Assembly: GCA_030539395.1 (NCBI GenBank)
Contig: JAUNSC010000026.1
Span: 1 to 50,605 of the forward strand
Reading direction: 5' to 3'
DNA from: Eubacteriales bacterium
Lineage (GTDB): Bacteria > Bacillota > Clostridia > Lachnospirales > Lachnospiraceae
DNA: 50,605 nt
Shown here: in pieces, positions 1 through 50,605 of the stretch
How positions within the stretch are numbered: the first letter of the stretch is position 1
Layout of the letters: every line of letters starts with the position of its first letter
Program-made: the position numbers and the translations under genes
The notes under the pieces: model-generated
Told to the model about the DNA's origin: nothing
What the model saw: the letters and a program-made list of their open reading frames with translations, nothing else
Databases searched by the model: none

Positions 1-15
1 GTGGTGTGAGAGGTC

Positions 16-42
16 GAAAATTTCTCATTTAGAGAAATTTTC
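16..42. repeat. 11-bp perfect inverted repeat after the response regulator
   Basis: GAAAATTTCTC and GAGAAATTTTC are separated by the 5-base loop ATTTA. The hairpin begins three bases beyond the stop of the leftward response-regulator gene. It is AT-rich and has no T-tract on the outgoing strand, so it may be a weak terminator or a protein-binding dyad. Confidence 0.45.
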
Positions 43-44
43 TC

Positions 45-755
45 CTACTCGATTTTGAGATGATAAATGCATGTAAGATTTTGGTATTTTTTTAATACCG
101 TTGACATTTTGGAAATCATAGAGTGACGAATACTGTGGTTGTAAAAACCCAATATAAACCCACGGTAATGCCGGTCGGCCAGGACGACCACATATAAATC
201 AGATTGTTGCGCCATGAAGTCCTTAACTTCCTGGGGAAGATGCGTATCTTTTCCCATGTAAATTATTCCGTAGAAGAAGTCTGTGTAGTTATGGGGCTCT
301 ATCTGAGAGAGAAAGAGAGACAAATCATCTTCAGACATCAAATAAAGTTTTGAGTGTGATGTGTTTTGAAGAACATTAGACTTCTTTTTCAGCTCAATGA
401 CAATATGGTCGATTTTCTTAATAACCCGATCTGTCATAATAGGTTTTAGAATATAATCGGATACATGATAGTGGATAGCCTTCTGAGCATATTCAAATTC
501 TGCAAATCCTGTTAATACGAGTATTTCACTTTGAATATTTTTTCTGCGCAGCTTTTCAATCATGGTCAGCCCATCCCATTTTGGCATTTTTATATCTGTG
601 ATAATAATATCCGGCTGAAAATAAAGCGCTTTTTCATAACCATCGTAACCATTAGAAGCTGTCGCCAGGTTGAAGTCGGCAGAGTGAGCTGATAGAAGAT
701 TCTTCAGACCTTCTCTGGAAGCGGGTTCGTCTTCTACGATCAATATTTTTATCAT
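45..755 (-). CDS. YesN-type response regulator without visible HTH domain
   Basis: The protein has a receiver domain in residues 1-120. The acidic pair is at E8-D9, the phosphoacceptor is D54 in TDIKMPKWDG, and the conserved lysine is in LKPI. It is followed by about 115 residues typical of the linker in YesN/AraC-type regulators. Family members usually end in an AraC-type helix-turn-helix, but here a TAG stop at 45-47 ends the frame at 236 residues. Reading in frame beyond the stop stays open to the window edge, so a nonsense mutation or a truly short regulator are both possible. Its start overlaps the stop of the upstream kinase by one base (TAATG), so the pair is co-transcribed. The likely target is the divergent sugar-transport operon. 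Response-regulator identity is secure; the truncation is uncertain because the sequence ends. Confidence 0.85.
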   Translation of the reverse strand: MIKILIVEDEPASREGLKNLLSAHSADFNLATASNGYDGYEKALYFQPDIIITDIKMPKWDGLTMIEKLRRKNIQSEILVLTGFAEFEYAQKAIHYHVSDYILKPIMTDRVIKKIDHIVIELKKKSNVLQNTSHSKLYLMSEDDLSLFLSQIEPHNYTDFFYGIIYMGKDTHLPQEVKDFMAQQSDLYVVVLADRHYRGFILGFYNHSIRHSMISKMSTVLKKYQNLTCIYHLKIE

Positions 756-2614
756 TATGTTGCCTCCATTTCCTGAACAGGAATAAATAATTTAAAGCAG
801 GTACATTTGTGTCCTGATGATACCATAATATGCCTGTTTTCGTAATATTTTCTGGTCCGCCATGCAATATTTGACAGACCGATGCTGTTTGAAAAGGTCC
901 AGTTTTTTTCGCCTGTATCGGAGAACAGTTTTCGGATTTCTTCAAGCTTTTCGGGAGAAATGCCACAGCCGTTGTCTGTAATTTGAATCCGTAATATTTT
1001 TCCGCAGAGGATATTGCAGTCTATTCGTAAATAACCGGGCCAGGTAATACCGTCAAAGCCATGGATCAGCGCATTTTCTAAAAATGGCTGTAAAAGCAGT
1101 TTGTGAATTTTTAATTGCAGGGTATTTTCATCTGCAAAAATATCGTAAGAGAAGGAATGGGAAAACCTGATTTTTTGCAGATTCAGGTACTGGTGAATCC
1201 AGTCAATGTCGTCCGACAAAGGGACAATATGATTGATATTGTATACGGTGTAGCGTAAAATAGCAGCAAGTTCGTTTAATTGACGGCTGACGTCTGTAGA
1301 CCCATCCCGGATAGCTGTCCAGTTGATGGTATCAAGGGTATTAAAGATAAAATGAGGATTAATTTGTAATTCAAGAGATTTCAACTCTTCATTGCAGGCA
1401 ATGTTGTTCATCTCTAACAGGTGTTCGGTCTGCAGTCTGTTTTCTTCTAAAAGAGTCTGAATCTGGTTCAGCATTTCGTTATAAGAGCGTTCTATATCTC
1501 CAATTTCATTTTTTTGCAAAATAGGAATTCTTTCATTGAGATGAGTTCCGTCCAGAGATTTCATGGCCTTTGCAATTTTTTCAATGGGTGAGATAAATTT
1601 TTTCCCAACAAACAGGGATACCAGAAAAAAAGTAATACTTAATATGAGGACCAGGAGTCCAACAATTGTAATCCAGAAAATAACAAGAGAGTGATTCATT
1701 TTGTTATAATCTATGATATTTAAAATACTCAGATCAAATAAATCCGTATCTGTTCTGGAAAACAGTTTTTCATCCTGTATCTCAATTGGATCATCGTCAT
1801 TGATGGGGGTTTCGGGATCCAGGGCACGGTACTCATCAATATTTGAGAGCAGATATCCCGTGTGGTTGTTCTTATCGCACAGAATCTCCTGATTATTGTT
1901 TATCAAAACACGCGAAGTATACTCATAAACCTGAGATGTGGGATTATTAATGGCGCTTCCTATCTTTTCCGGATTAATGAAGAGAATTAATGTACACATA
2001 GGCGACAGACGCTCATAATTGATACAGGTTGAACGGATGAAAAACGAGGGGGTCTCCTCATTATAGTTGGGATCGGAAGCTGATATTACACCTGTGCGTA
2101 GTTCCCTTGAGGCGTCATCCGGCTGTTCAAGTTCCTGATAATGCGCATTAAAATATTCTTCAATAGAATGATTTTTTATGGATTTATAAACGTAAATATA
2201 AGGCGCATGGTTTGCTCCGATCACACCGACAGCCTGGATTTCAGGGTATAAAAGAGTATTGGACACAATGGTTGTATCAAGGGAAGCACTGATCCTGCGG
2301 TATATCATAGTATCTTTTTCCGTTCTGTTAAATTCCACCATGTTGCTCATAAAGTTGGCATCCGTAGAAATATTGAAATAGATTTCCTTATAGGCGGAAA
2401 GATAATTATTTAATAATTCCCGGGAAAGCATCAGGTTTTCACTGAGGATTGCCTGGTTTTTCTGAAACGTATAATCTTCAGTAACGCAAATGTTGACCAG
2501 CTGGAGCGCTACCATTGGGATCAGGATAAAAATAATCAAAAGCAGCACAAACTGGTGTCGGATTTTATGAAAAAAGGGGTGGTCTTTTTTAATGATTAAA
2601 AATTTTTTGTCCAA
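755..2614 (-). CDS. YesM-like sensor histidine kinase
   Basis: This is a membrane sensor kinase of the YesM/LytS-like class, the partner of the response regulator at 45-755. There is a transmembrane helix near residues 20-42, an extracytoplasmic domain of about 260 residues, a second helix near 305-337, a HAMP linker, and the His-kinase box LQINPHFIFNTLDTINW with phosphorylated H422. The C-terminal ATPase domain shows the N box (ENALIHGF) and G box (DNGCGIS). A GTG at 2632 would extend the frame, but the TTG at 2614 has GGAGGG six bases upstream and gives MDKKFLII, so I chose it. YesM-type kinases usually respond to extracellular carbohydrates. The divergent transporter and GH31 genes suggest the same here. 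Confidence 0.9.
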   Translation of the reverse strand: MDKKFLIIKKDHPFFHKIRHQFVLLLIIFILIPMVALQLVNICVTEDYTFQKNQAILSENLMLSRELLNNYLSAYKEIYFNISTDANFMSNMVEFNRTEKDTMIYRRISASLDTTIVSNTLLYPEIQAVGVIGANHAPYIYVYKSIKNHSIEEYFNAHYQELEQPDDASRELRTGVISASDPNYNEETPSFFIRSTCINYERLSPMCTLILFINPEKIGSAINNPTSQVYEYTSRVLINNNQEILCDKNNHTGYLLSNIDEYRALDPETPINDDDPIEIQDEKLFSRTDTDLFDLSILNIIDYNKMNHSLVIFWITIVGLLVLILSITFFLVSLFVGKKFISPIEKIAKAMKSLDGTHLNERIPILQKNEIGDIERSYNEMLNQIQTLLEENRLQTEHLLEMNNIACNEELKSLELQINPHFIFNTLDTINWTAIRDGSTDVSRQLNELAAILRYTVYNINHIVPLSDDIDWIHQYLNLQKIRFSHSFSYDIFADENTLQLKIHKLLLQPFLENALIHGFDGITWPGYLRIDCNILCGKILRIQITDNGCGISPEKLEEIRKLFSDTGEKNWTFSNSIGLSNIAWRTRKYYENRHIMVSSGHKCTCFKLFIPVQEMEAT

Positions 2615-2705
2615 AAGAAACCCTCCAGTCACGTGATATATGAATAAAAATTACATCAAGAATCCGTTACCAATATATCATTTGTGATAAAAATGGTCAA
2701 TATAT

Positions 2706-2740
2706 GTTAAAATATTGGAATTTTATTTGGTTAAAATATT
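2706..2740. promoter_or_regulatory. Direct repeats, candidate response-regulator operator
   Basis: GTTAAAATATT occurs twice in the same orientation, at 2706-2716 and 2730-2740, 24 bp start to start. The pair lies just upstream of the promoter of the sugar-transport operon. AraC-type regulators commonly bind direct repeats spaced about two helical turns apart, so this is a plausible activator site. Confidence 0.5.
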
Positions 2741-2763
2741 AAACTTTTTTTAAAATTGTAAAA

Positions 2764-2792
2764 TTGGAGAATTGGGCGGGGAGACATATAAT
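2764..2792 (+). promoter_or_regulatory. Sigma-A-type promoter of the sugar ABC/GH31 operon
   Basis: TTGGAG (2764-2769), a 17-bp spacer and a perfect TATAAT (2787-2792). The ribosome binding site GGGAGG follows about 25 bases later, just before the ATG at 2827. The weak -35 fits a promoter that needs an activator. Confidence 0.7.
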
Positions 2793-2826
2793 AAGGCTAT
2801 CAAAAAACAACAAGGGAGGTTGAACA

Positions 2827-4062
2827 ATGAAGAAACAAGTATGGAAGAAAATGCTGACCACAGGAGCCGCCTGTATGGTGATGACAGGAGTGCTTGCATT
2901 TGGAGCTGCAGCCGATGATCAGGTCACAATTGAATTATGGCATCATATGTCACCTGATCAGGGAAGGCCATTGATTGAAATGGTTGATGAATTCATGCAA
3001 CTGCATCCGGACATTAAAGTAGAGACACAAAGCGTTGCTTTCTCTGAGTTAAAGAAGCAGATTTCAATAGGTGTAGCTGCTGATCAGCTTCCTGATGTTT
3101 CCCTGTGTGACACAGTTGATAATGCTTCCTTTGCAGCGATGGGGGCAGCAAAAGATATCACGGAAGAGGTGAATGCGTGGGGAGAGATAGACAATTATTT
3201 TGATGGTCCGAGAACATCTGCAATTTATGAAGATAAATATTATGGCGTTCCATATTACAGCAATTGCCTTGCCATTATGTATAATAAGGACATTTTTGAT
3301 GAAATGGGCGTAGAGTATCCTACCAGCGAGTGGACATGGGACGAGTTTAAGGATATTGTTGAGAAAACCACAACAGAGGATCATTATGGACTGACAATGT
3401 GTCTTGTAAAATCTGAGGAAGGAACATTTAATGAAATTCCATTTATCTGGCAGTCAGGAGCTGATTATGATTCTCTGGATTCTGAGGAGGCAATCAGCGC
3501 ATTGAATATGATCAATGATTTTTATCAGAACGGTTATATGAGTAAGGAACTGGTTTCCATGACTCAGGCAGATATGTGTGCATCTCTGTTTATTCCCGGA
3601 AAATCTGCAATGATGGTTGGCGGTACATGGCTGACAGCAAACATTCGAAATGAGAGACCGGATATGAACTATGGCGTTGTAACATTCCCCAACAATCAGA
3701 ATAACGCATCTGTAATTGGAGGAGCAAATCTGATTATGCTGAAGGATGAACATAAAGAAGCAAGCTGGGAATTAATGAAGTTTTTGAGTGATAAAGATAA
3801 TTCGCGGAAATTCTGCGAAGCGGCAGGAAATATCTCATCCCGTCAGGATGCAGTAGCCGATTCTGAGCTTTGGAATGATGACCCGAATGTTTCTGTTTAT
3901 TTAAAACAGCTTCAGGTGGCACGGGCAAGAGGTCCTCATCCAAGATGGCCGGAGATTTCCAGTGCAATCCAGTTTGCTGTACAGGATACGCTCTCAGGTG
4001 CAGAAACCCCTGAAAATGCTTTGAAGAATGCGGCAGAAGAAGTTGCAAAAATCATTGAATAG
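2827..4062 (+). CDS. Family-1 extracellular sugar-binding protein (CUT1 ABC)
   Basis: This is the substrate-binding component of a CUT1-type sugar ABC importer, with 411 residues. It has a signal peptide with a KKQVWKK n-region and a hydrophobic core to about residue 29 (AFGAAADD). There is no clear lipobox, so cleavage by signal peptidase I is more likely than lipid anchoring, unless the Cys at position 16 is used. The body has the SBP_bac_1 features LWHHMSPDQG, a PDV segment and the hinge-region LMKFLSDK. It is first in the operon with two permeases, two GH31 enzymes and LrgAB. It is followed by a strong hairpin that should raise its expression over the permeases. The ligand cannot be read from sequence; the GH31 genes suggest an alpha-linked oligosaccharide. 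Confidence 0.9.
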   Translation: MKKQVWKKMLTTGAACMVMTGVLAFGAAADDQVTIELWHHMSPDQGRPLIEMVDEFMQLHPDIKVETQSVAFSELKKQISIGVAADQLPDVSLCDTVDNASFAAMGAAKDITEEVNAWGEIDNYFDGPRTSAIYEDKYYGVPYYSNCLAIMYNKDIFDEMGVEYPTSEWTWDEFKDIVEKTTTEDHYGLTMCLVKSEEGTFNEIPFIWQSGADYDSLDSEEAISALNMINDFYQNGYMSKELVSMTQADMCASLFIPGKSAMMVGGTWLTANIRNERPDMNYGVVTFPNNQNNASVIGGANLIMLKDEHKEASWELMKFLSDKDNSRKFCEAAGNISSRQDAVADSELWNDDPNVSVYLKQLQVARARGPHPRWPEISSAIQFAVQDTLSGAETPENALKNAAEEVAKIIE

Positions 4063-4081
4063 AAACTGTTCAATAAAAAAG

Positions 4082-4119
4082 AAACAGGGAGGCGGCATAA
4101 CAGCCGGTCTCCCTGTTTT
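4082..4119 (+). terminator. Hairpin between binding-protein and permease genes
   Basis: AAACAGGGAG pairs with CTCCCTGTTT (10 bp, loop of 17 bases) and ends in four T residues. It lies inside the operon, 20 bases after the binding-protein stop, so it is probably a partial terminator or mRNA-stabilising hairpin. Confidence 0.7.
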
Positions 4120-4136
4120 ATAAAAGGAGTGAAACT

Positions 4137-5045
4137 ATGAAAAAGGGTGGATATTTTCAAAAAAAGAAATTAACGTTTTTTGCATTTGTATTGCCGGGAG
4201 CGGTCTTTATGGCAGTTATGATTATTTATCCTATCATTTACAATATTGTTATGAGCTTTAAAGATGTAAATATTATGAACTTTGCTACGGGAGACAGTAA
4301 ATTTATTGGCCTGAGCATGTATAAGGACATCCTCCACGACAAGGTGACATGGATTGCCATAAAAAATACGCTGCTATTTACAGTATGGTGTCTGCTGTTT
4401 CAGTTCCCAATCGGATTTGCGATGGCTCTGTTTTTCAGCAAAAGATTTAAACTGGCACCAACCCTCAGAGGAATCAATGTTATTGCATGGATGATCCCCA
4501 TGGTGGCAGTAGCGGGTGTATTCAAATATATGTTTAACAGTGATGTGGGGATTGTCAACAGAATTCTTATGGGCCTTCATTTGATCTCATCACCGGTAGA
4601 ATGGCTGGCCCATGGGAATACGGCACTGGCAGCCATTGTTGTTGCCAACATATGGAAAGGGGTACCTTTCAATATGATTCTTTTAGCAACTGCGTTAACA
4701 ACACTGCCTGCAGATATTTATGAATCCGCCAGCATTGACGGCGCAAATAAATTCCAGCAGTTCTTTTTGCTTACGGTGCCGCTGTTAAAACCGGCAATAA
4801 TTTCCGTTCTGACGCTTGGATTTATCTATACATTTAAAGTATTTGATCTGGTCTATGTAATGACCGGAGGCGGACCGGGATCAGCTACCGAAATGCTTTC
4901 TACTCTGGCATACAGATATTCTTTTGCCGAGTACAATTTTTCTCAGGGAGCAGCCATTGCAAATGTATTATTTGTGCTGTTAATGATTGTTGGATTTTTC
5001 TATATCCATATTACATTAAAAGAAGATAAGGAGGATGTGGGATGA
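4137..5045 (+). CDS. Sugar ABC transporter permease (MalF/UgpA type)
   Basis: Inner-membrane permease of the CUT1 importer, 302 residues with about six hydrophobic segments; the first lies at residues 14-36. The EAA loop that contacts the ATPase is visible as ESASIDGANKFQQFFLLTVP, matching the EAA-G pattern. It is translated after the intergenic hairpin from AAAGGAG upstream of the ATG. It overlaps the next permease by four bases (ATGA), implying coupled translation. No ATP-binding subunit is encoded nearby, so the transporter probably borrows a shared MsmX-like ATPase, as many Firmicute CUT1 systems do. Confidence 0.92.
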   Translation: MKKGGYFQKKKLTFFAFVLPGAVFMAVMIIYPIIYNIVMSFKDVNIMNFATGDSKFIGLSMYKDILHDKVTWIAIKNTLLFTVWCLLFQFPIGFAMALFFSKRFKLAPTLRGINVIAWMIPMVAVAGVFKYMFNSDVGIVNRILMGLHLISSPVEWLAHGNTALAAIVVANIWKGVPFNMILLATALTTLPADIYESASIDGANKFQQFFLLTVPLLKPAIISVLTLGFIYTFKVFDLVYVMTGGGPGSATEMLSTLAYRYSFAEYNFSQGAAIANVLFVLLMIVGFFYIHITLKEDKEDVG

Positions 5046-5887
5046 AAAAGAAAACAAGACTGACAGACAAGCAGAGGTCAATCTGCTTAAGCATTACAGG
5101 TGTGATAATTACGGTGCTGTTTTTGTTTCCATTATACTGGATGGTAACGACGGCCCTTCGGCAGCCGGGAGAAACTTTTATAAATCCCACCTTCTTTCCC
5201 AGAAGTATTTCGATTGAAGCTTTTAAGATGGAGAGCGCCAACGGAGTCGGATTTTTGACATATTTAAAGAACAGTATTGTTATTTCGGCAGGAGCGACTG
5301 CACTTGGCATAATTCTTGCGGTTCCGGCTTCCTATGGACTGGCTAGATTCAGGAGTAAATTTGTTGGAGTCATGCTGTTTGTTTTTCTGGTAGCACAGAT
5401 GCTTCCGAGCTCTCTTATTCTGACACCATTGTTTATTAATTTTAAAAATGTGGGACTGATAAACAATTTATTGGGAGTAATTTTGGCAGATGCGACTCTG
5501 ACGATACCGTTTTCGGTAATTATCCTGAGAACCTATTTTAAGGACATTCCCAAAGAACTGGAAGAAGCAGCAATTATAGACGGATGCGGTGCCTGGAAAA
5601 CATTTACAAAGATCATGCTGCCGATCAGCTATCCGGGAATTGCAACAGCAATATCGATGTCACTGTTTATGTCCTGGGGCGATATGGTATTCTCCCTTAC
5701 TTTCTTAAATAAGGAGAATTTAAAACCGTTAGCGTTGATTCTTTATAAGGCCATGAGTGAATTGGGAGTGAGATGGGAGATTCTGATGGCATATTCCACA
5801 ATTGTTATCATTCCCATTGTAATTGTATTCATTTTTATGCAGAAGTATATTGTGTCCGGATTAACGGCCGGCTCTGTGAAGGGATAA
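5042..5887 (+). CDS. Sugar ABC transporter permease (MalG/UgpE type)
   Basis: Second permease of the CUT1 importer, 281 residues. It has an N-terminal helix (about residues 15-35), five further membrane segments and the EAA loop EEAAIIDGCGAWKTFTKIMLP. The ending, GSVKG, is typical of MalG-type partners. It begins inside the stop of the preceding permease (ATGA overlap; GGAGG just upstream). The two are expected to form a heterodimeric channel, energised by an ATPase encoded elsewhere. It is followed 62 bases later by the first GH31 gene, with no terminator seen between them. Confidence 0.92.
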   Translation: MKKKTRLTDKQRSICLSITGVIITVLFLFPLYWMVTTALRQPGETFINPTFFPRSISIEAFKMESANGVGFLTYLKNSIVISAGATALGIILAVPASYGLARFRSKFVGVMLFVFLVAQMLPSSLILTPLFINFKNVGLINNLLGVILADATLTIPFSVIILRTYFKDIPKELEEAAIIDGCGAWKTFTKIMLPISYPGIATAISMSLFMSWGDMVFSLTFLNKENLKPLALILYKAMSELGVRWEILMAYSTIVIIPIVIVFIFMQKYIVSGLTAGSVKG

Positions 5888-5949
5888 TCATGGAGAAGAA
5901 GAAAAAAGAGTATTGAAGACTGGCAGGATGACCAGAACGGGAGGAAATT

Positions 5950-7992
5950 ATGGCGTATTATATAACACCTGAATTTGAAGGAAAAATAGAAGGAAATCGT
6001 CTTATATGGGAAACGGCCGGGGAACTGGTTTATCTGGAACCTTACGGAAAGGATGCAATTCGTTTCCGCAGCAGCAAGAGCCTTCATATAGATGAAGAAT
6101 TAAACTGGACTCTGATAAAGCCGCAGGATTCAGAATGCTGTAAAATTACAATGGATGATACCTGCGGAACGGTTATTAATGGAAAAATCCGTGCTACGAT
6201 CACCGGGGATGGCACCGTCACATATTACAACAACGACACGGGAAAAGTGCTTCTGGAGGAATACTGGATTGACGGACGTGTACATACGGCGCCTCTTCGA
6301 AGAGCAAGAGAATATCGCTGTACTTCGGGAAATCAGTTCAAAATAAGTCTTTATTTTAAAGCAGATATCGATGAGCACTTTTATGGAATGGGGCAGGATG
6401 CCAATGACTGTTTTGATTTGAAAGGAAGTACGGTAGAGCTGTGGCAGAAAAATGGGAAATGTACAATTCCTTATACCTATTCTTCAAAAGGATATGGTTT
6501 TCTGTGGAATAATCCGGCTATTGGGCGTACGGAATTTGTAAACAACCATACTCTCTGGTATGCACAATGTGCGAGACAGATTGATTATATTGTCATTGCG
6601 GGTGACAATCCGGCAGACATCAATCACAAATTTACAGACATTACCGGACGGGCGCCTCAGTTCCCGGTGTGGGCCGCAGGATTCTGGCAGTGCAAATTGA
6701 GATATGAGACGCAGGATGAATTACTGGCAGTTGCAAGAGAGTACAAACGCCGCGGCCTGCCGATTTCAGTTATTGTCGTTGACTATTTCCACTGGACGAT
6801 TCAGGGTGAGTGGAAGTTTGATCCGGAAAAATGGCCTGATCCAAAGGCAATGGTGGAAGAGCTGGATTCCATGGGAATTAAGTTAATGGTATCCATATGG
6901 CCTACGATTGATCCAAGAAGTGAAAATTATGAAGTGATGCGCCGGCACAACTATATCCTGCGGGCAGAGAAAGGTGTGGATGTTGTCTTTATGTTCTTTG
7001 GACCGCAGACCTATGTGGACGTGACGCACCCTGATGCACAGCAGTTTTTCTGGAACCGGGCAAAAGAAAAATACTATAAAAACGGAATCAAAATGTTCTG
7101 GCTGGATGAGGCGGAACCGGAAATGCGCCCCTACGATTATGACAATGTGCGGATGTATGCCGGGAACGGAGAAGAGGTAAGTAATTTATACTGCGTAGGA
7201 TTTGCGAAAGCATTTTATGATGGACTGGTTGCGGAAGGGGAAGAAGTATGTAATCTGGTGCGCTGCGCATGGTTTGGTTCTCAGCGGTATGGGGTTGTTC
7301 TCTGGTCGGGAGATATTGCATCTACTTTTGACAGTCTGCGTAAACAGTTGAAAGCCGGTCTGAATGTATCTTTATGTGGGATCCCCTGGTGGACTACAGA
7401 TATAGGAGGCTTCATCAATGGAGATCCGGAAGATGAGGATTTCAGAGAACTGATTGTACGCTGGTTTGAATTCGGGGTTTTCTGTCCGGTATTCCGGCTC
7501 CATGGTTTCCGTCTGCCCTATCCGGAAAGAGATATTTTAAATCCCGATGGATACTGCGGCTCCGGCGGCCCGAACGAAGTATGGAGCTTTGGGGATCGGG
7601 CATATAAAATTATTACAAAATATATGTTTTTGAGAGAAAAACTGATTCCTTATGTGATGGAGCAGATGGATAAGGCAAGTGCAGACGGCACGCCGGTTAT
7701 GAGACCGCTTCTGTTTGATTTCCCTGAAGATGAAACGGTATATCAAATTGGAGATGAGTATCTCTTCGGCCCGGATTTGATGGTTGCTCCTGTTATAGAA
7801 AAGGGTGCTGTTTCAAGAAAGGTGTATTTCCCGAGAGGTGCAGCGTGGGAGAACGCATATACGCATGAAACTTATCCTGCGGGTACATGGCAGACCATAG
7901 ATGCGCCGCTGGGTGTGATTCCGGTGTTCTACAGAGATGGAAAAGATCTTGGACTGCTGGATGAAAATGTGGAGGAAACCTATGCTTTATGA
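5950..7992 (+). CDS. GH31 alpha-glycosidase (alpha-glucosidase/alpha-xylosidase-like), first copy
   Basis: Cytoplasmic glycoside hydrolase of family 31, 680 residues, without signal peptide. An N-terminal beta-sandwich (HFYGMGQ near residue 140) precedes the (beta/alpha)8 barrel. The catalytic nucleophile is D386 in WLDEAEPE and the likely acid/base is D455 in WSGDIAST. WWTTDIGGF and RLHGFR further mark the active site. GH31 enzymes release non-reducing alpha-linked glucose or xylose. The WLDE-EPE form resembles YicI-like alpha-xylosidases, but specificity cannot be assigned from sequence. Its position after the importer implies it cleaves the imported sugar. It shares extensive motifs with the next gene, indicating tandem duplication and divergence. 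The start has GGAGG upstream. Confidence 0.93.
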   Translation: MAYYITPEFEGKIEGNRLIWETAGELVYLEPYGKDAIRFRSSKSLHIDEELNWTLIKPQDSECCKITMDDTCGTVINGKIRATITGDGTVTYYNNDTGKVLLEEYWIDGRVHTAPLRRAREYRCTSGNQFKISLYFKADIDEHFYGMGQDANDCFDLKGSTVELWQKNGKCTIPYTYSSKGYGFLWNNPAIGRTEFVNNHTLWYAQCARQIDYIVIAGDNPADINHKFTDITGRAPQFPVWAAGFWQCKLRYETQDELLAVAREYKRRGLPISVIVVDYFHWTIQGEWKFDPEKWPDPKAMVEELDSMGIKLMVSIWPTIDPRSENYEVMRRHNYILRAEKGVDVVFMFFGPQTYVDVTHPDAQQFFWNRAKEKYYKNGIKMFWLDEAEPEMRPYDYDNVRMYAGNGEEVSNLYCVGFAKAFYDGLVAEGEEVCNLVRCAWFGSQRYGVVLWSGDIASTFDSLRKQLKAGLNVSLCGIPWWTTDIGGFINGDPEDEDFRELIVRWFEFGVFCPVFRLHGFRLPYPERDILNPDGYCGSGGPNEVWSFGDRAYKIITKYMFLREKLIPYVMEQMDKASADGTPVMRPLLFDFPEDETVYQIGDEYLFGPDLMVAPVIEKGAVSRKVYFPRGAAWENAYTHETYPAGTWQTIDAPLGVIPVFYRDGKDLGLLDENVEETYAL

Positions 7993-10033
7993 AAAAAATG
8001 GTGCATTAATACGCCGTTTTGACAAAGAACTGCTTCAGATTGAACCATATGGAGAAGACAGTCTTCGCATACGGGCCACCCAGCTGTCTGAATTTCAGAA
8101 ACGTGAAACAGGTGCTTTGCTGCCTGTTTCACAGACAGCGGGCAGCATTGTATCGATAGACGGTGATACCGGATTTATTCAAAATGGAAATATTCGATGT
8201 GAAGTGCTTTGTACGGGGAAGTTAAAATTTTATAACAGGAGCGGAAAGCTGCTTCTGGAAGAAGTACATAAGGACCGCAACGGTCCTGTATCACCTGGAG
8301 AGCCGGAAAGCGCACTGGAGCTTCGGCCAAGGGCCTTCCGGCCTCACAGAGAGACGGACCGGTTTAAGCTGACCGTCCGTTTCGAGGCGAAAGAGGATGA
8401 GAAATTTTACGGAATGGGACAGTATTCTTCTATCCCGTTCTTAAATCTCAAGGGCTGTATGCTGGAATTGGCCCAGAGAAATTCCCAGATTTCGATTCCG
8501 TTTACGGTATCGAGCCGCGGCTATGGCTTCCTCTGGAACAATCCGGCAATAGGAAAGGCTGTATTTGGGAGGAATATCACGGAGTGGACGGCAGACTCCA
8601 CTGCTCAGATGGATTACTGGATTACTGCCGGAGATGTTCCGCAGCAGATTATGGAGAGGTATGCGGAAGTGACCGGAAAAGTGCCGCAAATGCCGGCATA
8701 TGGCACAGGATTGTGGCAGAGCAAGCTCCGCTACCGCACACAGAAAGAGGTACTGGAAGTCGCAGAAGAATATAAAAAGCGGGGACTTCCTCTGTCTGTT
8801 ATCGTAATTGACTTTTTCCATTGGACAGCCCAGGGCGACTGGAAATTCGATCCTGAGTTATGGCCGGACCCGGAAGGAATGGTTCGGAAACTTCGGGATA
8901 TGGGAATCGAACTGATGGTATCCATCTGGCCGACCGTGGAGACCGGAAGTGAAAATTTTGCTCATATGGAAGAGATGGGATATCTCATCCGTACAGAAGC
9001 AGGCCCGCATATCGGCATTAAAAATCAGGATACGTATTTTGATGCAACCAATCCTCAGGCCCGTGAATTTGTATGGCAGAAAATAAAAGAACATTATTAT
9101 GACCAGGGAATCCGGCTTTTCTGGCTGGACGAGTGTGAACCGGAAGTGACCCGGTATGAATACGAAAATTATCGTTTCTGGCTGGGAACACATAAGGAAA
9201 CAGGGAATATCTATCCCAGAGAAGTGTCAAAGATGGTGTATGAAGGAAGAGCGGCGCAGGGAGAGACGGAAATTGTAAGTCTTACACGCTGTGCCTGGGC
9301 CGGATCGCAGCGGTATGGCGCCCTGGTATGGACGGGAGATATTGCTTCAAATTTTGAGAGCCTGCGAAATCAGATTGCTGCAGGATTAAATATGGGACTG
9401 TCAGGAATGCCCTGGTGGACTACGGACATAGGCGGCTTTCACGGCGGAGATGTGCGCTCTGAGGATTTTAGAGAGTGTCTGGTGCGCTGGTTCCAGTTTG
9501 CAACCTTTATCCCTGTTTTGAGAATGCATGGATTTCGGGAACCAAAGGTTATCTCGGAACCGGACAGGACATTTATAGCAGGAAATGCAGAAAGCTGGAA
9601 GTATACCAGCGGTTCGCCAAATGAATTGTGGTCTTTTGGGGAAGAAAATTATGAAATCATGAAATCCTTTCTGGAAATCAGAGAATGTTTGCGCCCGTAT
9701 ATTGACAGTCTTATGACGCAGGCGCATGAGAAGGGAACTCCGTTGATGCGTCCGTACTTCTATGAATATCCCGATGATCCCGGAGCCTGGGAAATTGAGG
9801 ATGCATATCTTTTTGGCCCGGATATTCTGGTAGCTCCTGTTGTGAAAGAACATTGTTTCGAGAGGGAGGTATACCTTCCGGCAGGAGAGTGGCATAATAT
9901 TTTTACAGGGGAAAAGACAGAGGGCGGACGAACCGTTCTTTGTAAAGCACCCATAGAACAGATCCCTGTTTTTGTACATAAAAATATTCTGAAATACCTG
10001 AATGGGGAGAAAAGGCGCAATACCAGCGAATAA
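7982..10033 (+). CDS. GH31 alpha-glycosidase, second copy
   Basis: Second GH31 enzyme, 683 residues from the ATG at 7982. An upstream in-frame ATG at 7937 would lie well inside the previous gene. I chose 7982 because GGAGGAA precedes it and MLYEKNG matches the family N-terminus. It overlaps the first GH31 gene by 11 bases. The nucleophile is D383 (WLDECEPE) and the acid/base is D453 (WTGDIASN); WWTTDIGGF and RMHGFRE are also present. Relative to the first copy it has an insertion after the RMHGFR segment (about VISEPDRTFIAGNAESW). Two similar but clearly diverged paralogues in one operon suggest complementary activities on one oligosaccharide, or on two linkages. Cytoplasmic, with no signal peptide. 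Confidence 0.93.
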   Translation: MLYEKNGALIRRFDKELLQIEPYGEDSLRIRATQLSEFQKRETGALLPVSQTAGSIVSIDGDTGFIQNGNIRCEVLCTGKLKFYNRSGKLLLEEVHKDRNGPVSPGEPESALELRPRAFRPHRETDRFKLTVRFEAKEDEKFYGMGQYSSIPFLNLKGCMLELAQRNSQISIPFTVSSRGYGFLWNNPAIGKAVFGRNITEWTADSTAQMDYWITAGDVPQQIMERYAEVTGKVPQMPAYGTGLWQSKLRYRTQKEVLEVAEEYKKRGLPLSVIVIDFFHWTAQGDWKFDPELWPDPEGMVRKLRDMGIELMVSIWPTVETGSENFAHMEEMGYLIRTEAGPHIGIKNQDTYFDATNPQAREFVWQKIKEHYYDQGIRLFWLDECEPEVTRYEYENYRFWLGTHKETGNIYPREVSKMVYEGRAAQGETEIVSLTRCAWAGSQRYGALVWTGDIASNFESLRNQIAAGLNMGLSGMPWWTTDIGGFHGGDVRSEDFRECLVRWFQFATFIPVLRMHGFREPKVISEPDRTFIAGNAESWKYTSGSPNELWSFGEENYEIMKSFLEIRECLRPYIDSLMTQAHEKGTPLMRPYFYEYPDDPGAWEIEDAYLFGPDILVAPVVKEHCFEREVYLPAGEWHNIFTGEKTEGGRTVLCKAPIEQIPVFVHKNILKYLNGEKRRNTSE

Positions 10034-10051
10034 TGAGCGAGGTTATGGCTT

Positions 10052-10432
10052 ATGAAAATAGTAAAACAGATTGGGCTGATCTTCAGCATTTATCTTGGCT
10101 CTGAGATAATAAGTAAACTGCTGCCGTTTTCACTGCCGGGAAGTGTGATTAGCCTGGTGGTGATAGCTGTGCTGCTGGCAACAAACAGGATGAAGGAAGA
10201 AGACATCCGGGAAACGGCGGATTTTCTGTTGAAAATTATGGCAATGCTGTTTGTGCCGGCAGGAATTGGAGTAGTAGAAGATTTTTCCAGTGTCCAGGGC
10301 CAGCTGTGGAAAATAATTTTTATCGTTATTGCTGCACTGATTATTACATTTCTTGGATCTTATTTAGTGGCATCACTGGTTCAGAAAATAGCGGAGAGGA
10401 GGAAACGGAAATATGGAAACCATATGGAGTAA
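10052..10432 (+). CDS. CidA/LrgA family membrane protein
   Basis: Small membrane protein of 126 residues with four predicted helices (about 5-25, 28-45, 60-80, 88-112). A highly basic tail (ERRKRKYG) follows. The opening YLGSEIISKLLPFSLPGSVISLVV matches the CidA/LrgA signature, in which a Leu-Pro-Gly-Ser turn separates the first two helices. The family is described as holin-like and, in LrgAB, as involved in murein-hydrolase control or in export of small metabolites such as pyruvate. It overlaps the LrgB-like gene by 20 bases. Its place at the end of the sugar operon favours a role in overflow-metabolite transport, which is an inference. Confidence 0.88.
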   Translation: MKIVKQIGLIFSIYLGSEIISKLLPFSLPGSVISLVVIAVLLATNRMKEEDIRETADFLLKIMAMLFVPAGIGVVEDFSSVQGQLWKIIFIVIAALIITFLGSYLVASLVQKIAERRKRKYGNHME

Positions 10433-11090
10433 TATGTTGTTTGGTATCATCCTCACAATACTTACCTATCAGGCCGGTATATGGATTAATCAGAAAGTGA
10501 AATCACCATTGGCTAATCCGCTGCTTCTTTCGATTATTTTTTGCGTTATTATCATGAAGCTGCTGCATATCAGCTATGATGATTATATGGAGGGCGGCAG
10601 AGTCATCAACATGCTGATCGGTCCTGCTACGGCGGTGATCGGACTGTCCGTATTCCGCCAACGCAAAGTTCTGCAAAAGGAGTTTGTGCCAATTATTGCA
10701 GGCAGTCTCGGAGCATGTATCTGTTCCATGGGAAGCGTATGGATTCTGGGAAATCTTCTTGGACTGGATAAAACGATGACCGTATCCATGTTCCCTAAAT
10801 CGGTTACGACCGCAATTGCATTGGATGTTTCGGTTCAGTTAAATGGAATGAAGGCAATTACATTAATGGCAGTGATTATGACGGGAGTCCTCGGCTCTGT
10901 TATCTGTCCGGCCCTGGTCAGGCTGCTGCATCTGAAAGATCCTGTTGCAACAGGGGTCGCCATGGGCTCTACAAGCCATGCTGCAGGCACGGCCCGTGCT
11001 ATGGAAATGGGAGAAATACAGGGAGCTGTGAGCGGAGTGTGTATTGGAGTTGCAGGACTTTTGACTGCTCTGATAGCAGTGTTTCTGTAA
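10413..11090 (+). CDS. LrgB family membrane protein
   Basis: Polytopic membrane protein of 225 residues with about six to seven helices. It shows LrgB family signatures: PLANPLLLSII near the N-terminus, MLIGPATAVIGL, MFPKSVTTAIALDVS, and GSTSHAAGTARAMEMGE near the C-terminus. Translation starts within the preceding LrgA-like gene, using AGGAGGAAACGG as ribosome binding site. LrgA and LrgB usually work together. The pair ends the operon, followed by a long hairpin at 11111-11160. Confidence 0.92.
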   Translation: METIWSNMLFGIILTILTYQAGIWINQKVKSPLANPLLLSIIFCVIIMKLLHISYDDYMEGGRVINMLIGPATAVIGLSVFRQRKVLQKEFVPIIAGSLGACICSMGSVWILGNLLGLDKTMTVSMFPKSVTTAIALDVSVQLNGMKAITLMAVIMTGVLGSVICPALVRLLHLKDPVATGVAMGSTSHAAGTARAMEMGEIQGAVSGVCIGVAGLLTALIAVFL

Positions 11091-11110
11091 AACGGTGCTG
11101 AATAAAATGC

Positions 11111-11160
11111 GGAACAATACCCTGTTGGGACGGCTGTCTGAGCTGACAGGGCATTGTTCC
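11111..11160. terminator. Hairpin between convergent lrgB and DUF402 genes
   Basis: GGAACAAT-A-CCCTGT pairs with ACAGGG-C-ATTGTTCC around a loop of about 20 bases. On the minus strand it is followed by GCATTTTATT, so it fits best as the terminator of the leftward DUF402 gene. It may also end the rightward operon, although no T-tract follows on that side. Confidence 0.65.
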
Positions 11161-11185
11161 GGAAAAATCAGGTCAGGGGACAGGT

Positions 11186-11689
11186 TTAAACATTCCCCTG
11201 ACTATTTATTTTACGTTCGGCCTCTTCAATATACGCCTGCAGCCGGTCAAATTTCCCTTCATAAATGATCTGAAGAAGACGGTTTAATTGGCGCAGAGAA
11301 ATCAGAAGCTGTTCTTCTGATATCAGTTTTTTTTCTGTTGCATCGGCAAGTTCGTCCAGATCAACAACTTCCACGGTTCCGTCCGGATGGACGATCACAT
11401 CGGCAAGCAGGTCGATCATTGTATAGGTGTTTGAACCTGCATCATATTCGCTGGTAATGATGTCGCAATACCAGTAGATCAGCTGCCCGTCATGATCATA
11501 GAATTTACTGACTTTTATGCCTTTGTCAAGAAAAAAGGCAGACAGCCCGTGACTGAGCTTTTTCTTTGGCCGTATGGTCTTCCAGCGTGTAATGATCAGA
11601 TTATCTTCCAGATGGAGGATTTCATCGTGATTCAGATGTACACATTCGTTGGGAATCAGTCTTTTTCGGTAAAGAGTTGGCATATTCAT
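11186..11689 (-). CDS. DUF402 domain protein
   Basis: Protein of 167 residues. The DUF402 hallmark is DLLADVIVHPDGTVEVVDLDEL near residues 90-112, with conserved Asp/Glu residues that bind metal in related proteins. It is preceded by RKRLIPNE and a WKTIRP segment near the N-terminus. Family members characterised elsewhere include a nucleoside di/triphosphatase and the FomD-type nucleotide hydrolase, so a phosphohydrolase role is plausible but not shown here. The C-terminal third is helical and charged. It starts at ATG 11689 with AAAGGAG upstream. Transcribed opposite to its neighbours, it appears to be a single-gene unit. Confidence 0.8.
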   Translation of the reverse strand: MNMPTLYRKRLIPNECVHLNHDEILHLEDNLIITRWKTIRPKKKLSHGLSAFFLDKGIKVSKFYDHDGQLIYWYCDIITSEYDAGSNTYTMIDLLADVIVHPDGTVEVVDLDELADATEKKLISEEQLLISLRQLNRLLQIIYEGKFDRLQAYIEEAERKINSQGNV

Positions 11690-11821
11690 AAAAAGACTCC
11701 TTTCAGATAAAGGGAAGATAGTGAAATTATTATTTATTGCAGCATAGAAAGATTTTATAATGTTTTTAGTATATTATAGGCTTTTATGAAAATCAATAAA
11801 ATGTAAAAAAATTATAAGTTT

Positions 11822-11850
11822 TTGACAAAATGGCCGTTATGCACTACAAT
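11822..11850 (+). promoter_or_regulatory. Promoter of proS
   Basis: Near-consensus TTGACA (11822-11827), a 17-bp spacer and TACAAT (11845-11850). The remaining leader is only about 60 bases and holds a 7-bp hairpin (TCCGGCA at 11862-11868 with TGCCGGA at 11880-11886) before the AGGAGAG ribosome binding site. Confidence 0.85.
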
Positions 11851-11919
11851 GGGATATAACGTCCGGCAGGCTGCCCGTATGCCGGAGAGGATAGAAGAAA
11901 GAATGAGGAGAGAAAAATC

Positions 11920-13359
11920 ATGGCAAAGGACAAGAAATTGGTAGAGGCTATTACTTCTATGGAAGATGATTTCGCGCAGTGGTATACAGATGTTGTGAAA
12001 AAAGCAGAGTTGATTGATTATACCAGTGTTAAGGGCTGTATGGTCATCAAACCGGCAGGCTATGCCATCTGGGAGAATATACAGCATGAGCTGGACAGAC
12101 GGTTTAAAGAGACAGGTGTTGAAAATGTATATCTGCCGATGTTTATTCCGGAAAGCCTGCTTCAGAAGGAAAAAGATCATGTGGAAGGTTTCGCACCGGA
12201 GGTTGCATGGGTGACACATGGCGGACTGGAACCGCTTCAGGAAAGGATGTGCGTACGTCCCACATCTGAAACTTTGTTCTGTGATTTTTATGCAAACGAT
12301 GTGCATTCTTACCGTGATCTTCCAAGAGTATATAATCAGTGGTGTTCTGTTGTTCGCTGGGAGAAGACTACAAGACCATTCCTGCGTTCCAGGGAATTTT
12401 TATGGCAGGAGGGCCATACGGCTCACGCCACAGCGGAGGAAGCGGAAGAGAGAACGATTCAGATGCTGAATGTTTATGCAGACTTCTGTGAGGAAGTACT
12501 GGCTATTCCGGTAGTTAAAGGCCGCAAGACGGATAAAGAGAAATTTGCAGGTGCAGAAGCCACCTATACGATTGAGTCTTTAATGCACGATGGAAAAGCT
12601 CTTCAGTCCGGTACCAGCCACAATTTTGGAGATGGATTTGCAAAAGCGTTTAATATTCAGTTTGCAGACAGGGATAATAAATTGAAGTATGTTCATCAGA
12701 CTTCATGGGGAATGACTACACGTATGATCGGAGCCATCATCATGGTTCACGGCGATAACAGCGGACTGGTGCTCCCGCCGAGAATTGCTCCCACGCAGGT
12801 AATGGTGATTCCGATCCAGATGCAGAAAGAAGGTGTTCTGGATAAGGCAAACGAAGTGAAAGCAGCTTTGGCAGCAGCGGGACTGCGCGTGAAGCTGGAT
12901 GATTCCGAAAAGAGCCCGGGCTGGAAATTCTCTGAGGCAGAGATGCGCGGTATTCCGGTACGTATTGAACTTGGCCCGAAGGATATTGAAGCGGGACAGG
13001 CGGTTATTGTCCGCCGTGATACCAGAGAAAAGATTGCGGTTCCGATAGAAGAACTGCCGGCAAAGGTTCAGGAAGTTCTGGATATTATGCAGAAAGAGAT
13101 GCTGGAGAGAGCAAGATCCCACAGAGAAGCACATACCTGGGTTGCAAAAACGCTGGAAGAGTTTAAAGATATCGCGGAAAATAAACCTGGATTTATCAAG
13201 GCTATGTGGTGTGGAGACCAGGCATGCGAAGATGCTCTCAAAGAAGAGGCAGGAGTGACATCCAGATGTATGCCGTTTGAGCAGGAAAAGATTTCATGTG
13301 AGTGTATTTACTGCAAAAAGCCGGCTAAAAAGATGGTATACTGGGGAAAAGCTTATTAA
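11920..13359 (+). CDS. Prolyl-tRNA synthetase, archaeal/eukaryotic type (ProS type 3)
   Basis: Class II aminoacyl-tRNA synthetase that charges tRNA-Pro, 479 residues, the size of the short archaeal/eukaryotic-like form rather than the longer bacterial form with an editing domain. Motif 2 is seen as [18 protein letters not shown] and motif 3 around [17 protein letters not shown]. It is followed by the anticodon-binding domain and the C-terminal zinc-binding extension with Cys residues ([14 protein letters not shown]) ending in a conserved aromatic tail (YWGKAY). This form is common in Clostridia. It is expressed from its own promoter with a short leader and ends at a strong terminator. The start has GAGGAG upstream. 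Confidence 0.96.
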
Positions 13360-13408
13360 TATTGGTTTAAGTGTCGGTCATGCATTCTATGGCTGTATGG
13401 GAAAAGCT

Positions 13409-13458
13409 GCCTTGCGGCGGATATGCAGGAAAAGCATATCTGACGCAAGGCATTTTTT
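13409..13458 (+). terminator. Intrinsic terminator after proS
   Basis: GCCTTGCG (13409-13416) pairs with CGCAAGGC (13444-13451), extended by an inner ATATGC/GCATAT stem, and is followed by a six-T run. Confidence 0.9.
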
Positions 13459-13467
13459 GTATAAAAT

Positions 13468-13485
13468 ATATGACAATTGTCATAT
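13468..13485. promoter_or_regulatory. 18-bp perfect palindrome upstream of the sugar transporter
   Basis: ATATGACAATTGTCATAT is a perfect palindrome lying 22 bp upstream of the -35 box of the following operon. Its size and place suit a dimeric regulator. The cognate factor is unknown; the NarL-type regulator at 19514-20182 is one candidate. Confidence 0.55.
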
Positions 13486-13507
13486 TAAAAAAATTACATT
13501 GTGCATC

Positions 13508-13536
13508 TTTACAATAAAACAAAAATCTGATAATAT
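13508..13536 (+). promoter_or_regulatory. Promoter of the RbsB-type transporter operon
   Basis: TTTACA (13508-13513), a 17-bp spacer and TAATAT (13531-13536). The ribosome binding site AAGGAGGG lies 40 bases downstream. Confidence 0.6.
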
Positions 13537-13589
13537 CATTTTATACAAAAGTGCCAAACGTGGTACGGAAAATAAGGAGGGCTTTACTT

Positions 13590-14519
13590 ATGAACAAAAA
13601 ATTAGCAGGTGCAGTTGTATGCGCAGCAGTTGCGACAATGGCGGCTTCCGCAGTATCCGCAGAAGGTCTGAAACTTGGTTATACATGTATGGACGGAACA
13701 AATCCGTTTTTTGTAACCATCGAAAACAGAATGCGTGAAATGGTTGAGGAAAACGGCGATGAGCTTATCGCAGTTGACCCGGCAAATGATGTTACAAAAC
13801 AGATTCCGATGGTAGAAGACCTTATCGTTCAGGAAATTGACGGTATGTTCATGAACCCGGTTGATGCAGAAGGTATCCTCCCGGCTCTGGATCAGTTAAA
13901 AGAAGCTGGTATTCCTATTATTGGTTTTGATACTGAAGTAGCAGATATGTCTTATCTTGTATCCTATGCAGGATCTGATAACTACAACGCTGGTAAAGTT
14001 TGTGGTGAAGACCTCGTAGCTAAATGCCCGGACGGCGGAAAGATCATCGTTCTGGATTCCCCGACAATGCAGTCTGTAACAGACAGAACGAACGGATTCC
14101 TGGATGCTATCGACGGCAAGGGATTTGAAATCGTTGGTCAGCAGGATGCAAAAGGTAACCTTCAGGTAGCTCAGGGTCTGGCAGAAGACCTTCTGACAGC
14201 TAACCCGGATATCGTTGCTATCTTCGGCGGAAATGACCCGACAGCTCTTGGTGCTCTTGCAGCAGCAAAAGGACAGAACTTTGAAGGTATCCTGATTTAC
14301 GGTGTTGACGGTTCTCCGGACATCAAAGCAGAACTTGCTAAAGGTGATTCTCTGATCGCAGGTACCGGCGCACAGTCTCCGGTAACTATCGCTGAAACAG
14401 CTGTTGAAATTATGTATAAACATCTGAATGGTGAAGAAGTTGACGAGAGATACCCGGTTGAAACATTCCTGATCACTGCTGAAAACGTAGAAGAATACGG
14501 CACAGACGGATGGCAGTAA
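13590..14519 (+). CDS. RbsB-like sugar-binding protein of ABC transporter
   Basis: Extracellular sugar-binding protein of the ribose/galactose (Peripla_BP_4) family, 309 residues from the ATG at 13590. An in-frame ATG at 13551 lacks a good ribosome binding site, whereas AAGGAGGG precedes 13590. A signal peptide runs to about residue 21 (SAVSA-EG). Family features are TNPFFVTIENRM, DPANDVTKQIPMVEDL, INPVDAEG-like FMNPVDAEG, GGNDPTALGALAA and GVDGSPDIK. It heads the operon with the double ATPase and permease, but a strong terminator directly after it implies it is made in excess. Codon use is strongly biased, consistent with high expression. The sugar is unknown; a pentose or hexose is usual for the family. 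Confidence 0.92.
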   Translation: MNKKLAGAVVCAAVATMAASAVSAEGLKLGYTCMDGTNPFFVTIENRMREMVEENGDELIAVDPANDVTKQIPMVEDLIVQEIDGMFMNPVDAEGILPALDQLKEAGIPIIGFDTEVADMSYLVSYAGSDNYNAGKVCGEDLVAKCPDGGKIIVLDSPTMQSVTDRTNGFLDAIDGKGFEIVGQQDAKGNLQVAQGLAEDLLTANPDIVAIFGGNDPTALGALAAAKGQNFEGILIYGVDGSPDIKAELAKGDSLIAGTGAQSPVTIAETAVEIMYKHLNGEEVDERYPVETFLITAENVEEYGTDGWQ

Positions 14520-14532
14520 TTGAAATTTAACA

Positions 14533-14571
14533 GTGCCATGCTCCCCGGAAGGGGAGCGGGCACATTTTTTT
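14533..14571 (+). terminator. Intrinsic terminator inside the operon, after the binding protein
   Basis: GCTCCCC/GGGGAGC around a GGAA tetraloop, extended by GTGCC/GGCAC and followed by seven T residues. It sits between the binding-protein and ATPase genes, so readthrough must supply the distal genes. Confidence 0.9.
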
Positions 14572-14599
14572 GTTATGAATAGAACAGGCAGGTGAGTTT

Positions 14600-16087
14600 A
14601 TGAGTGAACACGTATTGCTTCAAATGAAAAACATACACAAATCCTTTCCGGGTGTTAAGGCTCTTCAGGCGGTAGATTTTGAACTGCGTGCAGGCGAGGT
14701 TCACGCGCTTCTGGGGGAAAACGGTGCCGGAAAATCAACTCTGATCAAAGTCCTGGGTGGTATTTATATTGCCGAAGAGGGCGAAATTTATATCGAGGGC
14801 CAGAAAGTAAATATCGACAGCGTTAATGCATCCCATGACAACGGTATCGCTATTATCCATCAGGAACTGGTGCTGGTACCGCATATGACAGTTGCGGAAA
14901 ATATTTTCCTGGGCAGAGAACCGGGCGGCAGGTTTGTAAACCATGATAAGATGGAGAAGGATGCGCAGGAACTTCTGGATGCATACGGTCTTGGATTTAC
15001 TTCTGATACACTGATAAAAGATCTGACGATTGCTCAGCAGCAGATGGTAGAAATTATTAAGGCCATTTCCTTTAATTCCAGAATTCTGGTTATGGATGAA
15101 CCGACATCCTCTATTTCCGATAAAGAAGTAAGTTTCTTATTTGAAACCATGCGTACCCTTACGGCAAAAGGGGTAGGAATTATCTACATTTCTCATAAGA
15201 TGAGCGAGTTGGAGCAGATTTGCGACCGTGTAACGGTAATGCGTGACGGTACTTACGTAGGAACAGAAGTTGTGGCAGAGACGAATAAAGATAAGTTGAT
15301 TGCCATGATGGTAGGACGTGAGCTGACAAATTATTATACGCGGGATTTCCTTGACAAAGAAACAGAAGTTGTCCTCAAGTGCGATAATATTGCAGACGGA
15401 AAAATGGCTAAGGGAGCTACTTTTGAAGTACATAAAGGTGAGATTGTCGGTTTCGCCGGGCTGGTTGGAGCCGGCCGGAGTGAGACGATGAAAGCAATAT
15501 TCGGACTGACCCCGGGAGCAACCGGAGAGATCTGGGTAAATGGAACAAAGGTGAATATAAAAACACCGGTAGATGCGATGAAATATGGTATTGCGCTGGT
15601 ACCTGAAGACCGGAAGCTGGAGGGACTTTACAAGGTTCAGAGCGTACGGTTTAATTCTACGATCGAGGTTTTGAAAGACTTCATGAAAGGTATTCGCGTG
15701 GATGCGGATAAAGAAGAAGAAATTACCCAGAAATATATTGATATGATGGCGACCAAGACTCCTTCGCAGGAGCAGGTAATCGGAAATCTTTCCGGAGGAA
15801 ACCAGCAGAAGGTTATGATCGGGCGCTGGCTCGCCACATCACCGGAGATATTGATTTTGGATGAGCCTACCCGAGGCGTAGACGTGGGGGCGAAGGCAGA
15901 AATTTATGCAATCATGAATGAACTGGCAAAACAGGGTATGGCGATTATTATGATTTCTTCAGAACTTCCGGAAATCTTAAACATGAGCGACCGTATCTAT
16001 GTTATGTGCGATGGAAAATTGACCGGATGCTTCAGTCACGATGAGGGTGTAACACAGGAAAAAATTATGAAACTGGCAGCAAAATAG
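14600..16087 (+). CDS. Sugar ABC transporter ATPase with two cassettes (RbsA/MglA type)
   Basis: Cytoplasmic ATPase of a ribose/galactose-class importer, 495 residues, made of two fused nucleotide-binding domains. The first has Walker A GENGAGKSTLIKVL (near residue 40), signature LTIAQQQMVEI and Walker B ILVMDEPTSS. The second has the degenerate P-loop GLVGAGRSE, signature LSGGNQQKV and Walker B ILILDEPTRGVD, as is normal in RbsA-type proteins. It lies 80 bases after the binding-protein gene, beyond a terminator, and 19 bases before the permease gene. It powers import of the sugar bound by the 13590-14519 product. Confidence 0.95.
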   Translation: MSEHVLLQMKNIHKSFPGVKALQAVDFELRAGEVHALLGENGAGKSTLIKVLGGIYIAEEGEIYIEGQKVNIDSVNASHDNGIAIIHQELVLVPHMTVAENIFLGREPGGRFVNHDKMEKDAQELLDAYGLGFTSDTLIKDLTIAQQQMVEIIKAISFNSRILVMDEPTSSISDKEVSFLFETMRTLTAKGVGIIYISHKMSELEQICDRVTVMRDGTYVGTEVVAETNKDKLIAMMVGRELTNYYTRDFLDKETEVVLKCDNIADGKMAKGATFEVHKGEIVGFAGLVGAGRSETMKAIFGLTPGATGEIWVNGTKVNIKTPVDAMKYGIALVPEDRKLEGLYKVQSVRFNSTIEVLKDFMKGIRVDADKEEEITQKYIDMMATKTPSQEQVIGNLSGGNQQKVMIGRWLATSPEILILDEPTRGVDVGAKAEIYAIMNELAKQGMAIIMISSELPEILNMSDRIYVMCDGKLTGCFSHDEGVTQEKIMKLAAK

Positions 16088-16106
16088 CCATAGGGAGGAG
16101 AGACAA

Positions 16107-17069
16107 ATGTCAAGATTTCAAAAAAATGTAAAACAGTATTTTAAAGAAAATTTGGGAATTTTAGTTGCTCTTGCGGCTATCTGTATTTTCCTTGCAGTAT
16201 TCCCCAAAACCAGTGGTATTTTCCTGAGCCAGAAGAATATATTTAACGTGCTTCGTCAGATAGCTCCGAACGTATTCTTATCCTGCGGTATGGTAATGGT
16301 TATCATTCTGGGCGGTATCGATCTTTCCGTTGGTATGGTCATCGCGTTATCCGGATGTTTTGCCGCAGGCTGTGTATCCCGTTATGGATTACCGATTCCG
16401 GCAGCATTTTTGATTGGTATTTTAATTGGTGTTGCAGTCGGTGCCTTTAATGGTATCTGGATTGCAAAGACAACGATTCCTCCGTTTATCGTAACACTGG
16501 CATCCATGAATATTTCAAAAGGTCTTGCGCAGGTTTATACCGGCGGTTCACCGGTGCGTGTCGTAAACGATGAATGGCAGTTTCTGGGAGCCGGTTATGT
16601 GGGTCCGGTTCCGGTTCCGGTTATCCTGATGGCAATTGTGCTGATCATCACGGCAATCATTATGAATAAGACAAAACTGGGCCGTCATATATATGCGGTG
16701 GGCGGAAATGCCCAGGCGGCAACTTTCTCTGGTATTAACAGCGGAAAAGTAAAATTCCTGGTACATACATATTCAGGCCTGATGGCTGGTCTGGCAGGCG
16801 TTGTCTGGGCATCCCGTATGTATTCCGGACAGCCGACAGCCGGTGAGGGCGCTGAGATGGATGCTATCGCAGCGGTAGTTGTGGGCGGAACCTCCATGGC
16901 AGGCGGTTCCGGTAAGATAGGCGGTATGATCATCGGTGCAATCATCATCGGCGTTCTGAATAATGGTCTGAACCTGATGAACGTTAATACATCCTGGCAG
17001 TATTGTATTAAAGGTATTGTAATTCTGCTGGCGGTATTTACAGACTACATAAGAAACCGCAAAGGATAA
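16107..17069 (+). CDS. Sugar ABC transporter permease (RbsC/MglC type)
   Basis: Inner-membrane permease of 320 residues with about eight to ten hydrophobic segments. The BPD_transp_2 signatures are GGIDLSVGMVIALSG near residue 70, TIPPFIVTLASMNI, and GGTSMAGGSGKIGGMIIGA in the C-terminal third. It is preceded by AGGGAGGAG and is the last gene of the transporter operon. Two hairpins follow. It presumably functions as a homodimer with the RbsA-like ATPase. Substrate is not predictable from the permease. Confidence 0.95.
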   Translation: MSRFQKNVKQYFKENLGILVALAAICIFLAVFPKTSGIFLSQKNIFNVLRQIAPNVFLSCGMVMVIILGGIDLSVGMVIALSGCFAAGCVSRYGLPIPAAFLIGILIGVAVGAFNGIWIAKTTIPPFIVTLASMNISKGLAQVYTGGSPVRVVNDEWQFLGAGYVGPVPVPVILMAIVLIITAIIMNKTKLGRHIYAVGGNAQAATFSGINSGKVKFLVHTYSGLMAGLAGVVWASRMYSGQPTAGEGAEMDAIAAVVVGGTSMAGGSGKIGGMIIGAIIIGVLNNGLNLMNVNTSWQYCIKGIVILLAVFTDYIRNRKG

Positions 17070-17090
17070 TTACATAAAGAATATGTTGAT

Positions 17091-17137
17091 GAAGGCTGCT
17101 GCGGGGCAGATGTCAGATTTACTCCGCATCGGCCTTC
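17091..17137 (+). terminator. Hairpin downstream of the permease gene
   Basis: GAAGGC (17091-17096) pairs with GCCTTC (17132-17137), with an inner GCGG/CCGC stem; TTGTTG follows. It is weaker than the hairpin 22 bases downstream. Confidence 0.5.
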
Positions 17138-17158
17138 TTGTTGCCATGCATATGAACC

Positions 17159-17179
17159 AAAGATCCGGCGGATCTTTTT
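17159..17179 (+). terminator. Intrinsic terminator ahead of the sensor operon
   Basis: AAAGATCC and GGATCTTT enclose a three-base loop and run into five T residues. It separates the transporter operon from the sensory operon that starts at 17239. Confidence 0.85.
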
Positions 17180-17238
17180 AGAACATTTGAAAGAGCCATT
17201 ATAAAATGTGTAAATGCAAAAGTCAGAGAAGGATTTTT

Positions 17239-18204
17239 ATGAATAAGAAAACAATTGCGGTAAGCTGTATAGGGAGCCTTTTGATAATTGCTGCCACATG
17301 TTGCGCGGCAGAGGCGGTTCAAAACGGCACGGAGCAGCAGGGTGAACATGAACCCCGTCTGTTCGGTTCCACTTACATGACAAGAAATAATCCATTTTTT
17401 GATGTGCTTCATGAGGCATTGGAGGAAGTTGTGGACGAGAACGGGGATATTTTGATCACCAGGGATCCGCTTCAGGATCAGGATAAGCAAAATGAACAGA
17501 TACTGGCAATGCTGGATGAAGGAATTGAACTGCTGTTCATCAATCCGGTAGACTGGGAAATGGTTCAGCCGGCATTGGATGCCTGCAAAGAGGCAGGAGT
17601 ACCGATCATTAATATTGACACCCGTCTGAAGGACCAGAGCGCTGTTATATCCTGCATTGAAACAGACAATTATCAGGCAGGACAGGAATGTGCCAAAGAT
17701 ATGATGAAGCGTCTGGACAGTGCCAGAATCGTGGTTTTGGACAATCCGATCCAGACATCCATTTCTGACCGTGTAAAAGGATTCGAAGATACGATTGCCG
17801 GAAATGACAATTATAAAATTGTGTACCGCCATGCGGCAGCAGGGGAACTGGAAGTGGCAGCAGAGGTTATGGCGGATTTTTTGAAGCAGGATATTGAATT
17901 TGACGTTCTTCTCGGAGGCAATGACCCTTCCGCACTGGGAGGGCTTGCCAGTCTGCAGCAGTATCGGAAAGATGAAAATGTATTGGTGTATGGTATTGAC
18001 GGTTCGCCTGATTTTAAAGCGATGCTGGATGAAGGCTATGTGACGGGGACGAGTTCGCAAAGCCCCAAGGAACTGGGACGTACGGCCGGAGAAACAGCAT
18101 ATGCGTACCTGCGTGGCGAAGAAGTGCCTGAATATCTGACTCTGCCCAGCAAGTTGATTACAAAAGAGAATCTGCATGAATACGAGATCAACGGATGGCA
18201 GTAG
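17239..18204 (+). CDS. RbsB-like sugar-binding protein, probable sensor component
   Basis: Exported sugar-binding-type protein of 321 residues from ATG 17239 (AGAAGGA upstream); a farther ATG at 17206 lacks a ribosome binding site. A signal peptide covers about residues 1-24, with CC near its end but no standard lipobox. It is clearly paralogous to the transporter's binding protein: NNPFFDVLHEALEEVV, FINPVDWEMVQPALDA, GGNDPSALGGLASL, GIDGSPDFKAMLD and the shared C-terminal NGWQ. It is immediately followed by a histidine kinase, a response regulator and another binding protein, without permease or ATPase. By analogy with Clostridium systems in which an RbsB-like protein feeds a kinase (XylFII-LytS), I infer that it presents sugar to the kinase. 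The transport role is replaced, not merely supplemented, in this operon. Confidence 0.82.
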   Translation: MNKKTIAVSCIGSLLIIAATCCAAEAVQNGTEQQGEHEPRLFGSTYMTRNNPFFDVLHEALEEVVDENGDILITRDPLQDQDKQNEQILAMLDEGIELLFINPVDWEMVQPALDACKEAGVPIINIDTRLKDQSAVISCIETDNYQAGQECAKDMMKRLDSARIVVLDNPIQTSISDRVKGFEDTIAGNDNYKIVYRHAAAGELEVAAEVMADFLKQDIEFDVLLGGNDPSALGGLASLQQYRKDENVLVYGIDGSPDFKAMLDEGYVTGTSSQSPKELGRTAGETAYAYLRGEEVPEYLTLPSKLITKENLHEYEINGWQ

Positions 18205-18219
18205 ATGCCGGAGGATAGT

Positions 18220-19521
18220 ATGAAGAACAGGAGAATCCGTTTTTTTCAGATTTGCATTTTAATGCTGAATATTTTTTCTGTCATGGCGTTGAGCCTGTTT
18301 ATTTATCAGACCACAGAGATTATAAGGCGTCATTTTGATGCCAGAGAATTCCTGCGTGGTGTTACTGCGATTCCATCAAATCCAAGAAACAATGTATGGA
18401 TATGCGGAGTATTGCTTACTGCTCTTGCCATCAGCTTTATTTTGAGGGAAACCTTCTTCAGGGCAAAGAATAAGGCTATTATGGCAAGCCTCATTATGGA
18501 TTTTACGGTTTCTATAGTGATTGTATATCTGTTGAATTTTAATTATAATGGTATTTTGATCATGGTTTTTGCTAACCTGATGGTTTATATAAAAGGAAGA
18601 AAGGCGCAGCTTGCCCTGTTGACGATGGCGATTGCCTGTTTTTTGCTGGCGGATTATAATCTGCTTTCTGTAGGTTATAATCTGTATTCTGTAAATTCCT
18701 ATATCAGTTACTACAGTGCATCCCGGCAGCAGTATCTTCTGGGAGCGTATAACATTTTGGTTTCACTTAATATCGTAGTATTTGTAATGTACTGCGTAGA
18801 CGTAATCATGACTCAGCGGGGAACGATTGACGAGGTAAACTCTTTGAATGAGCAGATGGAAAAGGTAAACGAGCAGATGCAGGAATATGCTGTAATGTCA
18901 GAAAAAATGGCCCAGACAAAAGAGAGAAACCGTCTTGCCAGAGAAATACATGACACGCTCGGACATACCCTCACAGGAATTGCAGCAGGGCTGGATGCAT
19001 GTGTTGCCACAGTGGAAGTTTCGCCTGAGGTGACAAAAAAGCAGTTGGAAGTGCTTTCTGCGGTTACACGGGATGGAATCAGGGAAGTTCGCCGGTCGGT
19101 GAGTGAGCTTCGTCCGGACGCACTGGAACGTTTTAGTCTGGACTACGCCATTACAAAAATGGTAACAGATATGAATGCCATGTCCGGAGCAAAAGTATAT
19201 TTTAACTGTCAGATTAAAAATCTGAAATTTGACGAGGATGAAGAAAATGTAATTTACAGAGTGATACAGGAAGGAATTACAAATGCCATACGGCATGGAA
19301 ATGCGAAAAGAATCTGGATCACTATGATGAAAGAGAATATGGATATTTTGCTGACGATTAAGGATGACGGAATCGGAAGCAAAGAAATAAAGAGTGGATT
19401 TGGAACAAAACATATGAAAGAGCGTATCGGGATGCTGGGAGGTACAGTGAGTTTTGATGGAAACAATGGGTTTACTGTAAATGCCAGAATACCGATCCGA
19501 TGGGGTGAGACATATGATTAA
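18220..19521 (+). CDS. DesK/NarX-like sensor histidine kinase (HisKA_3)
   Basis: Membrane kinase of 433 residues. Five or six hydrophobic segments fill about residues 8-205, with little extracytoplasmic domain. A coiled linker (NEQMEKVNEQMQEY) leads to the HisKA_3 helix AREIHDTLGHTLTGIAAGLD with phosphorylated H244. The HATPase domain has the N box ITNAIRHGNAK and G box DDGIGSK. ATG 18205 abuts the previous stop, but ATG 18220 has GGAGG five bases upstream and is preferred. Because it lacks a large sensor domain, it probably needs a partner such as the RbsB-like protein just upstream. Its stop overlaps the regulator's start by eight bases. Confidence 0.9.
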   Translation: MKNRRIRFFQICILMLNIFSVMALSLFIYQTTEIIRRHFDAREFLRGVTAIPSNPRNNVWICGVLLTALAISFILRETFFRAKNKAIMASLIMDFTVSIVIVYLLNFNYNGILIMVFANLMVYIKGRKAQLALLTMAIACFLLADYNLLSVGYNLYSVNSYISYYSASRQQYLLGAYNILVSLNIVVFVMYCVDVIMTQRGTIDEVNSLNEQMEKVNEQMQEYAVMSEKMAQTKERNRLAREIHDTLGHTLTGIAAGLDACVATVEVSPEVTKKQLEVLSAVTRDGIREVRRSVSELRPDALERFSLDYAITKMVTDMNAMSGAKVYFNCQIKNLKFDEDEENVIYRVIQEGITNAIRHGNAKRIWITMMKENMDILLTIKDDGIGSKEIKSGFGTKHMKERIGMLGGTVSFDGNNGFTVNARIPIRWGETYD

Positions 19522-20182
19522 GGTTTTGGTTGCAGATGATCAGGAACTGATCAGGCAGAGTCTGCAGATTGTGTTAGACAGTAAGCCTGATCTGGAAGTC
19601 ACTGATGTGGCGGCGAACGGTATGGAAGTGGTGCAGTGTGTGCGGAGGGAAAAACCGGATGTCATTCTAATGGATATCCGTATGCCGAAGATGGACGGTG
19701 TGCAATGTACCAAGATCATTAAAGAAAACTATCCGGAAATCAAGATCATTATCCTGACAACATTTGATGATGATGAATTTGTTTATAACGCACTGAAATT
19801 CGGAGCAAGCGGATATCTGTTAAAAGGTGTGTCCATGGATGAACTTGTAAATGCCATTACCACAGTATACAGCGGCAGAGCCATGATCAATCCGGATATT
19901 GCAGCAAAGGTAGTGCGTCTGTTTTCCCAGATGGCAAAAGCTGATTATACGATCCCTGTGGAGATGAAGGGAGAAAAGAATCTGTCGAAAACAGAATGGA
20001 ATGTGATAGCGGAAGTAGGAAAGGGCGCAAGCAACAAGGAGATTGCCGAAGCACTGCGGCTGTCTGAAGGAACGGTGCGGAATTATCTCAGCACAATATT
20101 GAATAAGCTGGGACTTCGGGACCGTACGCAGCTTGCCATCTGGGCGGTGCAGAGTAATGCAGCACAAAAAAGGTCAGAATAA
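19514..20182 (+). CDS. NarL/LuxR-type response regulator
   Basis: Response regulator of 222 residues, partner of the preceding kinase. The receiver domain has acidic D8-D9, phosphoacceptor D54 (MDIRMPKMDG), and the T/K residues in ILTTFDD and LLKG. A C-terminal LuxR-type HTH (residues about 155-215) includes GASNKEIAEALRLSEGTVRNYLSTILNKL. I start it at ATG 19514 (MIKVLV), inside the kinase stop, because a receiver domain normally begins there; an in-frame ATG at 19481 would lie deep in the kinase gene. Likely targets are its own operon and the RbsB-type transporter, whose promoter has an 18-bp palindrome. Confidence 0.93.
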   Translation: MIKVLVADDQELIRQSLQIVLDSKPDLEVTDVAANGMEVVQCVRREKPDVILMDIRMPKMDGVQCTKIIKENYPEIKIIILTTFDDDEFVYNALKFGASGYLLKGVSMDELVNAITTVYSGRAMINPDIAAKVVRLFSQMAKADYTIPVEMKGEKNLSKTEWNVIAEVGKGASNKEIAEALRLSEGTVRNYLSTILNKLGLRDRTQLAIWAVQSNAAQKRSE

Positions 20183-20226
20183 GGCTGCTAAGGACAACCA
20201 GTTATAAAAAGATACGGAGAACCGGT

Positions 20227-21543
20227 ATGAAAAAGAAAAGATACATAACGGCGGCAGTGATTTTTCTGGCGGCGGTGACGGCGGCGGGTGCTGTCACAGT
20301 CAGGAAAATAAATGGTAAGGAGACGGTATTGGAGTTTGGCATGTTTACCGGAAGCAACTGGGATGTGGCAAGTGCAAACAGTTATGTTATCATTGATAAA
20401 GCAATTGCGGCGTTTGAAGAATCTCATCCGGGGGTAAAGATTCATTATGACAGCGGAATATTAAAAGAAGATTATTCAGAATGGTGTGCCCGGAAACTGC
20501 TGGAAGGAGATCTGCCGGATGTTTTTATGGTGCTGGATACAGATTTTGGACAATATTGCTCCCTTGGGGCGATGAAGGATCTGGATGAACTGATCGCGGA
20601 AGACGGAGATTTTGATGAAAGTGCATATTTTTCGACAGCTTTAAATATCGGAAAAAATAGCGGACATCAGTATGCGCTTCCCTACGAGGTAGTGCCGACA
20701 CTGCTGTTTGTAAATAAATCGCTGCTGGCAAAAGAGAATATCGAAATGCCGAATCAGGACTGGACATGGGATGACATGTACGAGATCTGTAAAAAAGTGA
20801 CCAGGGATACGAATGGAGACGGGCTTCTCGACCAGTTTGGCACGTATAATTACAATTGGCTGAATGTGGTGAATACAAGCGGGGCAAAAGTTTTTTCTGA
20901 GGATGGAAGCCGGGTGAATTTTACCAGCAGTGAAGTATACGGTGCGCTTCGTTTCACAAAACAGATTTATGATCTGAATCAGGGACAAAAGGTTACCCAG
21001 GAAGACTATAACAACGGGAAAGTTGCGTTTATGCCCCTGACCTTTGCCGAATACCGTACTTATAAGACATATCCCTATAAAATTAAGAAGTACACAACTT
21101 TTCAGTGGGATTGTACGACTTTTCCGGCCGGGATCAATGGCGGCAATACATCAGAGGTAGATGCACTTTTGATAGGAATCAGTGACGGAACAAAGCATGA
21201 AAAGCTGGCATGGGAATTTCTGAAACAGCTCACCTACGAGGAAGAGATGCAAATGGACATTTTCCGTTATTCCCAGGGGGTGTCTGTTTTGAAGAATGTG
21301 ACAACTTCTGAAGAGGCTGCGGCAATTATCCAGGAGGATATGGATGAGGGAGAGCGCGTTATTGACAGCAGCCTGCTTGGGTCTGTTATTGAGGACGGCA
21401 TAATTGCACCGCGTTTTCAGCAGTACGACCAGGTAATAAATCTCGCGGATAATGAGTTCTCAAAAATGATGGAAGAAGATAAAAATATTGACAGCACTAC
21501 GAAAATTTTCCAGAGGACCATCAACAGTTATCTCAAGCAATAG
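20227..21543 (+). CDS. Family-1 solute-binding protein, membrane-tethered or secreted, in sensor operon
   Basis: Extracellular solute-binding protein of 438 residues with SBP_bac_1 features: AIAAFEESHPGVKIHYD, DLPDVFMV, WTWDDMYEICKK, NGGNTSEVDALLIG and KLAWEFLKQLTYEEE. The N-terminus KKKRYITAAVIFLAAVTAAGAVTV has no lipobox Cys and no strong cleavage site, so it may be a signal-anchor. Binding proteins used for uptake in Firmicutes are normally lipoproteins. It is the fourth gene of the RbsB-like/kinase/regulator operon and has no permease partner. An oligosaccharide-type binding protein alongside a monosaccharide-type one suggests a two-ligand sensor, or a binding protein that serves a transporter elsewhere. 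GGAGAACCGG precedes the start. Confidence 0.82.
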   Translation: MKKKRYITAAVIFLAAVTAAGAVTVRKINGKETVLEFGMFTGSNWDVASANSYVIIDKAIAAFEESHPGVKIHYDSGILKEDYSEWCARKLLEGDLPDVFMVLDTDFGQYCSLGAMKDLDELIAEDGDFDESAYFSTALNIGKNSGHQYALPYEVVPTLLFVNKSLLAKENIEMPNQDWTWDDMYEICKKVTRDTNGDGLLDQFGTYNYNWLNVVNTSGAKVFSEDGSRVNFTSSEVYGALRFTKQIYDLNQGQKVTQEDYNNGKVAFMPLTFAEYRTYKTYPYKIKKYTTFQWDCTTFPAGINGGNTSEVDALLIGISDGTKHEKLAWEFLKQLTYEEEMQMDIFRYSQGVSVLKNVTTSEEAAAIIQEDMDEGERVIDSSLLGSVIEDGIIAPRFQQYDQVINLADNEFSKMMEEDKNIDSTTKIFQRTINSYLKQ

Positions 21544-21594
21544 CACAAACGTGCAGGCATGGCGTGAATTCGGACGTTTGACACTTAAACCATT

Positions 21595-21607
21595 GAATTT
21601 GAAATTC
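21595..21607. repeat. 13-base palindrome upstream of livJ promoter
   Basis: GAATTT-G-AAATTC is a perfect dyad 47 bp upstream of the livJ -35 box. It could be an operator, but AT-rich dyads of this length also arise by chance. Confidence 0.25.
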
Positions 21608-21653
21608 GAATAAAAGTAATGCTTAATATCCATGAAGTATCCATAAAAAAACA

Positions 21654-21683
21654 TTGACAAAGAGTTGAGTACAGGGTTATGAT
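21654..21683 (+). promoter_or_regulatory. Promoter of the liv operon
   Basis: Perfect TTGACA (21654-21659), an 18-bp spacer and TATGAT (21678-21683). A leader of about 80 bases precedes AAGGAGGA and the start of livJ. I see no known riboswitch in it, only a possible CCCGT/ACGGG stem. Confidence 0.8.
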
Positions 21684-21772
21684 AAAATGCAAATCGGCAG
21701 AGTCCCGTATTAACGTTCAAAAGTGCGTAACAGACGGACGGGCTGATACAGTAAAAAAGGAGGATAAATTTT

Positions 21773-22921
21773 ATGAAGAAATTTAGCAAAGTGATTAGCG
21801 CAGTAACTGCAGCAGCTATGATTGCAGGTTCTATGTCTATGATGGCATCTGCTGAGGATACCTTCAAAATTGGTGGAATCGGACCGATGACAGGTGCAGC
21901 ATCAGTTTATGGTATGGCTGTTATGAACGCAGCACAGATCGCCGTTGACGAGATCAATGAGGCAGGCGGCGTAAACGGATTCCAGCTGGAGTTCAATCCG
22001 CAGGATGATGAGCATGATGCAGAAAAATCAGTAAACGCTTACAATACTCTGAAAGACTGGGGTATGCAGATGCTTCTCGGTACAGTAACGTCTGCTCCGT
22101 GTATCGCAGTTTCTGCAGAAGCAGCAAATGACAATATGTTCCTGCTGACACCGTCAGGATCTGCAGTTGACTGTATTACAGCAGGCGATAACCTGTTCCG
22201 TGTATGTTTCGCTGATCCGGATCAGGGTACTGCATCCGCAAAATATATTGGTGAAAACGGACTGGCTGAAAAAGTAGCAGCTATCTATGACAGCTCTGAT
22301 GTATATTCATCAGGTATCTATGCAACATTTAAGGCAGAGGCTGAAAATCAGCCGTTTGAAATCGTTGCTGAGAGCGCATTTACAGCTGACAGCAAGACAG
22401 ATTTCTCTGCTCAGATCCAGGCAGCTAAAGATGCCGGCGCAGAACTGGTTTATATGCCGTTCTACTACAATGAAGCATCTATCGTATTTACACAGGCAGC
22501 ATCTATGGATTATTCTCCGCTGTGGTTTGGTGTAGACGGTATGGATGGTATCCTTTCTGTAGAAGGTTTTGATACTTCTCTGGCAGAAGGCGTTATGCTT
22601 CTGACTCCGTTCTCTGCTGATGCAGAAGATGATCTGACAAAGAATTTTGTTGCAAAATATCAGGAACAGTTCGGTGAAATTCCAAACCAGTTTGCAGCAG
22701 ACGCTTACGATGGTATCTATATCATGAAAGCAGCTCTGGAACAGTGCGGTGCAACACCGGATATGGATGCATCTGCAATTTCTGATGCAATGAAAGCCGC
22801 TATGACAGAGATCACAGTTGACGGTCTGACAGGTGCCGGCATGACATGGAATGCTGAAGGTGAACCGACAAAATCCCCGAAAGCTGTTGTAATTGAAAAC
22901 GGTGCTTACAAAGGAATGTAA
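21773..22921 (+). CDS. Branched-chain amino-acid-binding protein (LivJ/LivK type)
   Basis: Extracellular binding protein of 382 residues for a HAAT-family amino-acid importer. A signal peptide ends near MMASA-ED. It has the Peripla_BP_6 features FKIGGIGPMTGAASVYG, AVDEINEAGGVNG, LGTVTSAPCIAVSAEA and LTPSGSA at the ligand-binding lobe, then YDSSDVYSSGI and FAADAYDGIYI. It is first in the livJHMGF operon, followed by a strong palindromic hairpin that should favour its expression. Codon use is highly biased, consistent with abundance. Leucine, isoleucine or valine is the usual ligand, but the family also includes other small molecules. The start is preceded by AAGGAGGA. Confidence 0.92.
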   Translation: MKKFSKVISAVTAAAMIAGSMSMMASAEDTFKIGGIGPMTGAASVYGMAVMNAAQIAVDEINEAGGVNGFQLEFNPQDDEHDAEKSVNAYNTLKDWGMQMLLGTVTSAPCIAVSAEAANDNMFLLTPSGSAVDCITAGDNLFRVCFADPDQGTASAKYIGENGLAEKVAAIYDSSDVYSSGIYATFKAEAENQPFEIVAESAFTADSKTDFSAQIQAAKDAGAELVYMPFYYNEASIVFTQAASMDYSPLWFGVDGMDGILSVEGFDTSLAEGVMLLTPFSADAEDDLTKNFVAKYQEQFGEIPNQFAADAYDGIYIMKAALEQCGATPDMDASAISDAMKAAMTEITVDGLTGAGMTWNAEGEPTKSPKAVVIENGAYKGM

Positions 22922-22937
22922 TTAATGTGTAAACCCG

Positions 22938-22968
22938 ACAGGGGGTTGCAATTGCAACCCCCTGTTTT
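22938..22968 (+). terminator. Palindromic hairpin between livJ and livH
   Basis: A 28-base perfect palindrome (22938-22965), with left arm ACAGGGGGTTGCAA, followed by only three more T residues. It is positioned as an attenuator that lets part of transcription continue into livH. Confidence 0.8.
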
Positions 22969-22995
22969 CCGCTAAAAAGAGTTATGAGGTGTATT

Positions 22996-23880
22996 ATGAG
23001 TTTTTTATCTTATCTGATTAATGGTATCAGCCTCGGTAGTGTATATGCCATAATAGCGCTTGGCTATACTATGGTTTATGGTATTGCCAAAATGTTGAAT
23101 TTTGCTCATGGTGATGTCATTATGGTGGGCGGCTACGCTGCATTTACTTTGATGATGACCTATAGCACAAATCCCCTGATCGCAGTTTTAGGGGCTATTG
23201 TGATATGTACAGTGCTGGGTATTACGATTGAAAGGGTGGCTTACAGACCGCTGCGCGGTGCTGCATCTCCGCTGGCAGTTCTGATTACGGCAATCGGTGT
23301 CAGCTACTTCCTGCAGAATGCGGTCCTTCTGATATTTGGATCTAATCCCAAGAGCTTTCAGTCTGTTGTGGGAGTACCGGATTTAAAGCTTGCAGGCGGC
23401 GCGTTGATGATCACTGGTGAAACAATCGTAACGATCATAAGCTGTATTGTTATTATGACGGTGCTGACATTATTCATTAATAAGACGAAACCGGGACAGG
23501 CTATGCTGGCAGTTTCTGAAGATAAAGGTGCGGCACAGCTGATGGGTATCAATATAAACGGAACGATCGCTCTGACTTTTGCCATTGGTTCCGGCCTTGC
23601 GGCAGTTGCAGGTGTACTGCTTTGTTCCGCATACCCGTCTCTGACACCATATACCGGTGCTATGCCGGGTATCAAGGCATTTGTTGCTGCTGTGTTCGGT
23701 GGAATCGGTTCTATCCCGGGAGCAATGGTAGGCGGCATCCTGCTTGGTGTGATTGAAATTCTGGGCAAGGCATATATTTCTTCTCAGCTGGCAGATGCAA
23801 TTGTATTCGCAGTTCTGATTGTTGTGCTTCTTGTGAAACCTACCGGACTGTTTGGCAAGATGGTTCAGGAGAAAGTGTAG
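22996..23880 (+). CDS. Branched-chain amino-acid permease LivH
   Basis: Inner-membrane permease of 294 residues with about eight hydrophobic segments. It has LivH hallmarks: LINGISLGSVYAIIALGYTMVYGI at the start, LNFAHGDVIMVGGY, and the conserved AAVFGGIGSIPGAMVGGILLG region. I start it at ATG 22996 because GAGGTG lies five bases before it; the ATG at 22984 would overlap that site. It pairs with LivM to form the channel. It ends one codon before the livM reading frame. Confidence 0.94.
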   Translation: MSFLSYLINGISLGSVYAIIALGYTMVYGIAKMLNFAHGDVIMVGGYAAFTLMMTYSTNPLIAVLGAIVICTVLGITIERVAYRPLRGAASPLAVLITAIGVSYFLQNAVLLIFGSNPKSFQSVVGVPDLKLAGGALMITGETIVTIISCIVIMTVLTLFINKTKPGQAMLAVSEDKGAAQLMGININGTIALTFAIGSGLAAVAGVLLCSAYPSLTPYTGAMPGIKAFVAAVFGGIGSIPGAMVGGILLGVIEILGKAYISSQLADAIVFAVLIVVLLVKPTGLFGKMVQEKV

Positions 23881-23889
23881 GTGACTGGG

Positions 23890-24945
23890 ATGAAGATGAA
23901 GAATAAAACATTAAAAAGCAATCTGATAACATATGGAATCGTGGTGGCTGCATTTGTGGTTGTCCAGATTCTTCTGCAGACAGGAAGCCTGTCCAGTCTG
24001 ATGAAAGGTCTGTTGATTCCGCTCTGTGTATATGTGGTTCTGGCAATTTCTCTGAACCTCGTAGTTGGTATTTCGGGTGAACTGAGTCTTGGACATGCCG
24101 GATTTATGTGTGTCGGTGCCTTTGCCAGCGCATTTTTCTCTAAATGTACGGAAGCGTCCATTACAGTGGGACCGCTGCGCTTCTGTCTGGCTATTCTGAC
24201 AGGAGCTGTATTTGCGGGGATATTTGGTATTCTTATCGGTATTCCGGTACTTCGCCTGAGAGGCGACTATCTGGCGATCGTTACCCTTGCATTTGGTGAG
24301 ATTATCAAGAACGTTATGAATATTTTCTATATCGGTGTTGACAGCAATGGATTCCATTTTTCCACAAAGGACCAGTTTTCTCTGGGAATGGAAGCGGATG
24401 GAAAGATCATCATTAACGGACCACAGGGAATTACGGGAACGCCGAAAGATTCTACGTTTTTAATCGGTGTTATTCTGATCCTGATTACATTGTTTATTGT
24501 ATTAAATCTGATCAACTCCAGAGACGGTCGTGCGATCATGTCTATCCGCGATAACCGTATAGCCGCAGAATCCATCGGTATCAATATCACAAAATATAAG
24601 CTGATGGCATTTACTGTTTCCGCAGCTCTGGCTGGTGCTGCAGGCGCCCTGTATTCACATAATCTTGCAACTCTGCAGGCTTCGAAATTTAATTTTAATA
24701 CATCTATTCTTGTACTGGTATTTGTGGTATTGGGCGGTATCGGAAATATCAGGGGATCCGTGATTGCGGCTGTTGTTCTGACAGCTCTTCCGGAAATGCT
24801 TCGTGGTCTGTCGGATTACCGTATGCTGATCTATGCGATTGTTCTGATCGTCATGATGCTGTTTAACTGGGCGCCTAAGGCTCTTGAATGGAGGGAGCGT
24901 TATTTTGGTCGTTTCTTCAAAAAGAATGCGAAGGAGGGCGAATAA
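23890..24945 (+). CDS. Branched-chain amino-acid permease LivM
   Basis: Second channel subunit, 351 residues, with about ten hydrophobic segments. It shows VLAISLNLVVGISGELSLGHAGFMCVGAF, the LRLRGDYLAIVTLAFGEI segment and the EAA-like loop SIRDNRIAAESIGINITKYKL, then VLGGIGNIRGS. The frame is open from GTG 23881, but AGGTG just upstream favours ATG 23890, and ATG 23896 is also possible. It is followed three bases later by livG, so translation is probably coupled. Confidence 0.94.
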   Translation: MKMKNKTLKSNLITYGIVVAAFVVVQILLQTGSLSSLMKGLLIPLCVYVVLAISLNLVVGISGELSLGHAGFMCVGAFASAFFSKCTEASITVGPLRFCLAILTGAVFAGIFGILIGIPVLRLRGDYLAIVTLAFGEIIKNVMNIFYIGVDSNGFHFSTKDQFSLGMEADGKIIINGPQGITGTPKDSTFLIGVILILITLFIVLNLINSRDGRAIMSIRDNRIAAESIGINITKYKLMAFTVSAALAGAAGALYSHNLATLQASKFNFNTSILVLVFVVLGGIGNIRGSVIAAVVLTALPEMLRGLSDYRMLIYAIVLIVMMLFNWAPKALEWRERYFGRFFKKNAKEGE

Positions 24946-24947
24946 AG

Positions 24948-25709
24948 ATGTCAGCTGTATTGGAAGTAAAAAATCTTGGTATTTCGTTCGGCGGCCTTCG
25001 TGCGGTAAACGAATTTAATCTGACAATTGAAAAGGGCGCTCTGTATGGGCTTATCGGTCCTAACGGCGCGGGTAAAACAACGGTATTCAATCTTCTGACA
25101 GGAGTATATAAGCCGTCAGAGGGAAGCGTACTGCTGGATGGTCAGGAGATGGTGGGAAAATCCACGATAGAAATAAATAAGGCGGGTATTGCAAGAACGT
25201 TTCAGAATATCCGTCTGTTTAAACAGATGACAGTGCTGGATAATGTAAAAGCAGGACTTCATAATCATTTTAAATATTCAACTTTCTCGGGCATTTTTCA
25301 TACGCCGGCATACAGGAAAGCGGAAAAAGAAATGGATGAGAAGGCAATGGAACTTCTGGAAGTGTTTGGCCTGGATGGAGATGCCGGGCAGCTTGCCGCA
25401 AATCTCCCCTATGGCAAACAGCGTAAGCTGGAAATTGCCAGAGCTATGGCAACTGAGCCGAAACTTCTGCTTCTGGATGAGCCGGCAGCCGGTATGAATC
25501 CAAATGAGACAAAGGAACTGATGGAGACGATTCATTTTGTGAGAGATCATTTTGAAATGACGATCCTGCTGATTGAACATGATATGAAACTGGTATCAGG
25601 AATTTGTGAAAAACTGACGGTGCTGAACTTTGGTGAAGTCCTCTGTCAGGGCGATACATCGGAAGTACTCAGCAATCCGCAGGTTATCACAGCATATCTT
25701 GGTGAGTAA
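24948..25709 (+). CDS. Branched-chain amino-acid ABC ATPase LivG
   Basis: Cytoplasmic ATPase, 253 residues. Walker A GPNGAGKTTVFNLLTG is near residue 38, the Q loop is in RTFQNIRLF, the signature is LPYGKQRKLEIARAM (the usual LivG variant of LSGGQ), and Walker B is LLLLDEPAAGMNP, with switch His in LIEHDM. A longer open frame begins at 24888 inside livM, but GGAGGG precedes ATG 24948. The E-A-A-G-M-N sequence after Walker B distinguishes LivG from LivF. It acts with LivF as a heterodimer. Confidence 0.95.
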   Translation: MSAVLEVKNLGISFGGLRAVNEFNLTIEKGALYGLIGPNGAGKTTVFNLLTGVYKPSEGSVLLDGQEMVGKSTIEINKAGIARTFQNIRLFKQMTVLDNVKAGLHNHFKYSTFSGIFHTPAYRKAEKEMDEKAMELLEVFGLDGDAGQLAANLPYGKQRKLEIARAMATEPKLLLLDEPAAGMNPNETKELMETIHFVRDHFEMTILLIEHDMKLVSGICEKLTVLNFGEVLCQGDTSEVLSNPQVITAYLGE

Positions 25710-25721
25710 GGAGAAAAATCA

Positions 25722-26432
25722 ATGGCAATGCTTGAAGTAAAAGACCTGGAAGTATGTTACGGTATGATTCAGGCGATCAAAGGGATTTCCTTTGAAGTAA
25801 ACGAGGGAGAAGTTATCGCGCTGATCGGTGCAAACGGGGCGGGAAAGACAACGACTCTTCATACGATCACAGGACTTCTGAGCCCGAAAAGCGGAAGTGT
25901 GATTTTTAACGGACAGGATATTACCAAAATCCCGGCCCATAAAATTGTTGGCCTGGGAATGGCCCATGTACCGGAAGGAAGACGCGTATTTGCACAGTTT
26001 ACTGTTCTTCAGAATCTCAAGATGGGGGCTTACACAAGAACAGATAAAAACGAGATCGAAGAATCTCTTGAAATGGTATATAAAAGATTTCCGCGTCTGG
26101 AAGAACGTAAGAATCAGCTGGCGGGAACGCTTTCGGGCGGTGAACAGCAGATGCTGGCCATGGGCCGGGCACTGATGTCTAAACCCAGGATTATTCTGAT
26201 GGATGAGCCGTCCATGGGACTTTCACCGATTCTGGTAAATGAAATTTTCGATATTATCCAGAGTGTCAGTGCCAGTGGAACAACAGTACTTCTGGTAGAA
26301 CAGAATGCGAAGAAAGCACTTTCCATTGCGGACCGTGCTTACGTGCTTGAAACAGGAAAAATCGTTCTGGATGGGGACGCTAAGGTTCTTATGAATGATG
26401 ATTCCATCAAAAAAGCATATCTTGGTGAATAG
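25722..26432 (+). CDS. Branched-chain amino-acid ABC ATPase LivF
   Basis: Second ATPase of the importer, 236 residues. Walker A is GANGAGKTTTLHTITG, the signature LSGGEQQMLAMGRAL, and Walker B IILMDEPSMGLSP. The LivF-specific HVPEGRRVFAQFTVLQNL follows the Q-loop region. Nearly contiguous with livG (12 bases), with AAGGAG upstream, it completes the livJHMGF set. The next gene, a kinase-like protein, follows 102 bases later without an obvious terminator. Confidence 0.95.
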   Translation: MAMLEVKDLEVCYGMIQAIKGISFEVNEGEVIALIGANGAGKTTTLHTITGLLSPKSGSVIFNGQDITKIPAHKIVGLGMAHVPEGRRVFAQFTVLQNLKMGAYTRTDKNEIEESLEMVYKRFPRLEERKNQLAGTLSGGEQQMLAMGRALMSKPRIILMDEPSMGLSPILVNEIFDIIQSVSASGTTVLLVEQNAKKALSIADRAYVLETGKIVLDGDAKVLMNDDSIKKAYLGE

Positions 26433-26534
26433 AAGTGTGCTATAATATGAATCATAAACAGGGAACAGAAGGTTTTGAGCCTGGCGTTCGGAGCGTTTAT
26501 AGACATTTGTAATTATATTGGGAGGTGTAAAGGT

Positions 26535-27155
26535 ATGGAGAAGGTCATTATTACAATTGCGAGACAGTATGGAAGCGGCGGAAAGACAATTGGAAAAATG
26601 TTTGCTGAGAAACACGGGATTCCCTGCTATGAAAGAGATATTCTCCGCAAGGCATCTGATGAGAGCGGTATTAATGAAGCTTTATTTGGCGAAGTGGATG
26701 AAAAGCTGAAAAGCGGTTCTCTTTTTGGGATTTCTAAGAAGATTTACAGGGGAGAGCTTTTACCGCCGTCCAGTCCGGAATTCACATCTCCGCAGAATCT
26801 GTTTAATTATCAGGCAAAGATAATACGCGATCTGGCAGAAAAGAGCTCCTGTGTATTTATTGGACGCTGTGCTGACTTTGTTCTGGCGGACCGCAATGAT
26901 GTTGTGAGTGTATTTATCCATGCACCGAAGGAATACTGCCTGGTACAGGCAAAAGAACGTACCTCTTCTGCTGTGGGTAACCTTGAAAAATATATAGAAA
27001 AAACAGATAAGTTCAGAGGTGACTTCTATCGTTATTACACCGGGCATGAATGGAATGATGCCAGAAACTATGATCTGTGTCTGAACAGCAGCAAACTTGG
27101 ATTTGAAGGCTGTGTGGAAGCAATCGAGAAGTACATAGAAACAAGATTTAAATAA
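26535..27155 (+). CDS. Cytidylate kinase-like family protein
   Basis: Protein of 206 residues with a modified P-loop near the N-terminus (ITIARQYGSGGKTIGKMFAE). It is followed by GIPCYERDILRKASDESGI, FIGRCADFVLADRNDV and a basic lid-like segment, resembling the AAA/cytidylate-kinase-like family (PF13189). True CMP kinases recognise CMP with other conserved segments, so the actual substrate is unclear. ATG 26535 has GGGAGGTG upstream and gives the family start MEKVIITIARQ; the frame also extends back to 26475. It lies at the end of the liv operon, ahead of a bidirectional terminator. Confidence 0.8.
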   Translation: MEKVIITIARQYGSGGKTIGKMFAEKHGIPCYERDILRKASDESGINEALFGEVDEKLKSGSLFGISKKIYRGELLPPSSPEFTSPQNLFNYQAKIIRDLAEKSSCVFIGRCADFVLADRNDVVSVFIHAPKEYCLVQAKERTSSAVGNLEKYIEKTDKFRGDFYRYYTGHEWNDARNYDLCLNSSKLGFEGCVEAIEKYIETRFK

Positions 27156-27169
27156 ATAGTATATCAAAA

Positions 27170-27207
27170 CTCCGAGGCAATTTAAAATATTGCTTCGGAG
27201 TTTTTTT
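27170..27207. terminator. Bidirectional terminator between kinase-like and XRE genes
   Basis: CTCCGAGGCAAT pairs with ATTGCTTCGGAG and is followed by seven T residues on the plus strand and by TTTTG on the minus strand. The stop of the leftward XRE gene overlaps its last base. Confidence 0.9.
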
Positions 27208-27542
27208 CAAAGGCTGTTATTTTGGGCAGCCAGATAACCTTTGGCATAGGAAATCAGGGCATTGCGGCCATTTCCATCCATTTTCCGGTACATCTGAATC
27301 AGCGCGGACTCCTCGTCGCACAGATCATTTCTTTGAACGGGCATATGACGAAGGTCAGTAAGTCCCAGGATATAATCAGCACTTGTATTAAAAAAATTGC
27401 ACAGTTTGACCAGGGATTTTGCGCTGGGAGCGTTTTTTCCAATTTCATAGGCGCTGATCATTTCCTGTGATACGCCCAGTTCAATGCTGAGGCGGGTCTG
27501 GGACAGATGTTTTTCTTCTCTTAATTCGCGGATACGATTCAT
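27207..27542 (-). CDS. XRE-family helix-turn-helix regulator
   Basis: Protein of 111 residues. The HTH_3 domain fills residues 1-63: MNRIRELREEKHLSQTRLSIELGVSQEMISAYEIGKNAPSA continues into the usual LVKLCNFFNTSADYILGLTD. The C-terminal part (about 48 residues) is helical and may mediate dimerisation or ligand response. I start it at ATG 27542 (AAGGATTGG upstream) rather than 27575. It is divergent from deoB; two similar dyads lie in the shared intergenic region, suggesting autoregulation and possibly control of deoB-cdd. Confidence 0.88.
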   Translation of the reverse strand: MNRIRELREEKHLSQTRLSIELGVSQEMISAYEIGKNAPSAKSLVKLCNFFNTSADYILGLTDLRHMPVQRNDLCDEESALIQMYRKMDGNGRNALISYAKGYLAAQNNSL

Positions 27543-27571
27543 AAAAATACCAATCCTTTTTGTTTTATGAT

Positions 27572-27630
27572 ACAATTTTAAATTGTCAACGACAGAATTA
27601 CAGATTGTGGATAATACAATTTAAAATAGT
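27572..27630. promoter_or_regulatory. Two related dyads, candidate XRE operators
   Basis: ACAATTTTAAATTGT (27572-27586) is a 15-base dyad. ACAATTTAAAATAGT (27616-27630) is a degenerate copy 44 bp away. The first overlaps a minus-strand TTGACA (27584-27589) facing the XRE gene. Confidence 0.5.
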
Positions 27631-27720
27631 ATATATTTATCCGGTTGCATAATTAAGAAATTTAGACTAAACTGATAATACAACAAACGAAATCTGATTT
27701 TAGGAAAAGGCGGGTTTAAT

Positions 27721-28893
27721 ATGAATGTAAAAAGAGTATTTGTAATTGTACTGGACAGTTATGGCATCGGACATGCGCCGGATGCGGCAGACTTTGGAGA
27801 TGAAGGTGCGAATACACTGGGAACGATCCGTAAATCGGAGAAATATCATACACCAAACATGGAAAGACTGGGGCTGTTCTGTATTGACGGAGTAGAGCCG
27901 ATAGAAAATCAGCCGGAAGTAATTGGTTCTTATGGAAGACTGCAGGAGGCATCCAGAGGGAAAGACACAACAATCGGACATTGGGAGATTGCAGGGGTCA
28001 TTTCTGAAAAACCGCTGCCCACATATCCGAATGGATTTCCGCAGGATGTGCTGGATAAACTGGAAGAAGCGACAGGAAGGGGAATTCTCTGCAACAGGCC
28101 CTGTTCGGGAACTCAGGTAATCGCGGATTACGGTGAGGAACATATGAAAACGGGCAGGCTGATCGTGTATACGTCAGCCGACAGTGTACTTCAGATAGCG
28201 GCCCATGAGGATGTGGTTCCTCTGGAAACTTTATATGAATACTGTCATAAAGCCAGGGAGATCATGATGGGAGAGCACAGTGTGGGAAGAGTTATTGCAC
28301 GGCCGTTTGTGGGTACTCCAGGCAATTTTACCAGAACACCTCACCGCCATGACTATTCTCTTCTTCCGCCGGCACCGACTATGATGGATGCAATTGTGGC
28401 AAATGGCATGGACACATTGGGAGTTGGAAAAATCTTTGATATTTTTGCCGGAAAGAATATTCAAAAGACAGTTTCTATTTCCGGAAATGTGGATGGCATG
28501 GAAAAAACGCTGGAGTTTCAGAAGGAAGATTTTAACGGACTTTGTTTTGTGAATCTGGTGGATTTTGATATGTTGTACGGCCATAGAAATGATATCGACG
28601 GTTATGCCAATGCGGCAACTGTTTTTGACGGACAGCTTAAAACTTTTATGGAAAATATGAGGGAAGAAGATGTTCTGTTCATTACGGCAGACCATGGCTG
28701 TGATCCCGGATACCCGGGGACAGACCATTCCAGAGAATGCATTCCGGTTATGATCTACGGTGAACCGGTAAAAGAAAATGTAAACCTGGGAACCGGAAAG
28801 ACCTATGCCAACATAGGAGCAACTGTATTGGATATGTTGGGCGTTAAGGGAGACATAAAGGGTGAAAGCTTCTGGCAGGAAATTAAAAAATAA
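27721..28893 (+). CDS. deoB: Phosphopentomutase
   Basis: Interconverts (deoxy)ribose-1-phosphate and (deoxy)ribose-5-phosphate, linking nucleoside phosphorolysis to central metabolism. The 390-residue protein matches the usual bacterial DeoB length. It carries metal-binding segments VLDSYGIGHAPDA (N-terminus), GKDTTIGHWEIAG near residue 85, PHRHDYS, and the C-terminal ITADHGCDPGYPGTDHSRE. The cap domain lies between. It is 32 bases ahead of cdd, so the two form an operon. Its products feed DeoC, encoded at 33770-34432. Preceded by AAAGGCGGG. Confidence 0.96.
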   Translation: MNVKRVFVIVLDSYGIGHAPDAADFGDEGANTLGTIRKSEKYHTPNMERLGLFCIDGVEPIENQPEVIGSYGRLQEASRGKDTTIGHWEIAGVISEKPLPTYPNGFPQDVLDKLEEATGRGILCNRPCSGTQVIADYGEEHMKTGRLIVYTSADSVLQIAAHEDVVPLETLYEYCHKAREIMMGEHSVGRVIARPFVGTPGNFTRTPHRHDYSLLPPAPTMMDAIVANGMDTLGVGKIFDIFAGKNIQKTVSISGNVDGMEKTLEFQKEDFNGLCFVNLVDFDMLYGHRNDIDGYANAATVFDGQLKTFMENMREEDVLFITADHGCDPGYPGTDHSRECIPVMIYGEPVKENVNLGTGKTYANIGATVLDMLGVKGDIKGESFWQEIKK

Positions 28894-28925
28894 CAGGTGT
28901 AAGGTCAGAAACGGAAAGGGGATTT

Positions 28926-29354
28926 ATGGATACAGTAAAAATAAAAGAGCTGATCAGTCAGGCATTTGAAGCTCAGAAATATGCGTATGTGCCATATTCG
29001 AATTTTTGCGTGGGGGCGGCGCTCCTGGCGAAAAACGGAACCATTTACCGGGGATGCAATATTGAGAATGCATCCTATACTCCGACCAATTGCGCAGAGA
29101 GAACGGCTTTTTTTAAGGCGGTATCAGAAGGTATAAGAGAGTTTGAAGCGATTGCTATTGTGGGTAATAAAAAAGGAGTCGAAAAAGGAGCAGGAGAAAT
29201 CTGTCCTCCCTGCGGTGTATGCCGTCAGGTAATGGGTGAGTTTTGTGATCCGAAGACTTTTCAGGTGATTCTGGCAGCCGGCGAGGAGCAGTACCGCATA
29301 TTTAAACTGGAGGAACTGCTTCCTCTTGGATTCGGTCCGGAAGAATTGTTATAA
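28926..29354 (+). CDS. cdd: Cytidine deaminase
   Basis: Deaminates cytidine and deoxycytidine to uridine and deoxyuridine, which are substrates for the pyrimidine phosphorylase at 32409. The 142-residue protein has the zinc site C56 in NCAERTAF, with proton-shuttling E58, plus C96 and C99 in PPCGVCRQ, the small tetrameric type. The N-terminal YAYVPYSNFCVGAALL also fits. It follows deoB in one operon with GAAAGGGG upstream of the start. A short AAAGTA/TACTTT dyad lies between its stop and the convergent kinase gene. Confidence 0.95.
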   Translation: MDTVKIKELISQAFEAQKYAYVPYSNFCVGAALLAKNGTIYRGCNIENASYTPTNCAERTAFFKAVSEGIREFEAIAIVGNKKGVEKGAGEICPPCGVCRQVMGEFCDPKTFQVILAAGEEQYRIFKLEELLPLGFGPEELL

Positions 29355-29392
29355 TTAAAGTATCTTGACGTACTTTGACCTGTTTCAGACAG

Positions 29393-30676
29393 TTATAATT
29401 GTACTACAAATTGAACCATATTGTTTCCGAGCGTTTTGCCGTGGATTGTTCCTTTATGCAGCTCTGTGATGGACTTGGCAATGGAAAGCCCAAGCCCGTA
29501 GCTGCCGTCAGAGGAGCGGGCTTTATCACTGCGGTAAAAACGCTCGAATACTTTTTGCGGATCAAATTCTTCGGCTGAACAGAATGAGTTTGTGATATAT
29601 AAATGGATATGGCGGCCTCCGGTGAGACGGACATTGATTTCGCCGGATGGATCACAGTATTTCAGAGCATTGTCCATCAGGATGGATACCAATTGGCGGA
29701 TTTTTGCTTCGTCACCGCTAAAATACAGATTTTCTTTTATATGGACAGTCAGTGATTTGCCCTGGGTGGCGGCAGGTGCGTTAAAAGAACTGACTGTGTC
29801 GTAAACGGCATCTGATATATTAAAGTTTGAAAAATATATTTTTTGTTCCTCATCCATTTTTGCCATGGCAATCAGGTCTGCGACAAGATTCGACAATTTC
29901 TGCACCTGGCGGTCAATGGCATCAAACCATTCGCTGTCTCCATAGGTGAGGCGTGCAAGTTCATTATCCGCAGAAATGGCGGTAAGAGGAGTTTTCAGTT
30001 CGTGCCCGGCATCGGTCACGAACTGTTTTTGTTTTTCATAGCTTTCCACAATCGGATGAATCACTTTTCCGGAGGCAATGACAATAAATACCAGCACCAG
30101 CAAAAAACTGACCAGACCAATTAAAAGAGAAAAGAAAAGCAGGGAAGATACGGCGTGGAGTGCGGAAGATGCATCCACAATGGCGATCAGAGTTTCTGAT
30201 GAACCATCTGTATCTGTATGGATTTCTTTGCGGAATTTATAGGAACCTTCCCATCCTGCAGAAGATTTTGCAGAAAGAATGGCAGAAATAAAGTCCCGGA
30301 GTTCTTCGTCAGTATAACTCTCGGCAATATCCCGGCGTACATCTTTTATCTCGCTGTTTTCATCCAGGCGGATAAGACAACCTTTAGCGGAAAATTTCAG
30401 GTTGCCAAGAAATTGGGGAAAAAGGTAGTAAGGTTCATTTTTCTGCGGTTTTTCCTGGCCGGTTTCATGGGGAATCTTTTTTCCGTCTGAATCGGGACCG
30501 CTGTCCGATGATTCGGAAGGCTTTTGCTCGGACAGCAGACTTTCCAGTCTGGAATTCAGCAATTGATTTCTCTGGTAAACAAAAATGCCGTTGATAGAGA
30601 GGACCAGCAGCAAAATAACAGACAGAAGGGACAGGGCTGCTATGTGAATAAATTTTTTCCTGAGAGTTTTGATCAT
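29393..30676 (-). CDS. OmpR-type sensor histidine kinase
   Basis: Membrane kinase of 427 residues, partner of the regulator at 30699-31376. Helix 1 is about residues 9-34, then a 140-residue extracytoplasmic region with a Ser/Asp/Gly-rich stretch (residues 52-66). Helix 2 is about 178-201. The HisKA motif is VTDAGHELKTPLTAISADNEL with H225, followed by N box MDNALKY, G1-type and GLGLSIAKSI motifs. The start is ATG 30676 (GAAAGGA upstream); the frame extends to 30763 but that would run across the spacer into the regulator gene. The same kinase-regulator layout divergent from an exported protease suggests envelope sensing. Confidence 0.93.
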   Translation of the reverse strand: MIKTLRKKFIHIAALSLLSVILLLVLSINGIFVYQRNQLLNSRLESLLSEQKPSESSDSGPDSDGKKIPHETGQEKPQKNEPYYLFPQFLGNLKFSAKGCLIRLDENSEIKDVRRDIAESYTDEELRDFISAILSAKSSAGWEGSYKFRKEIHTDTDGSSETLIAIVDASSALHAVSSLLFFSLLIGLVSFLLVLVFIVIASGKVIHPIVESYEKQKQFVTDAGHELKTPLTAISADNELARLTYGDSEWFDAIDRQVQKLSNLVADLIAMAKMDEEQKIYFSNFNISDAVYDTVSSFNAPAATQGKSLTVHIKENLYFSGDEAKIRQLVSILMDNALKYCDPSGEINVRLTGGRHIHLYITNSFCSAEEFDPQKVFERFYRSDKARSSDGSYGLGLSIAKSITELHKGTIHGKTLGNNMVQFVVQL

Positions 30677-30698
30677 GGGAAATCCTTTCTGTTTTGAT

Positions 30699-31376
30699 TT
30701 AAGAATTTTTGCTTTCCAGGCAATAACCCACACCTCGAACAGCACGGATATTGACAGGGGCATTCAGCAATTCAATCTTTTTTCGAAGGTTTGATATGTA
30801 TACCCAGATGACACTTATCTCCACATTCGCATCCCATCCCCATACACGTTCCATTAAAGTCTCGGTGGGAATTACCATGCCGGGAGTCTGCATGAGAAGC
30901 TCCATGACCTGATATTCGCGGCTGGGCAGGTGAAGCTTATGGCTTTTATAACTTAATTCAAAGGATGATATGTCCAGAGAGAGGCCGCAAAACCGCATGG
31001 AATCAGACTGGTATTGTTCCCGGCGCCGAAGCATGGCGCGTACCCTGGCCAGAAGTTCACTGACGGCAAAAGGCTTTGGAAGATAATCATCTGCGCCGGC
31101 ATCCAGTCCGGATACACGGTCGGACACATCGCTTTTGGCAGTCAGAAGGAGTACCGGAGCAGATACACCATCGGATCTTAGAGATTTTAAGACTTCTATA
31201 CCATCCATACCGGGCATCATGATGTCCAGTATTATGCCGTCATAGTGCCCGTCTGAAGCATAAATATATGCATCTGTACCGTTACTTACACAGTCAACAC
31301 TATAATTATTTTTTTGAAAAAGGACAGACAAAGCCCTGGAAATATCGTGGTCATCTTCGGCAATCAGCAGTCGCAT
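30699..31376 (-). CDS. OmpR/PhoB-type response regulator
   Basis: Response regulator of 225 residues: receiver domain (residues 1-115) with D8-D9, phosphoacceptor D51 in LDIMMPGMDG and K in LPKPF, then a winged-helix domain (about 125-223) with LPSREYQVMELLMQTPGMVIPTE and RKKIE/RGVGYCLE features. It lies 22 bases upstream of its kinase and is divergent from the C39-like protease gene. TTTAGG direct repeats in front of that protease gene are the best candidate binding site. Confidence 0.95.
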   Translation of the reverse strand: MRLLIAEDDHDISRALSVLFQKNNYSVDCVSNGTDAYIYASDGHYDGIILDIMMPGMDGIEVLKSLRSDGVSAPVLLLTAKSDVSDRVSGLDAGADDYLPKPFAVSELLARVRAMLRRREQYQSDSMRFCGLSLDISSFELSYKSHKLHLPSREYQVMELLMQTPGMVIPTETLMERVWGWDANVEISVIWVYISNLRKKIELLNAPVNIRAVRGVGYCLESKNS

Positions 31377-31478
31377 AACAAACCTCCTGTTGAGGATATT
31401 TATTTTTTGATTATGATATCATATCTGAAATGCATTTTCCAGAAATGGGAGAAGATATCACAAAATGTTCAAAGTTCT

Positions 31479-31495
31479 TTTAGGATACCTTTAGG
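31479..31495 (+). promoter_or_regulatory. TTTAGG direct repeats, candidate OmpR-type regulator site
   Basis: TTTAGG-N5-TTTAGG, with 11-bp periodicity, lies upstream of the C39-like gene. The pattern is the same as TTTAAG-N5-TTTAAG used by streptococcal CiaR and other OmpR-family sites. CATGAT (31500-31505) or GATAAC downstream could be the -10 box. Confidence 0.6.
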
Positions 31496-31545
31496 TTGCC
31501 ATGATAGGCTGATAACATCAAAAAGAGGGAAAGGTATAAGGAATA

Positions 31546-32277
31546 ATGACAATGAAGCATTTTTTTCATATATTGATGTCGGGAATTGTTTGTGCGGCTG
31601 GTTTATCCTGTTCGGTGTCCGCGGTGGAAACAGAGGAAATGATCGTGGGGGTAACAGCTGCGTCCCAATCAGTTGTCATACAAGACTTTCCATTGATTTA
31701 TCAGGAGCCGGAGCTTCCTACAGGATGTGAAATTACGGCAATGACAATGGTGCTGAATTATTACGGATTAAACGCAGATAAAGTAAATATGGCGTTAGAA
31801 TATCTCCCTGTTTTATATGATGAAGGATTCTACTATGGTGAGGACGGAAGACTGTTTGGAAATGATATGGAAAATTATTTTATAGGTGATCCTGCCACAT
31901 CTACCGGATATATATGCGGACCCGGGGCGATTGTAACGGCGGCAAACCGATATCTTTCAGAGACGGGCAGTTTACTTCGGGCCGTGAACATGACGGGAAT
32001 ATCGGCCGGGGAATTATATGAGCTGATTGATCAGGATATTCCCATAGTAATATGGGGAACGATCGGAATGGAGGAACGGGGTGAGGTGAATGGATGGTAC
32101 CGGGAAGACGGAGTATTTATGGACTGGAGCAATAACGATCATGGGACAGTTCTGATTGGTTATACGGGGAGCACAGTTGTATTGGCAGATCCTGTTTTGG
32201 GGTATTATGAGATTGCAAAAGATGATTTTGAAGATGTTTATAAAAGCCGGGGATGTAAATGCGTAATACTTCGATAA
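31546..32277 (+). CDS. Exported C39-like cysteine peptidase
   Basis: Secreted protein of 243 residues with a signal peptide (to about residue 26, SVSA-VE) and a Peptidase_C39_2-type domain. Likely catalytic C61 is in LPTGCEITAMTMVLNYYG and H199 in NNDHGTVLIGY, with D215 in VLADPVLGYYE as the third residue. Proteins of this type occur widely in gut Firmicutes with unknown substrate. It is not fused to an ABC transporter, unlike bacteriocin-processing C39 peptidases. ATG 31552 is an alternative start two codons in. Divergent from the OmpR-type pair, which likely regulates it. Confidence 0.83.
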   Translation: MTMKHFFHILMSGIVCAAGLSCSVSAVETEEMIVGVTAASQSVVIQDFPLIYQEPELPTGCEITAMTMVLNYYGLNADKVNMALEYLPVLYDEGFYYGEDGRLFGNDMENYFIGDPATSTGYICGPGAIVTAANRYLSETGSLLRAVNMTGISAGELYELIDQDIPIVIWGTIGMEERGEVNGWYREDGVFMDWSNNDHGTVLIGYTGSTVVLADPVLGYYEIAKDDFEDVYKSRGCKCVILR

Positions 32278-32301
32278 AATGATATCTCTATCCCCCTTTT
32301 C

Positions 32302-32335
32302 AGACGGCCGTCCGGTATATGCCGGGAGGCCGTCT
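32302..32335 (+). terminator. Hairpin after the C39-like gene
   Basis: AGACGGCC pairs with GGCCGTCT, with an inner CCGG/CCGG stem. Only CTGTTTG follows, so termination may be moderate. Confidence 0.6.
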
Positions 32336-32352
32336 CTGTTTGTATGTAAGCA

Positions 32353-32366
32353 GAAAACGCTTGCCG
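32353..32366 (+). promoter_or_regulatory. cre-like site overlapping the deoA promoter
   Basis: GAAAACGCTTGCCG resembles the catabolite-responsive element core (TGAAARCGCTTWCA, differing at several ends) and overlaps the -35 box. CcpA control of nucleoside catabolism is known in Bacillus; here it is an inference. Confidence 0.45.
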
Positions 32367-32389
32367 TAAAGCATCAAAAAGACTATACT
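32361..32389 (+). promoter_or_regulatory. Promoter of deoA-deoC-hydG
   Basis: TTGCCG (32361-32366), a 17-bp spacer and TATACT (32384-32389). AAGGGGG ahead of ATG 32409 is the ribosome binding site. Confidence 0.75.
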
Positions 32390-32408
32390 ATACTCAAGGG
32401 GGCTGAAT

Positions 32409-33734
32409 ATGATGAGAATGTATGATTTGATTGAAAAAAAACGTGATGGGGGACAGCTTTCAGAGGATGAAATCCGCTGGATGATTAAGGAATATGTGGA
32501 TGGAAGTATTCCGGATTATCAGATGTCAGCCATGCTGATGGCTATTTTTTTCCGGGGGATGACGGATATGGAGACATCGATCATGACAGATGCTGTGGCC
32601 AGGTCCGGAGATATGGTTGATTTGTCACCGATCCGGGGAGTAAAAGTAGATAAGCATTCTACCGGCGGAGTAGGCGATAAAACAACTCTGGTGATAGCGC
32701 CGATCGTTGCTGCATGCGGTGTCAAGGTGGCCAAAATGTCGGGTCGGGGACTTGGACATACTGGCGGTACGGTGGATAAACTGGAAAGTATACCGGGGCT
32801 TCGCACCGACCTGGATAAAGAGGAGTTCTTTTCAGTGGTAAATAAAACAGGAATAGCTGTGATCGGACAGTCCGGAAATCTGACACCGGCAGATAAGAAA
32901 CTTTACGCGCTCCGTGATGTGACGGCTACTGTGAACAGTATTCCGTTGATTGCAGTTTCTATCATGGGCAAGAAGCTGGCGGCAGGGAATGATGCCATCC
33001 TTCTGGATGTAACTACCGGAAGCGGTGCTTTTATGAAAAAGCTTGAGGATTCCATTGAGCTTGCAAAGAAGATGACAGCCATTGGCGATGCGGCGGGAAA
33101 ACGTACAGCAGCGCTGATTACCGATATGGATACGCCACTGGGATTTGCCATCGGAAATGCCATGGAAGTGAAGGAATCCCTGGAAGTACTGAAGGGAAGA
33201 GGACCGGAAGACTTAAAAGAAGTCTGTATGGCACTGGCATCCAATATGCTGTATCTTGCAGGGCAGGGAAGTCTGGAACAGTGCCGCCAAAAAGCGCAGG
33301 AAGTAATTGATAACGGTCAGGCACTGGAACGTTTTGCAGATATGGTAGAAGGTCAGGGAGGCGACAGAAGGTATGCTTATGATTCAGAACTGTTTGCAAA
33401 GGCACCCTGTTATCGTGAGGTGACTGCAAAGGCGGATGGATTTATTGCCCATATGGATGCTCAGAGCATCGGAGTGGCGTCTACGATGCTGGGTGCAGGA
33501 CGGGAGACAAAAGAAAGCGTGATCGATATGTCCGCGGGCATCATATTAAAAAAGAAAACAGGAGATGCAGTAAAGAAAGGCGATGTAATAGCAGAACTTT
33601 ATACATCGAAGGAAGAATTGCTTGACGGGGCCGAAATGCGTTATCAATCAGCGATCACCATCGGAGATACTGCACCGGAAGAGAAACCTCTGGTACTGGC
33701 AAGAGTGGAAAAAGGCCAGGTTGAAAAATATTAG
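32409..33734 (+). CDS. deoA: Pyrimidine-nucleoside/thymidine phosphorylase
   Basis: Cleaves thymidine, deoxyuridine or uridine with phosphate to the base and (deoxy)ribose-1-phosphate. The 441-residue length suits the Firmicute pyrimidine-nucleoside phosphorylase (Pdp), which shares this family. The signature KHSTGGVGDKTTLVIAPIVA lies near residue 80, followed by KMSGRGLGHTGGTVDKLESI and the C-terminal barrel-sandwich domain with KKKTGDAVKKGDVIAEL. With cdd, deoB and deoC it completes deoxynucleoside breakdown to acetaldehyde and glyceraldehyde-3-phosphate. It is first in a probable deoA-deoC-hydG operon under a cre-like element. ATG 32412 is a possible alternative start. Confidence 0.95.
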   Translation: MMRMYDLIEKKRDGGQLSEDEIRWMIKEYVDGSIPDYQMSAMLMAIFFRGMTDMETSIMTDAVARSGDMVDLSPIRGVKVDKHSTGGVGDKTTLVIAPIVAACGVKVAKMSGRGLGHTGGTVDKLESIPGLRTDLDKEEFFSVVNKTGIAVIGQSGNLTPADKKLYALRDVTATVNSIPLIAVSIMGKKLAAGNDAILLDVTTGSGAFMKKLEDSIELAKKMTAIGDAAGKRTAALITDMDTPLGFAIGNAMEVKESLEVLKGRGPEDLKEVCMALASNMLYLAGQGSLEQCRQKAQEVIDNGQALERFADMVEGQGGDRRYAYDSELFAKAPCYREVTAKADGFIAHMDAQSIGVASTMLGAGRETKESVIDMSAGIILKKKTGDAVKKGDVIAELYTSKEELLDGAEMRYQSAITIGDTAPEEKPLVLARVEKGQVEKY

Positions 33735-33769
33735 AAGACGGCAGGTAAAACGGAAAGGAGATATATTAT

Positions 33770-34432
33770 ATGAACGCAAAAGAAATGTTAAAGTATGTGG
33801 ATCATACCCAGTTAAAAGCATTTGCAACATGGGAGGATATCAAAAAGTTATGTGATGAAGCAATCGAGTGTGATACGGCTTCTGTCTGCATCCCGCCCTG
33901 TTATATCAGGCGCGTAAATGACACTTACGGAGAAAAGATCAATATTTGTACTGTAGTAGGTTTTCCGCTGGGGTATAGTGTGACAGCGGCAAAGGTGGCA
34001 GAGACGCAGCAGGCGCTGGAAGACGGTGCAAATGAAATTGATATGGTCATCAATATCTCGGATGTTAAGAACGGTGATTTTGATGCCGTTGAGAAAGAAA
34101 TCAAGACACTGAAAGATGTGGTTGGAGATAAAATCCTGAAAGTTATCATCGAGACGTGCTACCTGACAGAAGAAGAGAAAATTGCCCTTTGCAAAGCTGT
34201 GACAAACGCAGGTGCAGACTTTATCAAGACATCTACAGGATTCGGCACAGGCGGCGCTACACTGGAAGATATTAAGCTCTTCAAAGAGCATATTGGGGAA
34301 AAGGTAAAAATGAAAGCGGCAGGCGGTGTGAAGAGCGTAGAAGATCTGGAAGCATTTATCAAAGAAGGATGCGCGAGAATCGGTACCAGTTCAGCCGTGA
34401 AAATGGTGAAAGAGTATCTGGAAAAGAAGTAG
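33770..34432 (+). CDS. deoC: Deoxyribose-phosphate aldolase
   Basis: Splits 2-deoxyribose-5-phosphate into glyceraldehyde-3-phosphate and acetaldehyde. A TIM-barrel protein of 220 residues with the Schiff-base lysine K153 in FIKTSTGFGTGGAT, catalytic D91 in EIDMVINI and K182 in KMKAAGGVKS. It lies 35 bases after deoA, with AAAGGAG ahead of the start. It takes over the DeoB product. Last step of the nucleoside salvage path in this window. Confidence 0.96.
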   Translation: MNAKEMLKYVDHTQLKAFATWEDIKKLCDEAIECDTASVCIPPCYIRRVNDTYGEKINICTVVGFPLGYSVTAAKVAETQQALEDGANEIDMVINISDVKNGDFDAVEKEIKTLKDVVGDKILKVIIETCYLTEEEKIALCKAVTNAGADFIKTSTGFGTGGATLEDIKLFKEHIGEKVKMKAAGGVKSVEDLEAFIKEGCARIGTSSAVKMVKEYLEKK

Positions 34433-34468
34433 AGTGTACCGACAAGAAGGAAAGCGGGTATTTTTGAT

Positions 34469-35884
34469 ATGTATAATCCAAAATCATTAAAAGCTGAAGA
34501 GTTTATTGACCACCAGGAGATTCTGGATACGCTTGCTTATGCAGATGAGCACAAGGATGATCTGGAGCTGGTAGATCAGCTCCTGGAGAAAGCAGCGCAG
34601 CTAAAAGGCCTGACTCACAGGGAGGCATCTGTTCTTCTATCCTGCTCCAACCCCGAAAAAAATGAGAAAATGTATGCGCTGGCAGAGCAGATAAAAAAAG
34701 ATTTCTATGGTAATCGGATCGTGCTTTTTGCTCCGCTGTATTTGTCAAATTACTGTATCAACGGATGTACGTATTGTCCATACCACCAAAAGAATAAACA
34801 TATAGCAAGGAAGAAACTGACACAGGAAGAAGTCCGTCAGGAAGTAATTGCTCTTCAGGATATGGGACATAAACGTCTGGCAATCGAAGCCGGTGAGGAT
34901 CCCAAAAACAATCCGATCGAGTATATCCTGGAATGCATTGATACAATTTATTCTATTCATCACAAAAACGGTGCTATACGCCGCGTAAATGTCAATATTG
35001 CCGCTACTACGGTGGAGAATTACCGAAAGCTGAAAGAGGCGGGAATCGGCACGTATATCCTGTTTCAGGAAACGTACCACAAAGAGAGCTATGAGAAGCT
35101 TCACCCCACAGGACCAAAGCATGATTATGCTTATCATACAGAAGCTATGGACCGTGCCATGGAAGGCGGAATAGATGATGTGGGCCTCGGTGTTCTGTTT
35201 GGCCTGGAAATGTACCGCTATGAATTTGCGGGACTTTTAATGCACGCGGAGCATTTGGAAGCGGTGCATGGCGTAGGTCCCCATACTATCAGTGTACCCC
35301 GTATCAAACATGCGGACGATATTGATCCTTCTGCATTCGATAACGGAATTGATGATGAGACATTTGCAAAAATCTGTGCATTGATCCGTATCTGCGTGCC
35401 TTATACCGGTATGATCATTTCAACGAGAGAATCCCAGTCAGTGCGGGAGAAGGTTATCCGTCTGGGAGTATCACAGATCAGCGGTGCTTCACGCACCAGC
35501 GTGGGGGGATATACAGAAGAAGAGCGGCCTGCAGATACAGAGCAGTTTGATGTATCAGACCAGCGGACATTGGATGAAGTGGTGAAGTGGCTGATGGATA
35601 TGGGGTATATTCCATCCTTCTGTACCGCATGTTACCGTGAGGGACGTACCGGCGACCGCTTTATGTCACTGTGTAAATCCGGACAAATTCAGAACTGTTG
35701 TCATCCCAATGCATTAATGACGTTAAAAGAATATCTGATGGATTATGCATCAGAAGAAACGAAAGCAGTTGGGGAAGCTTTGATTCAGGCAGAACTGCAA
35801 AACATTCCTAAAGACAGGGTAAGGGAAATCTGCAGGGATCACCTGGAAAAAATTTCCCGGGGAATCCGGGATTTTCGGTTTTAA
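34469..35884 (+). CDS. hydG: [FeFe]-hydrogenase maturase HydG (radical SAM)
   Basis: HydG cleaves tyrosine to make the CO and CN ligands of the hydrogenase H-cluster. The 471-residue protein has the radical-SAM cluster motif at C96-C100-C103 (CINGCTYC), the full TIM-barrel with EAGEDP and QETYHKESYEKLHPTGPKHDY, and the C-terminal auxiliary-cluster cysteines in FCTACYREGRTGDRFM and KSGQIQNCCHPNA. The closely related ThiH lacks this C-terminal pattern and is shorter. It lies 36 bases after deoC, with no hydE, hydF or hydrogenase structural genes in the window. An [FeFe] hydrogenase elsewhere in the genome is implied. Confidence 0.95.
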   Translation: MYNPKSLKAEEFIDHQEILDTLAYADEHKDDLELVDQLLEKAAQLKGLTHREASVLLSCSNPEKNEKMYALAEQIKKDFYGNRIVLFAPLYLSNYCINGCTYCPYHQKNKHIARKKLTQEEVRQEVIALQDMGHKRLAIEAGEDPKNNPIEYILECIDTIYSIHHKNGAIRRVNVNIAATTVENYRKLKEAGIGTYILFQETYHKESYEKLHPTGPKHDYAYHTEAMDRAMEGGIDDVGLGVLFGLEMYRYEFAGLLMHAEHLEAVHGVGPHTISVPRIKHADDIDPSAFDNGIDDETFAKICALIRICVPYTGMIISTRESQSVREKVIRLGVSQISGASRTSVGGYTEEERPADTEQFDVSDQRTLDEVVKWLMDMGYIPSFCTACYREGRTGDRFMSLCKSGQIQNCCHPNALMTLKEYLMDYASEETKAVGEALIQAELQNIPKDRVREICRDHLEKISRGIRDFRF

Positions 35885-35973
35885 ATGTAAATGAGATCTG
35901 CCCTGTGCTGAATTCTCCTGATATCACCGGCATATTATCTAAAGAACGTTGATTCTTTGAGGAGAAGTTAAGA

Positions 35974-37827
35974 ATGGCAACAGATCAGAAAATAGAAAAT
36001 CTTTTAAATCTTGCACTGGATGCCACACCCCGGGAGCGTGAAAAATCTCTGACATTAGATGTTGGATTTGATGAACGCAGCAGGGAATGGGATTTGATTG
36101 TAAAGTATTCCGGAAGTCTGGAGAGATTTCGCGAGCAGGGTATCCGGATAGCGGAACTTGCAGGTGGATATGCAATTATCACTATCTCGCAGTCATTGAT
36201 TCCATACCTGGCATCTCAGCCGGAAATAGAATATATTGAAAAACCAAAGAGGCTGTTTTTTTCTGCGCGGCAGGGAAGAACAGCCTCTTGTATGGATACG
36301 CTGCAGATTACGGATAGAGTTGGACTTCCGCCGACAGTGCCGGGGCGGATACCGGAGGGGACGCAGAGGGCTCTGCTTGGGCAGGGAATTTTAATAGCTG
36401 TCATCGATTCAGGAGTAGATTACACCCATCTGGATTTTCGAAATCCTGACGGAAGCACACGCATTCTGGCTATTTGGGATCAGAGCATTCAGGGAAATCC
36501 GCCTGATGGTTATACACTTGGTACAGAATATACAAAGGCACAGATCGATGAGGCACTGCGTAGTGACGTGCTTTTGCCGATTCGGGACATCAGCGGGCAC
36601 GGGACAGAGGTTCTTGGGATTGCTGCCGGAAACGGAAGGGCATCCCTGCGGGGAAGCCGGTTTTCAGGACAGCCGGAGGCGGAGAGACCGGAGGGCAGTA
36701 CTCCAGGTCAATATGAATTTGGCCCGGATCGGGGAGTGGCGCCTCTGGCGCATATTTTGGTGGTAAAACTGGGAACTCCTTCAGAAGGAGGTTTTCCCCG
36801 GACAACGGAACTGATGCAGGCGCTTGATTATACCTTCCGAAAGGCTCAGGAATTGCAGCTTCCGGTGGCTGTTAATCTGAGTTTTGGAAACGTGTATGGG
36901 CCGCATGACGGAACAGGTCTTCTGGAGACATACCTGGGAGAACTGGCAAATCGCTGGAAGTCGATTGTCTGCATCGGCACAGGAAATGAGGGAAATACGG
37001 CAGGACACACTTCAGGAGTGCTGCAGCAGGGAAACGTCCGGGAAGTGGAACTGGGGGTGGCGCCTTTTGAGACTTCCATCAATGTCCAGCTTTGGAAATC
37101 ATATGCGGATCGTTTTGAAGTTTCTCTGGTACATCCCGGCGGTCAGAGAATCGGCCCGCTGACACAGAATCTGGGGCCGCAGCGTTTTCGTGCCGGCAAT
37201 ACGGAATTGCTGGTCTATTACGGAGAACCAGGTCCATTCAGTATTTCTCAGGAGATATATATAGATTTCCTGCCGCAGGAGGAATATATTGACAATGGTA
37301 TCTGGCGGATCGTTCTGACTCCGCAGAAAATTGTAAATGGCAGATTTGATATGTGGCTTCCTCAGAAAGAAACATTGAATTCAGGAACACTTTTTTATGA
37401 GCCGAGTGTAGAAAATACGTTGACGATACCGTCTACTGCAAGAAATATTATTGCGGTGGGGGCCTATGATTCCCGCAGTTTGAAGTATGCACCGTTTTCA
37501 GGCAGAGGCAATCAGACACCGCAGCCCATGCTTACTGGTCTTTTCCCTGTAAAGCCGGATCTGGCAGCCCCAGGTGTGAACATCCGTACTACGGCTGTGG
37601 GCGGCGGTTATACCACTGTCACAGGAACTTCCTTTGCCACACCCTTTGTCACGGGCGCGTCTGCCATGCTGATGCAGTGGGGGATTATAAACGGAAATGA
37701 TCCGTATCTTTACGGGGAGAAGGTGAGGGCGTATCTGCAGAGAGGGGCGCGGGCATTGCCGGGAAATATGCAATATCCGAATAATGAGGTGGGATATGGG
37801 GAGGACGTTATAATAAGGTTACATTGA
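35974..37827 (+). CDS. S8 subtilisin-like serine peptidase (Csp-like)
   Basis: Peptidase of 617 residues with an intact triad: D145 (IAVIDSGVDYTHLDF), H209 (DISGHGTEVLGIAAG) and S553 (TGTSFATPFVTGAS), and oxyanion N338 in GTGNEGN. An N-terminal segment of about 100 residues (EIEYIEKPKRLFF) resembles a prodomain. There is no signal peptide. Architecture and length match the CspA/B/C-type subtilases of Clostridia, some of which activate spore germination by cleaving SleC. Whether this copy is a germination protease or another of the several S8 paralogues common in Lachnospiraceae cannot be told. It ends the clearly chromosomal part of the window. A small AAAGAA/TTCTTT dyad lies just before GAGGAG. 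Confidence 0.9.
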   Translation: MATDQKIENLLNLALDATPREREKSLTLDVGFDERSREWDLIVKYSGSLERFREQGIRIAELAGGYAIITISQSLIPYLASQPEIEYIEKPKRLFFSARQGRTASCMDTLQITDRVGLPPTVPGRIPEGTQRALLGQGILIAVIDSGVDYTHLDFRNPDGSTRILAIWDQSIQGNPPDGYTLGTEYTKAQIDEALRSDVLLPIRDISGHGTEVLGIAAGNGRASLRGSRFSGQPEAERPEGSTPGQYEFGPDRGVAPLAHILVVKLGTPSEGGFPRTTELMQALDYTFRKAQELQLPVAVNLSFGNVYGPHDGTGLLETYLGELANRWKSIVCIGTGNEGNTAGHTSGVLQQGNVREVELGVAPFETSINVQLWKSYADRFEVSLVHPGGQRIGPLTQNLGPQRFRAGNTELLVYYGEPGPFSISQEIYIDFLPQEEYIDNGIWRIVLTPQKIVNGRFDMWLPQKETLNSGTLFYEPSVENTLTIPSTARNIIAVGAYDSRSLKYAPFSGRGNQTPQPMLTGLFPVKPDLAAPGVNIRTTAVGGGYTTVTGTSFATPFVTGASAMLMQWGIINGNDPYLYGEKVRAYLQRGARALPGNMQYPNNEVGYGEDVIIRLH

Positions 37828-38079
37828 TAGAAGCCCGATAAAATAAGTGTTTCCGCTCATTTTCCCCAAAACAGAAACGAAACCCTTTCCATGGATTCAG
37901 AGGAAAATCTGCCCGTGTTGGAATCGAAAATCCAGTTTGATGAGAGGTTTGTAGCAATGATGTAACATGAGTTGTCGGCAGAAAATTAAGTACGAACGAA
38001 GTGAATATTTGATTTTACCTGACAGTTCAATGAGAAACCAGAGGTTTTAAGTTGTATTATAACGAAGGAGGAGACACTA
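37828..38079. other. Junction stretch without a convincing gene
   Basis: About 250 bases between the S8 peptidase and tnpV. I see no open frame, repeat or terminator I would trust. The boundary between chromosomal and mobile DNA probably lies here. No attachment site can be recognised by eye, because serine recombinases use cores of only two or three bases. Confidence 0.3.
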
Positions 38080-38430
38080 TTGGAAATAACGTATAGACAA
38101 GCAGGCGATTATTTGCTGCCTGAATTGGAATTGCGTTCAGAGGAAACCAGAATCATAGGAAAATATGGTATGCTTAGAAGAACTTATCTGAAGGAGTATA
38201 AGTCAGGATGGTATCAGTCCATGCTTCTTACTGGAAAGTTGGACAAACATTTAGCAGATGTGGACGAACAGGCAACAATACGTTTTGAACAAATTGTGAA
38301 GCAAATGAAGAAAGCGGAAGGAGTGACAGAAAAACTAAAAAATGAGAATCAGTTTGTTTGGATACAGAAAATGAATAACATACAGGCTCGTGCGATGGAG
38401 ATTATCGGGGAAGAGTTAATCTTCGTATAG
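38080..38430 (+). CDS. TnpV-like transposon protein
   Basis: Protein of 116 residues matching the TnpV family by its opening (EITYRQAGDYLLPELEL) and the RTYLKEYKSGWYQSMLLTGKLDKHLADVDEQA segment. tnpV was named in the mobilisable transposon Tn4451; its function is not established, and it is not a transposase by motif. The start is a TTG with AAGGAGGAG seven bases upstream. It marks the left part of the accessory region. It may be a fragment of an older element since no tnpX or tnpZ partner lies near it. Confidence 0.75.
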   Translation: MEITYRQAGDYLLPELELRSEETRIIGKYGMLRRTYLKEYKSGWYQSMLLTGKLDKHLADVDEQATIRFEQIVKQMKKAEGVTEKLKNENQFVWIQKMNNIQARAMEIIGEELIFV

Positions 38431-38492
38431 GCAAATGAAATGTTGTGTAATCTCAATCATCTATTATTATGGAAAAGGTATATTATCTAAAA

Positions 38493-38515
38493 GTGAATGA
38501 ATAAAATTCATTGAC
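38493..38515. promoter_or_regulatory. TetR-type operator over its own -35 box
   Basis: AATGAAT-AAA-ATTCATT (38496-38512) is a perfect dyad, extended by GTG/GAC with one mismatch to span 23 bp. It overlaps the -35 box of the TetR gene. One arm recurs before the MATE gene. Confidence 0.65.
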
Positions 38516-38539
38516 ATTTTTATACAAGTATGCTATGTT
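38511..38539 (+). promoter_or_regulatory. Promoter of the TetR gene
   Basis: TTGACA (38511-38516), a 17-bp spacer and TATGTT (38534-38539), overlapped at its -35 by the palindromic operator. Confidence 0.7.
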
Positions 38540-38576
38540 GTACTTGGTAAGGACGGAAAAAGAGGTGATCGGATTT

Positions 38577-39149
38577 ATGACCAGAATAACAAAAGCACCA
38601 GAAGAAAGAAGGCAGGAGATTATAGATACGGCAATGAAGGTCTTCTATGAGAAAGGTTATGAAAAAACATCTATTTCAGATATTGCGAGAGAAATGAATG
38701 TTGCTCAGGGACTTTGTTACCGCTATTTTGCATCAAAGGAAGAATTATTTGACACAGCATTAGATCAATATGCCGAAAGACAAGTGGAACAGATAAGTGC
38801 TGTTTTAGATGAGCAAATGACTCTGGCAGATATTATTGAAAAGATGCCAACCTTTGTAGAGGTGGAAAATGACAATAGCTATGCTCAAAAAATATGTCAT
38901 GAGACAGGCAATTTGAAATTTCATAACCAGCTGTCATTGAAGATTTGTTCGAAACTGCAGCCTATTGTGTCAAATTTACTTGCTAAAGCAAATGAAAGAG
39001 GTGAGATTTATATACAAGATACGGAAACAGCAGCGTCCTTTTGTGTATATGGACAGCTGGGCATTTTGCTTAATCAAAAGCTCGCTCCCGAAGAACGAGA
39101 AGAACGTATTCGTATCTTTCTGTTAGAGTTAATTAGGGGTTTCTCTTAA
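38577..39149 (+). CDS. TetR-family transcriptional regulator
   Basis: Regulator of 190 residues. The N-terminal HTH spans about residues 10-55 (RRQEIIDTAMKVFYEKGYEKTSISDIAREMNVAQG, continuing LCYRYFASKEELF). The C-terminal ligand domain is helical and not recognisable in detail. The start at 38577 is preceded by AGAGGTGA; a longer frame from 38511 would begin in the promoter. It lies upstream of a MATE efflux pump in the same direction and is probably its repressor, with a shared operator sequence. A hairpin separates the two genes. Confidence 0.88.
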   Translation: MTRITKAPEERRQEIIDTAMKVFYEKGYEKTSISDIAREMNVAQGLCYRYFASKEELFDTALDQYAERQVEQISAVLDEQMTLADIIEKMPTFVEVENDNSYAQKICHETGNLKFHNQLSLKICSKLQPIVSNLLAKANERGEIYIQDTETAASFCVYGQLGILLNQKLAPEEREERIRIFLLELIRGFS

Positions 39150-39198
39150 GATTAGGCTTGTATATCACACAGTAAATAGTTAATATATGAATTTCTTT

Positions 39199-39219
39199 CC
39201 CTGCCATAGCGGCAGGGAG
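39199..39219 (+). terminator. Hairpin between TetR and MATE genes
   Basis: TCCCTGCC pairs with GGCAGGGA around a five-base loop, followed by GTTATTT. A weak or partial terminator. Confidence 0.6.
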
Positions 39220-39244
39220 TTATTTGAGATTTTAAATGACTGAT

Positions 39245-39254
39245 ATTCATTCAC
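39245..39254. promoter_or_regulatory. Shared TetR operator arm ahead of the MATE gene
   Basis: ATTCATTCAC is the exact reverse complement of the GTGAATGAAT arm of the dyad at 38493-38502, six bases ahead of the AGGAGG ribosome binding site of the MATE gene. Confidence 0.5.
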
Positions 39255-39272
39255 TAAAAGGAGGATAAAATA

Positions 39273-40598
39273 ATGAATACAAAAATAGATTTTATAAATG
39301 GGAACACAAAAAGATGTTTGGCAGCAATGTTCTTGCCGATGATGGTGGCAATGTTTTTAAATATGGCATACAATCTTGTGGATAGCCTTTGGATTGGCAA
39401 TTTGTTAGGTGAAACAGCATATGCTGCATTGACGAATTCAACACCGATTATTCTAATTCTTAATTCCATTGCGATGGGCGCAACGAATGGTGTGTCTATT
39501 CTACTGTCACAGGCAATTGGCGCAAATGAAAAAGAGAAAACAGAGAAGATGATCATGACATCGTTGGCAGTAGCAATTATTTTTTCTCTTGGCGTAACGA
39601 TTTTGCTTGAAATGTTTTTGAAACCAATTCTTGTTTTGTTACACACACCGGATGAAATTATGCAATCCGCCTATCAGTATCTGGCAATTTATATTCTTGG
39701 ATATTTGGCTGTTTATCTTTATTGCTACTTTACAGCCGTTTTAAGAAGCTTTGGGAATAGTGTTTTTCAGGTAATTGCTATGTTGATTTGTACCGTGCTG
39801 AATGCTGTTTTAGATCCATTATTTATTCATTATCTTGGATTTAAAGGAGCCGCTATTGCGACTGTTGCATCTCAGTCCATATGTCTCATTTTTATGCTTG
39901 CGTATTTATATAAAAAACAGTTTTTTAAGCTTCGCTTGTCTTATTTTGATAGGATGTTAGTAGCGCCATTTATCATAAAAGGGATTCCGTCCGCTTTTCA
40001 GCAAAGTATACCCGCAATCAGCACAAGCTTCCTTACGTCACTTGTCACTGGTTTTGGAATATCAGCTTTGGCAGCTTATGGAATAACAGGGAAGCTGGAG
40101 ACGATTTTGTTCTATCCGGCAATGGCTTTGAATATGTCATTGACAAGTATTGTAGGCCAGTGTGTAGGTGGCACCAGATATGACCGGGCCAAAGATTATA
40201 TAAAATTAGCTTTACAGTATGGCATTGTTATACTGATTATTCTTTCTGCTTTGATCGTATGCTTTTCCAATCAGCTGTCATATTTATTTGTTGATAGTGA
40301 AGCTGCGGCGGAGATTGTAGCCGCGTATTTTATGATTGTTGGCATTGGATATGTTTTAAATACAGTTACGAATTGTTTTTTGGGAAGTTTAAATGGTATG
40401 GGGAAACCATCAAAGAGTATGCTCTGCATGGTATTGTATTATTTGATTATTCGTATGCCTCTTGCATGGGTACTGTTAAATTTATTACATGAATTAAACG
40501 GCATTTGGATTGCAGTTCTTACAAGTCATGTGATTGCGGCTGCTGCAGCAACAGTTGTGGCAAATCATGAGCTATGCAAACAGGAAAAGCAGAATTGA
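39273..40598 (+). CDS. MATE-family multidrug efflux transporter
   Basis: Integral membrane protein of 441 residues with about twelve hydrophobic segments, matching MatE domains in both halves. NMAYNLVDSLWIGNLLGETAYAAL is the hallmark of helix 1-2, followed by NGVSILLSQAIGAN. MATE pumps export cationic drugs or metabolites using Na+ or H+. It sits downstream of the TetR gene with an operator-like half-site before it. Efflux substrate is not predictable. AAGGAGG precedes the start. Confidence 0.93.
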   Translation: MNTKIDFINGNTKRCLAAMFLPMMVAMFLNMAYNLVDSLWIGNLLGETAYAALTNSTPIILILNSIAMGATNGVSILLSQAIGANEKEKTEKMIMTSLAVAIIFSLGVTILLEMFLKPILVLLHTPDEIMQSAYQYLAIYILGYLAVYLYCYFTAVLRSFGNSVFQVIAMLICTVLNAVLDPLFIHYLGFKGAAIATVASQSICLIFMLAYLYKKQFFKLRLSYFDRMLVAPFIIKGIPSAFQQSIPAISTSFLTSLVTGFGISALAAYGITGKLETILFYPAMALNMSLTSIVGQCVGGTRYDRAKDYIKLALQYGIVILIILSALIVCFSNQLSYLFVDSEAAAEIVAAYFMIVGIGYVLNTVTNCFLGSLNGMGKPSKSMLCMVLYYLIIRMPLAWVLLNLLHELNGIWIAVLTSHVIAAAAATVVANHELCKQEKQN

Positions 40599-40688
40599 TT
40601 TCCGGGGGAATGTCTGAGTTGACCTGTGGATTGAAAGCGATACTTTTTTAGGACTGGTCGATAAGTAAAGAAAGGGAGTAGTTTAGAT

Positions 40689-41108
40689 GTGGATATTATA
40701 CTGGTTAAGATGGAAAAGGATAGTGAAGATTTTTGCAGAAGGTTAATAGAATTGGCAATGGAATATGGTTACACTACTTGCAAGGAGACCTATAAGACCA
40801 ATAATATTTCTGTTGGTGATTTAGTGATTATACCGTCAAAACGTCAAGTACTTGTGAGTGATAAAGAAGTATTTTTTACAAGCAAAGAGTTTGATATTTT
40901 GGAACTTCTTGCAGCAAACAGGGGACAGGTATTTAGCAAGGGGCAAATCTATGATAGAGTGTGGGGAACGTGTTACGTTGCAGATGATCGTAATATCACA
41001 GCCTATATTAACAAAATCCGTAAAAAAATTGAGCCGGATCAGTCCAGACCAATTTATATTCAGACGGTATGGGGTGTAGGATATAAATTCAATGAGAAGA
41101 TAAAATAA
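40689..41108 (+). CDS. Orphan OmpR-type winged-helix DNA-binding protein
   Basis: Protein of 139 residues from a GTG start. The C-terminal 95 residues form an OmpR/PhoB winged helix: FTSKEFDILELLAANRGQVFSKGQIYDRVWG, then DDRNITAYINKIRKKIEPD and VWGVGYKFN. No receiver domain precedes it; the N-terminal 45 residues lack phosphoacceptor motifs. It may be a regulator that acts without phosphorylation or a remnant of a response regulator. The start is weak (GGGAG about ten bases upstream). Three 23-bp repeats lie just downstream and might be its target. Confidence 0.75.
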   Translation: MDIILVKMEKDSEDFCRRLIELAMEYGYTTCKETYKTNNISVGDLVIIPSKRQVLVSDKEVFFTSKEFDILELLAANRGQVFSKGQIYDRVWGTCYVADDRNITAYINKIRKKIEPDQSRPIYIQTVWGVGYKFNEKIK

Positions 41109-41492
41109 GGTATGAATGGTTCCAGACGTGTCGAAACAACATGTCTGGAAGTGTTAAAATGACATCTCTAGATATGTCAAAACGACACGCTAATAATACT
41201 AATAGAATAATACTGAGGAAGAGTGAGATATATCGAATTTATCTATCAGATAAATGATTGGATGTGGATGAGATATATTAAAAATCTGATTTTTTATGTA
41301 TACTTCGCGGATGAACCCAGATAAAACATATGCTATTACAGAATAGACATTTTTCAGCACCTATGCTTGTGCTTTCTATGGCGGCAATGTATAATTACAT
41401 CCAAACACATCGGTAAATCGGAACTTGATGGTGTAAAGATGCTAAAATTATATTTTGGAATTAGAAAGATTGGAATTGGTGGTGAAAAACAA
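41109..41492. other. Intergenic stretch with repeats, no gene
   Basis: About 380 bases between the winged-helix gene and the LysR gene. The first 80 bases carry three 23-bp repeats and a CCAGAC/GTCTGG dyad (41122-41147). The remainder is AT-rich with no convincing reading frame other than an upstream extension of the LysR frame. Confidence 0.5.
41122..41190 (+). repeat. Three 23-bp tandem imperfect repeats
   Basis: A 13-base core TGTYRAAAYRACA occurs at 41129-41141, 41152-41164 and 41175-41187, exactly 23 bp apart, in the same orientation. Each core has TGTC/GACA dyad character, and the bases before it are also partly shared (CCAGACG, CTGGAAG, CTAGATA). The array resembles an iteron or multi-copy operator. 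Confidence 0.75.
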
Positions 41493-42398
41493 ATGACGGT
41501 ACAGCAATTAAAATATATTGTGACTGTGGCTGAAACAGGATCGATTACAGAAGCAGCTAAACAGCTTTTTATCTCGCAACCCAGTCTTTCAAATGCAGTA
41601 AAAGAAATCGAAAAGGAAGTTGGGATTACCATCTTCCTTCGGAGTCATGCAGGTATCACTCTTACAAAAGAAGGAATGGAATTCCTTGGATATGCAAGAC
41701 AAGTCATTCAGCAGATGGAACTGCTGGAAGATCGATACGTTACTGACTTGCCGAAGAAAACAAGGTTCGGTGTCTCTGCTCAGCATTATACTTTTACAGA
41801 AAATGCGTTTGTGGAACTCGTAAAGAAATTCGGACAGGAACGGTATGAGTTTTATTTTAATGCAACCAGTACGCATCAGATTCTCGAAGATGTAAAAAAC
41901 CGGGTTAGTGATCTTGGAATCATCTATCTTTCAAAAGAGAATGGAGAAGTAATTCAAAAGATTTTGAATGAATATAATCTTCAATTTACTCCCTTGTTCT
42001 ATGCAAAGCCCCATGTGTTTCTTCAGAAACACCATCCTCTTGCGTCCAGAGATAGCCTTGTTCTTGATGATCTGCGGCCATTTCCGAGATTGAATTTTGT
42101 TCAGGGAAGTTATGAATCAGCCTACTATTCAGAAGAACTATATAGTACCGTTCAAGTAGAAAAGCAGATTCATGTTAATGACCGTGGTGCTATCGTCAAT
42201 TTTATGCTGGGTTTGAATGCTTATACAATATCAAGCGGTATTTTTCCGAAGTATCTTCATGGAGACAATATTGTTGCAATTCCATTAAATGAAAATGAAC
42301 AGATGAAGATTGGCTATATTATGAATGAAAAACAGGAGCTTTCCGAACTTGGTTTGATTTATATCGATGAACTTAGGAAGTATGCACCGGAAGTATAA
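41493..42398 (+). CDS. LysR-family transcriptional regulator
   Basis: Regulator of 301 residues. The N-terminal HTH is typical: MTVQQLKYIVTVAETGSITE, then AAKQLFISQPSLSNAVKEIEKEVG, near residues 1-60. A LysR substrate-binding domain follows. ATG 41493 gives the canonical start with GGTGGTG upstream; the frame is open to 41367 but without family similarity. It is immediately followed by a LysE-type exporter in the same direction, which LysR regulators commonly control in response to an amino acid. Its own promoter region may include the 23-bp repeats. Confidence 0.9.
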   Translation: MTVQQLKYIVTVAETGSITEAAKQLFISQPSLSNAVKEIEKEVGITIFLRSHAGITLTKEGMEFLGYARQVIQQMELLEDRYVTDLPKKTRFGVSAQHYTFTENAFVELVKKFGQERYEFYFNATSTHQILEDVKNRVSDLGIIYLSKENGEVIQKILNEYNLQFTPLFYAKPHVFLQKHHPLASRDSLVLDDLRPFPRLNFVQGSYESAYYSEELYSTVQVEKQIHVNDRGAIVNFMLGLNAYTISSGIFPKYLHGDNIVAIPLNENEQMKIGYIMNEKQELSELGLIYIDELRKYAPEV

Positions 42399-42487
42399 CA
42401 TATTTTGAAACTATGGAGTTGTATATAAAATAGGTATTATGTATGATGCGCCTCTATCTGATAAGATTATTGATAGAAAGGTGGTCG

Positions 42488-43078
42488 ATGATAATGCCGA
42501 CTTATGTGATTGGAAATTTTCTGATATATTGTATTGTTAATGCATTTACTCCGGGTCCCGGAAATATACTTGCCCTGAATACTGTAACGAACTATGGCTG
42601 GAAAAAAGGGAAACCGCTGTTTTTTGGAATCTTTATGGGATACTATGTGGTTCAGATTCTGTGTGCTGTATTTGTATATGGAGTCAGCATGTTTTTACCG
42701 AATCTAATGAGTGTGTTGAAATACGTAGGAGCAGCTTATATTCTGTGGCTGACCATTCATATAGCAATCAGTAAGCCACATGCTGAGAGTGCTGAGAAGT
42801 CCGCCTCTTTTTTGAAAGGCTTTATGCTCCAGTTCGTTAATGTGAAAATTTATATGTTTGGTATTACAGCTCTGACGGGATATATTGTTGACTTTAATTC
42901 ATCATTTGCTGTACTTCTGTTCTTCGAGCTTGTAATTGCCACAATCGGAACAATAGCAACTGGTACTTGGATCGGGATGGGTGTTTTGATTCAAAAATAT
43001 TACCTGAAACATTACAGAATCATCAATGTGATTTTGGCACTGACACTGTTAGAATGTATATACAGTATGCTGAGATAA
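42488..43078 (+). CDS. LysE-family amino-acid exporter
   Basis: Membrane protein of 196 residues with about six helices. It has the family signature NAFTPGPGNILALNTVTNYGW near the N-terminus, and KGFMLQFVNVKIYMFG in the middle. Members export amino acids or their analogues. ATG 42488 and 42494 are both possible starts (AAAGGTGG upstream); a longer frame from 42443 has no support. It follows the LysR gene by 90 bases. Substrate unknown. It is the last gene before a non-coding stretch. Confidence 0.85.
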   Translation: MIMPTYVIGNFLIYCIVNAFTPGPGNILALNTVTNYGWKKGKPLFFGIFMGYYVVQILCAVFVYGVSMFLPNLMSVLKYVGAAYILWLTIHIAISKPHAESAEKSASFLKGFMLQFVNVKIYMFGITALTGYIVDFNSSFAVLLFFELVIATIGTIATGTWIGMGVLIQKYYLKHYRIINVILALTLLECIYSMLR

Positions 43079-43250
43079 ATTCAGTTTATCGAGCTGATTG
43101 ATTGTCCACAGGAATAGCGAGCATCGGATTGTGTCAGCCACAATCCAAATATATATCCGAGAGTCGTGTGAACTTAAATAGCAGATAGACTATTTTTTCC
43201 CTATCGGGTTTCATCCATAAATCAAAAAATTACAAACGGAAATCGTAAGC

Positions 43251-43289
43251 AGACAGTATTTGTCAACTGGACAGATGCTGTTTGTTTTT
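43251..43289 (+). terminator. Terminator-like hairpin downstream of the LysE gene
   Basis: AGACAGTATTTGTC pairs with GACAGATGCTGTTT (several G-T wobbles) around a five-base loop and is followed by GTTTTT. Confidence 0.6.
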
Positions 43290-43430
43290 ATGTTATCGTA
43301 TGCAACAAAGCTGCCAGTGGCAGGTTTCCTGTATGTATAGAATACCGCCTATGAAATATGGCGCTGCGTTCACAAGATTTGTGATAGCCCAAAAGACACA
43401 ATTTTATTGTGTAGTTACCGAGGGTATGGG

Positions 43431-43465
43431 GGTGCTGGATGTCCAGTGGACATCCGTTTAGCACC
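43431..43465. repeat. Nested perfect hairpin
   Basis: Inner GGATGTCC/GGACATCC (8 bp, 3-base loop) is enclosed by GGTGCT/AGCACC (6 bp), with four unpaired bases (GTTT) between the two on one side. It is too ordered to be chance, and has no T-tract, so it is not a simple terminator. Confidence 0.65.
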
Positions 43466-43757
43466 GACCGAAGCGGAGCGGAGACCGGATGCCTCATCAA
43501 GAGTTGCCAAGTATACAAAAATCCATAAAATGGAGTTTTTGTATTACATAGGCGAATCTTGCCCTGGAAATATTGTGGTACTTAAAACAATTAGGGGAGA
43601 CCTTTAAAAATATTTGTTCACCAGAGAATTTCACCAGCTTGTTTTTCTCTTTGTGTCAGTTTGTGTTAGTGAGGATATAAAAACCCGCTGCACATTGACA
43701 ACTAAAAGGAATAGGACGACTTGTGCGAAGAATATGTTGGAACAGAGGTGAGAGACA

Positions 43758-44018
43758 ATGGCAAGTAATTTGGGTGCAGAACCAGAGGAAGTGATAGAGA
43801 ATTTACAAGCAGAGGGTCTGAAAGTGATTGATGAATTGTATCCGATTATGAGTCAGGACATTTCTGATAAAATTTGTGAATTTGAAAAAAAGTCCGGTAA
43901 TGAGCCTTATGTTCATGTAAATGAAGGATATGTGGTTGTTGTAAAAATGACAGGGGAAGTGGATGCAACAGATGCGTTAATGGATTATCTGAGAAAAAGG
44001 ACGGAGTTGATGTACTAA
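43758..44018 (+). CDS. Small acidic protein upstream of the recombinases (unknown)
   Basis: Protein of 86 residues, not recognised. It is acidic in its first half (LGAEPEEVIENLQAEGLKVIDELYPIM), with a central EPYVHVNEGYVVVVKMTGEVDATDALMDYL segment and no HTH or membrane segment that I can see. GAGGTGAG lies seven bases before the ATG, so translation is credible. It sits 105 bases ahead of three serine recombinases in the same direction. A recombination directionality factor or other recombinase partner is a possibility based only on position; such factors are small but usually basic, which argues against it. Confidence 0.6.
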   Translation: MASNLGAEPEEVIENLQAEGLKVIDELYPIMSQDISDKICEFEKKSGNEPYVHVNEGYVVVVKMTGEVDATDALMDYLRKRTELMY

Positions 44019-44123
44019 TGTCTTGTAAAGCAGCGAAAGTTATGTTAAGGTGGAGTCAGGGAAAATGAACGGATTACATGGTTTTTGACTTCTATCAATG
44101 AATATAGGTTAGGAGCGATGTAA

Positions 44124-45800
44124 ATGAAGCAAAATCAATGGAAGGAGTCATGCACATACGATGCTGCATTATATCTTCGATTGTCGAGAGACGATGAAGA
44201 TATTGATGGAAGTGCCAAGACGGAAAGTAACAGCATCAGTAGTCAGCGGGAATTACTTCGGAACTTTGTAAAGAGTCAAACGGATATCCAAATTTTTGAC
44301 ATTTATGTAGATGACGGTTACTCAGGAAGTAATTTTGACCGACCTGAATTTAAACGAATGACAACAGATATTGAATCAGGGAAAGTGAATTGTGTAATTG
44401 TAAAAGACTTATCCAGATTCGGAAGAGAGTATATAGAAGCCGGGCGATTTATTCAAAAAATCTACCCGGCTTTAAATGTGCGCTTTATTGCGGTTACTGA
44501 TCATTTTGACAGCAAGACGGCAAATACTTCTGAAAAATCTCTCGTGGTTCCTATTAAGAATTTTGTGAATGATAGTTATTGTCGGGATATTTCTACCAAG
44601 GTAAGAAGTCATCAGCAGATGAAACGGGAAAATGGAGAATTTATCGGAGCATTTGCTCCTTATGGTTACCAGAAAGATATACAGAATAAAAACTGCCTTG
44701 TAGTTGATGAATATGCGGCAAATGTGATCCGAAAAATCTATGTGTGGAAAATTGAAGGATTAAGTCTGGGGGCAATCGCTGAAAAGCTGAATACACGTCA
44801 TATATTACCGCCGAAAGAGTATAAAAAGTCATTGGGAGAAAACTATAATTCCGGATTTCAGAGCACAGAATTTCCAAAATGGTCTGCTGTACAGATTAAG
44901 CGTATTCTCACGAATGAGGTTTATATTGGAAATATGGTACAGGGAAAACAGGAACGTATCAGCTACAAAGTGAAAAAACGTCTGAATAAGCCGGAAGATG
45001 AATGGGTAAGGGTCGAGAATACACATCCGGCAGTTATTCGCCAGAGTGATTTTGATATTGTGCAGAAACTTCTTCAATATGATGGAAGAGCTTCAAAATC
45101 ATCGGAAGGGCCAAATTTATTTTCTGGTTTTCTTTTCTGTGGAGATTGTAAGACACCCATGATTCGGAGAGTGAATCAGTATAAGGAAAAGAAAAAAGCT
45201 TTTTATATTTGTCAGACAAAAAATAAAGGTGGAAATTGTACCAGACACAGCATTCCAGAAGAGACACTGAAAATCATTGTATTGAAAGAGATTCAGATGT
45301 ATTCTTCCCTCTTTATGAATTATCAAATGATAATGGAAGAAATGAAAGAGATGGAAATTGGATATGATCAGGTCATTCACTATGATACGCAGATCAGCCG
45401 CCTGCAGGAAGAATACAATAAGTGTTACGCACTAAGGGTGTCGTTGTATGATGACTTGAAAGCCGGAATTATCAGCAAAGAAGAATTTCAGGAATTCCGT
45501 GATATTTATGGTAAGAAATGTGAAGAACTGGAAATGATGATTGAAAATCAGAAGCAGATGGTAAAACAGATGTTTGAAGATGGTGTTGCTGCTACCATTC
45601 AGCTGGAGGAGTGGAAAAAATCGTTAGAGCTGAAAAAATTAGACCGGATGCTTCTGGCACTGGCGATAGATAAAATCTATGTATATGAAAACAAACGGAT
45701 TATGATTGTACTTCGTTATCAGGATAGGATAGAGAAGATGAAAGTGATTAAGAACTTTTTTGAAGAACAGCAGACCGATAAAGGGAAAGGGGTTGGATAA
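44124..45800 (+). CDS. Large serine recombinase, first of three
   Basis: Large serine recombinase of 558 residues. Resolvase domain with nucleophile S21 in LYLRLSRDDED and the R-rich active-site helix in VKDLSRFGREYIEAG. Then comes a recombinase domain (SLGAIAEKLNTRHILPPKEY, IKRILTNEVYIGNMVQGKQ), a zinc ribbon (CGDC ... YICQ ... C) near residues 340-375, and a coiled-coil at about 415-490. It catalyses site-specific DNA exchange between att-type sites. It ends with TAA directly against the ATG of the second recombinase. Triplets of such genes are known in some integrative elements of streptococci and Clostridia. Confidence 0.93.
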   Translation: MKQNQWKESCTYDAALYLRLSRDDEDIDGSAKTESNSISSQRELLRNFVKSQTDIQIFDIYVDDGYSGSNFDRPEFKRMTTDIESGKVNCVIVKDLSRFGREYIEAGRFIQKIYPALNVRFIAVTDHFDSKTANTSEKSLVVPIKNFVNDSYCRDISTKVRSHQQMKRENGEFIGAFAPYGYQKDIQNKNCLVVDEYAANVIRKIYVWKIEGLSLGAIAEKLNTRHILPPKEYKKSLGENYNSGFQSTEFPKWSAVQIKRILTNEVYIGNMVQGKQERISYKVKKRLNKPEDEWVRVENTHPAVIRQSDFDIVQKLLQYDGRASKSSEGPNLFSGFLFCGDCKTPMIRRVNQYKEKKKAFYICQTKNKGGNCTRHSIPEETLKIIVLKEIQMYSSLFMNYQMIMEEMKEMEIGYDQVIHYDTQISRLQEEYNKCYALRVSLYDDLKAGIISKEEFQEFRDIYGKKCEELEMMIENQKQMVKQMFEDGVAATIQLEEWKKSLELKKLDRMLLALAIDKIYVYENKRIMIVLRYQDRIEKMKVIKNFFEEQQTDKGKGVG

Positions 45801-47453
45801 ATGGCAAGAACAGCAAAACGATATCTGAATGGACAAAAGTTGGAATACTCACGGTTGTCAGTCTATAAAACAGCTATTTATGCCAGATTATCCGTGGATC
45901 ATGATGATAAAAAATCAGAATCGATTGAAACACAGGTGGAAATGTTGAAAGAATTTATCCGGCATCAGAATGAAAATGCCGGCAGGAATTCAGAATTTGT
46001 GCTGTATGATGTCTATACAGATCTTGGAAAAACGGGGACAAATTTCGAAAGACCTGGTTTTGAAAGGTTGATGAGTGATATTCGTGCAGGACAAATTAAC
46101 TGTATTATTGTCAAAGATTTTTCCAGATTTGGAAGAAACTATATTGAAACTGGAGATTATCTGGAGAAGATATTTCCGTTTTTGAAAGTACGGTTTATTT
46201 CTGTGTGTGATCATTATGATTCTTTTTCAAAAGATGCTGACAGTCAGGAATTATCTATGAATATTAAAAATTTGGTTAATGATGCATATGCAAAAGATAT
46301 TTCGGCAAAATGCTGTGCTTCCAAACGGGCTTGCCAAAAGAATGGGAGTTATGTAGGAGGTATGGCTCCTTATGGATATCATTCTGTAAATGATAACGGA
46401 ATCCGAAAACTTGTCATTGATCCGGAAGCTGCAGAAATTGTGCGAAGAATATTTGAACAATATATAGACGGTCTGCCTATCAATCAGATTATTGACGGGC
46501 TTTTTGAGAATGGTGTTCATCGCATATCCGATTATAACCGATATCATCATGTGTATTGCCAGGATGGAGAAGCGCTTCATCAGTGGGGAAATTCTTCTAT
46601 CCGGGCTGTGCTTACCAAAAATAATTATTATGGAGATTTGGTACAGCATAAGTATAAATCTCGGTTTTCCAGAGGAGAGAAATGGTGTGGGCTTCTGGAT
46701 GAAAGGGAGTGGATTATCACTCCCGAAGCGCATGATCCGATCATTAGCAGAGATATATTTGATGAGGCCCAGATTCGGCTAAAGGCTGCGAAAGAAGCAA
46801 GAAGCTATGTTGGATGGGATGAAAATGACAGGGCGTTCTATAATGTATTTTACTGTGGTGATTGCGGGAGAAAAATGACAACATGCAGAACCAGAGGGTA
46901 TGTGGAGTATTTTTGTCAGGCAAATCGTTATAGAGATGAAAGAAAATGCCGGACAAAGAATATTTCCGAAGACAAATTGCAAAAAATTGTCCGTTCCGAG
47001 CTTTCAAGGCAGTTGCAGTTTTTGAAAATAAAGAAAAAGGATATGACAGCAATCAGCAGATTATTTCTGGAAGACCAGCTTGCTATTATTCGCAAAGAGC
47101 TGGATAAAATGGAAACGGATTATCAGAAGATATCGGATCAATCGGTTCAGAGTTTTCTGATGTATAAGGAAGGAAAGGTTTCTTTACAAGCATACCTTGA
47201 TACCAAAAAAGAACGCAGCGACTGGGAAGCATTTTTCCAAGAACGAAGAAAGACGTTGGAACAGAAAATGCGTATGCTGCAGAAACAGCAGAACGAAGAG
47301 GCGAAATTCCTTAGAAGTCTATTGGAACTGGAAGGAACTTCCCGATTGAACGTTGAACTGGTTGAAACATTGATAGATCGCATCTCGCTGTATGGAGATG
47401 GACATTTGGAAATTGTTTTCAAATTTCAGGGGGTGATGGCAGATGACAGATAA
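45801..47453 (+). CDS. Large serine recombinase, second of three
   Basis: Serine recombinase of 550 residues, distinct from its neighbours. An N-terminal extension of about 20 residues precedes the nucleophile S31 (IYARLSVDHDD). Active-site helix is IIVKDFSRFGRNYIETG. Recombinase domain contains GLPINQIIDGLFENGVHRI and SIRAVLTKNNYYGDLV. The zinc ribbon is CGDCGRKM ... YFCQ ... C, and a coiled-coil follows near 400-480. It begins at the base after the stop of the first recombinase and overlaps the third by 11 bases, so the three are translated as a unit. All catalytic residues I can check are present. Confidence 0.93.
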   Translation: MARTAKRYLNGQKLEYSRLSVYKTAIYARLSVDHDDKKSESIETQVEMLKEFIRHQNENAGRNSEFVLYDVYTDLGKTGTNFERPGFERLMSDIRAGQINCIIVKDFSRFGRNYIETGDYLEKIFPFLKVRFISVCDHYDSFSKDADSQELSMNIKNLVNDAYAKDISAKCCASKRACQKNGSYVGGMAPYGYHSVNDNGIRKLVIDPEAAEIVRRIFEQYIDGLPINQIIDGLFENGVHRISDYNRYHHVYCQDGEALHQWGNSSIRAVLTKNNYYGDLVQHKYKSRFSRGEKWCGLLDEREWIITPEAHDPIISRDIFDEAQIRLKAAKEARSYVGWDENDRAFYNVFYCGDCGRKMTTCRTRGYVEYFCQANRYRDERKCRTKNISEDKLQKIVRSELSRQLQFLKIKKKDMTAISRLFLEDQLAIIRKELDKMETDYQKISDQSVQSFLMYKEGKVSLQAYLDTKKERSDWEAFFQERRKTLEQKMRMLQKQQNEEAKFLRSLLELEGTSRLNVELVETLIDRISLYGDGHLEIVFKFQGVMADDR

Positions 47454-49005
47454 TAGATTGCTTGTCGGGTATTACCGTCTTTCTATGGAAGATGATACAA
47501 ACAATGAAAGTAATAGCATCACAAATCAGAGACTGTTAATTAAAGATTACATTTCAGCGATTCCGGAATTGGCGGACATACCTTATCAGGAATTTTATGA
47601 TGATGGATATTCCGGTGCCAGTATGGAACGACCTGCGATGCAGCAGGTACTGCAGCTTGTCAGGCAAAACCGGGTGCAGTGTATTGTGGTAAAGGATTTT
47701 TCGAGATTTTCCAGAAATTATATTGAAATGGGAACGTATCTGGAACAAGTTTTCCCATTTATGGGCATCCGTTTTATTTCCGTTTCGGATCATTACGATT
47801 CTCTGGACTATAGAGGGAAAAGCTCTGATATTGAAGTCCAGTTCAAAGGGCTGATTGCAGATTTTTATGTAAAAGATCAGTCGGTAAAAGTGAAAGCCGC
47901 AGTCAGTACCAGAAGAAATCTGGGAGAATACTGCTGTGGCTCTGCCCCATATGGTTACCGGAGAAATCCAGATGATAAGACAAAACTTCAAATTGTAGAG
48001 GAGGAAGCGGCGGTAATACGGAAAGTATTTGAATTGACAAATCAACGTTATTCCAAAACAGAAATTTGTCGGATTTTTAATGCGGAAAGTATTCCTACAC
48101 CGCTTCAGTCTATGAGCAGCCGCCAGAAAGTGGATCGCCGGAAAGCGGCATCGAAAGACCTTCAGTGGACGGTTGATATGGTCAGGAAAATCATTAATGA
48201 TAAAAACTATATTGGATGCATGGTTTACGGAAAAACGAAGATTCCGGATCCGGGAACCGGAAAGGAAGTTCCCATTCCCAAAGATCAGTGGAAAGTGCTG
48301 GAAAACCATCATGAACCAATTGTATCAAAAGAAGAATTTGAGAAAGCCCAGAGTCTTCAACTGCGCCATTCCAGAAAAAGTAAATTTGATAAGAGTACTT
48401 CTCTTCTCAGTGGATTCCTGAAATGCGGAAACTGTGGAAGAAATCTTTCCGGAAGCAAGAAACAGCATGGACATATTCTATATAGTTGTGCATACAGCAA
48501 AGGGAAAGAAGATACAGACTGTTTTGCCGGAAAAGCAGATAACAAAATTCTGGAGGGCTTTATCCTGAATGAAATAAAAGCGCATTTACAAGAAATGATC
48601 AGCCAGGAACAGATGGATGCTTCCATGCGAAAGCGGCATCAGAACCTGATAAAGGAATATCAGAGTGAAATCACTGATTGTGCAGAAAAACGGGAACAGC
48701 TCAAAAGACAACACCGACAGAATTATGAAAAGTATCATGAAGGTGAATTGGATCAAAAGCAGTTTCAGGATGCCAGAGGGCAGGTAGAACTGGCAAATGA
48801 ACAGTTACAGAAACGAATTCAGGAATTAGAAGCTCTTGTAAGAATGGAAGAAGAAATCCTGTTGAAAAAGAACCTTCCGGTGGAACAGATGATGGAATAT
48901 CTTGGGTATGAGAAGCTGACACGGGAGATGTTGGAGGAGTATGTGGAAGGGGTGTATGTGTATGATGATGGGAGGATTGAGATTATATGGGAACTTTCCT
49001 TATAA
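47443..49005 (+). CDS. Large serine recombinase, third of three
   Basis: Serine recombinase of 520 residues. Nucleophile S14 is in YYRLSMEDD, preceding NSITNQRLLIKDYI; the active-site helix is VVKDFSRFSRNYIEMG. The recombinase domain (SKTEICRIFNAESIPTPLQS, VRKIINDKNYIGCMVYGKT) is followed by a zinc ribbon CGNCGRNLSGSKK ... YSCAYS ... C and a coiled-coil near 385-460. It overlaps the second recombinase gene by 11 bases. The ORF is intact. The integrase genes of such elements usually lie near one end, so the element boundary may be just downstream, near 49010-49140. Confidence 0.93.
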   Translation: MTDNRLLVGYYRLSMEDDTNNESNSITNQRLLIKDYISAIPELADIPYQEFYDDGYSGASMERPAMQQVLQLVRQNRVQCIVVKDFSRFSRNYIEMGTYLEQVFPFMGIRFISVSDHYDSLDYRGKSSDIEVQFKGLIADFYVKDQSVKVKAAVSTRRNLGEYCCGSAPYGYRRNPDDKTKLQIVEEEAAVIRKVFELTNQRYSKTEICRIFNAESIPTPLQSMSSRQKVDRRKAASKDLQWTVDMVRKIINDKNYIGCMVYGKTKIPDPGTGKEVPIPKDQWKVLENHHEPIVSKEEFEKAQSLQLRHSRKSKFDKSTSLLSGFLKCGNCGRNLSGSKKQHGHILYSCAYSKGKEDTDCFAGKADNKILEGFILNEIKAHLQEMISQEQMDASMRKRHQNLIKEYQSEITDCAEKREQLKRQHRQNYEKYHEGELDQKQFQDARGQVELANEQLQKRIQELEALVRMEEEILLKKNLPVEQMMEYLGYEKLTREMLEEYVEGVYVYDDGRIEIIWELSL

Positions 49006-49119
49006 AGCACAAAATATAATTTAGAATTTATATTAACTTGAAATTTTAGCATCACAATGGAGCGGGCAGTGAAATTAAAACAATTTCCAAATTTTTTAAA
49101 AATAAGGTGTGAATGTTGA

Positions 49120-49149
49120 TTGAATATAGAGGAGCAAACATGGTATAAT
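49120..49149 (+). promoter_or_regulatory. Promoter of the IrrE/cyclase-like operon
   Basis: TTGAAT (49120-49125), an 18-bp spacer and a perfect TATAAT (49144-49149), about 40 bases ahead of the first gene. So the pair has its own promoter rather than depending on the recombinase transcript. Confidence 0.65.
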
Positions 49150-49187
49150 ATATAAAAATTCGTCATTTGAGAGAAGGAAGTGATAAA

Positions 49188-49700
49188 ATGGATAATTCGA
49201 CTAAAAGAATGATTAATTCATTAGCGGAGGATATTCTAAATATATACAATATTCCTGTACCGATTCAAGATATTGGCGAAATTGTGGAAAAATTAGGTGG
49301 TACTATACAAAGAGAGGTTTCTTTTTCAGATGGTACAGTTGAAAAGAATGGAGAGGGATTTAGAATAATATTATCACCTTTTCAAGATGAGAAGCGGGAG
49401 CGCTTCACGATTGCACACGAGTTGGGTCATCTGTTTCTCCATATGGGATATAGGACAAATGAAAAACTATGGGAAAGACAGAGCAATAATATTTACCATC
49501 GAATAGGGAACTCTGAAAAAGAATATCAAGCTAATGAATTTGCAGCTGCTTTTTTGATGCCTGCAGATAAATATCTTGAGGTCCTTAAGGATTTAGCGGT
49601 GGATGATATGGTAGATACATCTGAAATAGCAGAATTTTTTAATGTGTCGGTTGAAGCTGCATCTAACAGAGGGAAGTTTTTGGGGTACTTAAGATGGTAG
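49188..49700 (+). CDS. ImmA/IrrE-family zinc metallopeptidase
   Basis: Protein of 170 residues with the M78-type zinc site H77-E78-x-x-H81 (FTIAHELGHLFLHMGY), continuing to E117 in NEFAAAFLMPADKY, which is the usual third-ligand region. ATG 49188 has AGAAGGAAGTGA upstream; the frame opens at 49167 but without a site. Related proteins cleave repressors to induce mobile elements (ImmA) or stress genes (IrrE). There is no HTH domain here, so any target regulator must be separate. Its stop overlaps the next gene by seven bases, implying that the two act together. AT-rich compared with the recombinases. Confidence 0.88.
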   Translation: MDNSTKRMINSLAEDILNIYNIPVPIQDIGEIVEKLGGTIQREVSFSDGTVEKNGEGFRIILSPFQDEKRERFTIAHELGHLFLHMGYRTNEKLWERQSNNIYHRIGNSEKEYQANEFAAAFLMPADKYLEVLKDLAVDDMVDTSEIAEFFNVSVEAASNRGKFLGYLRW

Positions 49701-50578
49701 AGGAAAAGCAAGCATTAGGTAAGTATAGTAAACTAATTGAGGACTTAAATGAGGAAAGAGAAGATATAATAGCTCGACGTAGTGTTGAGCTATTCTTCTC
49801 TTTTGATATTGTAAATTCATCTGCTTATAAAACTATAAATTATACAGGTTGGTATAAAGTAATTATTTCTCTCTTTAAAAAAATACAGGGAAACGTTACG
49901 AAATTGATGCCAGGGGCAGAGATGTGGAGGGTTTTGGGAGATGAGATAGTTTTTATTATTCCAATAAAAGAAAATAAGGATTTTTTTGTATATACTGATA
50001 AGATATTTGAAATTCTTAACAATTTTGTATATCAGTTAAATGAGGGAACATTTTTTGATGATTTACAAGTTACAGATGATGAAAAGTCATTGATGAAAAT
50101 GCAAAAAATTATTTCTTTAAAAGCAGCGGCATGGATTGCCATTGTTGGAGAAGGAATTGAAAAGTTAGAACAATATGATAATTTACTGGAAAGGTATAAA
50201 TTAAGAGAAGGATATGGACTTATAGAGTTCTTGGGAAATGATATTGATGCAGGATTTAGAATAAAAAAAGAGACGCAGAATAGGCGTATGGTTATAAGTT
50301 TTGAACTGGCATATATTTTGGCTAAAGATACTGATTATATAAATAATATAAATATTATTACATATAAATCACTTAAAGGGATTTGGCAAAACAGGTTATA
50401 TCCAATTATTTGGTATCATGATCCTAAATATGTCGGAAATGTACGATTTGAAGAAAGCTTTTTTTATGATGAAAAAGAAGGTAATTCTTTAGTCGAAGAA
50501 TATTTTTCCAATAGAGTTGATCCTGAGTTAAAAATAGAGATGTATAAAAATGGTAAGCGCTTAATTTTCAGCCGTTGA
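49694..50578 (+). CDS. Putative class III nucleotide-cyclase-like protein
   Basis: Protein of 294 residues, which I do not find named in the families I know, but motif order matches class III adenylate/guanylate cyclases. FFSFDIVNSSAYK (D38) corresponds to the first metal-binding Asp strand. MWRVLGDEIVFIIP (D83) corresponds to the second Asp hairpin. KAAAWIAIVGEG corresponds to the strand before the dimer arm. LIEFLGNDIDAGFRIKKETQNRRMVISFELAYIL fits the yxGxxVNxAxR and vSxel segments. Asn of the transition-state pair is Asp here (D185), while Arg is kept (R189). The C-terminal 80 residues (WYHDPKYVGNVRFEESFFYDEKEG) are unassigned. It is translationally coupled to the IrrE-type protease. Possible role: a second-messenger synthase of a defence or stress system, comparable to Pycsar. 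This is inference from motifs. Confidence 0.6.
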   Translation: MVEEKQALGKYSKLIEDLNEEREDIIARRSVELFFSFDIVNSSAYKTINYTGWYKVIISLFKKIQGNVTKLMPGAEMWRVLGDEIVFIIPIKENKDFFVYTDKIFEILNNFVYQLNEGTFFDDLQVTDDEKSLMKMQKIISLKAAAWIAIVGEGIEKLEQYDNLLERYKLREGYGLIEFLGNDIDAGFRIKKETQNRRMVISFELAYILAKDTDYINNINIITYKSLKGIWQNRLYPIIWYHDPKYVGNVRFEESFFYDEKEGNSLVEEYFSNRVDPELKIEMYKNGKRLIFSR

Positions 50579-50605
50579 CAGAAAAATACCCGGCTACTTT
50601 TCAGT
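50565..50605. mobile_element. Possible insertion-sequence end at the window edge
   Basis: TTTTCAG occurs at 50565-50571 and 50598-50604, 33 bp apart, with TTGACA after the first copy and an intervening CCGGCTAC segment. Multiple short terminal repeats of this sort are typical of IS21-family ends. The cyclase stop codon lies inside the TTGACA. Only 41 bases are visible, so this is tentative. Confidence 0.3.

Follow-up and report, generated by a model that had tools for sequence, protein, structure and literature searches.

The window, by which we mean the whole stretch of 50,605 nucleotides analysed here, is an entire contig (C28) of a 3.37-Mb assembly in 77 contigs. Close to its end, an open reading frame for an M78 protease with the motif HELGH (49188–49700) overlaps by 7 bases a second one for a cyclase-like protein (49694–50578), an arrangement that the original prediction had described and that we confirm. 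The features referred to below are as follows.

44124–49005, + strand: three tandem large serine recombinases of 558, 550 and 520 aa, with Resolvase, Recombinase and Zn_ribbon_recom in each (context)
49120–49149, + strand: predicted sigma70-like promoter, a consensus match (TTGAAT-18-TATAAT) with an extended -10 (TG before the -10)
49188–49700, + strand: intact M78 (ImmA/IrrE, CapP-like) zinc metallopeptidase of 170 aa with HELGH (Pfam PF06114, Peptidase_M78, 1.2e-21)
49694–50552, + strand: conserved part (residues 1–286) of a class III nucleotide-cyclase-like gene, of which the 3´ half with the Nudix-like domain is missing
49805–49807, + strand: codon of D38, the first metal Asp, in an S-F-D motif, invariant in alignments of 14 and 12 rows
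49940–49942, + strand: codon of D83, the second metal Asp, in a W-R-x-x-G-D-E motif, with GDE in 21 of 21 homologues
50246–50260, + strand: codons D185 to R189 (D-A-G-F-R), Asp replacing the usual Asn, with D-x-G-F-R in 21 of 21 homologues
50553–50605, + strand: end of an IS66-type insertion element, which begins GTAAGCGCTTAATTTTCAG and supplies the last codons and the stop of a 294-aa ORF; the contig stops inside it

The pair had also been credited with its own promoter and with mobile-element neighbours, and both can be seen. The sigma70-like site is one of 7 promoter-like sites in the 501 bases scanned, against 2.8 expected, and the region upstream of the related locus L008 has the same hexamers with the same spacing. 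The three large serine recombinases lie just upstream; their ends overlap or abut, an arrangement that would suit the terminus of a mobile element. Elsewhere in the window, 35974–37827 encodes a subtilase with a CspB-type prodomain.

The window copy of the operon is not complete, a point that the original prediction had missed. The window aligns with L008 at 85.7% DNA identity from 49052 to 50552, where the alignment ends, and the L008 protein is 84% identical. This break coincides exactly with the start of the IS66-type tail at 50553, and the contig ends 53 bases on. Among 298 other genomes in the bacterial family, 12 contain the tail, at 80–90% identity. At L105 an IS66 transposase ORF (DDE_Tnp_IS66, 5.2e-84) is only 36 bases from it, and at L104, by eye, similar ORFs are next to it; at three other carriers, L101–L103, reading 1.5 kb to either side turned up no IS66 transposase. 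The junction opens with GTAAGCG, which we take to be typical of IS66 ends. Because of L105, L104 (judged by eye) and the exact junction, we conclude from the DNA that an IS66-type insertion interrupts the cyclase gene past residue 286 and is itself cut off by the contig end. Elsewhere in the assembly the tail does not recur, and there is no further match to the full-length cyclase, to the L008 membrane effector described below or to the Pfam family PF18967; the missing half and an effector were thus both looked for there without success. The window copy itself is probably dead.

The intact form can be studied in relatives. Twenty-two distinct loci were compared: the window, L005, L008–L017, L027, L049, L076, L077, L106, L107, L108, L109, L110 and L112. 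Duplicates were merged (L002 with L010, L003 with L012, L004 with L015, L075 with L049, L056 with L106, and L113 under L112), as were 23 near-identical C. difficile contigs (L026–L048, under L027) and, by eye, L055 and L078–L081, of the same Leptospira type as L077. L016 was included despite its broken cyclase, and the fragments L050 and L051 (cyclase cut at 183 aa) and L052 (43 residues left) were set aside. The loci come from Lachnospiraceae and other gut Clostridia, from prophages of C. difficile and other hosts and from one MAG (L017). L014, which has all three genes intact, belongs to the commensal Schaedlerella arabinosiphila DSM 106076. The phages phiC2 and phiCD27 (temperate, of C. difficile) and Leptospira phage LE1 carry the genes, as do plasmids of Leptospira, Mycolicibacterium, Tistrella and Sphingomonas. 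Matching records numbered 7 among 50,697 phage and 7 among 72,556 plasmid records. The same plasmid records came back with the distant loci L107 and L108 as queries, and the same phage records with L108, whereas L109 as query returned LE1 alone from the phage collection. A search of the class with the cyclase core found 2 of 391 genomes, the window's own and G801. Two weak matches were dropped by eye: L007 (E 5.2e-4) is a response-regulator/GGDEF-like ORF, and L006 (E 1.8e-4) is without a matching gene.

Several Lachnospiraceae copies adjoin housekeeping genes (ribosomal proteins S10 and L21; SSB and GdpP), not defence islands. At L010, a BrxC/BrxD-like ATPase gene (4094–5284, 1.6e-24) lies just upstream of the protease, and a defence island is possible there; this is also the one full-length Lachnospiraceae-type locus that is without an effector. 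The single-contig genome G801 has two copies of the pair plus effector about 18 kb apart (L112 and L113), with identical search scores. In phiC2 (L053), an ORF annotated as AbiF-like abortive infection (9588–10451) lies between holin and endolysin, near the protease-cyclase-effector cluster. In phage LE1 (L106, 84–2704), the pair is flanked by a gene for a CI-type repressor, which is on the opposite strand, and the annotation calls the protease an immunity-region regulator. Broken cyclase genes occur at L016 (6001–7050), L050 (3054–3605), L051 (1346–1897) and L052 (6001–6129), with the protease whole in all four; queries with the effectors of L009 and L027 found no effector homologue in L050, L051 or L052.

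The two genes belong together. At all but two of the 22 loci (L017 and L107), that is at 20, the gene immediately before the cyclase, on the same strand, encodes an M78 protease, and this protease-first linkage spans the Bacillota, Leptospira, Mycolicibacterium and Tistrella; unlinked genes in most homologues, which would have counted against the original prediction, were thus not what we found. Of 19 intact pairs that were tabulated, 11 have a spacing of -7, and the others range from -3 to +13. Chance adjacency is negligible, since a whole-genome search of the window's own genome gives a single M78 match, the window protease, and any M78 match at all occurs in 40 of 60 related genomes. The partners have also diversified in step, with a Spearman correlation of 0.91 between protease and cyclase pairwise distances (19 pairs), a value that none of 2000 permutations reached.

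The predicted structure of the second protein has the class III nucleotide-cyclase fold that had been proposed for it, with adenylyl and guanylyl cyclases as the best fold matches. PycC structures were not among the best 50 matches listed for each structural comparison, an absence that, by the aligner's notes, excludes nothing. The fold is not exposed by sequence alone: neither Pfam nor NCBIfam assigned the cyclase part to a family, and a cyclase-only profile (A5) had no match among PDB sequences at E up to 10. The whole-length profile (A1) found Nudix proteins alone among PDB sequences and did not reveal the cyclase fold. The landmarks D38, GD83E and D185/R189 are where they had been placed. 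S36 and D38 are invariant in 14 of 14 rows of one alignment (A4) and 12 of 12 of another (A6), putting a Ser two residues before the first metal Asp (S-x-D), and the metal Asp pair, whose loss in homologues would have spoken against a cyclase, is conserved. The Asp that replaces Asn does so in all 21 homologues tabulated and is therefore a feature of the family, not a lesion of the window copy. Four residues before the second Asp, 11 of these homologues have R and 10 have K. A reading of nucleotide specificity from such residues was dropped, as R or K at this position fits the cytidylate cyclase EaPycC and adenylyl cyclases alike.

Relatives of the window type have cyclases of 444–528 aa with a degenerate Nudix-like C-terminal domain, a part for which the Nudix fold was matched. 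The Nudix box (G-x5-E-x7-R-E-U-x-E-E-x-G-U) is not kept. In the 13 sequences counted, which leave out L112 because the search pattern missed it, the first Glu and the Arg are found in none, the Glu after the Arg in 8 and the next Glu in 2, and the last Glu is Asp in all 13. Lacking most of the catalytic box, the domain would bind nucleotide and not cut it. Among 16 cyclases scanned with PADLOC, the Nudix part of all ten full-length ones of this type matches the candidate model PDC-S07. A search of the phylum gave 17 further genomes (18 of 398 with the window's own) that match only positions 251–477 of the 490-position model, its C-terminal part; these are apparently ordinary Nudix proteins and were not taken as homologues.

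The original prediction had suggested that an effector gene might lie just outside the window, and relatives bear this out. At 13 of the 22 loci the pair adjoins a gene of the PycTM/2TM type, encoding 163–192 aa with at least two predicted membrane segments in those examined. Nine lie downstream on the same strand, one upstream on the same strand (L076) and three downstream on the opposite strand (L027, L049 and L112). All 13 match PADLOC models for 2TM effectors or PycTM at 1e-20 or better. The seven scanned with Pfam match PF18967 (E 2.9e-12 to 1.2e-4; L009 and L014 below the curated cut-off), a family found in 4 of 299 genomes of the bacterial family: two belong to window-type systems (G029 and G140) and two to canonical Pycsar (L114 and L115). 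An effector is present at 13 of 15 loci with a Nudix-type cyclase and at 0 of 6 with a short cyclase, loci that are related to one another and do not amount to 21 independent events. The nine loci without an effector beside the pair are the window, which is cut, L010, L017 and the six without the Nudix part. In the sequence available around effector-less loci, no match to an effector profile scored better than E 0.07, against 9e-60 and 3e-63 for the controls L008 and L076. The effector is exchanged between groups: C. difficile and L008 have cyclases that are 54% identical and effectors that are 21% identical, a greater divergence than in the core, as in modular defence systems. Effector and cyclase distances correlate at 0.62 over 12 loci (21 of 2000 permutations); among 8 Lachnospiraceae loci, the correlation with the cyclase is 0.85 for the effector and 0.54 for the protease. 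In intact relatives the operon has the order M78 protease, cyclase with degenerate Nudix domain, PycTM/2TM effector.

Such an operon invites comparison with Pycsar, for which the founding paper is Tal et al. 2021. The cyclic nucleotide of Pycsar is cCMP or cUMP; it switches on a PycTM or PycTIR effector, and the cell stops growing or dies (PMC11224242). The window family has in common with it a class III-like cyclase with two metal Asp and, in the 13 loci above, an adjoining PycTM-type effector; its R or K four residues before the second Asp is matched by an R in EaPycC (PMC11224242). It differs in having S-x-D where the PycCs described in the same paper have an aromatic residue two before the first Asp (F100, F60 and Y50), and in its fused Nudix-like domain and fixed upstream M78 gene. 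PADLOC PycC models gave no match at E up to 1 for the 16 cyclases scanned from the 22 loci (all except those of L005, L010, L011, L015, L016 and L110), and the canonical PycC of L114 and L115, from the same bacterial family, matched as positive controls at 5.2e-82 and 2.6e-24. A profile comparison of the window cyclase family with these two single sequences also found nothing. Pyrimidine specificity is therefore not to be assumed: what the family shares with PycC is a fold and a partner, without recognisable similarity of sequence. L114 (473–1854) and L115 (3–1851) are canonical two-gene Pycsar loci with PycC and PycTM and no protease in the stretch read; L115 has an extra 183-aa ORF between cyclase and effector, without a PADLOC match.

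Members of the family have been noted before in phages. The gp41/gp42 pair of phiC2, orf37/orf38 of phiCD27 and Orf1/Orf2 of LE1 are direct homologues of the window cyclase and protease, and the GenBank notes of phiC2 read ‘DUF955, similar to phage LE1 ORF 2’ and ‘similar to phage LE1 ORF 1’. The Phold paper of 2026 describes the phiC2/phiCD27 protein as structurally like a Pycsar cyclase, at 20% identity and a TM-score of 0.87 (PMC12774648). Neither the phage annotations nor the two passages of that paper considered here propose a function, a link to a protease, a Nudix domain or an effector. Another paper of 2026 states in its introduction that DNA-damage controllers of the CapW/BrxR and CapH+CapP families regulate adjacent immune operons, Pycsar among them (PMC13373217). 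The earlier statement that no described system joins protease and cyclase was accordingly too strong, given these two sources.

We consider it probable, at about 0.68, that what the window carries, a whole first gene and most of a second, is part of a Pycsar-like abortive-infection operon that works by nucleotide signalling and was broken here by an IS66-type insertion. The adjacency of effector and cyclase in three arrangements counts for this reading; the failure to match PycC models, the change of Asn to Asp throughout, the nine loci without an effector, at which the pair may do something else, the absence of the protease from L017 and L107, the housekeeping neighbours of several Lachnospiraceae copies and, among the 8 Lachnospiraceae loci, the lower correlation with the cyclase for the protease than for the effector count against it. 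Carriage by phages and plasmids and the BrxC/BrxD-like neighbour at L010 fit a defence gene. By analogy, we infer the enzymatic activity, product, protease target, trigger and anti-phage effect of a window-type operon as follows. Infection or DNA damage would trigger the M78 protease, which could be the upstream switch, as CapP is switched by ssDNA, and would act on the partner cyclase or on a repressor. The cyclase would then make a cyclic mononucleotide, which would open the membrane effector so that the infected cell is killed or arrested. The Nudix-like domain, binding nucleotide without cutting it, may be a sensor or a brake.

What the protease does is the part of this scheme with the most alternatives. 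Action on the cyclase itself is the role we rate highest, at somewhat below even odds; the cyclase is the first choice of partner because the two genes overlap tightly and co-diversify and because no CapH was found next to them. Cleavage of a repressor is possible at longer odds. That the protease is itself a nucleotide-activated effector, as first suggested, seems unlikely, and the idea has most room where no membrane effector was found (Leptospira, LE1, Mycolicibacterium and Tistrella).

The repressor role is central to a tentative alternative in which control is transcriptional, as in CapH+CapP, and the protease only cleaves a repressor, so that expression of a Pycsar-like pair rises after DNA damage. 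The window protease is, like CapP, an M78 protease and the first gene of an immune-type operon, and capP is its best PADLOC model (2.4e-25, residues 7–161), as it is for all 7 proteases scanned. CapP is reported to be activated by ssDNA and to cleave the repressor CapH, and such controllers reportedly adjoin immune operons, those of Pycsar included (PMC13373217). The strong promoter-like site ahead of the operon would also suit this alternative. However, the capP match is shorter than the model, covering only positions 3–149 of 242, and no CapH-like gene was found adjoining the window pair, which has a serine recombinase upstream and, within it, the cyclase downstream. Among 6 upstream neighbours in relatives, assigned by Pfam, one is a regulator (AraC family, L016); the others are BrxC/D-like, a Gate-domain protein and three without a clear family, and HTH families other than AraC gave no match among these adjoining genes. 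The protease is paired far more tightly with the cyclase, which it overlaps and with which it co-diversifies, than with any regulator.

A different possibility, for which the odds are likewise clearly adverse, is that M78 protease and class III cyclase form a conserved signalling core, spread over Bacillota, spirochaetes, mycobacteria and alphaproteobacteria as well as phages and plasmids, that couples a cyclic mononucleotide directly to regulated proteolysis, with membrane effectors in one branch only; this would be an undescribed immune logic and not Pycsar with an accessory gene. In a further alternative, which we consider doubtful, the pair is a module of its own and no Pycsar variant: the cyclase controls the protease through its product or by binding, or the protease controls the cyclase, the module acts by proteolysis, perhaps of a repressor encoded by a phage or plasmid, and the effector is a later addition in the Bacillota. 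The pair stands without a 2TM/PycTM neighbour in Leptospira (two types), LE1, Mycolicibacterium and Tistrella, the CI-type repressor gene adjoins it on the opposite strand in LE1, and the degraded L016, L050, L051 and L052 keep the whole protease ORF with the cyclase lost. But 13 of the 15 loci of the Nudix-type branch, the window's own, have a membrane effector, and a Pfam scan of the window protease gave no nucleotide-binding domain besides the M78 fold.

It is improbable that these genes are a regulatory or metabolic remnant with an inactive enzyme and no role in defence. The replacement of Asn by Asp in all 21 homologues, the degenerate Nudix box, the rarity of the family, its several broken copies and the housekeeping neighbours of homologues could be so explained, but the metal Asp are invariant, the family is conserved across four phyla and it is linked to membrane effectors. 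We think it very improbable that the operon is a guard like Panoptes (OptS mCpol and OptE S-2TM-beta), in which a constant nucleotide restrains a membrane effector until phage anti-defence proteins release it: both combine a nucleotide synthase with a two-TM effector, with inhibitory logic in Panoptes (PMC12657218), but the window family has a class III cyclase fold, PycTM/2TM-model effectors and a protease, and the isolate locus L016 keeps effector and protease intact beside a broken cyclase, which suggests that the signal activates rather than restrains the effector, in one natural case that could hide other lesions.

The combination of cyclase and membrane effector is already known from Pycsar; the cyclase family, its Nudix fusion and the fixed protease were not found described together in the literature covered, the subscription part of it sparsely. 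If the Pycsar-like reading is true, Pycsar-type immunity gains a cyclase family that is invisible to the PADLOC PycC models, has a protease and a pseudo-Nudix domain built in, and is carried by, among others, the C. difficile phages phiC2 and phiCD27. To our knowledge, how Pycsar senses infection is not settled. A dedicated, operon-linked protease would be a candidate for the infection sensor and the Nudix-like domain for a brake on the nucleotide. Cyclic-nucleotide synthesis and ImmA/IrrE proteolysis, both known modes of control in mobile elements, would here have been joined over long evolutionary time.
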